A stretch of 64,000 nucleotides of DNA from Asterella californica (lineage: Eukaryota > Streptophyta > Marchantiopsida > Marchantiales > Aytoniaceae). The stretch is taken from positions 7,502,001 to 7,566,000 of the forward strand of contig JAYKYS010000011.1 in assembly GCA_036924285.1 (NCBI GenBank). The letters run 5' to 3'. Positions 1 to 64,000 of this stretch are shown piece after piece. Under the pieces are notes generated by a model. That model was not told the DNA's origin. It worked only from the letters and a program-made list of their open reading frames with translations, and ran no database searches. Position numbers and translations under genes: made by a program. How positions within the stretch are numbered: position 1 is the stretch's first letter; each line of letters starts with the position of its first letter.

Positions 1-345
1 TAAGCTCCCAGAAGCTAATGTAACTTCTTCTTGGAGATAGGATTTCAGATTTGGTTTGTGGAAGCTTTGTCTATGTCTTCTGGGTAGTGGGTTTCATCAA
101 ATTCATACCCAATTGTGTATGAGAAGCCTTCCTGTTGAGTGGCAGTGATTGTTAGAAGTTGTGCAGAGTCCAAGTTTGTCTCATCCAATGAAGCACTTCG
201 GATCCACGCACGGACTGTTCATGGGAGATTGGTCCCATGAGTCAAAGTAGTCGGAGCAAAGACAGAAGAAGCCAGAAGCCTTCTTTTCACATCAGAAGAC
301 TTCATCTTCGATCGGAAGACAATGTAACTATAAGCAGATCTTTGG
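1..345 (+). repeat. Dispersed repeat X, copy 1
   Basis: This stretch matches 30988-31320 in the same orientation over almost its whole length with scattered substitutions and small indels; both copies run from a CCAGAAGCTAATGTAACTTC start to a GTAACTRTAAGCAG end. It adjoins gag-like sequence here and the LTR-like repeat Y in the second copy, so it is probably part of the decayed gypsy family B. No coding capacity is recognised. The window edge truncates it on the left. Confidence 0.8.
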
Positions 346-354
346 TCTTCTTCC

Positions 355-988
355 TCAATTTACTACAAGCAGGGATGGCTTGCCCACTCCTCTGAACCTC
401 TTCAGAAAAGCTGCCTTCAGAGTGACCCAAGTGGTCATAACTAAATCATCATCCAACACTTTACTCATCCATTTCCTTCCTTTCCTTACGATCAGACTAA
501 GAAATACACGAAGTCGATCTACATCAATGTCTTTCTTGTTGGATCGAGAGAGGATCTCGAACATCGTGACAAAGTAATCAGCATCATCGTCATCATCGCT
601 AACTGATGGTACTTCTGCCGGGTATGGGAAGCCATGTTGACGGCCGGCTGATGCAGCTGTCAACTTCTTTCTCTGTCAGGTCCAGGTGGTGGAGATGACT
701 TTTTCGAAAGACCAGGTCTGTCTGATCAAGAATGTTGTCTTCTAAATTAGAGTTGCTGTCGCTTCCACCCTCTGAGATGTCTGGAGCAATCCCCTCTAGT
801 CTTCCTTCATCTTGAGAAGCCTCTCTCGCACTTGGGAAGACGTCTTCAGCATAACCGAGACCAAAATCAACCTTGTAAATGTGGTCACCTGGTTGGTTTC
901 TGTCTTCTCTAAAGATTATGCTCGAGGAAGGCTCTTCCAGTTCGTTTCGGATCTTCCTGAGCTCATCTTCTTTCTTCTGGTGTCTCAA
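355..988 (-). pseudogene. Ty3/gypsy-type gag fragment (family B)
   Basis: On the minus strand, 988-599 encodes a charged, coiled-coil-prone segment and 663-355 (a different frame) encodes a segment with retrotransposon gag character: FEILSRSNKKDIDVDRLRVF, then KWMSKVL and TWVTLKAAFLKRF, the helical pattern usual for Retrotrans_gag. The two frames overlap, so at least one frameshift lies between them. It would encode the capsid-like protein of an LTR retroelement. LTR-like sequence of the same family lies just upstream in the same orientation (1659-1135). Family assignment is by motif pattern only. Confidence 0.6.
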
Positions 989-1134
989 GGATATCTTCTG
1001 TTCTCTAGAAGCGGTTCATTTACCCACTCATGGTTCTTACCCGCGCATCTTCTGCTTCTTCCTCTGGTCGGAGACATCCACCAGAGTGCTGAGAAGAGGT
1101 GTCATTCTTCTTCTTCTTCTAGTACTTGGCCTCG

Positions 1135-1659
1135 CAAGTTGAAGATCTAAACAACCTTCCACATGTCGGGAATGTCTTCCTCTCCTACTTCATGTTGCAC
1201 TCGACTGCAGTCGAGTGCAACATGAAGACTTCTATCCTTGTAAGATCAAGTCTTCCAAGAAGCGTTTGGAAGCGGAGAGACGATCTCTTCCAGTTCCCCT
1301 TGATGTATCTTGTAACCAACTACTGATACACCAATCCATGAAGCTTAGAACAGTCGTTACTAAGATAAAATCCCCGACAGTGACGTCAGAAATACAGGGT
1401 TACTATATTCTCTAACCCATTGTAGCATAAGATTTTGTTCCCAAAGAAGATTTACACTAGTTACGCTGCTCTAAGTTCTAAGATATGTCCAAACTCACAA
1501 ACACTTGGATTTTGTCTAGAAATCCCGTCTTCTCACAAAATCACGCGGCTTCCAGATCCTTCAAAAGGTGCTCTAGATCATAACATACAACTAATACTCA
1601 AAATACAACACAAACATCCACTGAGAAGTCCAAGAAGACGATTTCTGCTTCCAAGTTAC
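1135..1659 (-). repeat. LTR-like repeat Y (family B), inverted partial copy
   Basis: The reverse complement of this stretch matches 41560-42150 nearly end to end, and 1435-1655 also matches 31738-31975 inverted. It is followed in the minus direction by gag sequence, as expected for a 5' LTR plus leader. Its outer end is cut by the copia element that begins at about 1660. Exact LTR termini cannot be fixed from these three copies. Confidence 0.75.
1188..1227. repeat. Perfect 40-bp palindrome
   Basis: 20-bp arms with no spacer, centred on CTGCAG; the left arm begins CTTCATGTTGCACTCGAC. The homologous place in the second copy of repeat Y (about 42089-42113) has only one arm, so the palindrome arose by inverted duplication in this copy. 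Confidence 0.95.
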
Positions 1660-1866
1660 TGGTAGATCGACGGCTAACATTAGCCGGAGTGGTTAGAATA
1701 GTTACAGTTAGTTAGAGAGCTAACCCACCATTAAGGTTTCTCTTGTACTCACCCCCACTATATATACATGGAGAGGCAAAGCCTCTCATGTCTTATTCCT
1801 ATTTTATTTTTCTTGTCTACTCGCTCTTTCTTCTTGGAGTATCCTCGAAGTATCAATCTTTCTACA
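1660..1866 (+). repeat. Copia 5' LTR
   Basis: Matches 6610-6810; includes a CACTATATATACATGGAGAG core-promoter-like stretch around 1755 (TATATATA) and ends CTTTCTACA just before the primer-binding site. Confidence 0.85.
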
Positions 1867-1878
1867 TGGTATCAGAGC
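1867..1878 (+). other. Primer-binding site, initiator-Met tRNA type
   Basis: TGGTATCAGAGC directly follows the 5' LTR; this is the usual plant LTR-element sequence complementary to the 3' end of initiator methionine tRNA. Confidence 0.9.
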
Positions 1879-2536
1879 AGTAGAGAGCGTGTGTCTCTTG
1901 CTGATGAGCAAGATGGAGTTCGTGCATGGAGAAGTATAGGAGAGAGCAGTTGGAGGTATGTCTGATGTCGAGCACTATCCTGCTGATGCGTTCAGGTGAG
2001 ACAAAACCGTTTCTTTCATCACCAGAAACTTTGAACGTGATTTCGGAGACTTGGATGATTTTTTCTCGTTGATATTTGTCGACCAGCCTGATAAAGGCTG
2101 TCTTGTTCCGAAGATGTGAATTGTGTACTCAGTCAAGTTTCAGCCAGTTTGGAGGTTTCTAGTGCCAGATTTTCAATTGGATCTTTTCTAAACCAAAATG
2201 AAAGTTTTAGGAGTTGAGTCTAAAACGAATATTGGTCCGATAAAGGTGGCACTTTGACAAAATTTACAAAATTTTGAGGGGTCGCACGTCCATTTCTGGC
2301 CTCATTTGGTCCAATTTTGACTTTTCTTGGTGTGTTCTTTCGACGTTTCCGTCGTGTTTTATACACCTACAGTTCACGGACAAGTTCTTTCTTCATTCTT
2401 GCTGCAGGAGGAGTTCACGAAGTTGCCTTGTTGTGACTTGTGACAACTCTTGATCGCGGGGTGTGGACTGACGAGCTTCCTAAATATTCTATGAGATTTT
2501 CCGCCTACAGAACCGAGCAATATTGACATTACAGCT

Positions 2537-3310
2537 ATGACGGAGTATGTGCCTTTGATCACTGGAGAGAAGCTCGACAAGAATAACTACCAAGTGTGGC
2601 AGTTCCGAATGATGACCTTCCTACATGGACAAGATTTATGGGATCTTATCACTGAGGAGGAGAAAGCGTCCGAAGTACCAATTTCTGATCCGAAATTCAA
2701 GGAGTGGAAGAAGCGCTCCTATCAGGCGATTCACTACATCGCGCTGACAGTTTCAGCATCGATGATCACTCACATTCAAGATTGCGATACGCCTAAGAAA
2801 GCTTGGGATGCACTTGCGCGTCTGTTTCAATCCGGAATAGAGGCACGGAAGTTGTAATTGCTGCAGTAGTTCAACACCGTGAAGAAAAGATCGAAGTGCA
2901 TCAATGACTACGTGAACCATGTCAAGCAGCTCGCGGATCAACTATCTTCTGTCAAAGTCGAGATTGATCCCACTGTCTTGATCAGAGCCACATTGTAGAA
3001 ACTGCCTGCAGAGTACAAACAGTTCATGATGGTTTGATGAACTTGTTCTTATGATGTTAGGAGAGGAGGTGCGCCTACTGGGGAAGTCTACTTCCACAGA
3101 CCAGCAAGAATCTGTCTATTTTGCAGGTTATGGAGGATCTGGAGGTAGAGGTCGTGACAAAGGTGTTGGACGTGGACGAGGTCACAGACAGCAACAGCAG
3201 CAGCAGAACCAGCAACAGTATGGTTCTTCCAACAACTAGAGACGAGCGTCTAGTTCCTGCAACTACTGCAAGAAGCAAGGCCACAATGCGAACCAGTGCT
3301 ATAAGAGGTA
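2537..3310 (+). pseudogene. Copia gag remnant with zinc knuckle
   Basis: Starts at ATG 2537 (MTEYVPLITGEKLDKNNYQV). The first ~106 residues have the copia gag pattern (NNYQVWQFRMMTFL, then KKAWDALARLF), followed by a stop and frameshifted continuation (INDYVNHVKQLADQLSS). A CX2CX4HX4C zinc knuckle, CNYCKKQGHNANQC, is encoded at 3258-3299. It would form the virus-like particle that packages the element RNA. At least three stops or frameshifts make it non-functional. Confidence 0.85.
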
Positions 3311-3429
3311 GAACGATCAAAGGCACCAATACGTCAACAACCCCCAACAAGGTAACAGCAACCAGCAAAGTTATGCAGTCACTGAGCAAGTCTATTCGGA
3401 GCAGTTGATGATTACAACGCATCAGAGTT

Positions 3430-6400
3430 ATGCGGGTTTCGAGCCACTGACTGACTGGGTGATCGACTCCGGTGTCACCATAGTCACATAACTCTCCATC
3501 GGGAGCGATTCAGTACACTCAAGTCTGTGTAGACTCCACAATTTATGGTGACAGGAGATGACACCAAGCACAAGATCCAGCACAAGGGTAACATTCCACT
3601 TGACGTTCCTGCTTCAATATTTACTGGTATACGGAATGTTTTACATGTACTCACCTTAACTAGAAATCTGCTATCTGTAGGACAGTTGATAGAACAGGGT
3701 CTGCAAGTGCGCTTCAATAAAGATGGATGTTTTATTGAAGATTCGATCAGCACTGTCATAGCTCGAGGTAGCAAGAGTGGTAGGCTGTTTAAACTAGATG
3801 CATCTGCGCCTAAGTTACAGGCTGCCATGTATGGATAGAGTGGTCAAGTAGTGTCTGACATTGACATCTGGCACAAGCGAATTGAGCACATGAACCTTCA
3901 GAGGCTGAAAAGCCTTCCGAGTTCTGACCTGGTTACAGGTTTGTCCAAATTCGAATCCAGTGAGCCACTGGAGTCTGTGCAGCATGTGAGTTTGGCAAGC
4001 AAGCTAGATAGCCCTTTAAGGGATCAAGTAGTAGAGCGAACAAGCTTCTGGAGCTTGTTCACACAGATGTATGAACTGCTTCTCAGCCAAGTATGATCGG
4101 TTTTGGCAGAGAAACAGTCTAGAGCATCTATCTTTTGTTTGAGATCTGATGGAAGAGACGAGTTTCTTTCTGGAGATTTTGATGCATATTTGCGTGAGCA
4201 TGACATCTGACGTCAGAAGACTTGCAGTTATAGTCCGCAGCAGAACGGGGTTGCGGAGCGCAAGAATTGACATATAGCAGAAGCTGCTCGTGCGATGTTG
4301 AACAAAAAGACCATACCTAGATCTTACTAGACAGAAGCTGTTTCATGTGCGGTATAATCGGACGCTTATAGCGGTAATCTACAGCAAGACACCGATGGAG
4401 GTCTTCTCATGCAGTAAGCCTGATTACTCTTTCCTTAAAGTTTTCGGACGTATCTGTTATGTGCACATATCTGATGAAAGACGTAAGAAACTAAATCTGA
4501 AAGCAGATAGATGTATCTTCCTTGGCTATGCTTCTGATACAAAGGATATAGATGTTACAATCCTTCGTCCAAGCAGTTCTATATCAGTAGGGATGTTGTT
4601 TTTGATGAGCTACAGTCTTGGTTTGCATCTGTCGTCGTCATCTCTGTACTTACTGTAGAACCAACGAGTCAGTCCATTGAAGTACCTCAGAGTAGTACGT
4701 TGAGTGGAGGATCTGGAGAAGTCACTGATTCTATATCAAAATCAATTGCACATAGAGTTGTTGTTAACGTTGGCGTTCACGTGACACAACCTAGTGGAAC
4801 TAGTGTAGTTTCTACACAGGATGAGCGCGTACTATTGCAACGTATGTTTGACTCATCTAGATATATGGATCTTCCACATCCACTGGATACTTTGTCCCAG
4901 ACCTTGACATCTACGTCAGATCAGTTGCAAGAAGAGGTGACTAGTGCGCCGATTATCTCTCGCAGATTTGAGCGGACAAAACATCCAATGAGTAGGTATA
5001 TGCATGAAGGTTTTTCTGCTACGCACCATGCATATATGGTCAATGTTCTTCAGGAATAAGAACTGAGTTCACTTGAGGAGACGATGCACAAAGCCCAATG
5101 GATAAGTGCTATGGAAGCTGAACTTGCTGTGCTTCATCACCAACAGACTTAAGAGTTGATGGACTTACCTGAGGGTGTGACTGGTTGCAGGTGGGTCTTC
5201 AAGGTCAAGCGCAACTCAGATGGTACCGTGTGTCGGTACAAGGTCATATTGGTAGCCAAGGGCTACGCTCAGCAACATGGAGTGGATTTTGAAGAGACCT
5301 TTGATCCTGTTGCGAAGATGGTGACTATTCGAACAGCAGTTGCAGTTGCAACTCAGAAAGGTTGGAAGACGCACCAGATGGACTTCAAGAACGTCTTCCT
5401 CAACGACGATCTTGAGGAGGAGGTCTACATGCAGCAACCTCTAGGTTATGGGGATCTGAAGTTTTCTTCTCGTGTGTGTAAGTTACGGAAGGTTCTCTGT
5501 GATCTGAAATAGGCACCAAGAGCATGATATGCAAAGATCAATTCTTACTTGTAGTCTCTTGGTTTCCACCTTTGTAGTTCAAACTCTACCTTGTATTCAT
5601 TACGAATACAAGACCAGATTGTTGTGATCACCATTTATGTTGATGATCATTATCGATAACTATGAGAAGCTTATTTATCAGATCAAGATCACTTGAAATC
5701 CGAGTTCGAGATAATGGACTTAGGAGAACTCAAGTACTTCCTTGATGTGGAGTTCATTAGAGATGGGAAGGATGTTTGGCTTGTACAGTGACAGTATGCT
5801 CTCAGTATGCTTGAGAGATTTGGTATGCTTGACTGCAAACTCATTGCTACGTCATTAGAGCAAGGGGTAAAGCTAGGAGCAGAGAATGGTGAATTACTTG
5901 ATGATCCACGTATGTACAAATAGATGGTTGTGAGCCTTATCTACTTGACGATCACCAGACTAGACTTGAGCTATGTCGTCGGTCTGATCAGTTAGTTCAT
6001 GCAGTCACCATGGAGATCACATTTTGAGACTGTCAAACGGATCCTCCGCTACGTGAAGTTCTTGATGCAGTACGGACTTCACTATCGATATGGTGGACCA
6101 TTGTTGTTACATGACTACACAGATGCTGATTGGACAAGAAGTGCCGACAAGAGATCCACGTCAAGTTACGCTTTTGGACTTGGAAGTGCTGTTATAAGTT
6201 GGGCTTCTAAGAAGCAATCCACAGTTGCTTTGTCATTCACAGAAGTAGAGTACCGACGAGCAACGAACGCAACATGCGAATCAATTTGGCTTCGATGTCT
6301 GCTATCTAATATTGGTGTGGAGTGTACAGATCCTGTTGTTGTATATATGGACAACATTAGCAGCATGAAGTTAGCTAGTAATCGTGTTTTCCATGCTAGG

Positions 6401-6573
6401 ACGAAGCACATTGAGGTGCACCATCATTTCATTAGAGGGAAGATCCTTACAAGAGAGATTGAGCTCAATTATGTAAGCACAAGAGATCAAGTTGCCGATA
6501 TCTTCACTAAGGCATTGCCTAGAGATAAGTTTGATGCTTTTAGACATTGTCTAGGAGTACATGATGTAGAGTC
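3430..6573 (+). pseudogene. Copia pol remnant (PR-IN-RT-RNase H)
   Basis: Domains in order: aspartic protease with VIDSG (about 3459-3473); GAG-pre-integrase around WHKRIEHM (about 3869); integrase core C-terminal motif SPQQNGVAERKN (about 4231-4267); reverse transcriptase from 5156 with GCRWVFKVKRNSDG and LVAKGYAQQHGVDFEETF, the YVDD active site at about 5636-5647; RNase H from 5999, with TDADW and the terminal DIFTKALPRDKF. This order (integrase before RT) is diagnostic for Ty1/copia. In-frame stops occur after the protease, within integrase, at the end of the RT fingers and elsewhere, so the polyprotein is dead. The RNase H part (5999-6646) is the longest intact frame. Confidence 0.9.
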
Positions 6574-6609
6574 GAGCTTGAAAGGGAGCGTTGATATAGT
6601 CTCAAGCTC

Positions 6610-6810
6610 TAGTAGATGGACAACTAACATTAGCCGGAGTGGTTAAGGTAGTTACAGTTAGTTAGAGGGCTAACCCACCATTAGGGTTTCTCTTGTACTC
6701 ATCCTCACTATATATACATGGAGAGACAAAGCCTCTCATATCTTATTTTACTTTCTTTGTCTACTCGCTCTCTCTTCTTGGAGTGTCTTCGAAGTATCGA
6801 TCTTTCTACA
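6610..6810 (+). repeat. Copia 3' LTR
   Basis: Second copy of the 1660-1866 repeat, with a few substitutions and small deletions; ends TCTTTCTACA. A purine-rich AAAGGGAGCG at 6581-6590 is the likely polypurine tract. Confidence 0.85.
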
Positions 6811-6866
6811 AAGAAGAGCAAATCCAAACAAGATGAAAAAAAAGAAAAGATAGAAATTAAGATTCT

Positions 6867-8407
6867 AATAGGCTTCTAGTCCAGGAGGTCTTGAAACCTC
6901 TCAGATTACACTGAGAGGTTTCAGGACCTCCTGGATCACATCCCTCCGAACCAAGGAAGACCCGATTACTGTGATCAACAAGTCGTTGACTGGTACTTGG
7001 GAGGACTGTCTCAAGACATGGAGTTGTATTGTAGAAGAGGAGGAGGTGATAACCTAGTCGAGGTACAGAAGTGTGAAGAGCAGTATGAAATCTCAAGCAT
7101 TATCCGAAAGATGACGAAAGACAGAGAGAAGACCTCGAAGAAGTGTCAGAAGTGTCAGAAGTCTTTCATGAGGTCCAAGAAGAAGCCCAAGTCTACCGAG
7201 ACTGATAACAATGCTTCGGAAGCATCATCTAGTTCTGAGGAGTCTAGTGCCGCAATTTCAAAATCAGAGTCTGAACAGGAAAAGAAGACACATAGGAAGA
7301 AGAAGGAGAAGTCACGATCCAAGGAAGAAGTTGTGCAGAATATACTTCAGACTCTGATCATTCATGATGTATCTGATCCTCGGATTGATGAAGTATTGAA
7401 ACAATTTGTAGATCTGAAGGTTCATCTTTTGACCTCGAAAGACAAGCGGAAGCAACCCATGGCCGAAACATTTGGTGTAATCTTTGTAACTCTTCTTGAC
7501 ACACTAGGGACCAGTGCTCGCAAGATCAGCCAGTCAATTGGACTGACTGGGAAGAAGACGGTGCACCTGCACGATCCACGTGGGGAATCTTGCTACTGGA
7601 TTGAGACAATACAACCTTTTACTCCTACCCACTTGCTCAGTTTAATCGTTATACTCCTAAGGATAGGACTTGGACTGTACAGACCAAAACGCATTGGCAA
7701 CCTTCTTCATCACTACGACCTCTAAACCCTCTTCCTGGAGCATGTAACAATTGTGGAGAGACATGACACTGGTGGTCCACCTGTCCTCATCCCAAAAGAC
7801 GGATTGGGCAAGTGTCTTTGTGTGGAAATTGTAAGGAAGCAAGACACTTCAGAATAACTGTCCTCAGACTCAGCGACCGCGGCAGATGGTTAGATTTGCA
7901 GATACCACACTTCCTGCAGAAGCAACATCAACTTCTAAGCTCAAGTTAGCAGTGGTACAACATATCTCTATAGAAGAAGAAGATCTTGGGGATTGAACGG
8001 ATTGTCTACACATAGAGGAAGACAAACCAGACTCTGAGAAGCGCATAAGAAAAGAGTCTCAGTTGCAGGAGACATATGCAGCTCAGAAGAAGAAGCCACA
8101 TGAGGAAGCACCACCTTTTATCCTGACGGATGGCACTATTTGGAGCCCTTGCTCAGATTCAGATAGCTTGCCTCTAGAAGAAATCATGAGTGATGCAATA
8201 CTCAAGGTGAGTATCAGAAGCAGAGAGAAATCAGAATCCCGTCGTAAGAGAAGCAAGGAGACTCAGAAGAAGAAGCAGCATAAGGAGAGATCACCCTCTC
8301 CAAAACGACCTTCTTCTCCTGCTTATGACAAAGAAGACCCGAAGTACTTTGCTCCTGACATCAGAAAAGAAGTAGGGGCGATCATGCAAGAAGAAGTCAA
8401 AAAGTGA
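6867..8407 (+). pseudogene. Gypsy-type gag C-terminal half with two zinc knuckles (family B)
   Basis: A charged, Lys/Glu/Ser-rich frame at 6997-7725 is followed, after frame changes, by two zinc-knuckle sequences at about 7738-7860 (CNNCGET with an in-frame stop then HWWSTC; and CGNCKEARH). A further charged frame at 8063-8407 ends at TGA and looks like the gag-protease linker. The nucleic-acid-binding part of an LTR-element gag is the best reading. Sequence that could continue it (linker and protease) resumes at 29077, so this half was probably split off by the D-type insertions at 8454-29076. Confidence 0.6.
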
Positions 8408-8453
8408 CGGAAGATAGTATAGAAAATTTCTCCATCGACCACGGCAGCTCTTG

Positions 8454-9603
8454 TGTCGCGACCTTTAATCTCAAGGTCGGGCGCAGACACGAACAATAGA
8501 ATCCTAGTGGACTTGCGCTAGGTTGTGAACACTGCGAGAAGGACTGAACGGCTTGGTCAGGAGTCCGGATCAGATGAACCCTAAGTGGTTCTCTGAACCG
8601 AGATTGGAACATTGGGTTAAGACATAAAGGTATACCCCAAGACGACCCCAGGTGTGGAGTCCTGGACAAGTCTGGAAACGGACCAAAACAAGACAAGTCT
8701 GGAAACGGACCAAAACATAGGTATGAGGCATAGGTCTGAGATGTGGATCCGAGACGCGGATTGACTGTGGTTCTGACGCTGCTCCGAACCATAGGGTTCA
8801 AGTCTGGGTCTGGACCACAGGTTTCTGAAAAACGGTTAAGTGTTAGAGCTCCAGCGACGTTTTAGGTCGTGGACGGAGCTCCACATAAGATCTCGAGCCG
8901 AGTAAGATATCATTGGAAAGATCTCGGCGAGAGCTTTCTAGTGATATGTAGGATTCCTCGAACTGATCTCTGAGCTGAGAATTATGATCTATTTCGTGAT
9001 TGGGCTGTGGTATAATTTTCAAGGTTCAAATAGGAAGGCGGAGCTGCCGATCCACAGAAGTATATATGAGGGGGGCTCGATGCCTGGGTGGGCCAAGACG
9101 ATTCACCCGACCCCAAGGTTCGGCGAACAGACTCTAGGGGTATGAGGTGATGGCTTGACCGGCTTCAAGACACGTTCCGGTCCAGATTTGGACGTCTAGA
9201 CTTAAGAACGATGTAAGGGCTATGACAAGACTAGGGAACAAGACGGCGAGGTAGATCACCGTTCGGGAGTCTAAACCCATATGGACATCACGAGCGGTTG
9301 GACCGTTAGGTGTGCTGGAGGTACCGTTTAGGACCTTGGACTTTATGAGAAGTCCGCCGCAAGTCATCTTGTGACTTGCTCATGTTGTGAGACCGACCTA
9401 GGCGGGTCTAGGTCGAGACTTAAGGATTGCTGAGCTTGATGATTAAGGAGACGGTCCGGCTCCAGTCCGGACCAAACTGAGTTAAGGTAAGTGGTGCATG
9501 GACACTAACTTGTGATTGTGGTTTGCAAGTTAGCGGTGTGAATTTCGTGACCTACTAAGCAAGAGCTTCCGCTAGCACAACAAGGCGATATGTGTGCTAA
9601 AAG
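8454..9603 (+). repeat. D1 5' LTR
   Basis: Begins TGTCGCGACC; matches 16950-18043, 26728-27830 and 27917-29076 in the same orientation and 18048-19058, 24365-25517 and 25518-26615 inverted. About 1.15 kb. A TATATATGAGGGGGGCTCGA stretch near 9060 is conserved in all copies and could be the core promoter. Confidence 0.88.
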
Positions 9604-9616
9604 TGATATCAGAGTC
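9604..9616 (+). other. D1 primer-binding site
   Basis: TGATATCAGAGTC right after the 5' LTR corresponds to TGGTATCAGAGCC in D2, the initiator-Met tRNA type; two substitutions here suggest decay. Confidence 0.7.
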
Positions 9617-9839
9617 GACGTTTCGATGAGCGAGAACTTGAGGTAACGACTGAAGGTTGGACGCTAGAGGAGGAATACGAGACACGAAGCGGATCAACGT
9701 TTCTAGGTGAACACTTGGAGCAATGACCGACGTATGACAGAGTTTCAAGAGGAAGATCAAGAGACGAGTGGCGGTTGACATCGAGATAAGATCAAATCGA
9801 GCTAGTCCCGAAGCACAGTAAGAGGACGATAACCGACAA

Positions 9840-12800
9840 CCTTCGTCCCAATGTCAAGAGAGCCCAATACCAGCTGCGGCACCGGTGCAGCAAGATAGAG
9901 TTTTGTCAACGGTGTCCAATGATTTAGGCGCGGGAAGTCAAGGAGCCTTGTATGCGGAACTCATCAACATGATGAAGATCATGGAGGAGGGTATGGTCTC
10001 CAAGGATAAACATATCGCTGAGCTTGAGGTAGGCCAAGGGAGTTCTTCGTCTGTCAGAAAGCTTTGTAAGACAAATTTGCTGACCCTGTTTTCAGATATA
10101 GGACGGTATCGTATAACGTGTTTTTCTGTCTAGGAATACACTGGGTATATGGCTGTGCAGAGGTATGTGGATTGACAAGGTTGGATCTAGATCTGGATGT
10201 TTCCACTCAAATGTTTCACTATCTACTCTTCTAGCCCGAGTGACCTTGTATCCGCTCGGCTCAAGTTTAAAGCTTGTTACGACCCAAGGTTACGTATAGG
10301 TTGCATAAACTTGTGTTACAAACAGATCTTTTGTACTCTAACTAAAAATACTCAACTCTGTACTATCTAACTGAGGTTATTCCTCTATATCACTGGAAGC
10401 ATGACTTCTGAATAGCTCCCCAACGACGCTAACTGCCCATCAATCCAACTATCACAATTTCATAGTACAACCAGAAGATGCTATAAGATCACTCAATCAA
10501 CTTGATAGAGTATCAATACAACTTGCTGTACACCCTGGTCTACCAAGCATTCCAGCAAGATAAAGCATACATGCTCCAAGACACTACTCAGATCTCAATA
10601 TAGCACTAACAGCGGTAATACCTGGCAGCTCCGAGAACCCAAACAACGGCTTAAGATTCATGACGACTCCGTTCTCTTTCATTACCAAGAGTTGAAATCA
10701 GCCCCACACCATCCAATGTCGAGTTGTATGCAGGCATGGCAGTTTCAGCAACAAACTCCTCTCCAAATTGATCGAAAATGACCAAAATGATCATAGATGA
10801 TATCAAAAAATCTGAAATTGCTAATAACAGAAGTATTTTCGAACTTTGAGACCTCAGTCCTCCCAAACCAGTCGACCAATGATGATCAAACTTCACAGGA
10901 AGCTTGATTGGACCCTTCACTCCCACCCTGAACAATTTTCAAGTCAAAATCTTAAACCAATTCTCAGATATGGATCAAACCGTAATCTGTGATAACTTCA
11001 GAGCTTTACAGACCCAGGTACATTTGATCCAAGATTCTGAACAAATTACTCGACCATTTGAGGTGAAACTTCCCAAGTATCTTACTGATAAGACATGCTT
11101 CAACCCTGGAAAGTTTCATTCAGAAATTCGACTCAAGACTTAAGCAATAGCAAACTATCCATGGCTATCACAGTTCGCTGTCCTCCTTATCTCGTCTGCA
11201 CTTCTCAACTTTAATCGGTCGGTTCAGAATCCAAATCGATCAAGAACCTGACGAAATTGATATCAAAATGACCAGCACGTCGTCAGCTCTCCAACCCAAC
11301 AGACAGCTCCTCAAAACTCTTCGCGAGTCTCTCGGAACAACCAGAAATGTAGCGGTAGGTCCGAATTGCATCCCCCTCCACTCAATCGATCATAACGCGC
11401 TCATACTTCCATCAAATCGACCGATTCTTCAGCCCAGATTGTAGCCCCGGTTGAGAGCTCTCCAACCATACCCTTCGTTTTGCGAATGGACCTCCGAAGC
11501 CTCTAGAAACCACAGAAACATCGCGAGGATCAGCTAGAACACCATTGGTCCAAAAGTGGACCAATAAGAGCAAAAAGATCTTTACTTTTGTCTTTTCTCC
11601 ACTCAACTTTTTCCTCTAGAACGAATTTTTACTCCCAAGGAGACACAAGACATCAACAAGATTCTAAGACTTCAGAAAATCCTTGAGACATGTCGAAAGA
11701 TTCTTTGCGATCCGTAACTACACAGAAGCGCTCAACCAGAATGAAACCAGTGAGTCGCAGACTAATACAACGTCAATATTACAACCTGGAAACGTTCTAC
11801 AATAAAAGGTACGACAAAAGGAAATGGTGAAGCTATCACTCGATTGTAATATTCTTGCCAGAAGTTTCTCACGATCCAAGCCCCATGATTGATCTTCGGT
11901 CTGTAATGACACCGGACATCGACCCAAAGATTGAAAGAAATGTTTGATGGATAGTTGAGATCCATTGTTCCTCACAACAAAATGTACACCGTCATATCTC
12001 AAGTCTCTCCGTATGTTACGATCAGAAGGATCACCGGAAGCTGTAACTCCATCATTCTTCCCATGAATTCATCGCCAAAGTATGCAACTAACCACTGTCG
12101 AAAGTGATCGCGGTGGATGCAATGAAGCTTGATGTGAAACGGATTTGGGAAAGGAAGATCCGGAGCCGGTAGCACACCTCCGTCCATAACCACCACTCCT
12201 GCAGTTCCTCACTCCTCCATGCAGACCACCGAGAACCCTTACGAATCACCCGCTGAGAGAGAATGTCGTATGAACCTTCGACCCACCATTTTATACACAA
12301 CTGCGGCGACAAGGACCACTGAAGTGAACGCACACAGATCGATGACTTGGCACGTTCCTCTACCGTGCGATCACTTAAACAGATAATCACAAACGTGACA
12401 CTCATCACACCGTTCGGCGAGTTACGCGATACGGTTCACGAAACACAGAAAAGAAACACAACATAGGTTACACAGGAATTTCACACAGGAGCCGAACCAC
12501 AACACGACAACGGGCTCGTAAGGTTAAGGATTTCTTAACTGAGTTGGACGTATACTTTGAGACGCATCAAGCTAAGGAGTCAAACAAGGTGAGAGCGGCG
12601 GTTATGTTCCTAAAGGATCATGCGCTTCTCTGGTGGATTGCATACAAGGACGAGCATGTCTTGACCCTCTCGGCGCTTGGTTGGAAAGAGTTCAAGGAGT
12701 TGCTCGCAGGATGATTCACTCTAGAGTATCAAAGGATTCGGGATAATGTTGAGTTGGTACGACTGAAGTAGACGAGGACCTTAAGTGCTTATGTGGACGA

Positions 12801-13210
12801 GTTCAGTGCTAAGCTGGATTCGTTCTCCAAGTGGACTGAGGAGATTAAGATATGTATATTTATTGGGGGACTCAAGTCTAGCTCGGAGAAGGCTCTCTTT
12901 CGGATGCCGAAGTTACTTGAGACATGTGCCGAACTTTTGAAGCTGACGGAGCGGATTGGAGATGACGAAGTCCAACAACAGAAACCTTTTGAACCACGCT
13001 TGTTTCAACAAGATGGACAAGTTTCAAAAGAAGAACAAGGGCTTCAAGTGACAATGGAAAGAGGGTGAGAAAGATCAGAAGGATTCTTCCGTCTCGGCAG
13101 CAAAGCGGCAGCAAACAAGGTCGAAACCTAAAGGGGCAATGATGCTAAGTTTACTTGCTACAATTGTGGCGAGGTGGACCATATTGCTAAGGGGTGCACG
13201 AAAATTAAGG
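9840..13210 (+). pseudogene. D1 gag, interrupted by insertion
   Basis: The N-terminal coiled-coil part (about 9885-10105, ending near TPFSDI-equivalent codons) and the rest (12511-13210) are separated by the 10107-12509 insertion. The second part encodes the usual gag capsid pattern (FLKDHALLWWIAYKDEH; SAYVDEFSAKLDSFSKW) and a CX2CX4HX4C knuckle, CYNCGEVDHIAKGC, at about 13156-13196. Stops occur after EFKELLAG and after LVRLK. D2 carries the same gag without the insertion. The protein would be the particle core. Confidence 0.85.
10107..12509. mobile_element. Unidentified ~2.4 kb insertion in D1 gag
   Basis: D2 reads straight through this point (ATAAGACGGGCTCGTAAGG on the gag strand), whereas D1 has ~2.4 kb between ATAGGACGG and ACGGGCTCGTAAGG; ACGG on both sides (10103-10106 and 12510-12513) may be a 4-bp target duplication. 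I recognise no transposase, RT or other domain inside on either strand. The reading frames on the minus strand (for example 12408-12088 and 12002-11718) are short and unassigned. It could be a non-autonomous element. Confidence 0.6.
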
Positions 13211-13219
13211 TTAGTAACT

Positions 13220-16200
13220 GTAGCATGAATGCGTTTGTTGCAAAGGACTTGTTGGAGGGTCAGATGACTATGACCTTGAGAACCACGAAGAAGACTCCGG
13301 GACTGATGTTTCTACAAGCCAAAGTTGCTAATCGTGATGTTACTTTTCTTGTGGACACAAGAGCGACCCACTCCTTCATAAGTCTGAAGTTGGTGAAGAA
13401 GTTGGACTTGTCTATCTCCAAGGCAGACAAGCCTATTCAGGTGCGCTTTGCCAAGGGCAAGATGTATCAAACTTCTGAAGTGGCCTTGGATGTACGATTT
13501 GCATGTGAGAAGTTGGAGTTCGCAGAGAACTTCATGATGTGCGAGATGGATGATATCCATGTGGTTTTGGAAACACATTATTTGACTAGTTTGAAGTGGA
13601 ACTTAGGCGGAAACCTTTAAGGTTGAACGTTAGAGTTAAAAGACGAAAGCTAAAAGTGAGGCTGATCCAAAAAGTGCAGAAAATTGACGACTTTGCGATG
13701 AACTTGATCAAAGACAAGCATGGACTTCAACGACAGAGTCATGTGTTTGATGCAGGTTGCAGATTTGATGACGGATGACGGACAAGAAAAAACATCAGGA
13801 GACGCGACTAAACTTCCGGAGGTACTTCACGAGGTGATTAAGGAGTTTGAGGATGTCTTGACGGATGAGTTACCTACTGAGTTACCTCCAAGGCGGGTGG
13901 TGAATCACAAGATTGAGGTCTTGCCAAAATCAGAACCACCTTCAAAAGCTCCTTACCGACTCAATCAGATGGAACTCCTTGAGTTGAAAAGACAACTCGG
14001 TGAGCTATTAGCGCTGGGATATATTCGAACCAGCAAGTCACCTTACGGAGCCCCGGTTCTTTTTGCAAAGAAAAAGGATGGGAAGTTACGATTCTGTGTG
14101 GATTATCGTGCATTCAATAAGATGACGGTGAATTATCCCTTGTCAAGGATAGATGACATGTTTGATAGGTTAGCGGGCACAAAGTACTTCAGCAGGATAG
14201 ACTTGAAGTCAAGATATTACCAGATCCGGATAGCTGATCCAGATGCTGAGAAGACCGCTTGTCAAATCAGATACGGATCGTTTGAATTCATGGTGATGCC
14301 ATTTGGACTATGCAACGCCTCTTCGACGTTCACTACATTGATGAACACAATTTTTCACAAGGAGATGGATGAGTTTGTCATCGTTTACATCGATGACATC
14401 TTGATCTACTCCAAAACCTTGGAGTCGCACGCAGAGCAGCTAAGAGTGGTGTTGACGAAGCTGTGGAAGCATAAGCTGTTTGTCAACGTTGATAAGAGTG
14501 AGTTAGGTTTGGAATGCATTTACTTCTTGAGATATGTCATTAGTGCAAAAGGAGTCGATCCGGATATGCAAAAGGTGGATGCGATTATGACTTGGGAGTC
14601 TCCGACTACAGTGAAGAGGATGCGGTGATTCTTAGGATTGGTGCAGTTCTACCGCAAGTATGTAAAGGAGTTTTCAAAGATCACAAAGCCGCTGACGGAC
14701 TCGACGAGAAAAGACGCACATGTGAGTTGGACCAAGGAGGTGGATGATGCATTCTAGACAATCAAATCCATTTTGTCAAAGGTGTCAGTTTTGAAGCTGT
14801 CGGAGTTTGACAAACCATTCAAGGTGCACGCGGACACGAGCGACTATGCGATTGACGGAGTGTTGGTGCACGATGGAAAACATGTAGCGTATGACAACAA
14901 GAAGTTATCTGGAAGAGAGAGTCAATAATCGACTCACGAGAAGGAACTGTTTGCGGTGGTTCATTGCTTGAGGAAATGATAACATTACTTGAGACTTCAC
15001 AAAACCCAAGTGTATACTGACAATATTTCGCTCAAGTATTTTGAGACACAAGATCGAGTGACGCCAAAGCAACTATGGTGGCATGATACCTTGGCGCTCA
15101 TGAATGTAGAATTAATCCACAAAGTGAGAAAGGAAATGTGGTTCCTGATGCCTTGAGTCGTAAGGAGGAATATCTTTCATGATCAACACAGATTTTGCGA
15201 GCTATGTATCCTAAGGAGTCAGACTTGGAGAGGTGAATACGTGAAAGTTATATGGATGATGACCAAGCGAAGGAGTATCTGGAACAGCTCAAACGAGGAG
15301 TGAAGTTGCAGAACATGCAGTTGAGACATGGCTTACTCATGTTCAAGCAAAGTCGGATTTATGTGGGACAAGGAAAACTTAGGACTAAGTTGCTCGAAGA
15401 ATGTCATGATGCGCACTTATCAGACCATAAAGGAGAAAAGTTCATTAGCAGTGATAGCTAAAAAATTTTATAGGCCTCACATGAAAGATGATGTCACTCA
15501 CTTTGTGAAAACATGCATAACATGTCAGTCGAACCACGTTTCTTATGAGAAGAAACATGGGTTGCTTCATCCTTTGCCGATTCTAACCAGACCTTGGAAA
15601 AGCATTAGCATGGACTTCATTACGTCTCTGTCTGACTCAATGGATACAACGCAATCTTTGTAATAGTTGACCGGTTTAGCAAACTAGCGAAGTTTACCCC
15701 GACCTTGGATACCGCGACAGCGTTCACGACTTCTCGCTTGTTCCTAGATACTTGGTAGCGTTCACATGGATTACCTCAGAGTATTATTTCAGACCGAGAC
15801 TCCAAGTTCACAAGTGTCTTTTGGAAATACTTGTTTCAAAAATTGAGGACTAAGTTAAAATTTAGTACCGCCTTTCCTCCTGAAACAGATTGGCAAACGA
15901 AATGAGTTAACTCGATTCTGAATCAATACTTGAAGAATTATGTGAGTGCGGATCAAAGTGATTACACAGAGTGGCTGAGTCTTGTGGAATATTGCTACAT
16001 TTCACGAAGCATTCGATAACTGATGAATCGCCTTTCTTGCTGACTTACAGACGTGAGCCAGAAGGGCCTCTTGACTTGACTATTGCAAGGAGTTCTACAT
16101 CAGCACGACCAAGAACACGGCAAACATCAGCTGAAGAGTTGATGGCAGAAATGCAACGGCGCAAGGAGCAAGTGAAGAAGAACCTCGAGAAGACACAACA

Positions 16201-16462
16201 ATGTTATACGAAGTAGGTAAACAAGCAACGGCGACAAGTGAAGTTTCGAGTGGGTGAAGAAGTATGGTTGAGTACAAAGAACTTCACCCTTCCGGAAGGA
16301 ATTTTGGCTAAGTTCTCATCCAAGTTTGTAGGACCTTTTGTCATTGTCAAGAATCTGCACGAATATGTCTATACGTTAGACCTTCCTCTCGAGTGGCAGT
16401 TGCATCCGACTTTCCATGTTTCTTTATTAAAGAAATACTTCAAGGATAATTTGCGGACTTAG
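13220..16462 (+). pseudogene. D1 pol remnant (PR-RT-RNase H-IN)
   Basis: Protease at about 13340 has DTRATHSF where D2 has DTGATHSF, so the catalytic DTG loop is mutated. RT from about 13840: KKKDGKLRFCVDYRAFNKMT, FSRIDLKSRYYQIRI, and the YIDD active site at 14386-14397. RNase H follows with a stop at LSGRESQ-stop. The integrase zinc-binding end is near 15460-15530 (TCITCQSN) and the C-terminal domain is at 16238-16462 (KFRVGEEVWLSTKNF). Frame ends at TAG 16460, just where D2 continues into a chromodomain; that part is deleted in D1. Confidence 0.9.
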
Positions 16463-16503
16463 TCTTGACTAAATCAAGACTAAGTCTTGATGTCAAGACT
16501 TAG
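16457..16503. repeat. Overlapping hairpins at the D1 chromodomain deletion point
   Basis: 16457-16485 is a perfect inverted repeat with 12-bp arms (ACTTAGTCTTGA / TCAAGACTAAGT) and a 5-nt loop; only its right arm exists in D2. 16480-16503 is a second inverted repeat with 11-bp arms and a TG centre, and this one is conserved in D2 at 19501-19524. Confidence 0.9.
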
Positions 16504-16935
16504 GTTTGCCGCAGCGTTGGCAAAGCAAGTATGAATTTTCATACTTGTCTTGGTGATTGGGGTGATCTTGCGTTACGGTTTTCTAACTGCAAAGTAAACT
16601 GAGTCGCACGTCTAAGTCAAATCAGGTTGCGAGCAGAAAGTGAGTTTCAGGGGACCTCGCAAGTAGGTATGAATACTTACAAGTTAGCAAGTTAGAATCT
16701 TAAGTACAATGTTTAGAAATTGTCAACTAGTTTTGTTTAGGGGTGGTAAAAAAGGTAAGGCTTTCTCTGAAACTAGTTGGAATATTCTAAGTGTTCTTGC
16801 GACAACTTAAGATTCAAGCCAAGAAGAGAATTGCGGATTAGCTACCAGAATGCAATTCTGACGCCAAGGAGTTGACTACCCATTTTGAACTTGGCTTTAA
16901 CTTAAGGATCATTGTTGATGAGGGCATCAACCTCC

Positions 16936-16945
16936 AAAGTGGGGG
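16936..16945 (+). other. D1 polypurine tract
   Basis: AAAGTGGGGG lies 4 nt before the 3' LTR, the expected place for plus-strand DNA priming; the equivalent in D2 (minus strand) is AAAGTGGAGG at about 19063-19072. Confidence 0.75.
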
Positions 16946-16949
16946 TGAA

Positions 16950-18043
16950 TGTCGTGACCATCAATCTCAAGATCGGACGCAAACTCGAACAATAGAACGC
17001 TAGTGGACTTGCGCTAGGTTGTGAACGCTGCGAGTAAGACTTAACGGTTTGGCCGGGAAGACGGGATCAGATGAACCCTAAGTGGTTCTCTGAACCAAGG
17101 TTGGAACATTGGGTTAAGACAAAAGGGCCTACCCCAAGACGACCCCAGACGAACGCTGACCTAAGAGGGCAAGTCTAGAAATGGACTGAAACATAAGTCC
17201 AAGACGTAGGTCTGAGACGCGGGACCGAGACGTGGTCCAAGATGCAGACATACCGTGGTTCATATGCTAGTCCGAACCACAGGGTTGAAGTCTGGGTCTG
17301 GACCACAAGTTTTCAAAAACCGGATTAGTGTTGGAGCTCCAGCGACGTTTTAGGTCGTGGACGGAGCTCTACGTAAGATCTCGAAGCTAGTAAGATATCA
17401 TTTGAAAGGCCTCGGCGAGGACTTTCCAGTGATATGTAGGACTCCTCGAACTGATCTCTGAGCTGAGAACTATGGCATGTCATGTGATCGGATTGTGGTA
17501 TAATTTTTAGAGACCAAAGAGGAGAGCGAGGTCACGGATCCCCAAAAATATATATGAGGGGGCTCGATGCCTGGGTGGACCATGACGAGTCATCTGACCT
17601 CAGGGTTCGACGTGCGGACTCTAAGGACATGAGGTGATGGCTGGACCGGCTCCAAGGCACATTCCGATCTAGACTTGGACGTCTAGACTTAAGAACGATG
17701 TAAGGGCTGGGGCAAGACTAGGGAATGAGACGACGAGATAGACCATCCGTTCGCGGACGATTGGACCGCTAGGTGTGCTGGAGGCACCATTTAGGACCCT
17801 GGACTTTATGAGAAGTCCGTCCCAAGTCATGTTGTGACTTGCTCATGTTTTAGGACCGACCTAGACGAGTCTAGGTCGGGACTTAGGGATTGCTGAGTTC
17901 GATGATTAAAGAGACAGTCCGGCTCCGGTCCGGTCCAAACAAAGTTAAGATAAGTGGTGCATGGACGCTAACTTGTGATTGTGGTTTGCAGGTTAGCGGT
18001 GTGAATTTCGTGACCTAGTGAGCAAGAGCTTCCGCTGACGCAA
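16950..18043 (+). repeat. D1 3' LTR
   Basis: Begins TGTCGTGACC and runs to CCGCTGACGCAA; lacks the last ~35 bp seen in other copies (the GGCGGTAGGTGCGCGAAA end), which are lost at the inverted junction with D2. Confidence 0.85.
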
Positions 18044-18047
18044 TTTT

Positions 18048-19058
18048 ACGTACCTACCGCCTTGTTGCGCCAGCGGAACCGGACCGTCTCCTTAATCATC
18101 AAGCTCAGCATTCCTAAGTCCCGACCTAGACCCGTCAGGTCGGTCCCAAACATGAGCAAGGCACAATATGACTTGGGGCGGACCTCCCATAAAGTCCAGA
18201 GTCCTAAACGGTGTCTCCATCACACCTAACGGTCCAACCGCCCGAGATGTCCATCTGGGTCTAGACTCCCGAACGGTGGTCTAACCTGCCGACTCGTTCC
18301 CTAGTCTTGCCCCAGTCCTTACATCGTTCCTAAGTCCAAACATCTAAGTCTGGATCGGAACGTGCTTTAGAACCGGTCCAGCCATCATCTCATGTCCCTA
18401 GAGTCCGTCCGTCGAACCCTGGGGTCGGGTGACTCGTCCTGACCCACCCAGGCATCGAGCCCCCCTCATATATACTTCTGGGGATCGACGGCCCTGCCTT
18501 CCTTTTTGGTCCCTGAAAATTATACCACAACTCGATTGTGGTTCAGTCATAACTTCCAGCTCGGAGGTCAGATCGAGGAGTGTTATATATCATTGGAAAG
18601 CTCTCGCAGAGACCTTTCCAATGATACCTCACTCGCCTCGAGATCTTATGCGGAGCTCCGTCACGACCTAAAACGTCCATGGAGCTCCAACACTTGGTCA
18701 TTTTTCAGAAACCTGTGGTCTTGACCCAGACTCGAACCCTGTGGTTCGGACCAGCGTCCGAACCACGGTTCGTCTGCGTCTCGGATCCCCGTCTCAGACC
18801 TATGTCTCAGACTCATGTTTCGGTCCGTTCTCACACTCGTCTCCTTAGGTCAGCGTTTGTCTGGGGTCCTCTTGGGGTAGGTCTTATGTCCTAACCCAAG
18901 GTTCCAACCTTGGTTCAGAGAACCACTTAGGGTTCATCTGATCCCGACTTCCCGGTCAAGCCGTTAAGTCCTACTCGCAACGTTCACAACCTAGCGCAAG
19001 TCCGCTAGGGTTCTGTTGTTCGCGTCTGCGCTTGATCTTGAGAATGAGGGTCGCGACA
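18048..19058 (-). repeat. D2 3' LTR
   Basis: Reverse complement begins TGTCGCGACC at 19058. It lacks about 115 bp that other copies have between CCAGCGGA and ACCGGACCGTC (near 18080), so it carries an internal deletion close to the junction with D1. Confidence 0.82.
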
Positions 19059-19865
19059 CTCACCTCCACTTTGGAGGTTGATGCCCTCATCAACAATGAT
19101 CTTTTAAGTTAACACCAAGTTCAAAATGGGTAGCCAACCCATTGACGTCTGAATTCCATTATGATAGCTAACCCGCAATTCTCTTCTTGGCTTGAGTCTT
19201 AAGTTGTCGCTAGAACACTTAGAAAATTCCAACTAGTCTCGAGAAAAGCCTTACCTTTTTGGCTTATCCTAAACAAAACTAGTTGACAATTTCTAAACAT
19301 TATACTTAAGACTCTAACTTGCTAACTATAAGTATTCACACCTACTTACAAGGTCCTCCGAAACTCACTTTCTGGTCGTAATCTGATTTGACTTAGACGC
19401 GAGACTAAGTTTACTTTGTAGAAAACCACAAAGCAAGATCACCCCAAGCCCCCAGACAAGTATGAGATTTCATACTTGCTTTGCCAACGCTACGGCAAAC
19501 CTAAGTCTTGACATCAAGACTTAGTCTTGATTTAGATGCTTATCCAAACCAGCTCGCTTCCTTTGAGTGTGCTTCGTTCCTCCTCTTGACAACATCCTAG
19601 GCATCTGATCAGAACTAGTCATAGCCATGCACTACCAATACACTTAGACAAAATTTCAAGAAACAAAATCTTTATTTCCAAATACAAGACAAAGGTACAA
19701 AGTCCATCGGCCCAAATCATCTCAAGTTGCTACTCGTATGGTTCGACGTTCTTTCACTCCTCGCTGGAAGGAGATGTCCTCATCTTGCTAACGCCCTTGT
19801 TGTCCTTGTCGTCGTTTTAAGAGGTCTAATATTTCGCTTGCTTGTGCAAGATCTTCCTCTCGCAC

Positions 19866-22800
19866 TCAAGTTGCTTCCTTCAAATGGTAGCCACGCCATT
19901 TGACCAAGTACTCCATCCGGTTTGATTTATGCCGAGATCGCAAAATGGACTCCACCTCATATTCTGCTCCGCCTTGCACGACATCAGGTTGAGGCCTAAG
20001 AACATGTTTGCGCTCCGGTCGCAAATCATCTTTGAAGTATTTCTTCAATAAAGAAACATGGAAAGTCGGATGCAACTGCCATTCCGAAGGAAGGTCTAAT
20101 GTATTCACATCTTCGTGCGGATTCTTGACAATGACAAAAGGTCTTGTGAACTTCGATGAAATCTTCGCCGATATTTCCTTCGGAAGTGTCAAGTTTTTCG
20201 GACTTAACCATACTTCTTTGTCCACTTGAAACTTCACTTGCCGCCGATGCTTGTTTACCTACTTCGTGTACCGTTGCTGCGTCTTCTCGAGGTTCTTCTT
20301 TACTTGCTCCTCGCGCCGCTGCATTACCGCCACCAACTCTTCAGCTGATGTTTGCCGTGTTCTTGGTCGTGTCGATGTAGAACTCCATGCAAAAGTCAAG
20401 TCAAGAGGCCCTTCTGGCTCACGTCCGTAAGCCAGCAAGAAAGACGATTCGCCGGTTACTGAATGCTTCGGGGAATTGTAGCAATACTCCGCAAGACTGA
20501 CCCACTCCACCCAATCACTTTGGTCCGCGCTCACATAATTCCTCAAGTATTGATTCAAAATCGAGTTAACTCGTTCCGTTTGCCCATCTGTTTCTGGATG
20601 AAAGGCGGTACTAAATTTTAACTTAGTCCCCAAATTTTGGAACAAGTGTTTCCAAAAGGCACTTGTGAACTTAGAGTCTCTATCTGAAATAATACTCTGA
20701 GGTAGTCCATGTGAACGCCATCAAGTATCTAAGAACAACCGAGAAGTTGTGAACGCTGTTGCAGTATCCAAGGTCGGAGCAAACTTTGCTAGTTTACTAA
20801 ACCGATCAACTATCACAAAAATCGCGTTGTATCCATTCGAGTCAGGCAAAGAGGTAATGAAGTCCATGCTAATGCTTTCTCAAGGTCTAGCTGGAATCGG
20901 CAGAGGATGAAGCAATCCTTGTTTCTTCTCATAAGAAACGGGGTTCGCTTGACAGGTTACACATGTTTACACAAAGTGGGCAACATCGTCTTTCATGTGG
21001 GCCAATAAAACTTTTTAGCGATCACCGCTAAAGTGGACTTTTCTCTTTTATGGTCGGATAAGGGCGCATCGTGACATTCTTTTAACAACTTGGTCCTAAG
21101 TTTTCCTTGTCCCACATAAACCCGACTTTGCTTGAACATGAGTAAACCATGTCTTAGCTGCATATTTTGCAACTTCACTCCTCGCTTGAGTTGTTCCAAG
21201 TACTCCTTCGTTTGGTCATCGCCCATGTAACCTTCACGTATCCGCCTCTCCAAGTACGACTCCTTAGGATACATAACTCGCAAAATCTGTGTTGACGATA
21301 GAAGATATTCCTCCTTGCGACTCAAGGCGTCAGGAACCACATTGTCCTTTCCTGCTTTGTGGATTAATTCCACATTCATGAGCGCCAAGGTATCATGCCA
21401 CCGCAGTTGCTTTGGCGTCACCCGATCTTGTGTCTCAAAGTACTTGAGCGAAATATTATCAGTATATACTTGGGTTTTGTGAAGTCCCAAGTAATGCCGT
21501 CATTTTCTCAAGTAATGAACCACCGCAAACAGTTCCTTCTCGTGAGTCGATCATCGACTCTCTGTCCCAGATAGCTTCTTGCTTTCGTACGCTACATGTT
21601 TTCCATCCTGTAGCAACACTCCGTCAATCGCATAGTCGCTCGCGTCCGTGTGCACCTCGAATGGTTTGTCGAACTCCGGCAGCTTCAAAACTGACGCCTT
21701 TGACAAAATAGCTTTGATCGTCTGAAACACATCATTCACCTCCTTGGTCCAACTTACCTGTGCGTCTTTGCCCGTCCAGTCGATCAGCGACTTCGTGATC
21801 TTTGAAAACCCTTTCACATATTTGCGGTAGAACTGCGCCAATCCTAAGAATCGCCGCATCCCCTTCACTGTAGTCGGAGGCTCCCAAGTCACAATCGCGT
21901 CCATCTTCTGCATATCCGGGTCGACTCCTTCTGCACTAATGACATGTCTCAAGAAGTTAATGCGCTCCAAACCAAACTCACTCTTGTCAACGTTGACAAA
22001 CAGCTTATGCTCCCGCAGCTTCGTCAACACCACCCTTAGCTGCTCCGCGTGCAATTCCAAGGTTTTGGAATAGATCAAGATGTCGTCAATGTAAACGATG
22101 ACAAAGTCATCCATCTCCTCGCGAAAAATTGTGTTCATAAATGTAGTGAACGTAGAAGAGGCGTTGTAGAGTCCAAATGGCATAACCACGAATTCAAACG
22201 ATCCGTATTTGGTTCGACAAGCGGTCTTCTCAACATCTGGGTCAGCTATCCGGATCTGGTAATATCTTGACTTCAAGTCTATCCTGCTGAAGTACTTTGC
22301 ACCTGCTAGCCTATCAAAGAGGTCATCTATCCTTGGCAAAGGATAATTATTCTTCACCGTCATCTTATTGAAGGCACGATAATCTACGCAGAGTCGTAAC
22401 TTCCCATCCTTCTTCTTTGTGAAAAGAACTGAGGCTCCATAAGGTGACTTACTGGTTCGAATATATCCTCGCGCTAATAGCTCACCGAGTTGTCTTTTCA
22501 ACTCAAGGAGTTCCACTTGATTGAGTCGGTAAGAGGCTTTGGAAGGTGGTTCCGATCCTGACAAGACCTCGATCTTGTGATCCACCACCCGCCTTGGAGG
22601 TAACTCAGCAGGTAACTCATCCGTCAAGACATCCTCAAACTCCTTAATTACTTACGTCGTTGAAGTCCATCTGTTTATCTTTGATCAAATTCACTGCAAA
22701 GTCGTCAATTTTCCGCGTCTTCCGGATCAGCCTCACTCCCAGCTTCCGCCCTTTAACTCTAACGTTTAACCTTAAAGGTTTCTGCCTAAGTTCCACTTCA

Positions 22801-23036
22801 AACCTTTCCAATGTTCTCCAAAATCGCATGGATATCATCCATCTCGCACACCGTGAAATTCTCTGTGAACTCCAACTTCCCACACGCAAATCGTACATCC
22901 AAGGCCACTTCAGAAGTTTGGTACGTCTTGCCTTGGCAAAGCGTACCTGAATAGGCTTGTTTGCCTTGGAGGTAGACAAGCCCAACTTCTTCACCAACTT
23001 CGGACTTATGAAGGAGTGGGTCGCTCCTGTGTCCAC
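19866..23036 (-). pseudogene. D2 pol (PR-RT-RNase H-IN-chromodomain)
   Basis: On the minus strand: protease MDTGATHSFISPKLVKKL from 23036; RT open from 22627 to 21551 with KKKDGKLRLCVDYRAFNKMT and IVYIDDILIYS (about 22098-22066); RNase H TDASDYAIDGVLLQ near 21640; integrase zinc-binding region near 21000 and core end with the FHPETDGQTERVNS motif at about 20600; C-terminal domain KFQVDKEVWLSPKNL from 20237; then EYEVESILRSRHKSNRMEYL and VKWRGYHLKEAT, a chromodomain. Stops at several joints (for example in integrase between 20993 and 20645) mean that it is broken. Confidence 0.9.
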
Positions 23037-23099
23037 AAGAAAAGTAACATCACGGTTAGCAACCTTGGCTTATAGAAACATCAATCCCGGCGTCTTCTT

Positions 23100-24251
23100 C
23101 GTGATTCATCATCTGGCCCTCCAACAAGTCCTTTGCAACAAATGCATTCATGCTACAGTTACTAACCTTAGGTTTCGTACACCCCTTAGCAATATGACCC
23201 GCCTCGCCACAGTTGTAGCAAGTAAACTTAGCGCCATTGCCCTTCTGAGGTATTTGCCCCTTAGGTTTTATTCTTGTTTGCTGTCGCTTTGCTGCCGGGG
23301 CAGAAGTATCCTTCCGATCCTTCTTACCTTCATCCCACTGTCGCTTGAAGCTCTTGTTCTTCTTCTGGAACTTGTCCGTGCTGCGTGGTTCAAAGGGTTT
23401 CTGCTGCTAGACTTTATCGTCCTCAATTCGCTCCGCTAGCTTCAAAAGTTCGGCACATGTCTTAAGTAGCTTCGGCATCTGAAAGAGAGCCTTCTCTGAG
23501 CTGGACTTGAGTCCCCCAATGAATATACATATCTTGGTCTCCTCAGTCCACTTGGAGAACGAGTCTAGTTTGGCACTGAACTCGCGCACATAAGCACTTA
23601 AGGTCCCCGTCTACTTCACCAACTCAACACCGTCCCGAATCCTTTGATACTCTGGAGTGAATCGTCCTGCGAGCAACTCCTTGAACTCCTTCCAACCAAG
23701 CGTCGAGACAATCAAGGCATGCTCATCCCTGTATGCAGTTCACCAGAGAAACGTATGGTCCTTCAGGAACGTAATCGCCGCTCTCACCTTGTCAGACTCC
23801 TTAGCCTGTTGCGTCTCAAAGTATAGATCCAACTCAGTTAAGAAATCCTTAACCTTACGAGCCCGTCTTATATCTGAAAACGGGGTCGGCAAATTCATCT
23901 TACAAAGCTTCTTGGTAGACGAAGAGCTCCCTTGGCCTGCCTCAAGCTCAGCGATACGTTTATCCCTGGAAACCATACCCTCCTGCATGGTCTTCATCAT
24001 CTTGATGAGTTCCGCATACAAGGCTCCTTGACTTCCCGCGTCTGAATCGTTGAGCACCGTTGGCAAGACTCCATCTTGCTGTACTGGTGTCGCAGCTGGT
24101 ACTGGGCTTCCTTGACGTTGGGATGAAGGTTGTCGGTTATCGTCCCCTGACTGTGCCTCGGGGCTAGCTCGAGTCGATCTGCTCCTGTTAGACGCTCCTC
24201 GTTTCTTGGTCTTCCTCTTGGAACTCTATCCGTCGTCGGCCATCGCTCCAA
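23100..24251 (-). pseudogene. D2 gag
   Basis: The minus strand encodes an Arg-rich N-terminus (24251-23997), a coiled-coil (KMMKTMQEGMVSRDKRIAEL near 24000), the capsid pattern (DFLTELDLYFETQQAKESDK near 23860), EFSAKLDSFSKWTEETKICI from 23580, and a CX2CX4HX4C zinc knuckle near 23230-23190. A stop near 23610 and frame changes between the pieces break it. Unlike D1 it has no insertion. Confidence 0.82.
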
Positions 24252-24364
24252 GTGTTCCCCTAGAAACGCTGATCCGCTTTGTGTCTCGCGTCCTTCCTCA
24301 AGCGTCTAGCCTTCAGCCGCTACCTCAAGTTCTCGCTCACCGAAGCGTCGGCTCTGATACCATT

Positions 24365-25517
24365 TCTCGCGTACCTATCGCCTTGTTACGTTTCGCGCAC
24401 CTACCGCCTTGTTGCGCCAGCGAAAGCTCTAGCTCAGTAGGTCGTAAACTTTACACCGCTAACCTGCAAACGCAATCACAAGTTAGCGTCCATGTACCAT
24501 TACCTTAGTTCTGTTTGGTCCAGACCGGAGCCGGACCGTCTCCCTAACCATCAAGCTCAGCAGTTCCTAAGTCTCGACCTAGACCAGCCTAGGTCGGTCC
24601 CAAACATGAGCAAGTCACAAGATGAGTTGGGGCGGACTTCCGATAAAGTCCAGGGTCCTAAATGGTGCCTCCAGCACACCTAGCGGTCCAACCGCCCGTG
24701 ATGTCCTTCTGGTTCTAGGCTCCCGAACGGTGGTCTAACCCGCCGACTCGTTCCCTAGTCTTGCCCAAGCCCTTACATCGTTCCTAAGTCTAGACGTCCA
24801 AGTCTGGATTGGAACGTGTCTTGGAACCGTCCCAGCCATCACCTCATGCCCCCAGAGTCCACCCGCCAAATCCTGGGGTCGGGTGACTCGTCCTGACCCA
24901 CCCAGGCGTCGAGCCCCCCTCATATATACTTCTGGGGATCGGCGGCCCCGTCCTCCTCTTTGGTCCCTGAAAATTATACCGCAACCCGATTGTGGTTCGG
25001 CCATAACTTCCAGCTCGGAGGTCAGATCGAGGAGTGTTATATATCACTGGAAAGCTCTCGACGAGACCTTTCCAATGATACCTCACTCGCCTCGAGATCT
25101 TATGTGGAGCTCCGTCCACGACCTAAAACGTCGCTGGAGCTCCAACACTTGGTCATTTTTCCGAAAATCTATGGTCCAGACCCAGACTCGAACCCTGTGG
25201 TTCGTCTGCGTCTCGGTCCCACGTCTCGGACCCACGTCTGAGACTTATGTCTGAGACTTATGTCTGAGACTCATGTTTTAGTCCTTTCCCAGACTCGCCC
25301 CCTTAGATCAGCGTTCGTCTGGGGTCCTCTTTGGGTTGGCCCTTATGTCCTAACCCAAAGTTCCAACCTTGGTTCAGAGAACCACTTAGGGTTCATCTGA
25401 TCTCGACTTTCCGGCCAAGCCGTTAAGTCCTACTCGCAGCGTTCATAACCTAGCGCAAGTCTGCTAGGGTTCTGTTGTTCGCGTCTGCGCCCGATCTTGA
25501 GAACGAGGGTCGCGACA
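24365..25517 (-). repeat. D2 5' LTR
   Basis: The primer site GGTATCAGAGCC lies on the minus strand just inside (about 24362-24350). The LTR end carries a ~26-bp imperfect tandem duplication (CGCGTACCTATCGCCTTGTT then CGCGCACCTACCGCCTTGTT on the + strand, 24368-24416). Confidence 0.85.
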
Positions 25518-26615
25518 TTGCGCCAGCGGAAGCTCTTTCTCAGTAGGTCGTAAACTTTACACCGCTAACCTGCAAACACAATCACAAGTTAACGTCCATG
25601 CACCACTTATCTTATCTTAGTTTGATCCGGACCGGAGCCGGACCATCTCCCTAATCATCAAGCTCAACATTCATAAGTCCCGACTTAGACCCGCCCAGGT
25701 CGGTCCCAAACATGAGCAAGTCACAATATGACTTGGGGCGGACTTCTCATAAAGTCCAGGGTCCTAAACAGAACCTCTAGCACACCTAGCGGTCCAACCG
25801 TCCGTGATGTCCGTCTGGGTCTAAGCTCCCGAACGGTGGTCTAACCCACCGACTCGTTCCCTAGTCTTGCCCCAGCCCTTACATCATTCTTAAGTCCAGA
25901 CGTCTAAGTCTGGATCGGAACGTGCCTTAGAACCGGTCGAGCCATCACCTCATGCCCCCAGAGTCCGTCCGCCGAACCTTGGGATCGGGTGACTCGTCCT
26001 GGCCCACCCAGGCATCGAGCCCTCCCTCATATATACTTCTAGGGATAGGCGACCCCCCATTCCTCTTTGGTCCCTGAAAATTATACCACAACTCGATTGT
26101 AGTTCGGCCATAACTTCCAGCTCGGAGGTCAGATCGAAGAGTGTTATATATCACTAGAAAGCTCTCACCGATACCTTTCCAACGATACCTCACTCGCCTC
26201 GAGATCTTATGTGGAGCTCCGTCCACGACCTAAAACGTCCATGGAGCTCCAACACGTAGTCATTTTTTGGAAACCTGTGGTCCAGACCCAGACTCGAACC
26301 CTGTGGTTCGGGCCAGCGTCCGAACCACGGTCCGTCTGCGTCTCGGACCCACGTATCGGACCTATGTCTCAGACTCATGTTTCGGTCCGTTCCTAGACTC
26401 GTCCCTTTAGGTCAGCGTTTGTATGGGGTCCTCTTGGGGTAGGCCCTTATGTCTTAACCCAAGGTTCCAACCTTGGTTCAAAGAACCACTTAGGGTTCAT
26501 CTGATCCCGACTTCCCGGCCAAGCCGTTAAGTCCTACTCGCAACGTTCATAACCTAACGCAAGTCTGCTAGGTTGTTCGCATGTGCGTCCGATCTTGAGA
26601 ATGAGGGTCGCGACA
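25518..26615 (-). repeat. Extra D-type LTR (-), abutting D2
   Basis: Full-length-like LTR in the same orientation as D2, starting directly after it with TTGCGCCAGCGG and ending CGCGACA. No internal sequence separates it from the D2 LTR. The distal ~35 bp are missing at its 5' side. A solo LTR or the remnant of a tandem recombination product. Confidence 0.8.
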
Positions 26616-27830
26616 CGCTACAAGGTAGTAGGTGTGCGAAACAAGAGATTGGCTACCCATTTTGAACTTGTCTTGAACTAAAAGATCATTGTTGATGAGG
26701 GCATCAACTTCCAAAGTGGGGGGTGAATGTCTTGACCCTCAATCTCAAGGTCTGACGCAGACGCGAACAATAGAACTCTATTGGACTTGCATTAGATTGT
26801 GAACGTTGCCAGTAAGACTGAACGGCATGACTGGAAAGTCGAGATAAGATGAACCCTTAGTGGTTCTCTGAACCAAGGTTAGAACATTGGGTTATGACAT
26901 AAAGGCGTACACCAAGACGACCCTAGACGAACATTGACCTAAGGGGAGAAGTTTAGAAACGGACCGAAACATAAGTATGAAGCATAAGTTTGGGACGTGG
27001 GTCCGAGATACAGACGGACTGTGGTTCGGACGCTACTCCAAACCACAGGGTTTGAGTCTGGGTCCCGACCACAGATTTTCGAAAAATGGCTAAGTGATGG
27101 AGCTCCAGCGACGTTTTAGGTTCTGGACGAAGATCCATGTAAGATCTCGAGGAGAGTAAGGTATCATTGGAAAGATCTCGAAGAGAGCTTTCTAGTGATA
27201 TGTAGAACTTCTCGAACTGACCTCCGAGCTGAGAATTATGGCTGATCCTGTGATCGCGTTGTGGTATATTTTTTAGGGATCAAAGAGGAGGACGGGACCA
27301 CCAATCCCCGGAAGTATATACGAGGGGGGCTCGATGCATGGGTGGGTCAGGACGCATCATCCGACCCTATGGTTCGGCAGACGGACTTTGGAGACATGAG
27401 GTGATGGCTGGACCGGTTCCAAGGCACGTTCCGGTCCAAACTTGGACGTCTAGACTTAGGAACGATGTAAGGACTGGGGCAAGACTAGAGAACGAGACGA
27501 CGAGATAGACCACCGTTCGCAGACGGTTGGAGCGCTAGTGTGCTGGAGGCACCGTTTAAGACCCTGGACTTTATGAGAAGTCCGCCTCAAGTCATCTTGT
27601 GACTTGTTCATGTTTTGAGACCGACCTAGGTGGGTCTAGGTCGGGACTTAAGGATTGCTGAGCTTGATGATTAAGGAGACAGTCCGGCTCCGATCCAGAC
27701 CAAACAGAGTTAAGGTAAGTGGTGCATGGACGCTAACTTGTGATTCTGGTTTGCAGGTTAACGGTGTGAATTCCGTGACCTACTGAGCAAGAGCTTCCGT
27801 TGACGCAATAAGGCAGTAGGTGTTCAAAAC
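26616..27830 (+). repeat. D-type LTR (+) preceded by a PPT stub
   Basis: An LTR tail (about 26616-26640, GGTAGTAGGTGTGCGAAACA) is followed by ~85 bp that match the 3' internal end of D1 (GGCTACCCATTTTGAACTTG through the polypurine tract) and then an LTR from 26728 to 27830. All coding sequence is missing. Confidence 0.8.
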
Positions 27831-29076
27831 AAGGGATTGGCTACCCATTTTGAACTTGGCGTTAACTAAAAGATCATTGTTGATGAGGACATCAACCTCC
27901 AAAGTGAGGGGGTGAATGTCTTGATTCTCAATCCCAAGGTCGGACGCAGACGCGAACAATAGAACACTAGTGGACTTGCACTAGGTTGTGAACACTACGA
28001 GTAAGACTGAACGGCTTGACCAGAAAGTCGAGATCAGATGAATCTTTAATGGTTCTCTGAACCAAGGTTAGAACATTGGGTTAGGACATACGTGCGTACA
28101 CCAAGACGATCCAAGACGAACGTTGACTTAAGGACACAAGTCTGGAAACGGATCGAAACATAAGTCTGAAGTATAGGTTTGGGACGTGGGTCCGAGATGC
28201 AGACGGACTGTGGTTCGGACCTACTCCAAACCACAGGGTTTGAGTTTACGTTCGGACCACAAGTTTTCAAAAAACAGCTAAGTGTTGGAGCTCCAGCGAC
28301 GTTTTAGGTTGTGGACAAAGATCCACGTAAGATCTCGAGGAGAGTAAGACATCATTGGCTTACCAACCATTGAAATAATATGGGTGCTGCTGTGAGAAAG
28401 ATCTCAGAGAGAGCTTTCGAGTGATATGTAGAACTTCTCGAACTCACCTCCGAGCTGAGAATTATGACCGATCTCGTGATCGAGTTGTGGTATAATTTTT
28501 AGGGATCAAAGAGGAGGACGGGGCCGTCGATCCTCAGAGTTATATACGAGGGGGGGCTCGATGCCTGGGTGGATCGGGACGTGTCACCCGACCTTAGGTT
28601 CGGCGGACGGACTTTGGAGGCAAGAGGTGATGGCTGGGCCGGTTCCAAGGCACTGGTCCAAACTTGGACGTCTGGACTTAGGAACGATCTAAGGGCTAGA
28701 GCAAGACTAAGGAACGAGACGGCGGGTTAGATCACTGTTTGGGAGCCGAGATCCAGACAGACATCACGGGCGGTTGGGCCGTTATGTGTGCTGGAGGTAT
28801 CATTTATGACCCTGGACTTTATGAGAAGTCCGTCCCAAGTCATCTTGTGACTTGCTCATGTTTTGGGACCGACCTAGACGGGTCTCGATCGGGACTTAAG
28901 GAAGACGGAGCTTGATGATTAGGGAGATGGTTCGGCTCCGGTCCGAACCAAACAGAGTTAAGGTAAATGGTACATGGACGCTAACTTGTGATTGTGGTTT
29001 GCAGGTTAGCTTTGTGAGTTTGTAACCTACTGAGCAAGAGCTTTTGCTGGCGCAACAAGGTGGTAGGTGCACGAAA
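27831..29076 (+). repeat. Second PPT stub plus D-type LTR (+)
   Basis: The same arrangement repeats: a stub beginning GGGATTGGCTACCCATTTTG right after the previous LTR end, then an LTR from 27917 to about 29076. This LTR carries a short private insertion around 28358-28395. Beyond it family B sequence resumes. Confidence 0.8.
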
Positions 29077-30217
29077 TTCTGTTTCACAAGAGAAGCTTCC
29101 AGTCGAGAGAAGACTCGATTCCGGTTTTCCACCTAAGGAAGTTTCTTCTAAACCTTCCATGTTGGAAACCCCAGTCACTCTTCAGAAGCGATCCTCTTTC
29201 GACTTCTTACGAGAAGGCGGATGTAATCTTCCAACAGCTTCTGGATGATAATGCTGGTTACATGAAGCTGTTTACAGTATGTCTTTTGAGGATCGAGTAA
29301 GAGGAGAAAAGTGAAACTTCCTCAGAGCACCCCGATGAAAATAGAGCATGAGGACTTAGGAGCCCCATAGCTTGACATGGAGATCCATGGCTGTCTTCTG
29401 AAGAAGGTACTCATTCATTCAGGCTCTAGAGTCAAAATCATGACGGAAGAAACTGCACATGCCCTAGGCTTCACTGAGTTTCAGCCTACTCCGAGGATTC
29501 TCAGAATGGCGGATCAGACCAGAAGACGACCTTTGAGACAACTGAAGGATGTCTTGATGGTAATTGAGGGAGTATCTTTCTACCTCACTTACATTATTTT
29601 GCGACCTGTAGCTAAGGTTGGATATCAAGTTTTGATAGGAAGGCCTTGGTTGTACGCTGCAAATGTTAATACCGATTGGCGAAGACATCGTTTGAGATTT
29701 CTCAATCCTACACCCAAGCAGGACGAGGAGTCCAAAGTCTCACTCTCTTGGATGAGAAGAGAAGACGACTTGGAGTGCACTGCGAGAAGCCACGGAAGCT
29801 CAAGCTGCAGCAGAGAAGAAGCAGCGAGAAGAAGCAGAAGCCTGAGTCAAAGACATCATGGTACAGATGAGGGAAGCGCTTCGGAAGAAGTACAACTTCA
29901 CTACGGGAAGGAAGCTTCTGATCCTAGCTCGTGACTAAGATGACACTTAGTTAGTGGACTGCAAGAGGAGCATGTTCCGCTATCTGGATCGACAGATTGA
30001 GGATCTGAAGACTCTTTACGGTCTTCTCTCGATTCCTCAGCATGCATCTACGTCTTCTCGTGAACCAGGACCAGCGATTGAGAAGGATCTCGACAAGGAG
30101 GAGTTCGACCTCGCTGTCCACTTGGTGGTGATAGCATTGGAAGCCGAGAAGAAGAGTGCAGAAGTCCCAGAAGACAAGACGTCTTCTGGAAGACAAGAAG
30201 CAGAGGTGTCTTCCTAG
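29077..30217 (+). pseudogene. Family B protease and coiled-coil fragment
   Basis: 29377-29700 encodes a retropepsin-like domain: KKVLIHSGSRVKIM, where the usual Asp of the D-S/T-G triad is His, followed by the hydrophobic flap region and QVLIGRPWLYAANV (the ILGRPWL element typical of gypsy proteases). At about 29755 it changes abruptly to a Glu/Lys/Arg-rich coiled-coil stretch that matches 40915-41190 (gag-like REALRKKYNFTTGRKLLILA). The two pieces look fused at a short AGAAG match. The domain order is unnatural and the protease site is mutated, so it is not functional. Confidence 0.65.
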
Positions 30218-30436
30218 GTGTTTAGAGTTGAGGAGGTGACTACCTCTGACCACTGTGATGTCACCCCAGCTCCTAGTGTTGAACAGGTGGAGCAGAAGAG
30301 TCAAGAAGCGCAGGTAGACTCAACTTCCCAGAAGCCTCTTCTGACTTATGGTGGAAGCTCACATTACGAGCACTTAGGAGGATGTCACCTCAGCCGCACC
30401 AGACAAGGCTTCTCACGATATCAGAAGCCAAATTAA

Positions 30437-30987
30437 GAGATCAGGTAGGTGAGAATCCAGTGGAGACCACAACTGGCGATCAAGAGTAGGCAGTAGGGAT
30501 AAGTAGTCAATTGACATAGCTATTTTGGATCAGAATCAGAGTCTGCTATTTTAAGAAAGATAAATCTCACTTTTATTTTTAAGTAACTATCCATGTGGCA
30601 GGATAAGCAACGATAGGAGTAGGAAGGTAGCTTCTAAACTGAGCAGGGAATCGAAGCCTGGGAGGTGGTGGTCTTCTGAAAGCTTTCCATTTTCTCTTGG
30701 CTGTGAGTTGTGATTGGAAGGGATTTCCCTCTTGCGACTCAAGGCAAATTGTATAAAGTAGATGCCTACGTAGGATTTCAAACACACACATACGCATCAT
30801 ACACATTTCTACACACAAACACTACGGACGCAGAGTTTTAGAGTAGGTCTGTATCTCCGCTCCCAGCAGAGGATCGAAAAGATGTAGAACAGGAGTAGAC
30901 ATCATAGAACATGGAACAACATCATCATGTAGTCCTACTTCTAAGATGGTGTGTCGAGGGATAGTTACAAGAAGTGGATGGAGTGAG
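30437..30987. other. No gene recognised
   Basis: Between family B coding remnants and repeat X. Open frames on the minus strand (30818-30579) are short and match nothing I recognise. Confidence 0.5.
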
Positions 30988-31320
30988 CTTCCAGAAGCTA
31001 ATGTAACTTCTTCTCGGGGATTGGATTTCAGATTTGATTGCATAAGCTTTGTCTATGTCTTTTGAGCAGTGGGTTTCATCGAATTCATACCCAATTGTGC
31101 TTGAGAAGCCTTCTTCTTGAGTGGCGGTGATTGTTAGAAGCTGTGCAGAGTCCAAGCTCGTCTCATCCAGTGGAGCACTTGGGATCCACGTACGGACTGT
31201 CCTATGAGAGATTGGTCCCTGAAGTCAGAGTAGTCAGAGCAAAGACAGAAGAAGCCGGAAGCCTTCTTTCCATAGCAGAAGACGACATCCTCGATTGGAA
31301 GACTGTGTAACTGTAAGCAG
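30988..31320 (+). repeat. Dispersed repeat X, copy 2
   Basis: Matches 1-345. Followed by a three-fold tandem of CCTCTTGTTT (31381-31410) and then repeat Y. Confidence 0.8.
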
Positions 31321-31435
31321 GGATGGGTTGTTAGTCAGGATCCGGACTAGAAGCCTGTCAAAATCATAATTTCTCCTTTTCCTCTTGTTTCCTCTTGTTT
31401 CCTCTTGTTCGGATTTTCTCTTCTTCTTCATCTTC

Positions 31436-31990
31436 TCTCTTCTTCCCCTCTTCCCACCTTCTTCTATTTGATTTCCGAGACTTCTATTGAGTAGCAGTGA
31501 ATGCGAATGTCGTTATAGTGCTGCAGAAATATCGTTCCCGTAGGCATAAGCCTGGGAAGGCTACAGGGGACATACACCATGTGATTAATCTAACCTCGTT
31601 GGAACTTGAAAGAGCAATGTGTGATAGGCATTGATAATTTGACATATACAAAGCAGGGATAGTCTTCTAGAGGTGTCAGAAGCCGAGTTGAATCCCTAGA
31701 AGCCGAGAATTGCTTCGAGAAGACCGTCATGAGAAGACTAGAAGCCGTGACCTAGAAGCAGTAATCGTCTTCCCGCACTTCTCATTGGATATTTCTGTGA
31801 TATTTTGAGTAGTAGTTGTATGTTTTGGTCTAGAGTACCTTCTGAAGGGTCTGGAAGCCGTGTGGTTTTGTGAGAAGACGGGATTTCTAGACAAATCTTG
31901 CGTGTTTGTGAGTTTGGACAGATCTTAGAACTTAGAACAGCGATACTAGTATAAATCTTCTTGAGGAACAAAATCTTTTATGCTACAATG
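31436..31990 (+). repeat. LTR-like repeat Y (family B), copy 2
   Basis: Matches 41228-41825 in the same orientation across its full length (for example GGGAAGGCTACAGGGGACAT, TCTAGACAAATCTTGCGTGT). It is cut at about 31990, where RT sequence starts, whereas the 41.2 kb copy continues for another ~320 bp. Confidence 0.8.
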
Positions 31991-32390
31991 GGCTAAAGGA
32001 GAAATCCTGGGGCACTACAAGTATCTTCGAACTTTCATGGAGATCTTCTTAGATGATTTTTGTGTGTTTGGATCCAAGGTAGATCATCTGATATTTTTGA
32101 AGAAGTGTTTTTTGAAATGTAGGGAACATCGTTTGGCTCTGCACCCTGAGAAGTGCTTCTTCGGAATGTCAAAAGGATTTTGTTAGGACATAGGATTTCT
32201 AGAAGAGGCATAAAAGTCGATTGTGCTAAGGTGGAAGTTATCATGAAACTTCAACCACTTGCTAACCTGACTCAGTTGAGAAGCTTCCTGAGCAACGTAT
32301 GATACTACAAGAGTTTCATTGATAGATATGCAGAGGTGGCAAGAAGACTTACGAAGTTGCTGAAGAAGGACGAACCTTACCACACTTATG
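31980..32390 (+). pseudogene. Gypsy RT thumb / RNase H-start fragment
   Basis: Encodes TFMEIFLDDFCVFGSKVDHL (FLDD at the RT active-site position, about 32046), the CREHRLALHPEKCFFGMSKG thumb motif, then, past a frameshift, the connection region (QLRSFLSNV..YYKSFIDRYAE; LTKLLKKDEPYH). It stops at the point where a different RT begins with its fingers domain, so it is the 3' half of one RT joined to the 5' half of another. Confidence 0.8.
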
Positions 32391-34400
32391 TCAGCAAAGA
32401 AAGATATGTATGACAACTACACGGATAAGTGGATGTGTGGAGATTACCGTCTTATCAATCGGCAGACGAAGTCTGATAAGTATGTCATGTCGACACCTGA
32501 GGAGATCTTTGATGTAGTGAGGCATGTGAAGGTCTTCAGTAATTTGGATCTTCGAGCAAGATATCATCCGTTGCCAGTGAGAGAAGAAGATAAGTCCAAG
32601 ACAATATTCTGGAGAATTGACTCTCACGGCAAGGATTATTTGTATCAGTGACGGTTCTTACCATGCAGGTTGAAGAACACCCCTGCTGAGTTTCAAAGGG
32701 TGATGGACAAGATCTTAGCAGGATTGAATTTTATCAGATGTTATATTGACGACATCTTAGTCTATAGTGTTACAATGGAGGAGCACGAGAGACACTTACG
32801 AGATGTGTTCGAGCGATTGAGAGCTCATGGGTTGAAGTTATACCTTGGGAAGTGTAAGTTTTTCTAGGAGTTGGTAGAGTATCTGGGCCACACCATCTAC
32901 CCAGGTGGATTGGATGTTTAACAGACGAAGGTTGAGGCTATTGCACGTATTCCACGCTCCGTAGATGTGAGTCGAGTTCAGACATTTGTTAGTTTGGTGA
33001 ACTTCTATCGTCGATACATGAAAGAGTTTAGTGCAATTGTGAAGCCATTGACTAAGCTGATGAAGGTGGACCAGGAGTGACAGTGGAGAGATGAGCAAGA
33101 GCGAGCTTTTGTAGAGCTCAAGGACAGGTTGACATTTGCTCCCATCTTGAGGAGACCCGTTAGGGAGGAGATCCGTTAGGGGGCGTCCTTTCCAACTACA
33201 CACTGATTGGAGTATGTTGAGACTTGGAGCAGTGTCGACTTAACATGATGATGAGAAAAAAGAGTTTGTGGTGGAGTATGTCAGTCTCTAACGAGAGACT
33301 GAGATACAGTTCGTACGAGGGCGAGTGTTTAGCTACAGTGTGGACTGTTGCACACTTCTTATGGTATCTGTTTGAAAATCCTTTTACTCTCATCACTGAT
33401 CACCAGTCACTCAAGTGGTTGATGGAGTCCGACAAGCTTACAAAGAAGCTTGCACGATGAGCTCTGATCTTACAGAAGTATGACTTCCAGGTAGTGCATA
33501 GACCTACAGTTGCAAACCTAGATGCCGATGGGTTGAGTCGCAACTCATGCACGAGTCAGCAAGATTAGACTGGGGCTCGATGGCATGACGAGGTTGACGA
33601 GATTGATGAAGAGATAGTGCCAAGATGGCATGCATCTGTCTTTCTTTGTGTGTTGGCCATGAACTCTAGTATGGAGGACCAAGTCATATCTTTCTCTGGT
33701 CAGAGAATAGATGATGAGGTTTCTAGATCCTGAAGGTGGAGATGGTGTTCCAGACGAACGAGGTATCCATGACGATGTGACCGAATGGAGTATCTACATA
33801 TTGTGGTGGTGGTAGGCACAATAAGTGCCAAGGACCGAGATTGTGTCCTTCAACGAGCGAAGAGATTTTGACGAGAAAGACGACATTTACTTCGAGTGTG
33901 AGATGATGAGAGAGTTCGGATAGCGCCACATCCATCTCAAAGGGCACAGTTAGTACGACATGCTCATGAGGTTGGGACATTTTGGAGTGAAGCGTACACA
34001 TAGCTTACTCCAAGGACAGTATTGGTGGCGTGGTATGCACATCGATGTGCAGTAGTTTGTCGCATGATGTGTGGTTTGTGATCGAGTACGAGCATTGTTT
34101 AATGCTCTTACTCCACAATTACACCCCTTACCGATTATAGGATTGGGTTACTGTTGGAGCTTGGATTTTGCGAAACCTTTACTGTTGACCGTACGTCACC
34201 ATCGGTATGTGTTGGTGATGATAGAGCACTTCTCCAAGTGGATTGAGTTGGTGACACTACAGGACAAGACGAGTGAAGAGACGTCGTATGCGTTCTTAGA
34301 TCGAGTGCTGAGTCGTTTTGGAGCACCAGCTGAAGTGCTGACAGACCAAGGGAAGATGATATGGCGTGCAATTACGCGCGCCATGTCATCTCTTAGACTT
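32391..34400 (+). pseudogene. Gypsy RT-RNase H-integrase remnant
   Basis: RT: MCGDYRLINRQTKSDKYVMS, VFSNLDLRARYHPLPVREED, and RCYIDDILVYS (YIDD at 32742-32753). RNase H: LRYSSYEGECLATVWTVAHF (about 33298), LITDHQSLKWLMES. Integrase core from about 34131: CWSLDFAKPLLLTVRHHRYV, then FGAPAEVLTDQGK with the second catalytic Asp. Stops at 32649, 32865, 32921, 33076 and elsewhere show decay. RT precedes integrase, so Ty3/gypsy. Confidence 0.88.
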
Positions 34401-34403
34401 TAG

Positions 34404-34813
34404 TGACTGTTTAGTGTCTGTTGGCATGGTGGAGTAAGTATATATCATTTATCATTGTGGTATACTTGTGTATATGTATGACATCGTCCATATGTTATGT
34501 GTATGTGTGGTATATCTCTGACAGCGATGTATGTTGTGTAGCATGTATATGCGTATGATACTTGTTCGAGACGATGATTCCAGCGGCATGGAAGACGCAT
34601 CGTCACCGAGGAGGATGGGACCTAGGAGCATTCTTAGGAAGAGCACATCTTTTCTTACCATTCACTCCGGATCTGAGATCCAACCAGCGATGGAGTTGAT
34701 GGAAAGACGAGCGATGGCTCAGGAGAAGCCGCTGCAGCTTGGATTCGGTCTTCGATCTTCGGACCTTGATTCAGCAGGAAGAAGCCCAGAAGCAGAAGCT
34801 GGAAGCTCTGGAA
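34404..34813 (+). pseudogene. Family B gag coiled-coil, left part split by the hAT insertion
   Basis: After ~125 bp of AT/GT-rich non-coding sequence, 34560-34813 encodes a gag-like stretch whose last codons read IQQEEAQKQKLEALE up to 34813, a heptad-like coiled coil. The frame is broken upstream. It continues in frame at 40743 (ALEANLRTTEK) once the hAT element and one copy of the 8-bp duplication are removed. Confidence 0.65.
34806..34813. repeat. hAT target-site duplication, left copy
   Basis: CTCTGGAA, repeated exactly at 40735-40742. Eight bp is the duplication length characteristic of hAT elements. The local sequence is itself slightly repetitive (CTGGAAGCTCTGGAA), so part of the match could be chance, but frame continuity supports it. 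Confidence 0.8.
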
Positions 34814-34828
34814 CACTATTTGGAGAGA
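34814..34828 (+). repeat. hAT left terminal inverted repeat
   Basis: CACTATTTGGAGAGA; pairs with 40720-40734. Confidence 0.8.
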
Positions 34829-35390
34829 TCCGGCATTTAGTGTCAGACGTTCCGGCAGGTTTTGGATATTTCCAGTCCTCTGTCAATTTCTGAAGGACAA
34901 GGTTCCGTTGTGAAAACTAGGGTTTTCGGAAATAGACTTGTAACTTCTTGGGACTGTCGGACGAAACGCATGTGTGCACATCCATCTTCCCGGAACCGTT
35001 GAAGACTGAAATGTCAAATCGTCGGCTTCCACTCACGTTCAAGTTTGATTCTGCAGGTAAACAGACTGTTCAGTTCGCTTCTGACCAGATATTCTTGGGC
35101 AGTGCACTGTGCATATATCCAGCTGCCGCCATGTGAATAAATTTTGAAGTTGAATGTGACTTGCCTTGCCGCTGGTAACTTGTCCACCATCTGCGTGTTA
35201 GCTTTCCTTCATTTACACAGTAACAGCGTTACATCGATTTCAGAACCTTGGGAGAAGGATCGATCTGAAAGTTGAGGATCAGTTATCGAGGACTAGATAC
35301 GAGGTGTGAGTGATTTGAGAGCTGAGAGTCGAGGCTCATTGAGCTTTTGGTGGGTCTTCTTTATTTTCTGAGTTGGTCGAGAGTCAAGAT

Positions 35391-38231
35391 ATGGAACTTG
35401 ATAGTAGTAGTGCACCTGGTGGCGGCAAGAACAAACGGCAACTAGCATTGTCTGATGTTGGTTTCTTCACACAGTCTAGGTCTAAGAGACCAATCGAGGA
35501 ACATGAGGGTGTGGAAGAGCTTGAGAGTGGAGAGAGTCAGTCTCTAGAGAACCAACGAATGTGGAAAGAGAACTGGATCACCCAATTTCACTGGTTACGT
35601 TTTGATAGGGAGAAGGGTAAGCTTTTCTGTAGAGTTTGTGAGAAGGAAAAATCCAAAAGTCCCTTTGGGACTACGGGGAGTATTAACTTTCGGACCTCTG
35701 CATTTCATGAGCACTCACAATCCTCTGAGCATAAACGATATCTGTATGCTCAGTATGAGGGTTCTAAGGAGATGGAAAAGCATATCAAGGCAGCAAATGC
35801 TACGAGTGAAGAGGCTCTGATGACGTTATTTCGAGCAGCATTCTTTATCGGTTCCAAGAACATATCCTTCCATTCTTTTTCAGAGCTCTATGCACTTTTG
35901 CAGTCTGTGAATACTGTTATAACTAGAGATCTTTATCAGGATGAGAAGGGTTGTGCGTCTATCATTTATGCCATCAGTGAAGTGATTAGACGATCTCTGT
36001 TTGACAATGTTATGAAAAGTGCTTTTTTCGGAGTCATGATGGATGAAAGCACAGACGTGAGTGTGAGAGGTCATCTCGTTATCTTCTTGACGTACTTGGA
36101 AAATGATTCAGTTAAGACATGTTTTGCTGGCCTGGTGGAGACAGAGAGCAAAGACTCTCAATCGATTTTGAACTGTGTAGTTTTGAGACTAACAGAGTGG
36201 GGGCTTGACCTGAAGAAGCTTGTAGCTTTTGGTTCAGATGGTGCTTCAACAATGGTTGGAAAGCATACAGGGGTGGCCGCTCGTTTGAAAGCTAACGTTA
36301 ATCCTTACTTGATCAGTTGTCACTGTATTGCTCACAGAACCAACTTGGCTATTGTTGGTGCAGCTAAACATCCCCTTTGCAAGGAGGAAAGTAAAGAGAT
36401 TGATTCACTTTTGAACTCAGTGGTTTTTTATTTCAAGAAAAGCTCAAAGCGGACGGCTAATCTCACGGTTTTACAGGAGACTATGTTTGACTCAAAGAGA
36501 ACCATGAAGCGCTTTCAGAAAGTGCGGTGGTTGTCAAGGGCTGAGTCTGTGACGACATTGTGTTCTAGTTTAGAATCTGTTCTCTTGTATTTTCGAGACT
36601 CAAATCCAAAGGAAGATGATGGGACTGGCAGAAACTTGTATAATCGGTTACGTTCTTTTCGAGTTATATACGTCTTGCATTTTCTTGCTGACATTTTAAG
36701 TGATCTGGCTGTTCTCAGCAAGATATTCCAGAAGCGAATAGTGGATGTCACCACTGTTGCATCAATTGTGACCTCTACAGTTTCGCACTTACGGCTGAAT
36801 TATCTGTATGAGCAGATTGACTGTAGAGCTGATATTATTTCTTCTTCAGGTTATGCTGTGCTGCCAACATTTGGAAAGACAGGAGGGTTTTTGAGTGGGC
36901 TGCAAAGTCAAATCAGAGGGAACTTATTTCACTCTGTGATCATGGAGCGAGACCTAATAGGTAAAGATCTAGAAGTTGCTGTGAACTTTCAGCGGGCTTT
37001 CACTGATGCAGTGGTCTTGACTTTGCAGGAGCGATTTGAAGATACAGGTGTCTTGGGAGCTTTCCGAATTTTATCACCTCCAGCTATCCCTAAGCCTATC
37101 AGTGGCATAAGAGAATGGGGTGTACTTGAGCTGGAAACTTTATGTGCTCACTTTGGTGAGCCTAAAGTACTACATGGAGTTTCTCAGTCCGCTTTAGTAC
37201 ACAGAGATGACGCCAAGAATGAGTTTTTAGGTTATAAGATCACAGCCTGTAATAAGTGGAGCGCTCACTCTTGCTATGATTTTTTGGCTATTATAGGTCA
37301 GAATGAGTCTTTGAGAAAAATGTATTCTCAACTTGTATGTTCTGTCACAGATTGCCAGAGTACAGTGTGTTAGCACTGCTGAATGTGAGAGAGCCTTCTC
37401 TGTTCAGAATTTAATCAAGACCAAGATTAGAAACAGATTAGGGACCACTCATCTAGATGCTGTGATGACACTGATGATGCAAGGCTCAAAAGAAAATTTG
37501 AACACAGTGCTCCCTGCAGCAATCGAGGTGTGGAAGAAGATTGTGAAATTTAGGTATATCTTTTCAAATCCAGGAGCTTATGTTCAGCTTCCTGGAACTT
37601 CGGTAAGTACTTCTATCAGTAAAGACACCATCTGAAAGTGTTTTCATTTTATTTCCAAGTTTAACAATTTCAACTTGGAATAACTTTAAAGAACTTGCTC
37701 GTTCGAAGTTGATCTGTTTTCTCCTCACAATGAGTTATCCTGATTTGTTCCGTATCTTCTGTCTTCACTTGATCCATTGAGTTGGTCGAATTTTTCGCCT
37801 TCCCTGTTCTTGATAGTGTACAGTTGAAATCTTGCTCTGCGGTCTGTTTCCAGCTTCCCCAGAAATATTCACGATGTTAGAAGAAGACTAATTTCGACAG
37901 TTGAGTCGTTTCTTGAAGCTGTTTGAAACTGAAGTTTGAAATCTGTAAGATTCAGTAGTTGAATTGCATCAGAACTTTAGAATCAGAGGAATTTTGCCTG
38001 ATATCCGTTATAAATCAGAGCGAAACGTTGGAATTTTCATCAGTACTCTACATATTTTCAGATGGTTCCCGCTGGATTCAGTTGCATTTTACTGACTTAG
38101 ATGTCTTTTTGCAGGTCAATTCTTGTCACTTGAAGGATACAGGGGACATCGCAGAGAGAACTGACGTAACGAGTAGAAAAACGAACGAGAACCCTCTTCC
38201 TAATCTAATGCCTACGGCAAGTGTGGCATAA
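35391..38231 (+). CDS. hAT-superfamily transposase with N-terminal zinc finger
   Basis: Cuts and pastes the element in the nucleus. The first ATG of the long frame is 35391 (MELDSSSAPGGG). N-terminus: low-complexity, then a BED/TTF-type zinc finger (FCRVCEKE ... FHEHSQSSEHKRY, residues ~75-115). RNase H-like core: first catalytic Asp in MMDESTDVSVRGHL (Asp ~218), second in AFGSDGASTMVGKH (Asp ~283), followed by the CxxH motif in SCHCIAHRTNLA. The catalytic Glu and dimerisation region, STAECERAFSVQNLIKTKIR, lie at about 37375-37430 in the +1 frame, so there is a 1-nt frameshift near 37330-37335. A good donor GTAAGT at 37603 and acceptor at 38114 would add a final exon (38115-38231, ending TASVA-stop); without splicing the frame stops at 37635. 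It resembles the ZNF862/ZMYM-like hAT group. One lesion, otherwise well preserved. Confidence 0.85.
37643..37666 (+). repeat. 24-bp direct repeat, copy 1
   Basis: Starts TTCATTTTATTTCC and ends AAGTTTAACA; identical to 40307-40330. It lies just after the unspliced transposase stop (37635), inside the candidate last intron. Confidence 0.95.
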
Positions 38232-38242
38232 GCTGTTCATAA

Positions 38243-40328
38243 ATGCCTGTCGAGTTGAAGGATAAGTATCCCTTCTCCGTGGATACTTGGTCTCTTCTTT
38301 CCAGAAAGAAAGAGCATCATTTCTTGACGCATGCACACAGTGATCATACCTCTAGAATAGAGTCGTTTGTACGACGTCGCATCTACTGCACCGATATTAC
38401 TCGACTTCTTCTGTTGCGGCGGTTTCCAAAGGTGAGAATCTTGTGCTTTTGACTGATAACACGAACTTCCTGCATGAATAAAGTGCATTTGTTTTATGGA
38501 TAACGCATCATGTACTGTACAATAGTATCTTGACCTTATTTGGACGAACATTGTCCACTTCAGTTTCTGATTTATCATCCCGGCTATGATACTTTTAAAT
38601 TCTCATTGAGGTGATTTAAGCCTTATACTTCTGATGAATGTGTGTCGTATCATTTGCTGCTTTGGACTTTGTAAGAGAAGATCGTGAACAAAACGTTTGA
38701 CTCCAGCTGTGAAACTCTTATTTGGCATTTCCTGATAAGGGCTTGTGTTTCTTCAGCTCGGGTCTGCTGAGTTTATCATCCTTGAGATTGGGGACACCAA
38801 ATTAATTCTTGACGATGTGGATTCCTTCACTGTAACGGCTTTAGATGCAAATCACTGTCCAGGTAAACTAACTTTCTCCAGTTAATGTCTGTGTCTCGTT
38901 CCATCTAAAATTAACTCAGTACATTGGGCGCAGCTCTCAAGCTGTTCATAACCGTGCTATAGATGCAATTGATTTTCTAATTTGCACCTATGCCTGTGCT
39001 TTCAGGGCAATTATGCTCCTCTTTGAGGGCAACTTCGGCAATGTGTTACATACTGGAGACTGTCGTTTAACTGATGACTGCTTGGGTAAGATTTTGGGGA
39101 AGTACAAAGTCCAACAATGCGTGCTTGATTGTGTTTACCTGGACTGCACTTTCGGGAAGGAGCATATACGTATACCTTCGAAGCGAGAAGCTTTTCAGCA
39201 AGTAAGTTAATAGGTACTGAAGTTCTTGTCAGTGAAGTAGTCCGGCCGTATTAGTCCCCCTCGTGTTTCTTGAGAAGTGGTGTGTAACGGTGAGTTGACA
39301 CAACAGGTTACCGCATGTGCAGTAGGGGACATTGGAACCTATGAATGACTTCCGTTGTCCGTTGGTGGTTCCTCCGAGCAGGTACAACAGTGTATACTGA
39401 ACCATCCTAAGGCACCCATCGTCTATCTGGCCTGTGATCTGCTTGGGCAAGAAAATCTTCTGAGTGATCTGGTTATGTACTTCAGATGTAAGATCTTTGT
39501 AGACAAGAATCTTCTGCCTGATTACTATGCCGATCTGAAGCTGGTTATTTCTGATCTCCTTACTGAGGATCCTCAGTCGACTAAATTTCATGTGAGTTCG
39601 TTCCTCTGCTTTCTGGAACGGTTGCTGAATATAATTTGGACACTCAATTTTTTACACGAGCAGTTGCTTGCCTCTGACTGGAAGAAAGTGTAATGCGAAG
39701 TAATGCGAGTTTTGTTTGACCTCTCAACAGGGTGTGTGAAGGTTTTCCCAAACTTTATGAAAGAGCAAAAGTCAAGTTCATGGAGGCCCACAAACTGAAA
39801 CAGGAAGAGCCCCTCTTTATTCGCCCTTCTGCTCAGTGGTACATGTACGGGGAAAGGTTGGAAGGTGCAGGATGTGGCATGATCGTGGGCGTTGCTCTCA
39901 AGAGACCAACTGCCCAAAGGCATCGTACACTTCCTGCACCAAAAGCAGCCGAGAAAGATCAGTATGGCATATGGCATGTATGTTACTCCGCTCACTCCTC
40001 CCGATCAGAACTGGAGAGAGCCATGGAGGCTCTTTGGCCAAAGGAGGTTATTTCTACCACTCCTCATTGTCATGCAAAAGAGGTCATGAGTGGAAGAGCC
40101 GGATTGTATCATATAGATATGAGTGAAGCGCCAAATGTAGAACTTTCATTGTCATATAGGGACTGTTCAAGCGTCCTGTGTGAGCCTCATAAGGATGGAG
40201 AAGTGTTAAAGATCTCAACAGAGGTCTCATGCACGAGACCACTCACTAGTTCTAGTCCATGCAAGAAAGTCCCTTCTGATATTACTATGGAAGGAAATTT
40301 AAAGAATTCATTTTATTTCCAAGTTTAA
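38243..40328 (+). CDS. SNM1: SNM1-family (MBL/beta-CASP) DNA nuclease, transposon-borne
   Basis: SNM1/DCLRE1 enzymes are metal-dependent nucleases acting on DNA ends, crosslinks and hairpins. Exons: 38243-38431, 38757-38862, 39006-39201 (or from 38963), 39382-39595, 39731-40328. Exon 1 (63 codons) holds MPVELKDKYPFSVDTWSLLS and the metal-binding HxHxDH in LTHAHSDHTS (His30, His32, Asp34, His35). Exon 2 ends ALDANHCPG (motif III His), exon 3 has VLHTGDCRL (motif IV Asp) and VYLDCTFG, exon 4 the beta-CASP APIVYLACDLLGQE, and exon 5 GIWHVCYSAHSSRSELERAM and PKEVISTTPHC. It is closest in pattern to plant Apollo/SNM1-like proteins. The standard exon 2/3 splice is off by one nt; using the AG at 38962 restores frame but adds 14 residues. 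The last five codons and stop fall inside a 24-bp repeat shared with the transposase end. AATAAA at 40614 may serve polyadenylation. Confidence 0.85.
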
Positions 40329-40330
40329 CA
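40307..40330 (+). repeat. 24-bp direct repeat, copy 2
   Basis: Exact copy of 37643-37666; overlaps the final codons and stop of the SNM1 gene. Weak similarity continues a few bases downstream (ATTTCA against GTGTCA). Confidence 0.95.
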
Positions 40331-40719
40331 GTGTCATTCTTTAAATTTTGTGTTAGTATGTATGTTTTCTATCAGCTTTCTGTTCTGTACAGTTTCAAAA
40401 TTTTTATAAGCTTCAGACTGAGTTCGCATTCTGTGCTGTTCACAGAGTTAGCAAAACCTCAATGAAAATCTCACAAAGTAGCAAAACCTCATTTTTCCGG
40501 CTCTAAACAAGAAGTAACGGAAAAAAACCATGTGAAAGAAAAGTTTCAAGGAAGAAAAAACACTGGATTTACAACCAGTCGGAAATGCAAATGGCCGAAA
40601 AAATATTTACGGGAATAAAACTGACAACATTAATAGTGAAGCGGCTGTCTTCTGGTGAATAATATAATCGTCCGTAGAAACGTGAAAGAAGACGTAAATC
40701 AAGCAAGTTTTCAGATATT

Positions 40720-40734
40720 TCTCCCCGAACAGTG
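40720..40734 (-). repeat. hAT right terminal inverted repeat
   Basis: TCTCCCCGAACAGTG on the + strand; reverse complement CACTGTTCGGGGAGA matches the left end at 12 of 15 bases. Confidence 0.8.
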
Positions 40735-40742
40735 CTCTGGAA
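40735..40742. repeat. hAT target-site duplication, right copy
   Basis: CTCTGGAA, identical to 34806-34813. Confidence 0.8.
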
Positions 40743-41176
40743 GCTCTGGAAGCCAACCTCCGCACCACGGAGAAGATTACCACGTAAAGATGGAAGCTTC
40801 TGCTCCTATCAATGAGTTGGCACAGCTGCGGAAGAGCAACCAAGAGTTGCGGATGCAACTTCAGCAGCGAGAGCAGGAAGTTCTACGGATAAGATGTAAG
40901 TTAACTGATCTGGCAGAAGAGAAGAAGACTTGGAGTGCACAGCGGGAAGTCGTGGAAGCCAAGGCTGCAAAGGAGAAGAAGCAGCGAGTAGAAGCAGAAG
41001 CCCGAGGGAAAGAGATTATGACACACATGAGAGAAGCGCTTCGGAAGAAGTTTAACTTCACTGAGGGAAGGAAGCTTCTGACCCTAGCTCGTACATGGGA
41101 TGACGCTTCCAAGGAGATGTTGATGGACTGCAAGGAGAACATGTTCCGCTACTTGATCGACATGTCGAGGATTTGA
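40743..41176 (+). pseudogene. Family B gag coiled-coil, right part
   Basis: The first codons continue the left flank (ALEANLRTTEK); after a frame change a long coiled coil follows: INELAQLRKSNQELRMQLQQ, QREQEVLRIRCKL, then REALRKKFNFTEGRKLLTLA. 40915-41190 matches 29757-30030. It runs straight into LTR-like repeat Y. Probably a gag or linker protein of family B, function unknown. Confidence 0.65.
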
Positions 41177-41227
41177 AGACTCTCTACGGTCTTCCCTTGG
41201 TTCCCACCAATGCAGCTATGTCTTCAT

Positions 41228-42150
41228 TCCCTCTCTCCCTTGCTCATCTTCCCATCTTCACTCTTTCTTCTATCTGATTTCTGAAGCTTCTTTTGAGTAT
41301 CATTGAATGAGAATATCCTTGTAGTGATGCCGGAAGACCATTTTCTGAGGCAGAAGCTTGGGAAGGCTACAAGGGGCATACACCCTGTGATTAATCTAAT
41401 CCTTTGGAAAATTGTAAGAGCAATGTGTGATAGAGAATAGTAATTTGGCATCTACGAAGCATAGATCATTTTCTGGAGGTGTCAGAACCCGAGTTGAACC
41501 TCCAGAAGCCGAGAATTGCTTTTGGAAGCTTATGTGGGAAGACTAGAAGCCGTGACTTGGAAGCAAAAATCATCTTCCCGGACTTCTCAATGGATGTTTG
41601 TGTTGTATTTTGAGTATTAGTTGTATGTTATGGTCCATAGCACCTTCTGAAGGATCTGGGAGCCACGTGGTTTTGTGAGAAGACAGGATTTCTAGACAAA
41701 ACTTGAGTGTTTGTGAGTTTGGACAGATCTTAGAACTTAGAGCAGCATAACTAGTGTAAATCTTCTTGTGGAATGAAATCTTCTATGCTACAATGAGCTA
41801 AAGGAGAAATCCTGACACACTACATATAGTAACCTCGTATTTTTATGCCGCTGCCGAGGATTTTATCTTAGTAACGACTGTTCTAAGCTTCCTGGATTTG
41901 TGTGTCAGTAGTTGGTTACAATGAGACTAACTTGGATTGAATTTTAGTGTGATGTGGAACTCTATCTTGTTGAAAAGACAAGAACCGCAGCCAAAAGCTG
42001 ATGAGAGACATCAAGGAGAATTGGAAGAGACTGCTTCTCCGCTTCCAAGCGCTTCTTGGAAGACTTGATCTTACAAGGATAGAAGTCTGCAGTCGAGTGC
42101 AACATGAAGTAAAGAGGAAGACATTCCGGACATGTGGATATCTCGCCGAA
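41228..42150 (+). repeat. LTR-like repeat Y (family B), longest copy
   Basis: Matches 31436-31990 (first ~600 bp) and, inverted, 1135-1655 (last ~590 bp). Taken together with the gag following it in the minus-strand copy, this is probably the LTR plus leader of family B. It marks the right edge of the transposon nest. Confidence 0.78.
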
Positions 42151-45100
42151 TTGCAATTATGTGAGATAGACTTTACATGCAACTGATTGTTAGTGGAATA
42201 CTAAGGTGGATATGTTACAACTGACTGCTAAAATGTTCATTGTGTTAAGAAGGTATTGAGGTAGTCAGAAACTGCAAACAATTCATGTTGTCTTTCATCT
42301 CTTTTCTTGTATCCGTTCATCAGATGAGTGCATCATCTATTGTAATGTATTCATATATTTTATCTAAGGTCTATGTCGAGTTTCTATGTGTAATTGTCTC
42401 TCTTAGTCCGTCAATTGCATTATTGGGGTCTTCTTTTTCATCAATATGCATATATATGTGTTCGATTTGTTGTCAAAAAGTGATGTTTTATATGTTTTAA
42501 GATCTTCCGTACGGATTCAAAAAAGATATCCATATATGATGTATATTGAATGTTGCATAAGTTGTTGTGGAAAAATAGAGTACTTACATGATCCCAACAT
42601 ACCATTTAAACACGTGCAGAAACTGCGCAAGGTGAAAAAAGACTTTTGTATCTATTATATTATATGACTCTTGACAAAATATTGTAATAAGTTAATTCTA
42701 CTTTGTTCTTCGTGTCGGATGCACCGAATAACATGTCAGCAATCATAGTCTCGTAAATATTTTTCAGCCAAGTGTTACGATGTTATTCCTTCTCGTTCTT
42801 AAGACAATAGCATGTCATCTCGACGTAAGTGTGAAGACTAATGTTCATAAGTGATTTCATGCATACTTCAACTCCGACTGATCTACTCTCACCAGCATAA
42901 AGCTACACTGATTCTCTTCTTCATCACCAAAGAATTCTTTGCTCACACAGAAATACTCTTTAGAAGTGGTTGTTGAGCAATTTCCACCTCTGTCACCATA
43001 GAATCTAATGAAATAGCACTACATGTGCAAGAAAGTCACCAAAGGGAGGAAAAAATCCAGTTCTAAGTCCACCTCACTCTCTCATGTTATGACAAATAGC
43101 TTAAGGTTTTTGTTAAGAGTTGTTTTTTTTAACTCTTGACTTCTTTGCATAGAACATCAAGACACTTGGGTTGCAAGATGGGGACAAAATAAGTGTTGCT
43201 TGCAATGATCTAATACAATGCACACCCATCGAATGGACCAGATACTATACATAGCACAATGAGTTTCAATCTCTCAATGTTGGTATGTACAAAGCAGCGA
43301 GGATAAATGAACATTTGGGAAGCATTATCCTACATCTCCAGTCAATGACCATTGTCAATAGTTCCAAAGTATATGTATGGATCAGCAAAGCTATATAAAC
43401 TTGAGCAACCTTTACAAAATTGGTGTATGATAAGAATTTTGGCTTCTTCCTAGATAATTATTTTCCAAATATAAATAACACACTTTTGAGTTCTAGTTGA
43501 AGTTGAGTATAGGTTGTTTGGAGTCAAAGAGACCACTAAGCGAAGAAGACGAGAGATGAACATCATCAATACTACACAACAAATCCACGTCAAGAGATTG
43601 ATAAAATTTTTGTTAGTTTGAAATTGGACAAAGCGAATGAACGAGAGGAGAAATGATAGTAGTAGGAATATGATCGGCTGAACAAGAGAATGCATGGAGA
43701 AGAAGACGAAGTGGAGCCAAGAGGTGTGGATGCATTATCATGGACAATGGTGCACTCCTTACTGCAAGAATGCTCAATAGTTTTGATGGATGAGAGAGTA
43801 ATGAAAAACATGTGCATGTCGTCTTGTCTGAACTAAAGTCCACTCCTAGTGACCCACTGCTCAACTAAAAGATCTAGTGCTGATAAAAGTGATATAGTCA
43901 ACATAGTCTGATTTCATCTAAACATTAACGATAAAAATATGAGGTTGTAAAACCATAGTTCATGATCCAACGGACAAATTATCCATTGTCTTGTAGTCGA
44001 AATGCCGCCATGCTGCAAATATGAAGAACAAAAAGCTCATAACCCATTGATAAGTCCTCATGAAACATCGACAAGTACTTTGAACACAAATGTGACGGCT
44101 AGTGCGAAACACAACTAGTGAGCATAGATATAAACATAACATAAAGACAAAAGCAATGAGCAAGCAATAATATAATATAGTAGCATGAATATTGTGGTTG
44201 TCCAATAAAGGAGCAAAGAGCTTGAAAAGAAAAGAAAAGAAAAGAAATCTTATTATGTGATATCATGGCAGATAAAGTGATAATTTGAGAATCTTTAAGA
44301 AAGCAAACAAGATGGAACCTGCAACTAAAGATAATGATAGCGGTTACAATATAAAGACATGCGTCTAAAGACAGAGCTTCGAGCGCACGACAGCTATCAT
44401 AAGCAGTTTATTACCGCAAGGACAAGCTATCCACATGAGCTATTTATAATCTATCAAGAGCCGAGCAGTCTTAGAGCTCTCCACATGGACACTATAAAAA
44501 TACATAAAATATAAATTAAGTACACCAAAACCACATTTTACTTTATATAAAGTTATATTGAACAAATAGTGTTATTTCATTTAAATATATTTTAATTTGT
44601 GATAAAATCTTTCCTTTTGAAAGAGTTCGAACATTAATTAGAAAATATGTATATTCCTCTTCTGAACTTGTAAGAGATGAATAAGCTTAAGTGACCATAT
44701 AAAGAGGAGAGTTGATATTAGAATGTGCTTCACACTCCGAGCATATGTACAAGTAGAAGAAGAAAGTAGAGAAAGTGTATGAGGCGTCCGACAAAGTGCA
44801 GGCTGTCCTCACACGATAATCTCCCCATGGACACCAAATCACTTTGAATCCATTAAGAGACAAATCCAAGCCTGAAAACAAGGCAGCACCAGAAAGAGAT
44901 CCACAGCCGTGGTTGTACCGTAAGCTGCATCAAGATCCCTTGTATGGCATATTGGAGTCATGAGTCATGACATACTTGTGATCAGCATTTGGATGCATCT
45001 TCATCATCATCCTCAGTCGACCAGCTGACGAGCGGTACAGACAGTACAGTAGAGAACCGGACAGGATACGTTAGCCAATTGTCCTGCCAGTCATCAGACT

Positions 45101-45822
45101 CTCTACTATGTAGGCAATAGAATGCGGGGCTCGAACGAGAGATGTTTGCCACCCCGTTCCACCGATTATGCCAGCAGAAACGAATGGGCTTATGCTTGTG
45201 AGTCCCAATACGAGATTCAGCGGCAGCACAGGTGATTACCCATCTCCCAAAATGAGCTACAGGCGTGGCGGCAACAGCGAAGATGATCAAGTATAAGGGT
45301 ATGCAGATGAGACATCACTTCATCTTTTTAACCTTAGAGATATACAGATCGACAGCTTTGGAGTTCGACGTCTTCTTCCGAGATTGTGCTAGAGCTTACC
45401 ATGAGAAGCGCCAGAGGTACCACTTTCTCTTTCTTTTTGCACTATGTTTTTTAGACAGCGAGTTTCTATTGCTCTACAGAGAGCTTTAGCAGTTGCGATC
45501 CACAAGAGAGCAAATGCAGTAAGTGATGCTACTTCATGTGCACCTGTTGTATGCAGGAGTTTTGACTTATTCTGTGTGACATTATAAAGACGATGGACGA
45601 CCTTAGAACCACTGATAGTGGAGCTTAACCTCGATGTTCTTCCCTTTGGTGTGTTAGTTGCTCGGCCCTTCGGGTCATTCTTTCTCTTGTAAGGCTTGAT
45701 GGTGTCTTTCCATCCGTTAGCTATTCATTGCTTCTCGTGTGCTTCTTATGCTTGTGTAACCACGCAACAGTACTAGTGTATCCTAGTTTCGTCACTTCGT
45801 TACATGTTTGAATGAATTTCCT
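42151..45822. other. AT-rich region, no gene recognised
   Basis: I see no recognisable protein domain on either strand. Visible structures: an imperfect hairpin GTTAAGAGTT/AACTCTTGAC around an oligo-T (about 43112-43140) and an (AAAAG)n microsatellite at about 44225-44248. Minus-strand frames at 44881-44687 and 45290-44982 are moderately long but start without ATG and match nothing I know. Confidence 0.5.
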
Positions 45823-46407
45823 TCAAAATAAACTAGAATCCGGATGTCGTGAGAGGAACCAAGCTACGGAAAGAGTACTTCCATCCAGTGCTCCGGAAGG
45901 TTTGTGGTGAAAATCGGCGAATTTTCGGTAGAGGAAAATGGTATAGCTTCTCTGAATACTTAAGAAATTTACGCTGGAAAAGCCGATTTGCTCCCCGGTA
46001 AATATCTCATACAATTGGTTCCAATACTGAGAAATCTCGAATACTACCTGAACCGGATTCTCCCGAGCTTGTGTGGACTGAGTCCTTGCGAGGCAGAGTG
46101 AGCCTCGTGCTGGCGCGTCTGTCTGACCAGATAGAGGAACTGTAGAAGAAACGACTACAGTAGTCCGAAATGCAATCTGTGGGCGTAGGTTGTTAGAATC
46201 ATGCCAAGTGGCAGGCAGGTAGGTTTGCTGGCGAAGCCGCTGATGAGCAGTGATTTGAAATGTAGATATGAAGTAAGAGATCGAAGAAAGGAGAGAAAAT
46301 ACAGCACAGCAGTCACCGCGTTTAGATGCAAATACTCATCAAGAGTCGGAAAATAGTAATTTGGTGACGAGTTCATCGTCAGGGCTTCCAGCACGTATTT
46401 CTTCTGA
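45823..46407 (-). CDS. Possible unidentified gene, two candidate exons
   Basis: On the minus strand, after a good acceptor (CTTTCTTCAG), about 46407-46311 encodes KKYVLEALTMNSSPNYYFPT followed by LDEYLHLNA and a GTGACT donor. A second acceptor (GCTCATCAG, about 46233) opens a frame of ~90 codons with RLRQQTYLPATWHDSNNLRP and ENPVQVVFEISQYWNQLYEI, ending at a GTAAAT donor or running on to a stop at 45823. The amino-acid composition looks like real protein rather than random translation. No start codon, family or function can be assigned. Confidence 0.35.
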
Positions 46408-47593
46408 AGAAAGCAGACTCAAATAGCCAGAGCGAGCAAAGGGAAGGAGAGCCGGATAAAGGACGCAAACAACGCAAGTAAACGTTAAAATATCAACTTA
46501 CTAAGGCGAGAATACTGTTAGTGGTGGAGATCAGTGTTAGGATTGTAGTATCAAATCAGGAGGGTTATACAAATTGATAAATCTGAGAGGTCGAGATATT
46601 AGAGAGGGAGATATAAAAAAACACTGGATATCCAGATTGCTGAAGATAAGATATCGCGACGAGGAGAAATGAAGTACGAGAGAGAGAGAACTCTTGATGT
46701 ATGTTAATACCTTACGGTCGATTTGGACACCTTTCAATCAACTATCCGAGAAAAGGCACTTATGACGCGAACCGATAAGTGCATCCTATACATGAATTGG
46801 GCCATTTAGCTCAAAACGGATTGACTGAAGTAGACTTGGAATATGAGAATTCAGTGGCCGCTGTATTATTTTCTATATACTGTTTGTTCTCTTATGTTGG
46901 AGAGGCAATGTAGATGCGTATTATTCCATTTGAGTTACAAAACGATAATATCTGAAACGATGATCAAAGTACTTGTGACAGGTAGATTCGTGCCAAGTTT
47001 ATCGTAGTTCTACACAAAAGTCGATGGAGAGCTTCCTGAGCAAATCTCGTCACAATGCTTGAATGATCCGATACTGAACCCCCCCAGTGGAGCCTTGCAT
47101 AACCTACCGCCGGATAACACTACTTGATATGTCTATGCCAAGGTCAGGGAAGTAATATATTTCCTAGTCGTCATTCCATGATAGTGAGCATTTAGTGTAA
47201 AGATGCAGGCAATGTTGTGAAGCAGGTACTTATAACGTTAAAACTGCGTGACAGCAACCGAGCCTTAGGATATTATGTTGTATGAGGTGACACTAATATA
47301 AAACACGGTTGAGCTCAATGTGGACCCATTAGCGCTGCTATACTGCCATGGCATTTCGAAATCGTTAACGTGGGTTGTCGAAGTCGTCAAGTTTTGGTAC
47401 GTGTAAAGTAATAGTTAACCACGGTCTGCACGTAAGATAAAGGCGTGCACATACAAAACTAACTGCATCGATCTCCGCAGCACTAATATAAACGAGCTCG
47501 TAGTGGAAGTCTCCGTCTGACCATGACTCGAGTACTGAACACCGGACGCGAGTTCTTAGTTCCATAGATTCTGTAGGTAGACCTTCACATGGT
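46408..47593. other. Intergenic, no gene recognised
   Basis: Lies between the possible minus-strand gene and the 3' end of ZW10. Would contain the ZW10 3' UTR and perhaps the 5' end of the unidentified gene. A CT/GA-rich tract around 46600-46690 is the only visible peculiarity. Confidence 0.4.
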
Positions 47594-50500
47594 TTAGATT
47601 CTTGGCGCTATTCTTTGCAAACACTCTTCTCGACGACTAGACTCAGAAAAAATTGCCTTGATGAACTTTTGCACCTGCAATGAAGGTGAACGGAGAAGAA
47701 ATAAGCAAAATGTAGACAAAAAGGAAATATGTGTGTCCTGCACCTCACAACCAGCCGACAAGACACAAGGCATATCTGCAATGCTGCTTACCTCAGCCGC
47801 AGAGAAGCCTCTTGACGTAAAGTCTCCACTCTCCCATGCCTGTGTTATGGACACCAGAGACATGTCCAACAGATCTGTGAATGTACAAAGTACAAGAGTC
47901 AGTGCTTGTCTCACACCATATATCACAAACTCATACCTCATAGGTGGGTAATCCAGGTCCACTACTTGTAAAAGATCCGCCCAGCAACTTCCAGTACCGC
48001 AAAATTTTACTGAAGGCATCAAAGATCATAAAGAGAACAGCTTCAAGATTCGCAGAGCAGAACCCCAAAGCACTAAAAAACTCTTAGATCTCACTACCAA
48101 AACACACTAGAACAGAAAAAACCGATACAAAAAGAATATCTTGAAAAAACCCATTCATCTTCGGCGCAAGAACGCTAAGACAAGTTTCTCACAACGCATG
48201 CACACGCAACGTCCCTCAGAAATCAAAATGCATACACGAACCATGAGATAGCTAGCCTACTTAGAAGCCCTCAAGTTTCGCTGCGCCGGACCTCAAGATC
48301 ACTCAAAAACTCTTTAGATGGCACTATCATAACACAAGCCCGCAGCTTCGACACTCAGAAATCAAAATGCACAACAAGAACCATGAGATAGCTACAGTAG
48401 CCTACTTAGAAGGCCTCCCAGCTTGAGCCACGATGGGACCAACGTATCCACTGACTCTTCGGGGTTTTCCTCCCGTACTTGGTCTCCACTCAACTCGTCA
48501 ACGGCTGGAGGAGCTAGAAGAGCTGGAAAGCTCTCCTGAACGAAACGCAGGAGTTGCTGAAGCTGCAAGATGAAAGATAGGATATGTCAACTGTTCCTCT
48601 CAGAAAACCTAATCTGATCCAACACATGCAAGCCGAAACGGCAACCCATCAGCGATTATTAAGATGACAGCAGAAGAACGTTACTGACGTCCTACTATAA
48701 GAAAGGAGCGTTCAGCCAGGGTTCTAGCGGATCCCGTTTTAAACACCCTGTAGCACAGACCGAAAATATTGTCTAGGTTGTTTCTATGCATCAACCTAAA
48801 AGCCCTAGGAAACTGGATACGCGTAACAACTAGAACTTCGATCGCGGAAAGAAAAATTTAAAGCGCGTCCCATGGATGAATATAAAGCGAGAAACAAGGT
48901 TAACGTTGACCCAAATAAACAAAAGGCGTAAGGTAACATGGATCACACCCAAGTGAACCGCATGCATAACCCCTTTTAACTTTAATTACATGATAAAGAT
49001 CGAACAAACCTGTACAGTCTCCTGAACGGTAATATCGTCAATGGCAAGTACTTCAAAGACTACCCGTGACACCACGCTGTCGATCAATCCACTCATCACC
49101 TCCTTATATAATAAGAAGGAAAGAACAGGCCTCCATAACGTAGCAAGATTATCACAGATAGCTAACACCTGTAAGGAGTTGAAAAGTAGGATATGAGGAC
49201 CTATAGGTCAAGAGGGATAACTCGTTACATATATTCCCAGTTATGCCAACAAATAAACCCTTCAATGTTAAGACGGATTTATAAGAGAACACCTAACTCT
49301 TTCAGTACTGAACCAGTATGCCGGCTACAGCAGGAATGGCCGCCTCGAATTTGGGTTACCAGCTCACTTGTGTGTAGCTAACTTTTCACATCTTACTAGC
49401 ACTTTTCAAGCTCCCTACAAGCTCCAGCAAAGACTACGAAGAAAACTTGCAGTTTCTAAGAAACCAGCAACTATAAACTTCAAACCTGATAACACACCAA
49501 AGAGCATCAACCAAGAATCGTGAACAAGATGAAGAGACCTTCCGCATAGATTGCAGAGTGATTTCATACTGCTGCTGGTCATCAGTTCGCTGAAATCCCC
49601 GGGCATGATCTAACGTCTGCGAAGGGCAGGGTTTACAGTAGCAATTAGCTGCAGTAATAAATGATTTCTTTCCATAAAAGCACCAGGCAGGATCCAGTAA
49701 ACATCATCTCAGATACACACTAACTTCCATCTATGGAAGTATCATGCATCTTGCAAGAATCATGTTATATGTCAGCAAGAAGGTAATTCACAACGAGGAA
49801 GCAATAAACTGACCGCAAAGATATCAACCACAAACACATGTCTTTTCCCTGAAAAGAACTCATAACTTGCACGGACACGATCTAACCAAGGCCCCATTAT
49901 CACCAACTCATCAAGATCGTTTAGGAAGGTGTTTTACAAAGTCTGAGGACACACCGTCATAAGTTCCTCATCTACGAAGCTAATTTGCCGATCAAGCAGT
50001 TCCTCTGCCAAACCCCGAAAGAGTGGTACCAGGTCCACGAACGTGAATACTTCTTTCAAACTTTGAGGCAAAGCATTCCCATACTGCAGGAACAAGTACA
50101 TTCTGCATGATTTACATATGGATATGAATAAATGACTGAATAAAACTACATTCACCGCCAAACGGGTAAGCAGAGATCCTAACATGACCTTCAGTTATTC
50201 ATTACGGCACGCAACAACTCTCGCAGCAAAAGCATACATACAACGCTACAGGGAACAGTTAACTTCTGAATGCTATCCACGCCGCTATGACAACCCGATA
50301 CAGTATCCATGACTGATTCATCTACGCAAAGCCCTATCCAAATCCACGTCGTAATATTCGGACTAATGCTTTTGAAGAGGAGAGGAGGATGTACACACCT
50401 GGTACAGAAATGTGAGGACCTCGTGTGCTATGTACAAGCAGTCATTGTGACATAAGGCAGCAACCTGACTTAAGCTGTTCAGTTTCGAGCCTAGCTGTAC

Positions 50501-53500
50501 AGCAGCGCACAAGGACGGTTACAAGCTGTAAAGCTAGGTAGACCCAACCCTACATGGTGGCAAAAAGGACTGGGTCCTCCAAGTGAAACACCCATGAGAC
50601 GTAGCTCCTCGAATGAATGAAAATTCGCACGAGGCTGACAGAGGAGCAAAGAGTGTAAAGTGAAAAGTAAGTTCTAATGCTATGTTCGCATCTGTGGAAA
50701 ATTTCCAGGTCTATACAAAGCAAATTCTCCCTTTCACTTTCTCTCTAGACATTTACCAGCACCAGATAGCCATACTAAGTGTTTCCAACCTTGACTGGAA
50801 TAATCGCTCGATAGAGTAGAATTACGTCCCGAGCTGCATGGTACAACTCCACAGCTGTCCTTGGTGTTGCCAGGCATGCATCCTGCAAAAGGAGGAAAAG
50901 TTCTATTGTGAACTACAAGAAACACAAAGAACCTAAGGTTAACAGACGACCAGAAAGCAAATCATGATTATGACAAGTATAAACTGTGCTTAGATATATG
51001 CCTGAAGGAAGGTAACCTCTTGCGTTGTTCTGTTTAGGTCTCGATAAGTTATATTATTCAAAAGTTCACAGAAAATCCATCTACCAGGAATGCTACCAAG
51101 AGAAATGTTATGATGTCAATGAACGTTAAGCCGTATGGATCCACACCTCAATCGCTTCGTGTACAACTGCCAACAGTTCCCTAGCCACGTAACTAACTGC
51201 GCATGAATTTTGCAGAAGAAATATTGACCGATCTTCAGATGCATCGCTACCCTCTCGAAGATGAGAACTAGATCTTCCCCACGAGCTTCCCTGAAGACAG
51301 TTAGGTTCACACGTCACCCTCACTTGACATCAAACTCCTGTTTCAAAATATGCTCCTCATATACACTCTATTCTTATAAAAGAAGAGGGTGACACCAGTC
51401 CCTCATCACTGATAAAGCCCTACATCTGATTTCAATTCGCCACTGATGCCCCTAAGGGATCATAATTAAGGCACAGAAAGGGCAACACTTACAACTGTTC
51501 CGTAGAAAATGTGATTTACTAGAGCATTTCTACGACATATCTGCGCACTAAAAACTGTCAAGCAATACAAACTCCGAACCATTCAATTGACGTGGCTAGC
51601 TCACTGGGAGCTTACTGATAAACTGTAGTCTGCCTGCATGAGCATGTCTCTCGCTTGAGCTAGAATCTGTTTCTTCTTTTTTGAGGCGAAGTGAACTTCG
51701 ACGTCCGAGGCGAAATTGCTCAGTTTGTCACCTCTAACCTGATCAAAGTTTGCAATAAGGCCCTCACTGGCTAAATCTATCTCAAATCTTTTCGTCACGT
51801 CAGCGATTTTATGAAACTCTTTCAGTTGAGAAATTTCATAGGGCACTGCCTGCATACGGCGCCGATACCAACAAAACCCCCGGTAAGAGAGAGAGAGAGA
51901 GAGATGTATTCAGTACACACTCGAGGCGACTATTAAGGCTAATCAGTCACCTGAAAATAGACTTTCAAGATAACTCATCTGATCATACACATCTACTGAG
52001 ATAACTTACAGTGTACCTTGGTTAAACATCCGGAGATGATTGACTCGGCAAGTCTCGGCCAAAACAAACGTCCGAAACGGGCCATCCATTCTGTGTGATC
52101 ACCAAACATATGTTTTCGGAGGAACCTGATGACTTGGACAACTTTTGGATAAAGAAGGAAAAGAAGCTCGTCGTCTTGGCCCTACAAAATTTTTCATTAG
52201 ATCGTTGAGACGAGAACCACACAACTACTCCAGAGAATCAGAACCAAAACAGCCGAGATCCAAGCAGATTGTTGTCAGAGGATCTCACATTGTTAACTTG
52301 AGGCCCTGATTTAAGCAGGGTAAGTGAGCTTCTAGTGTTCACGTTGGATTCTGAATGACCTGTTGCCGATACGACAACGGAAGGATTGCTCAAAATCGGA
52401 CTCATAATATGCTTGTGGATTGCATCTCCAAGTTTTGCAAGTCTGGTATCCAGAACTCCGATCACCTATCCGACCATAAGAGAAGCAGAAGGATACATAC
52501 AAAGGTCTCAAGCGTCAGAAACGTTGTACCCAATATATCGGTAACCGAATGGAACTCAAAGGAGACTACTATCCACCACCACAAACTAGCTTCTTTCTTG
52601 ATGCGGAACTTCCAAAAATGCGTGTTTACAAGCTAACGGGACAGTGAACTATGTTGGTTCGAGGACTGGTCTCAAAATTACATCCTGAATTCTCAATTCT
52701 TTAAATATAGATAACTGGGAAAGAAAGTAAATAACATACATCCATGGCGGTGAATACAGCCGAGAGCTCAACGGCAGCAGGCTCCGCACCAACTTCTAGA
52801 TTCCCACAAATGACAGGAGATATGACTGAGATCTCCGAGGTGCTTTCACTCAACACAATGACCCTTGCAAACATATCCTCCAGGATGCCAATGAGCTGCC
52901 AGATAGCCAAACAAACTACACAACAGTTAGAAGTTTGACTCAAGGGTATTCACCAAAAGTTGTGTAATTTAGTTTTCACAATAAAGTCTCAGGGGGTCGA
53001 TAAATTATCTTTCATAATTAGCTCATCCTGGTAAAGTAGGTTTAAGGGAACAGACAGAACTTGGACAGGTGCAGATTTGAAATAAGATATCAGCACACCT
53101 TTTCGAATCGTTCTGTCCATGCATCTTCTAGCAGCTTGAAGGCTTTAACATTTCCAATCTGGCCCTGGGCCTCTTGTTCGCAACTAGGCTCCACATGCAA
53201 CCTTCTCTGCAAAGTGCGCATATTTTCCGCAGCTTCTACCAGGTGAGCAGGGGTAAACTTTTTCTCCGTAGATAGAAGTTGTTGAAACACGCACGAAATT
53301 GCCTTCACTACAACTAAAGCTTCTTCACGCTCCTTTATTCTGTTCTGTACATTTCGAATTTTGCAGGCTAAGTTGCAGATTTCAATGTCAACAGGGACGT
53401 TTTCACTGCTTTCAGCTTCCGCACCCTTTAGATTTTTCTCAGTTTTCCCAGGACTCGACGAACAATACCCGTCACCGCTCCCAAAGAGCTCTAAAACTAC

Positions 53501-53752
53501 CTGTAGCTCATCAGACACACTCTCAACGTCTGCAGCTGTACTGTGCGCTTGTGAGATGATGCGCTTGAATTCCTTACTGTAAGTCGTCACAGTTTTATGG
53601 ACCTTTTCCTTGATTCTCTCTGAGCGCGTCCGGATATTGTCTAGAAGAGTAATGAGATCGGACGCTGACAGAAATGCAGACTCATCAATCGTTCCTGAAA
53701 TGGACACAGGAAGTAGCTCCTTAAGGGTGGAATTTACCACAGGTATGCCCAT
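47594..53752 (-). CDS. ZW10: ZW10 homologue (RZZ / Dsl1-type tethering complex)
   Basis: ZW10 works in ER-Golgi vesicle tethering (with NAG/RINT1-type partners) and at kinetochores. I trace 14 exons on the minus strand with GT-AG junctions and consistent phase: 53752-53099, 52895-52740, 52465-52289, 52181-52017, 51849-51616, 51290-51147, 50882-50790, 50494-50399, 50083-49955, 49616-49539, 49168-49010, 48562-48406, 47874-47792, 47674-47594; 801 codons, near the 740-780 usual for the family. The start is ATG 53752 (MGIPVVNSTLKELLPVSISG), matching the family N-terminus; 17 further upstream in-frame codons are probably 5' UTR. Diagnostic pieces: LSNFASDVEVHFASKKKKQI, KLNSLSQVAALCHNDCLYIA, the C-terminal VQKFIKAIFSESSRREECLQ. 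Exon 10 uses a weak GTCTCT donor. Divergent from RACK1, 1.57 kb apart. Confidence 0.93.
51882..51904. repeat. (GA)n microsatellite in a ZW10 intron
   Basis: About ten GA units in the intron between exons 4 and 5. Confidence 0.9.
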
Positions 53753-55320
53753 TATGAAATTTGGTTTCCAGTTCCCCACAAACTCCGGTCGGCAGCACAA
53801 CAAGTATAATTTCCGTGCTTATCTTGACATCAGGACCAAGTCCCCAAAATCCTTCTCACTGTGAAGTGGGCTCTCTCTAAGACACCGCACAATCGAAAGA
53901 TCCTCCAAATCCATCGTCTGACCTTGATACATCAGGAACCTTGAGCAACCTCACTCTCTGCAACTGGTCAACCGCTCAAGCGCCCTCCAAAACCCAGAAC
54001 CGATCTCGACCCATCCCCCGACCTCATTTCCTCAAGAGGTCCCACGCAACACTTGCACTTCAAAGAAATCTTATTCACTCTCGGTAAAATGTACAAGAGA
54101 CGTGATACCTCTGCATGAGGACGTCTATCCGACTTATCCTGGCCAGCTTATAGCAACCTGGAAGAAGACTACCGATCGAAAGAGCTGAATCTCTCTCGAA
54201 CTATGCGCCCCGCCCAGCAGGAACGTCCCGCTTACGCAAAAGAAAGGTCATGCATGCAGGTCAGGCAACGTGGCTGATCGAAATCTCTCTCTCTCTCCAG
54301 TCCATGAGGCAAAGAATTAACAGCTTCGATAAATTCACAATCTATCGACCACCTTCTCAGTGTTTGAATTACAAATCCACTCCATGCACTGTGGCCACCG
54401 TGCGCTCCTCGTCAGATTCCTCTCTTCAAAATCACACAATCTCTCTCGGTGCTTGCCCACCCTCCCATGTACGGTCACGGACCTCAACTTCATCGCTACT
54501 ACGTTGATCTCCTTTACTGTGTTGGACCTGTACAGTATTCCTCGTTCTTTCCTTTCTTTGCCAGAAGCCTTTCTCCAGCTGAGAAGGAAATGTGTCGCTG
54601 CTTCGTTCCCCGACACGTGGTTTGGGTTACGTCGACTTACTGGAATACCCGGTAGTAAACCGCCAGGAGGAAAACGAATATTCCCCTTTTTCCCTTTGTA
54701 CTTTAGGTCACGGGAAAGATTCTTGTTTTCTCCAAGAATCTTCGTAGCTTTTAACTACCGGTATATAGATCTCAGTACTTTGAATGACACAAATCACAAA
54801 GTATAAAGCTTGCAACTATGACAGAATGAGAACTCTGTGACCAAAAGCAATTTTACGTCAAACTGTTCCTTTTTCTGTGCTCCGTGATGTGATGTCGAGA
54901 AATGAGAGGTTGTAGGTGGCCCTGAGCTCTTACAGTTGAACTGGGGGTCTGCCGATTTTTAACAGAAGCATTTTGTTCTTCTGTAATTTTGTAAATATGA
55001 TTAAAGAACTAGTTTAAGCGGAACAGGGTGTTTGCGGCAGTCTGATAAGTTAAAAGACACTGACACGTCCGCCCTAAGCGGTAGGAGGAGAAGGAGAGGA
55101 GTGGAGAGGAGAGGAGATGAGAAACCCTAATGGGGACTATCGAGGTGACAGGGAATGGTCGGGGAGCAAGGGCGCCGATAGAAGCATAGCCACCACGCTC
55201 GTCAAGTTCTTTCTCTTTTGCGCCATCTCACTTCACTTGCCTCGCGCTACAGCGGAGCTCCCGAGCCAGGCAGGCTACAATTTGTTAAATTAGGGAGAGT
55301 GTTGAAGGAAGCTCGTAAGT
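53753..55320. promoter_or_regulatory. Divergent ZW10 / RACK1 intergenic region
   Basis: Holds both 5' regions. A CT-rich tract (54286-54300) and a purine-rich GGAGAGGAG tract (55084-55116) are visible. No other gene is recognised. An 8-codon upstream frame, ATG 55155 to TAG 55181, lies in the presumptive RACK1 5' UTR. Confidence 0.6.
55122..55130 (+). promoter_or_regulatory. Telo-box AAACCCTAA upstream of RACK1
   Basis: AAACCCTAA, ~190 bp before the RACK1 ATG and next to a GA-rich tract. In plants the telo-box is enriched near transcription starts of ribosomal-protein and translation genes; RACK1 is a 40S ribosomal component, so the context fits. Confidence 0.65.
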
Positions 55321-56767
55321 ATGGCGGAGACACTCGTTCTTCGTGGAACGTTGAAAGGTCACAGCAATTGGGTGACGGCAATCGCCTGTCCCCTCGATAA
55401 TCCGGATTTGATTCTTTCCGCATCGAGGGACAAGAGTATCATCGTCTGGACTCTCACTAGGGAGGAGAACAATTACGGTTTTGCTAGAAGGAGATTGACT
55501 GGACACGCTCACTTTGTTCAGGATGTTGTCATTTCGTCTGATGGTCAGTTTGCCCTATCTGGGTCATGGGACGGAACCCTGCGCCTGTGGGATTTGAACT
55601 CGGGAACCACCACGAGGAGGTTCGTCGGTCACACCAAGGACGTTTTGTCCGTGGCTTTCTCTGTTGATAACAGGCAGATCGTCTCAGGATCTCGTGATAA
55701 GACCATTAAGTTGTGGAACACTCTTGGAGAGTGCAAATACACCATCCAGGATTCTGACGCTCACAACGGGTGGGTGAGTTGCGTTCGATTCTCCCCAGTG
55801 ACGGCCAACCCCTTGATTGTTTCTGGTGGTTGGGACAAGGTTGTTAAAGTGTGGAACCTGACCAACTGTAAGCTTAGAACAAGCCTCGTCGGACACACTG
55901 GTTATATCAACACTGTCACGGTCAGTCCCGATGGTTCGCTCTGCGCCAGCGGGGGCAAGGATGGTGTTGCAATGTTGTGGGATCTCGCTGAAGGGAAGAG
56001 GCTATACTCTCTGGACGCCGGTGACATTATCCACGCACTTTGCTTCAGCCCTAACAGGTAAACTTACCTTGATTCTCCGGTTTGAGCGTGCAATCTGACT
56101 GTTTGGAGTTGGACCTCAGAGAGACGTGATATTCTGGGTTGATCCGGATCAAAGTTGAACCACTTACATCGTTCATTTGCTTCTTGTGTATGGTGCCTGT
56201 CGGTATGAGCTTGATAGAATGTCGTTTCTGGAGAATTATCTCTTACCTTGTATACTAGTTGTTGCAAGTGATGTGTGAATTGTATGGTATCTGAGACCTC
56301 GTATGGCTGCAGGTACTGGTTGTGTGCCGCCACCCAACAATGCATTAAGATCTGGGACTTGGAAAGCAAGTCCATTGTCGATGAACTCCGCCCCGACTTT
56401 CAGTTCACCAGCAAGAAAGCACAGGTAATTCTCCTTTCTTCGTATTATCCTATACCTGCATCTTGCAGGTGGATGTGCAAACCATATCATTGTTTGGGTG
56501 TAACGGATTCTCATGCTGTCCGGTCGTCATACTAGATAGTTGCGACCTCAAGTTGTACCACCTTCACTGGCGAATGTAGCATGATTTAGAGTTGTTGAGG
56601 TTTGACCACTTTCTGGCTGCTTCGATTTTAACCTGCTTAACGCATTCCTGTTGACCAATGCGCAGGCCCCATACTGTATCAGTTTGAACTGGAGCGCAGA
56701 TGGCAGTACTTTGTACAGTGGCTTCACCGATGGTCACATTCGCGTCTGGGGAGTCGGCCGGGCCTAA
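55321..56767 (+). CDS. RACK1: RACK1, 40S ribosome-associated seven-WD40 scaffold protein
   Basis: A WD40 beta-propeller that sits on the 40S subunit head and scaffolds signalling proteins. Exons 55321-56057, 56313-56424, 56666-56767 with GT-AG junctions; 316 residues, the normal RACK1 length. Begins [20 protein letters not shown]. Typical stretches: [80 protein letters not shown], and a C-terminal [15 protein letters not shown]. All seven blades are present and there is no frame lesion, so the gene is probably functional. The ATG chosen is the only one giving the conserved N-terminus. Confidence 0.97.
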
Positions 56768-58625
56768 GGTGTTTCTTTTAGCGTTTAGCCTCGACACGTA
56801 TTCATCAATTGGGGCATGTTATTCAGCACTCGAGAGTCATGTGGCATCCCAATTGCTCACTCATGGGCCGCAATCCTTATGAGGAGTCCCCTGGGGAGGA
56901 TGACTCAGATTTGATGCTGTCCGTAGAATTTTTCTCTGAGAGTGCACAACGGAGTTCCGGCATATGAAACGAAGGAAGATTTCACTGAGTTTTTCAACAT
57001 GAGTCTTCTGTTTCGTGATAATGGAATGCGTCTGGTCTTGTATTCGCTAAGTTTCTCAAGGGCCTTGAAATATGTCCATGTGGATCCCGGTACTAGTTTG
57101 ACTCTCAGACACGAGGAAATAGCCAGTGCGATGGACCCAGGCCTTTGACGAGGTGGGACCTTGGAGGAAAAGTTGAGTAAAACCTTGCCATGACTTTTTG
57201 AGATGAACGCTGGATCAGCCTCGTTCTTTGTGCCTCAAAAGGATGGTGAAGTGCAGCTATACCATCCGTGGTATATACTCAATAAACCTGAGAATGTGTT
57301 CTAATGTGTAAGAAGATTCACGGTATGAGTCTACAGTCCTCATTTTGAGTTGAACATCTGGTCATTGACTCCTCCATCAGTAGTATCAAGGTACCAAGCT
57401 TCTACTTGGAAGGCTTGCGTTTGGAACGTGCCTCTGAGACACTTCATGTTCGGTAAGCTGCTCAAGATTCTTTATGATTACACGTCTGAACTGATATTCG
57501 CCAAGGTGGACTCATCAATCACTCACAGCTTCACGGCTGAAATCAGGGCTAACAGGCGACGTAATGATATCGAAAAAACGTACCTAATGTTAGAATTCTG
57601 AGAACATGACCTCGAGAGGTATGTATTACAATCAATCTTTTGAGCATGGAGGTCCATTTTGCAGTATATAACGGTAGAGGAGAGAGTGAACTTATATAGC
57701 GTATTCACTGTACATTACGGAATGCCGCGACGGAGTAAGTTGAAAAACGCGTGGAGTTGTTGCAATTACTAAAGCGCTGGCTGACAAAACCCGTCTGGAA
57801 GGGAATATGTATGAGGAGTGTATACTGGACTTGGGAAAGAGAATGGCGTCTCGAGACTAAGAAAGCTGTAAACAGAAAAAGGGTGTGCAGAAGGCGGGGT
57901 AGGCATATGAAATATCGTGTGAAAACGGAAATATTCGACATTGTGAAACTGCAGAATATTATGGAAGACGAGGAAGCACTAATCGTCTAATCGTCAAAAT
58001 TACTACCAAGCTTCCACGGGCAAAATTCTCTGCATGACCTTCGGGCGTGTCAATATACCCGTGTAATACGGAGTGTCAAAGTTAGAGCCCGTAGTGATCA
58101 CTCCATGATCGGAGTGCTTGAGGAAAATGGACATTTTGGGTGCGGGTGGATATGGGGTACCTTCAAAAGTGACCTGTGGGTTTTGTCTCCATTTTGTCTT
58201 GTCTCCATTTTGTCTGAGGAGTTAATGTTATGTTGTATGTATTTTCACAAGTTTATATGGCATGTATTTTCACAAGTTCAAAAATTAAAAAAAGATTACA
58301 GAGGTTTCTCAAAGAATGTATTAGACTAAGATTTTTTGCATAGGAATGTAATCAAAAGTTATGTGTGGAATTTTGTTCGCTGAGTTCGTTTACAAGAGTT
58401 TTGTGCGTAGATTAGTTCAGTTTAGTTAGAAAATAACATTGTCTTGGAGGAGATTATGTTTTCTTGTCTGTTGTGTAATGTATGAGTAACTACCATCGGG
58501 TCTCGTTTGAAGTTATGTGTTTGAAGTTTATGATTGCAGCTTTCGCATGAATTTTATCATTACTTAGGTGCACTTCTCGTTTGTCATGCTGCTTGTGTTC
58601 GAGATTGTGAAATTTAGAAAAAATT
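56768..58625. other. RACK1 3' region and intergenic DNA
   Basis: No further gene recognised. Short local tandems occur at about 58185-58216 (CTCCATTTTGTCT twice) and 58235-58280 (GTATTTTCACAAGTT twice). The left end of the Harbinger-type element may lie in the last few hundred bases but I cannot identify its terminal repeat. Confidence 0.5.
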
Positions 58626-59757
58626 GTGGAGATGAGTATGATGTTGACATCCTCAAGCTATGAAGAATCTTCAAGTTCAGATGAATCGAATGTCAGCAAT
58701 ATAAGAAAAGATTCAAACTCGAGAAGAGGGCAGAAAGGTGATTGTACGAGTTCATCCGACGAAGACAACGATATATTCGCTTCACACTCTGATAAAAATT
58801 TTATAGAGTTGTATCAAGTAATTTGCTCTTCAAGATATTCGGAACTACAAGATCGTTTCACATTTCACTACTTTGAAAATCTCCTTTTCGATTCTTTCCG
58901 ACAACTTATAAAGATAGATAGACGTAGTTTTGGTAAATTGGTGAGTTTAGTCGAAGAACATCCTGTTTTTCATAATCAAAGTCGTGTGAAACAAGTTCCA
59001 GTATCTTTGCAACTTGTTGTTGCTTTAGACAGATTTGGCCACGATGAAAATGGTCTTGCTCTAAGACGCTCTCTACTTCTTTGGGGCATTGCTCATGGAA
59101 CGATGGTTCTGTACACTAAGAGGGTGATATAGACTTTAGAGTCAATCTTTCTAGAATTGATTCGTTGGTCAAATCGTGAAGAAAGGCGTGTTATTTCACA
59201 TTGGAAAGATTCTAAGGATGTGTAAGGTTGATGGATGGGACCTGTTACTTTTATCATAGAGACCTTGATTCGACGAGAAAACTTATTACGATCGAAAATA
59301 TAATTATTCAGTGAATGCTCACGTTGTGTGTTGTCTTTGAAAAAAAATCATCTTCTTGTTTACATGCATGCCCGAGAGCTACCAAGATATCACATGTTTG
59401 AGAAAGTCTGTCATATGGAGACATGTTGACAACAATAGTCCTCTGTTTGAAGCCAATCAGTATTTACTTGATGATTCAAGATATTCATCCATGCGACATT
59501 TTATTCCACCGGTTAGAATGGCTACAAGAGAGAAAGAGAAACAAGATTTTAATACGTGTTTAGCACATGCTAGTGTGATGAACGAACATTGTATAGGTAT
59601 TTTGAAGTCTCGACATCGACATTCCTTGAAGTAAATTAGAACGCAGTTGAAGGAAAGATATGAAAACCAATTTCTAGTTAGATGGGTAAGTTGTTGTACC
59701 ATGTTTCATAACTTTTTACTCAAAAATCAAGATGAATGGATAAAAGAAGATGGAGAA
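58626..59757 (+). pseudogene. PIF/Harbinger (HARBI1-type) transposase, degenerate
   Basis: 58626-59129 encodes an acidic Ser-rich N-terminus and then the helix-turn-helix-like part LQLVVALDRFGHDENGLALR and WGIAHGTMVLYTKRVI, followed by a stop. Continuing after it: ELIRWSNREERRVISHWKDS, more stops, and at about 59440-59632 NQYLLDDSRYSSMRHFIPPV and NEHCIGILKSRHRH, which fit the DDE_Tnp_4 pattern around the second Asp and the final Glu. The region expected to hold the first catalytic Asp (59230-59270) reads MGPVTF without the usual VDGT. At least four stops; not functional. Confidence 0.85.
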
Positions 59758-61444
59758 TAATTATAGAATAGGATAGAGATCCCGATACGCTTGTGAGAGA
59801 AAATACCTCCACCATGCCACCGAGATATATCAAAGAAACATAATACTTAGAATTTATCTTCAACAAAATAAAAGTCCGGGTGGATTCTTATTCAAACCTT
59901 GATGAGTTTCGGATGGTATAAACATACAGAAAGTTTCTTGCATTGCGCACTTTAACCAATTGTCATTTCTTTCTCTGTACATTTAGCTTCCGCTACTGTG
60001 AGACCCAAAGTCTCTTCCTCTTCTCTTTTGCTCGCGAGTAGAGCATCTAGTTCCTCTTCCTCTCTTCTCTTGTTCTCAAAAGTGTCAGATGATCTTAAAT
60101 CATTCCAAGAAAAAAACAAGTAAGCAAGTCAGTGTAAGCATGAAATTGTCTAGTGCGATCAGCCTCCGTGCGATCGAGACTGACCGCATTGAGAGTCATA
60201 ACCTGGCGAGCTCAGTGCGATCATGCGAGACTGATGGCACTACAGCGATCGAGCTCAGTGCGACCGAGTAGTAGTGCGACTGCAGCAGTCCAATTTGAAG
60301 ACAAAGATCTTAAAACAAAAACTTAGTATTTAAACTAACAACCACGAAACATGAATAACATGTACAAACTACTTTCGAAGCATAGAAACAATGAGAAGAG
60401 AATTTCATGCTTACCTGCATCATGGCTCACACGAAACTCATCTTGGTGGATATTCTCACGTACAATGTCTGGGATGGAGGATACGACGACTTCTTCTCTG
60501 TCTCATGAGACGCGTTAGATCCATTCCTAAGAAAGTTTCTACGGATCCTCCTTTCTTGTCCAAGATCCTTTCTTTTGTTCTTGGACGTGCTTTTGTAGAT
60601 GCAAAACTTCTCCTTCTAGTTATCTTAGATAAACTGAGTCCAATCGTAATCTACATCTAATCCTTCCACTTTAGACTTCACATACAAAGCAAGTTGACAA
60701 ATAACAGCCTTAGATCTTCTTCTCGCCAAGAGAACCGCATTCAGACATTGAAAAATGGATCTCCACTCGAGAAAGATACATTCTCGTGCGAAGTATCTCT
60801 TCCAACCTTGTCATAATCAGGAAACAATACGCTATTGTTACATGTCTCACGAATGACTACAATTGCACATAAACTTGAGAGATTACAAAAACTTCATAAT
60901 TAAGTCAAGGCTCAACTTCATTTCGCCCTCATCAATTTTTGCCATTCGTGATTCTGCATTGTAAGACTGAATGAAAGTAGAACAAAGTCCAATCTGATAG
61001 ACATAATTTTAAAATCATTATAAAAAGAAAAGTGAATTATAAAACGGAGAAAGCAAAAAGATGTAGTAAGTACAAATACTCAACAAACCCGAAAGGAAAA
61101 ACAACACCAAGAATAAACATAACTATAGCGTATATAAACAACTAAACATACAGTAAACACAATGTTAGAACAATTAAACATACACTAAGCACAAACGTTA
61201 ACCACCGTACACATACTAACTAAATCCTTCAGTGATCCGACGTGACTAGTTAAGCAACCCAAGAGTCGAGTTCAGTGCGAGACTTGATTTTAAATACTTA
61301 CGTCAAGACGAGAAATTTCAAACGAGAGAGCAATCAACAATCCTAGCTTGTCTAACACATCCTCGTCTATTTCGCTCAAGGCTCCCCTCTCAAAAATAAT
61401 ATTCATCCGGAAAAAGTGAGGACATTTTTGGTTCAATTTCTCCT
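59758..61444. other. Interior of the Harbinger-type element, no gene recognised
   Basis: Between the transposase remnant and the convergent Myb/SANT-like frame. 60155-60285 has a cluster of TGCGATC/TGCGAC motifs (about seven, mostly as AGTGCGA) that also reappears at 61278. 60391-60660 contains an open frame with no recognisable domain. Confidence 0.45.
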
Positions 61445-61744
61445 CTAATGTCCCCTTATCAACGTCTCATTCTCAGTAAGTCCTTCGCTTGTGCTACCTT
61501 GAATTTCTTTCACTTTCTTGTACATATCTACATATCGGTCAAACCGTTTCTTCAGTTCAACACCAGTCACTACTGAGAATCCATTCTTTCTTGAAAGTTG
61601 AGCCGCCATAATCGCAAATACAATGGCTTTGCTAAGATACTTTCTCGCATCAACTTTGGTCTTCCGTCCTGCTTTGTGTAACATGGCAAAGTTTTCTTCA
61701 TCCTCGATGTATGTTACAATTTTCTCGTAGTCATCTGAATTCAA
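61445..61744 (-). pseudogene. Myb/SANT-like DNA-binding protein of the Harbinger element
   Basis: About 99 codons: YIEDEENFAMLHKAGRKTKV, SVVTGVELKKRFDRYVDMYK and KVKEIQGST, the helix pattern of the Myb/SANT-like domain found in the second protein of PIF/Harbinger transposons, which partners the transposase for DNA binding and nuclear import. It points toward the transposase remnant (convergent), the usual or a common arrangement. No ATG is present at its start and the N-terminal part is missing, so probably decayed. Confidence 0.65.
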
Positions 61745-62471
61745 ACGAATTCATGTTTTTTTTGTCACTTCAAGATTTTTGGGTGCTATAGCAGAAAGAA
61801 CTCTATCAATACTGACTACATCACTCTCAATCTCATCGGGACAGTCCGGATCTGACTTACTCTTTTCGCATATACAGTTCATATTTTCAAAGTTCTTTTT
61901 GTCACTCTTTGACTACTTCACACAAATTGAATGTTATTTTTTAAGAAGTGAGTGATCTCATTACTCGTATGTCCACCATCATACCAAGTTACACGATATT
62001 TAAGTAAGAAAAACTGAATTATTTCCAGGGTCATTTTGAGACCCCCTTAGATACCCACGGATGTAAAATGTAGTGTCATCACAACTTGGACGTCGTAAAC
62101 TCCACACATCAGCCGTCGATGAATTACGATGAAGATTCTATCGCCCATGAAAGAATATCCCCTAACTTTCCACCTTCTAATTCCTATACGTAATACTCGC
62201 GTCCTGTATTCGTCACATGACTGCTACAGATGTCAAGCTCGTGGAGAATGCCATCTGGAAGTCAGCATACGGTGAAATTATTTCATAATCAAGACTGACT
62301 TTCAAACTGAAAAATCTTCCGTGACAGTGTGTCCGTTCTCCCGAAGCTCTGTATATGCAGGAAGCCTTTATTCTCCGGAGGAGCTCGGTTTATTTTGTTG
62401 TCATGAAAGAGAGGCAAAAAGATTTCACTCACCTTGAGTTGCAAACATAAGACAATCAGTGAGAGGTGACG
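61745..62471. other. Intergenic before the TatD gene
   Basis: No gene recognised; would include the right end of the Harbinger element and the promoter and 5' UTR of the TatD gene. Confidence 0.4.
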
Positions 62472-63937
62472 ATGTCTCGACTTGCTCTGTTTGATGCTCA
62501 CTGTCACCTGCAGGATTCACGTATAGCCAATTTCGCACCCGTGCTCATAAAGGAGGCCTCGAAAGCAGGAGTGCGTTGGTTTGCTGTCAATGGGACGTGT
62601 GAGGTACGCGCTATAGCATATTTCCTTAGCCGAACGGAATCGATGTTAATTAGACCCGAACTAACTAGGCAGGTGCACCATGCATTTGTGCTTAGGGATT
62701 CCAATGCCTGCAGACAGAATCGCGAGTTCTCCTTAGTGTGAATTCGAAACCGGTAGTTGAGAGATTACTTCTTTACACCTTCTGTACCAACCTGGACATA
62801 GCGATCCTTAGCATTCTCGTGGCCTTGGGCGACCTTACATGATTCTATGACGCCAGGAGGACTGGGGCCTCGTGAAGAACATGAGTGAAAGTCACAGCTG
62901 TGTGATTCCCAACTTCGGCCTGCATCCGTGGTGTGTCCAACCTTTCAAATTCTTTCACATTGAGAATTTTCTGATTTGTTTCTGTAACTGTCGACTAGCT
63001 TCAGCTCAGACTCAGAACCTGGTACGGAGCATTTACTGCTCAGTTACTCATTTTTAGCGTATGAGGTAGGTGGATTCCGGGAAGGTCGAGTAAGTGGTTG
63101 CCAAATCTTCGTCAAATGCTTGAAGCAACTCCGGCGGCAGCAGTGGGAGAGGTAGGTGGATTTGCAAAAGCGTACATGGTGTTTGTGTAATGTATGTAGC
63201 CTCTACGCGTTTTCCATGCTTTCAAACTGGATCGTTTTCTGATGATTACTGCTCTTCTTGTCTCACCTTCATCCTGAAGAAAATATGACGCTATTCAGCT
63301 ATTTACGCCCTGTGCTTTGGTATGACTAGATCGGCATCGATTTAGGAGCTCATGGAAGGGAAATTGATGAAGCCCTACAGCTTGAAATCCTCAGAGAACA
63401 GCTGACGTTAGCTCGTGACTTGAACAGGCCCGCGTCAATCCACTGCGTGCGTGCTATCGGTCCCCTTCAAAGTCTCCTTGCGTATGACAACACTCTCCTC
63501 TTCCGTCGTTGCGTTGCTTGTTTCAGCCATATAGCTTCTCGGTGTGTAATCAGATGATCATTTACAGGTAGAACACGTATGTAGTGATTGGTGGCGGGGT
63601 CATGATCATTCGTTGCAAGTGATCATGCACTCCAAATACGAGTTACGAAGGTTCATCTGATAGTCCGAATAGTGATGTTCGAATCTACCCTGGCCACGAG
63701 AGGGTCGAGCTCTAAACGGTCGGAATGGCTGGGGCATTCGGGTCGAGGATTATTCACATCGTCACGGTCCGGCGTGGTTGCAGAGAAATGGGCACGTTTC
63801 CAGCTGGGTTTATCATGCATTCATTCACAGGGCCTGCAGACGCCGTGCGTGGCTTAGTTGAACACGGTGCTTACATATCTTTCTCTGGGTTTTTGACTCC
63901 AATGAAAGATACGAAAGCACGAGCAGTTGTGGAGCAG
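62472..63937 (+). CDS. TatD-family metal-dependent DNase, 5' part
   Basis: TatD proteins are TIM-barrel metal-dependent 3'-5' DNases linked to DNA degradation and repair. Exons: 62472-62603, 62860-62930, 63070-63151, 63330-63481, 63784-63937, all in consistent phase; further exons lie beyond the window. Start ATG 62472: MSRLALFDAHCHLQDSRIAN, with the metal-binding HxH as HCH. Then PNFGLHPW, AAAVGEIGIDLGAHGREIDE (the catalytic Glu in GEIG-D), RPASIHCVRA, FIMHSFTGPADAVRGL and GAYISFSGFL. The pattern matches eukaryotic TatD-related DNases. No lesion in the visible part. Confidence 0.9.
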
Positions 63938-64000
63938 GTAATCAAGTCTTGTGCTTTTCTCGCTCACTGAACTACTTGCTGCTTGATTAGATAACATGAG

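Follow-up and report, generated by a model that had tools for sequence, protein, structure and literature searches.

Does a nuclease gene travel with a DNA transposon at this locus, and is it anything other than a passenger there? An original prediction had proposed that the 64,000-nucleotide stretch of Asterella californica DNA analysed here (the window) holds a hAT transposon with 15-bp terminal inverted repeats (12/15) and an 8-bp direct repeat, that the gag sequence around it becomes one reading frame once the element is removed, and that a hAT transposase lies inside together with an SNM1-type gene that moves with the element. We examined these claims by comparing the element, its cargo and its flanks with a 516.7-Mb assembly of 773 contigs.

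The insertion and its copies

We place the element at 34814-40734, within a retroelement gag, where its 15-bp inverted repeats match at 12 of 15 positions and an exact 8-bp target duplication lies outside it (CTCTGGAA at 34806-34813 and 40735-40742). Between the regions 33001-36000 and 38501-43000 this was the sole pair of 8-bp repeats with end matches of at least 9/15, and the chance expectation for pairs at 12/15 in those two regions is about 0.004. Joining the gag flanks minus one repeat copy restored the predicted single continuous frame (...KLEALEALEANLR...), and all nine related gag copies compared run unbroken across the insertion point. These nine remained from ten loci in hand after exclusion of L039, which is the window itself; the flank search had returned 69 matching pieces, with 40 candidates scored out of 2,228. 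The joined flanks exceed each of the nine relatives (L040-L048) by one in-frame 9-bp GCTCTGGAA unit (window 40735-40760), so the recipient gag seems to have had a small in-frame tandem duplication. Taken together, the duplicate, the matching termini, the rejoined frame and the uninterrupted relatives establish that the insertion is real and that 34814-40734 is a hAT transposon inserted in gag. Part of the right-hand gag flank occurs a second time, 80% identical, at window 29755-30057.

The whole-element search gave 87 matching pieces and 51 candidates, of which 40 were scored, so that all copy counts are lower bounds. Nineteen hAT copies were collected, window included, and 14 of them entered the end tests; for the five others (L015, L017, L018, L019, L027) two clear ends were not available. 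The 8-bp duplication was perfect in 13 of the 14 and matched at 7/8 positions in the remaining one (L020), and the 15-bp ends matched at 11 to 15 positions. With the 8-bp duplication, short inverted repeats and a dimerisation region, the element belongs to the hAT superfamily. At least four elements bear cargo, each with its own 8-bp duplication: the window element, the C526 copy (5,533 bp, ATGTGGAC), the C43 copy (5,536 bp, CTCGGAAT) and the C419 copy (3,518 bp, CTCAGTAC), the last with only 93 bp of cargo left. The left terminus in C526, C43 and C419 reads CACTGTTCGGAGAGA. Hence the nuclease sequence does move with the element, three copies at three sites sharing termini and insert and a fourth holding a remnant. 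The prediction had further proposed to look for copies with the same termini, other duplications and both genes; C526 and C43 are such copies, the cargo being broken in both.

Other copies are without cargo, e.g. C21:12526436-12529691 (3,256 bp), in which the transposase is followed directly by the right end. Copies ending before 38243 had been named beforehand as evidence against carriage of the gene. The cargo-less copies share both termini with the cargo-bearing ones, and so show the state before capture. Six internally deleted, MITE-like derivatives (L021-L026, 237-445 bp) have exact 8-bp duplications and retain about 240 bp at the left and about 210 bp at the right (less in L026). In one cargo-less copy examined by eye (L014, C102), a second gene capture was not found; an insert of about 2.1 kb (approximately 1094-3219) with a retroelement integrase-like frame was seen there.

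Table 1. Features of the element and its flanks in the window
Feature	Position	Strand	Basis or remark
Retroelement gag left of insertion, stretch compared	34721..34813	+	joined-frame and relatives comparison
Left target-site duplication copy, CTCTGGAA	34806..34813	.	repeat test, end test across copies
Left terminal inverted repeat, CACTATTTGGAGAGA	34814..34828	+	12/15 against right end
hAT transposase coding sequence (zf-C17orf113, DUF4371, hAT dimerisation region)	35391..37635	+	frameshift near 37326; compared with open C526 frame
Left filler between transposon and captured DNA: inverted ~30 bp of transposon and a short further piece	37644..37683	+	join comparison
Captured host DNA: ~559 bp upstream of ATG and first 423 codons, introns included	37684..40299	+	98% identical to G000:C1:39099755-39102373
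Captured exon 1, HAHSDH motif	38243..38431	+	host splice sites
Captured exon 2, LDANHCPG motif	38757..38862	+	host splice sites
Captured exon 3, HTGD motif; 1-nt loss at start breaks frame	39006..39201	+	alignment to host
Captured exon 4	39382..39591	+	host splice sites
Captured exon 5, DRMBL domain, YSAHSS motif, 1-nt gain at start	39731..40328	+	alignment to host, domain search
Right filler: inverted transposon sequence, meets host DNA at a 5-bp shared word	40300..40336	+	join comparison
Right terminal inverted repeat	40720..40734	-	end tests
Right target-site duplication copy, CTCTGGAA	40735..40742	.	repeat test, end test across copies
Retroelement gag right of insertion, stretch compared	40743..40842	+	joined-frame and relatives comparison

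The predicted transposase is present by its domains and broken in its frame. In the window, zf-C17orf113 and DUF4371 scored above cut-off and the hAT dimerisation region just under it, while the C526 frame scores for all three; for the dimerisation region (PF05699, cut-off 21.4) the values are 20.4 bits in the window fragment and 22.5 bits in C526. The window frameshift falls ahead of the STAECERAFS stretch, which presumably holds the catalytic Glu. An intron as the cause of this break was rejected, since the C526 copy reads straight through: among the 13 copies inspected, C526 alone reads unbroken through the entire transposase (763 codons between stops). Six other copies compared with C526 gave pN/pS values of 0.37-0.65. 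The best-scoring protein relative, among the 7,992 scored candidates that share most words, has 47% identity over 91%, with shorter matches of up to 52%; a Riccia protein matches at 46% over 69%.

The captured SNM1 gene and its donor

The cargo, 2,616 bp long, comes from an SNM1-family gene of the Apollo/Artemis-like type. Its DRMBL domain scored above cut-off in the window (E 1.9e-15), and in searches against solved structures residues 1-423 of the donor protein matched Apollo (E 1e-34) and Artemis (E 2e-20), so that by homology the cargo is assigned to the SNM1/DRMBL nuclease family. The captured stretch covers the MBL and DRMBL regions, and approximately the last third of the host codons is absent; the final codons of exon 5 and the stop derive from transposon filler. 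The SNM1/MBL motifs are present as DNA in the window, but not in one reading frame. The gene that had been predicted from these motifs is therefore upheld in its homology and motifs and not as an intact gene, as it is truncated at the 3' end and in none of the three large copies in frame.

Searching with the cargo alone gave five places, all five candidates being scored: a gene on C1, the window, C43, C526 and the 93-bp remnant on C419. The C1 gene (C1:39099755-39102373) has five exons, is open for 666 codons and is 98% identical to the cargo, introns included; no other match to the element was found around it within the 9 kb fetched (L011, G000:C1:39097000-39106000). The end of the C1 protein (LYRSF-VPIP-PLPSLLDLYNFNV), which lies outside the captured part, recurs by eye in the Riccia sorocarpa orthologue. 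For the captured part of the host protein, the closest relatives are from Riccia sorocarpa (75% over 98%) and Calypogeia fissa (67% over 86%). A scan of the genome for DRMBL gave four places with 8/8 candidates scored, namely C21:12365947, C1, the window and C419:12343382. The C-terminal coding tail of the host gene, beyond the captured part, contains an internal tandem repeat (NVEQV.EAVKKVADVD... twice). An SNM1 copy away from transposon ends had also been named in advance as evidence against carriage; one exists at C1, for which a role as donor is the best interpretation, and carriage by the element stands.

Decay of the cargo

Two frameshifts separate the window cargo from the host gene, a lost base where exon 3 begins and an extra one where exon 5 begins; under host splice sites its product ends 20 residues past LDANHCPG. 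Nearby splice signals that might restore the frame were sought by eye and rejected, the host splice sites leading to an early stop. The C526 cargo has a His-to-Gln change (H32Q) in the HxHxDH motif, at a residue which we take to be metal-binding, and exon 1 of the C43 cargo contains two stops. The same 326 bp of the DRMBL part is missing from C526 and C43, which also have in common one extra base in exon 5. An intact frame through the catalytic domain is thus found in none of the three large cargo copies. Single-base insertions and deletions in one assembly may be sequencing errors, an unlikely origin for the two stops or for the 326-bp deletion common to C526 and C43.

On the pooled branches after capture, counted over ungapped columns (hence outside the deleted 326 bp) and without one ambiguous noncoding site, 25 of 944 coding and 28 of 1,278 noncoding positions had changed (p = 0.49). 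Coding and noncoding parts of the cargo thus changed at similar rates after capture; the coding changes comprise 16 nonsynonymous and 9 synonymous ones, a rough ratio of about 0.51 (p = 0.14 against 1) at which weak constraint is possible. Between the host and all cargo copies there are 7 coding and 25 noncoding changes, and these mix the presumably constrained host branch with the early cargo branch, so that they do not settle constraint on the early cargo. Of six replaced residues, the cargo has by eye the state of both Riccia and Calypogeia at 112, 129 and 217, and the changes at these positions probably occurred on the host side. As the disabling changes are either private or common to C526 and C43 only, parsimony places none of them in the common ancestor of the three copies, and the cargo could therefore have been coding at the first amplification.

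Capture history and comparison with known elements

We propose that a hAT transposon very probably transduplicated the host SNM1 gene, by the mechanism and with the passenger decay described here. Some 2.6 kb of genomic DNA from the host C1 gene, absent from the cargo-less relatives, lies in the cargo copies directly after the transposase, with inverted transposon scraps of about 30 bp at both joins; the element was probably filled through template switching during repair of an internal break, the gene coming along, as we infer, as a passenger. The inclusion of introns in the cargo shows that genomic DNA was captured, and the unfilled element seen in the cargo-less relatives shows one DNA-level capture followed by transposition. 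Host and transposon have short words in common at the joins or next to them (TTTAAAGAA on the left side and, by eye, AAATT on the right); the left join is complex, with a further short filler and the shared word not at one simple switch point. Inverted filler and shared words at the joins fit template switching in break repair, as the account of animal Pack-TIRs (PMC8277862) proposes for those elements. The enlarged element then transposed to give at least four copies with 8-bp duplications of their own, by what we take to be ordinary hAT cut-and-paste with the transposase supplied by an element like the open-frame C526, and the passenger has since decayed, with selection below detection, through mutations differing between copies.

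SNM1 enzymes are tied to the opening of hAT excision hairpins, and the choice of cargo is striking given this link. The element might accordingly be armed, its encoded SNM1 protein opening the excision hairpins on flanking DNA and so aiding its own transposition. PMC4763223 describes hAT transposases as leaving hairpin-capped breaks on flanking DNA at excision; the captured piece starts about 559 bp before the ATG and covers MBL and DRMBL, and by parsimony the common ancestor was free of the present disabling changes. Yet all three large copies are broken, the HxHxDH motif of C526 among the sites hit, post-capture selection on the cargo is not detectable, a single capture with four copies was found, and an open gene of this family persists in the host. 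We therefore regard an armed transposon as very unlikely, and the choice of cargo as a suggestive coincidence, not as evidence for it. We give equally little credence to the narrower proposal that at the first amplification the hAT encoded an intact SNM1 catalytic core which briefly aided the element by altered donor-site repair, the present copies being its decayed remains. A single capture that is disabled in every large copy and bears no trace of selection is the outcome expected from chance capture.

Likewise very unlikely is retention of the truncated copy for an action on the host gene, whether its product was dominant-negative or it gave rise to small RNAs: the cargo is 98% identical to the host gene and its upstream region could hold a promoter, but the sequence has no sign of constraint. 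A native SNM1 gene at the locus, among repeats that resemble a transposon only by chance, would agree with the imperfect window repeats (12/15) and with the position of the duplication within a short tandem repeat. Against this, the same termini occur at other sites, each with a duplication of its own, and a transposon-free gene lies elsewhere; the comparisons of whole elements, cargo and ends across copies refute a native gene, to which we attach practically no probability. Transduplication of the host gene followed by decay of the passenger is thus the reading we retain.

Gene capture by hAT elements is already known from fungal histone H3, Pack-hATs and maize Ds. The closest precedent is the hAT of Pseudocercospora fijiensis and related fungi described in PMC6710886, which captured histone H3: it likewise has a transposase domain, inverted repeats and 8-bp duplications, amplified a host gene, and according to that account its copies are inactivated with the original gene intact. 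The fungal cargo is described there as an intronless, transcript-like H3 in hundreds of copies inactivated by RIP, whereas the Asterella element took genomic DNA of a nuclease gene with its introns, was found in four copies and was broken by point changes and deletions. Plant Pack-hAT and other Pack-TYPE elements are, in the terms of PMC8903248, inverted-repeat transposons whose captured coding DNA is duplicated by transposition, and here too host coding DNA, with its donor on C1, lies between the inverted repeats. That source defines them as non-autonomous; the transposase sequence is kept here in all three large cargo copies and in C419, and open in C526, which sets the element apart from a non-autonomous Pack-hAT with no transposase gene.

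Maize Ds elements, as presented in PMC3260210, are hAT elements with intron-containing pieces of host genes and filler DNA; they differ in being non-autonomous and in the genes captured, and the same source mentions faulty repair following excision as a proposed cause, describing gene capture as rare among hAT elements. Among the animal Pack-TIRs of PMC8277862, microhomology at capture breakpoints is explained by template switching, and one of the hAT cases reported, from frogs, is multicopy and shows three distinct duplications; unlike the capture described here, the frog piece is 291 bp of 5' UTR, and the multicopy cases given there number just four (1.4%). No hAT with SNM1 or nuclease cargo was found in the titles and abstract openings searched, which mostly cover literature outside subscription. 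The Asterella element represents a recent and well traceable capture, in that a single genome contains the donor, the unfilled element, the filled element, the joins and later copies. Next to fungal H3, it extends the hATs seen with both host genes and transposase sequence to a liverwort-like plant and to a DNA-repair gene.
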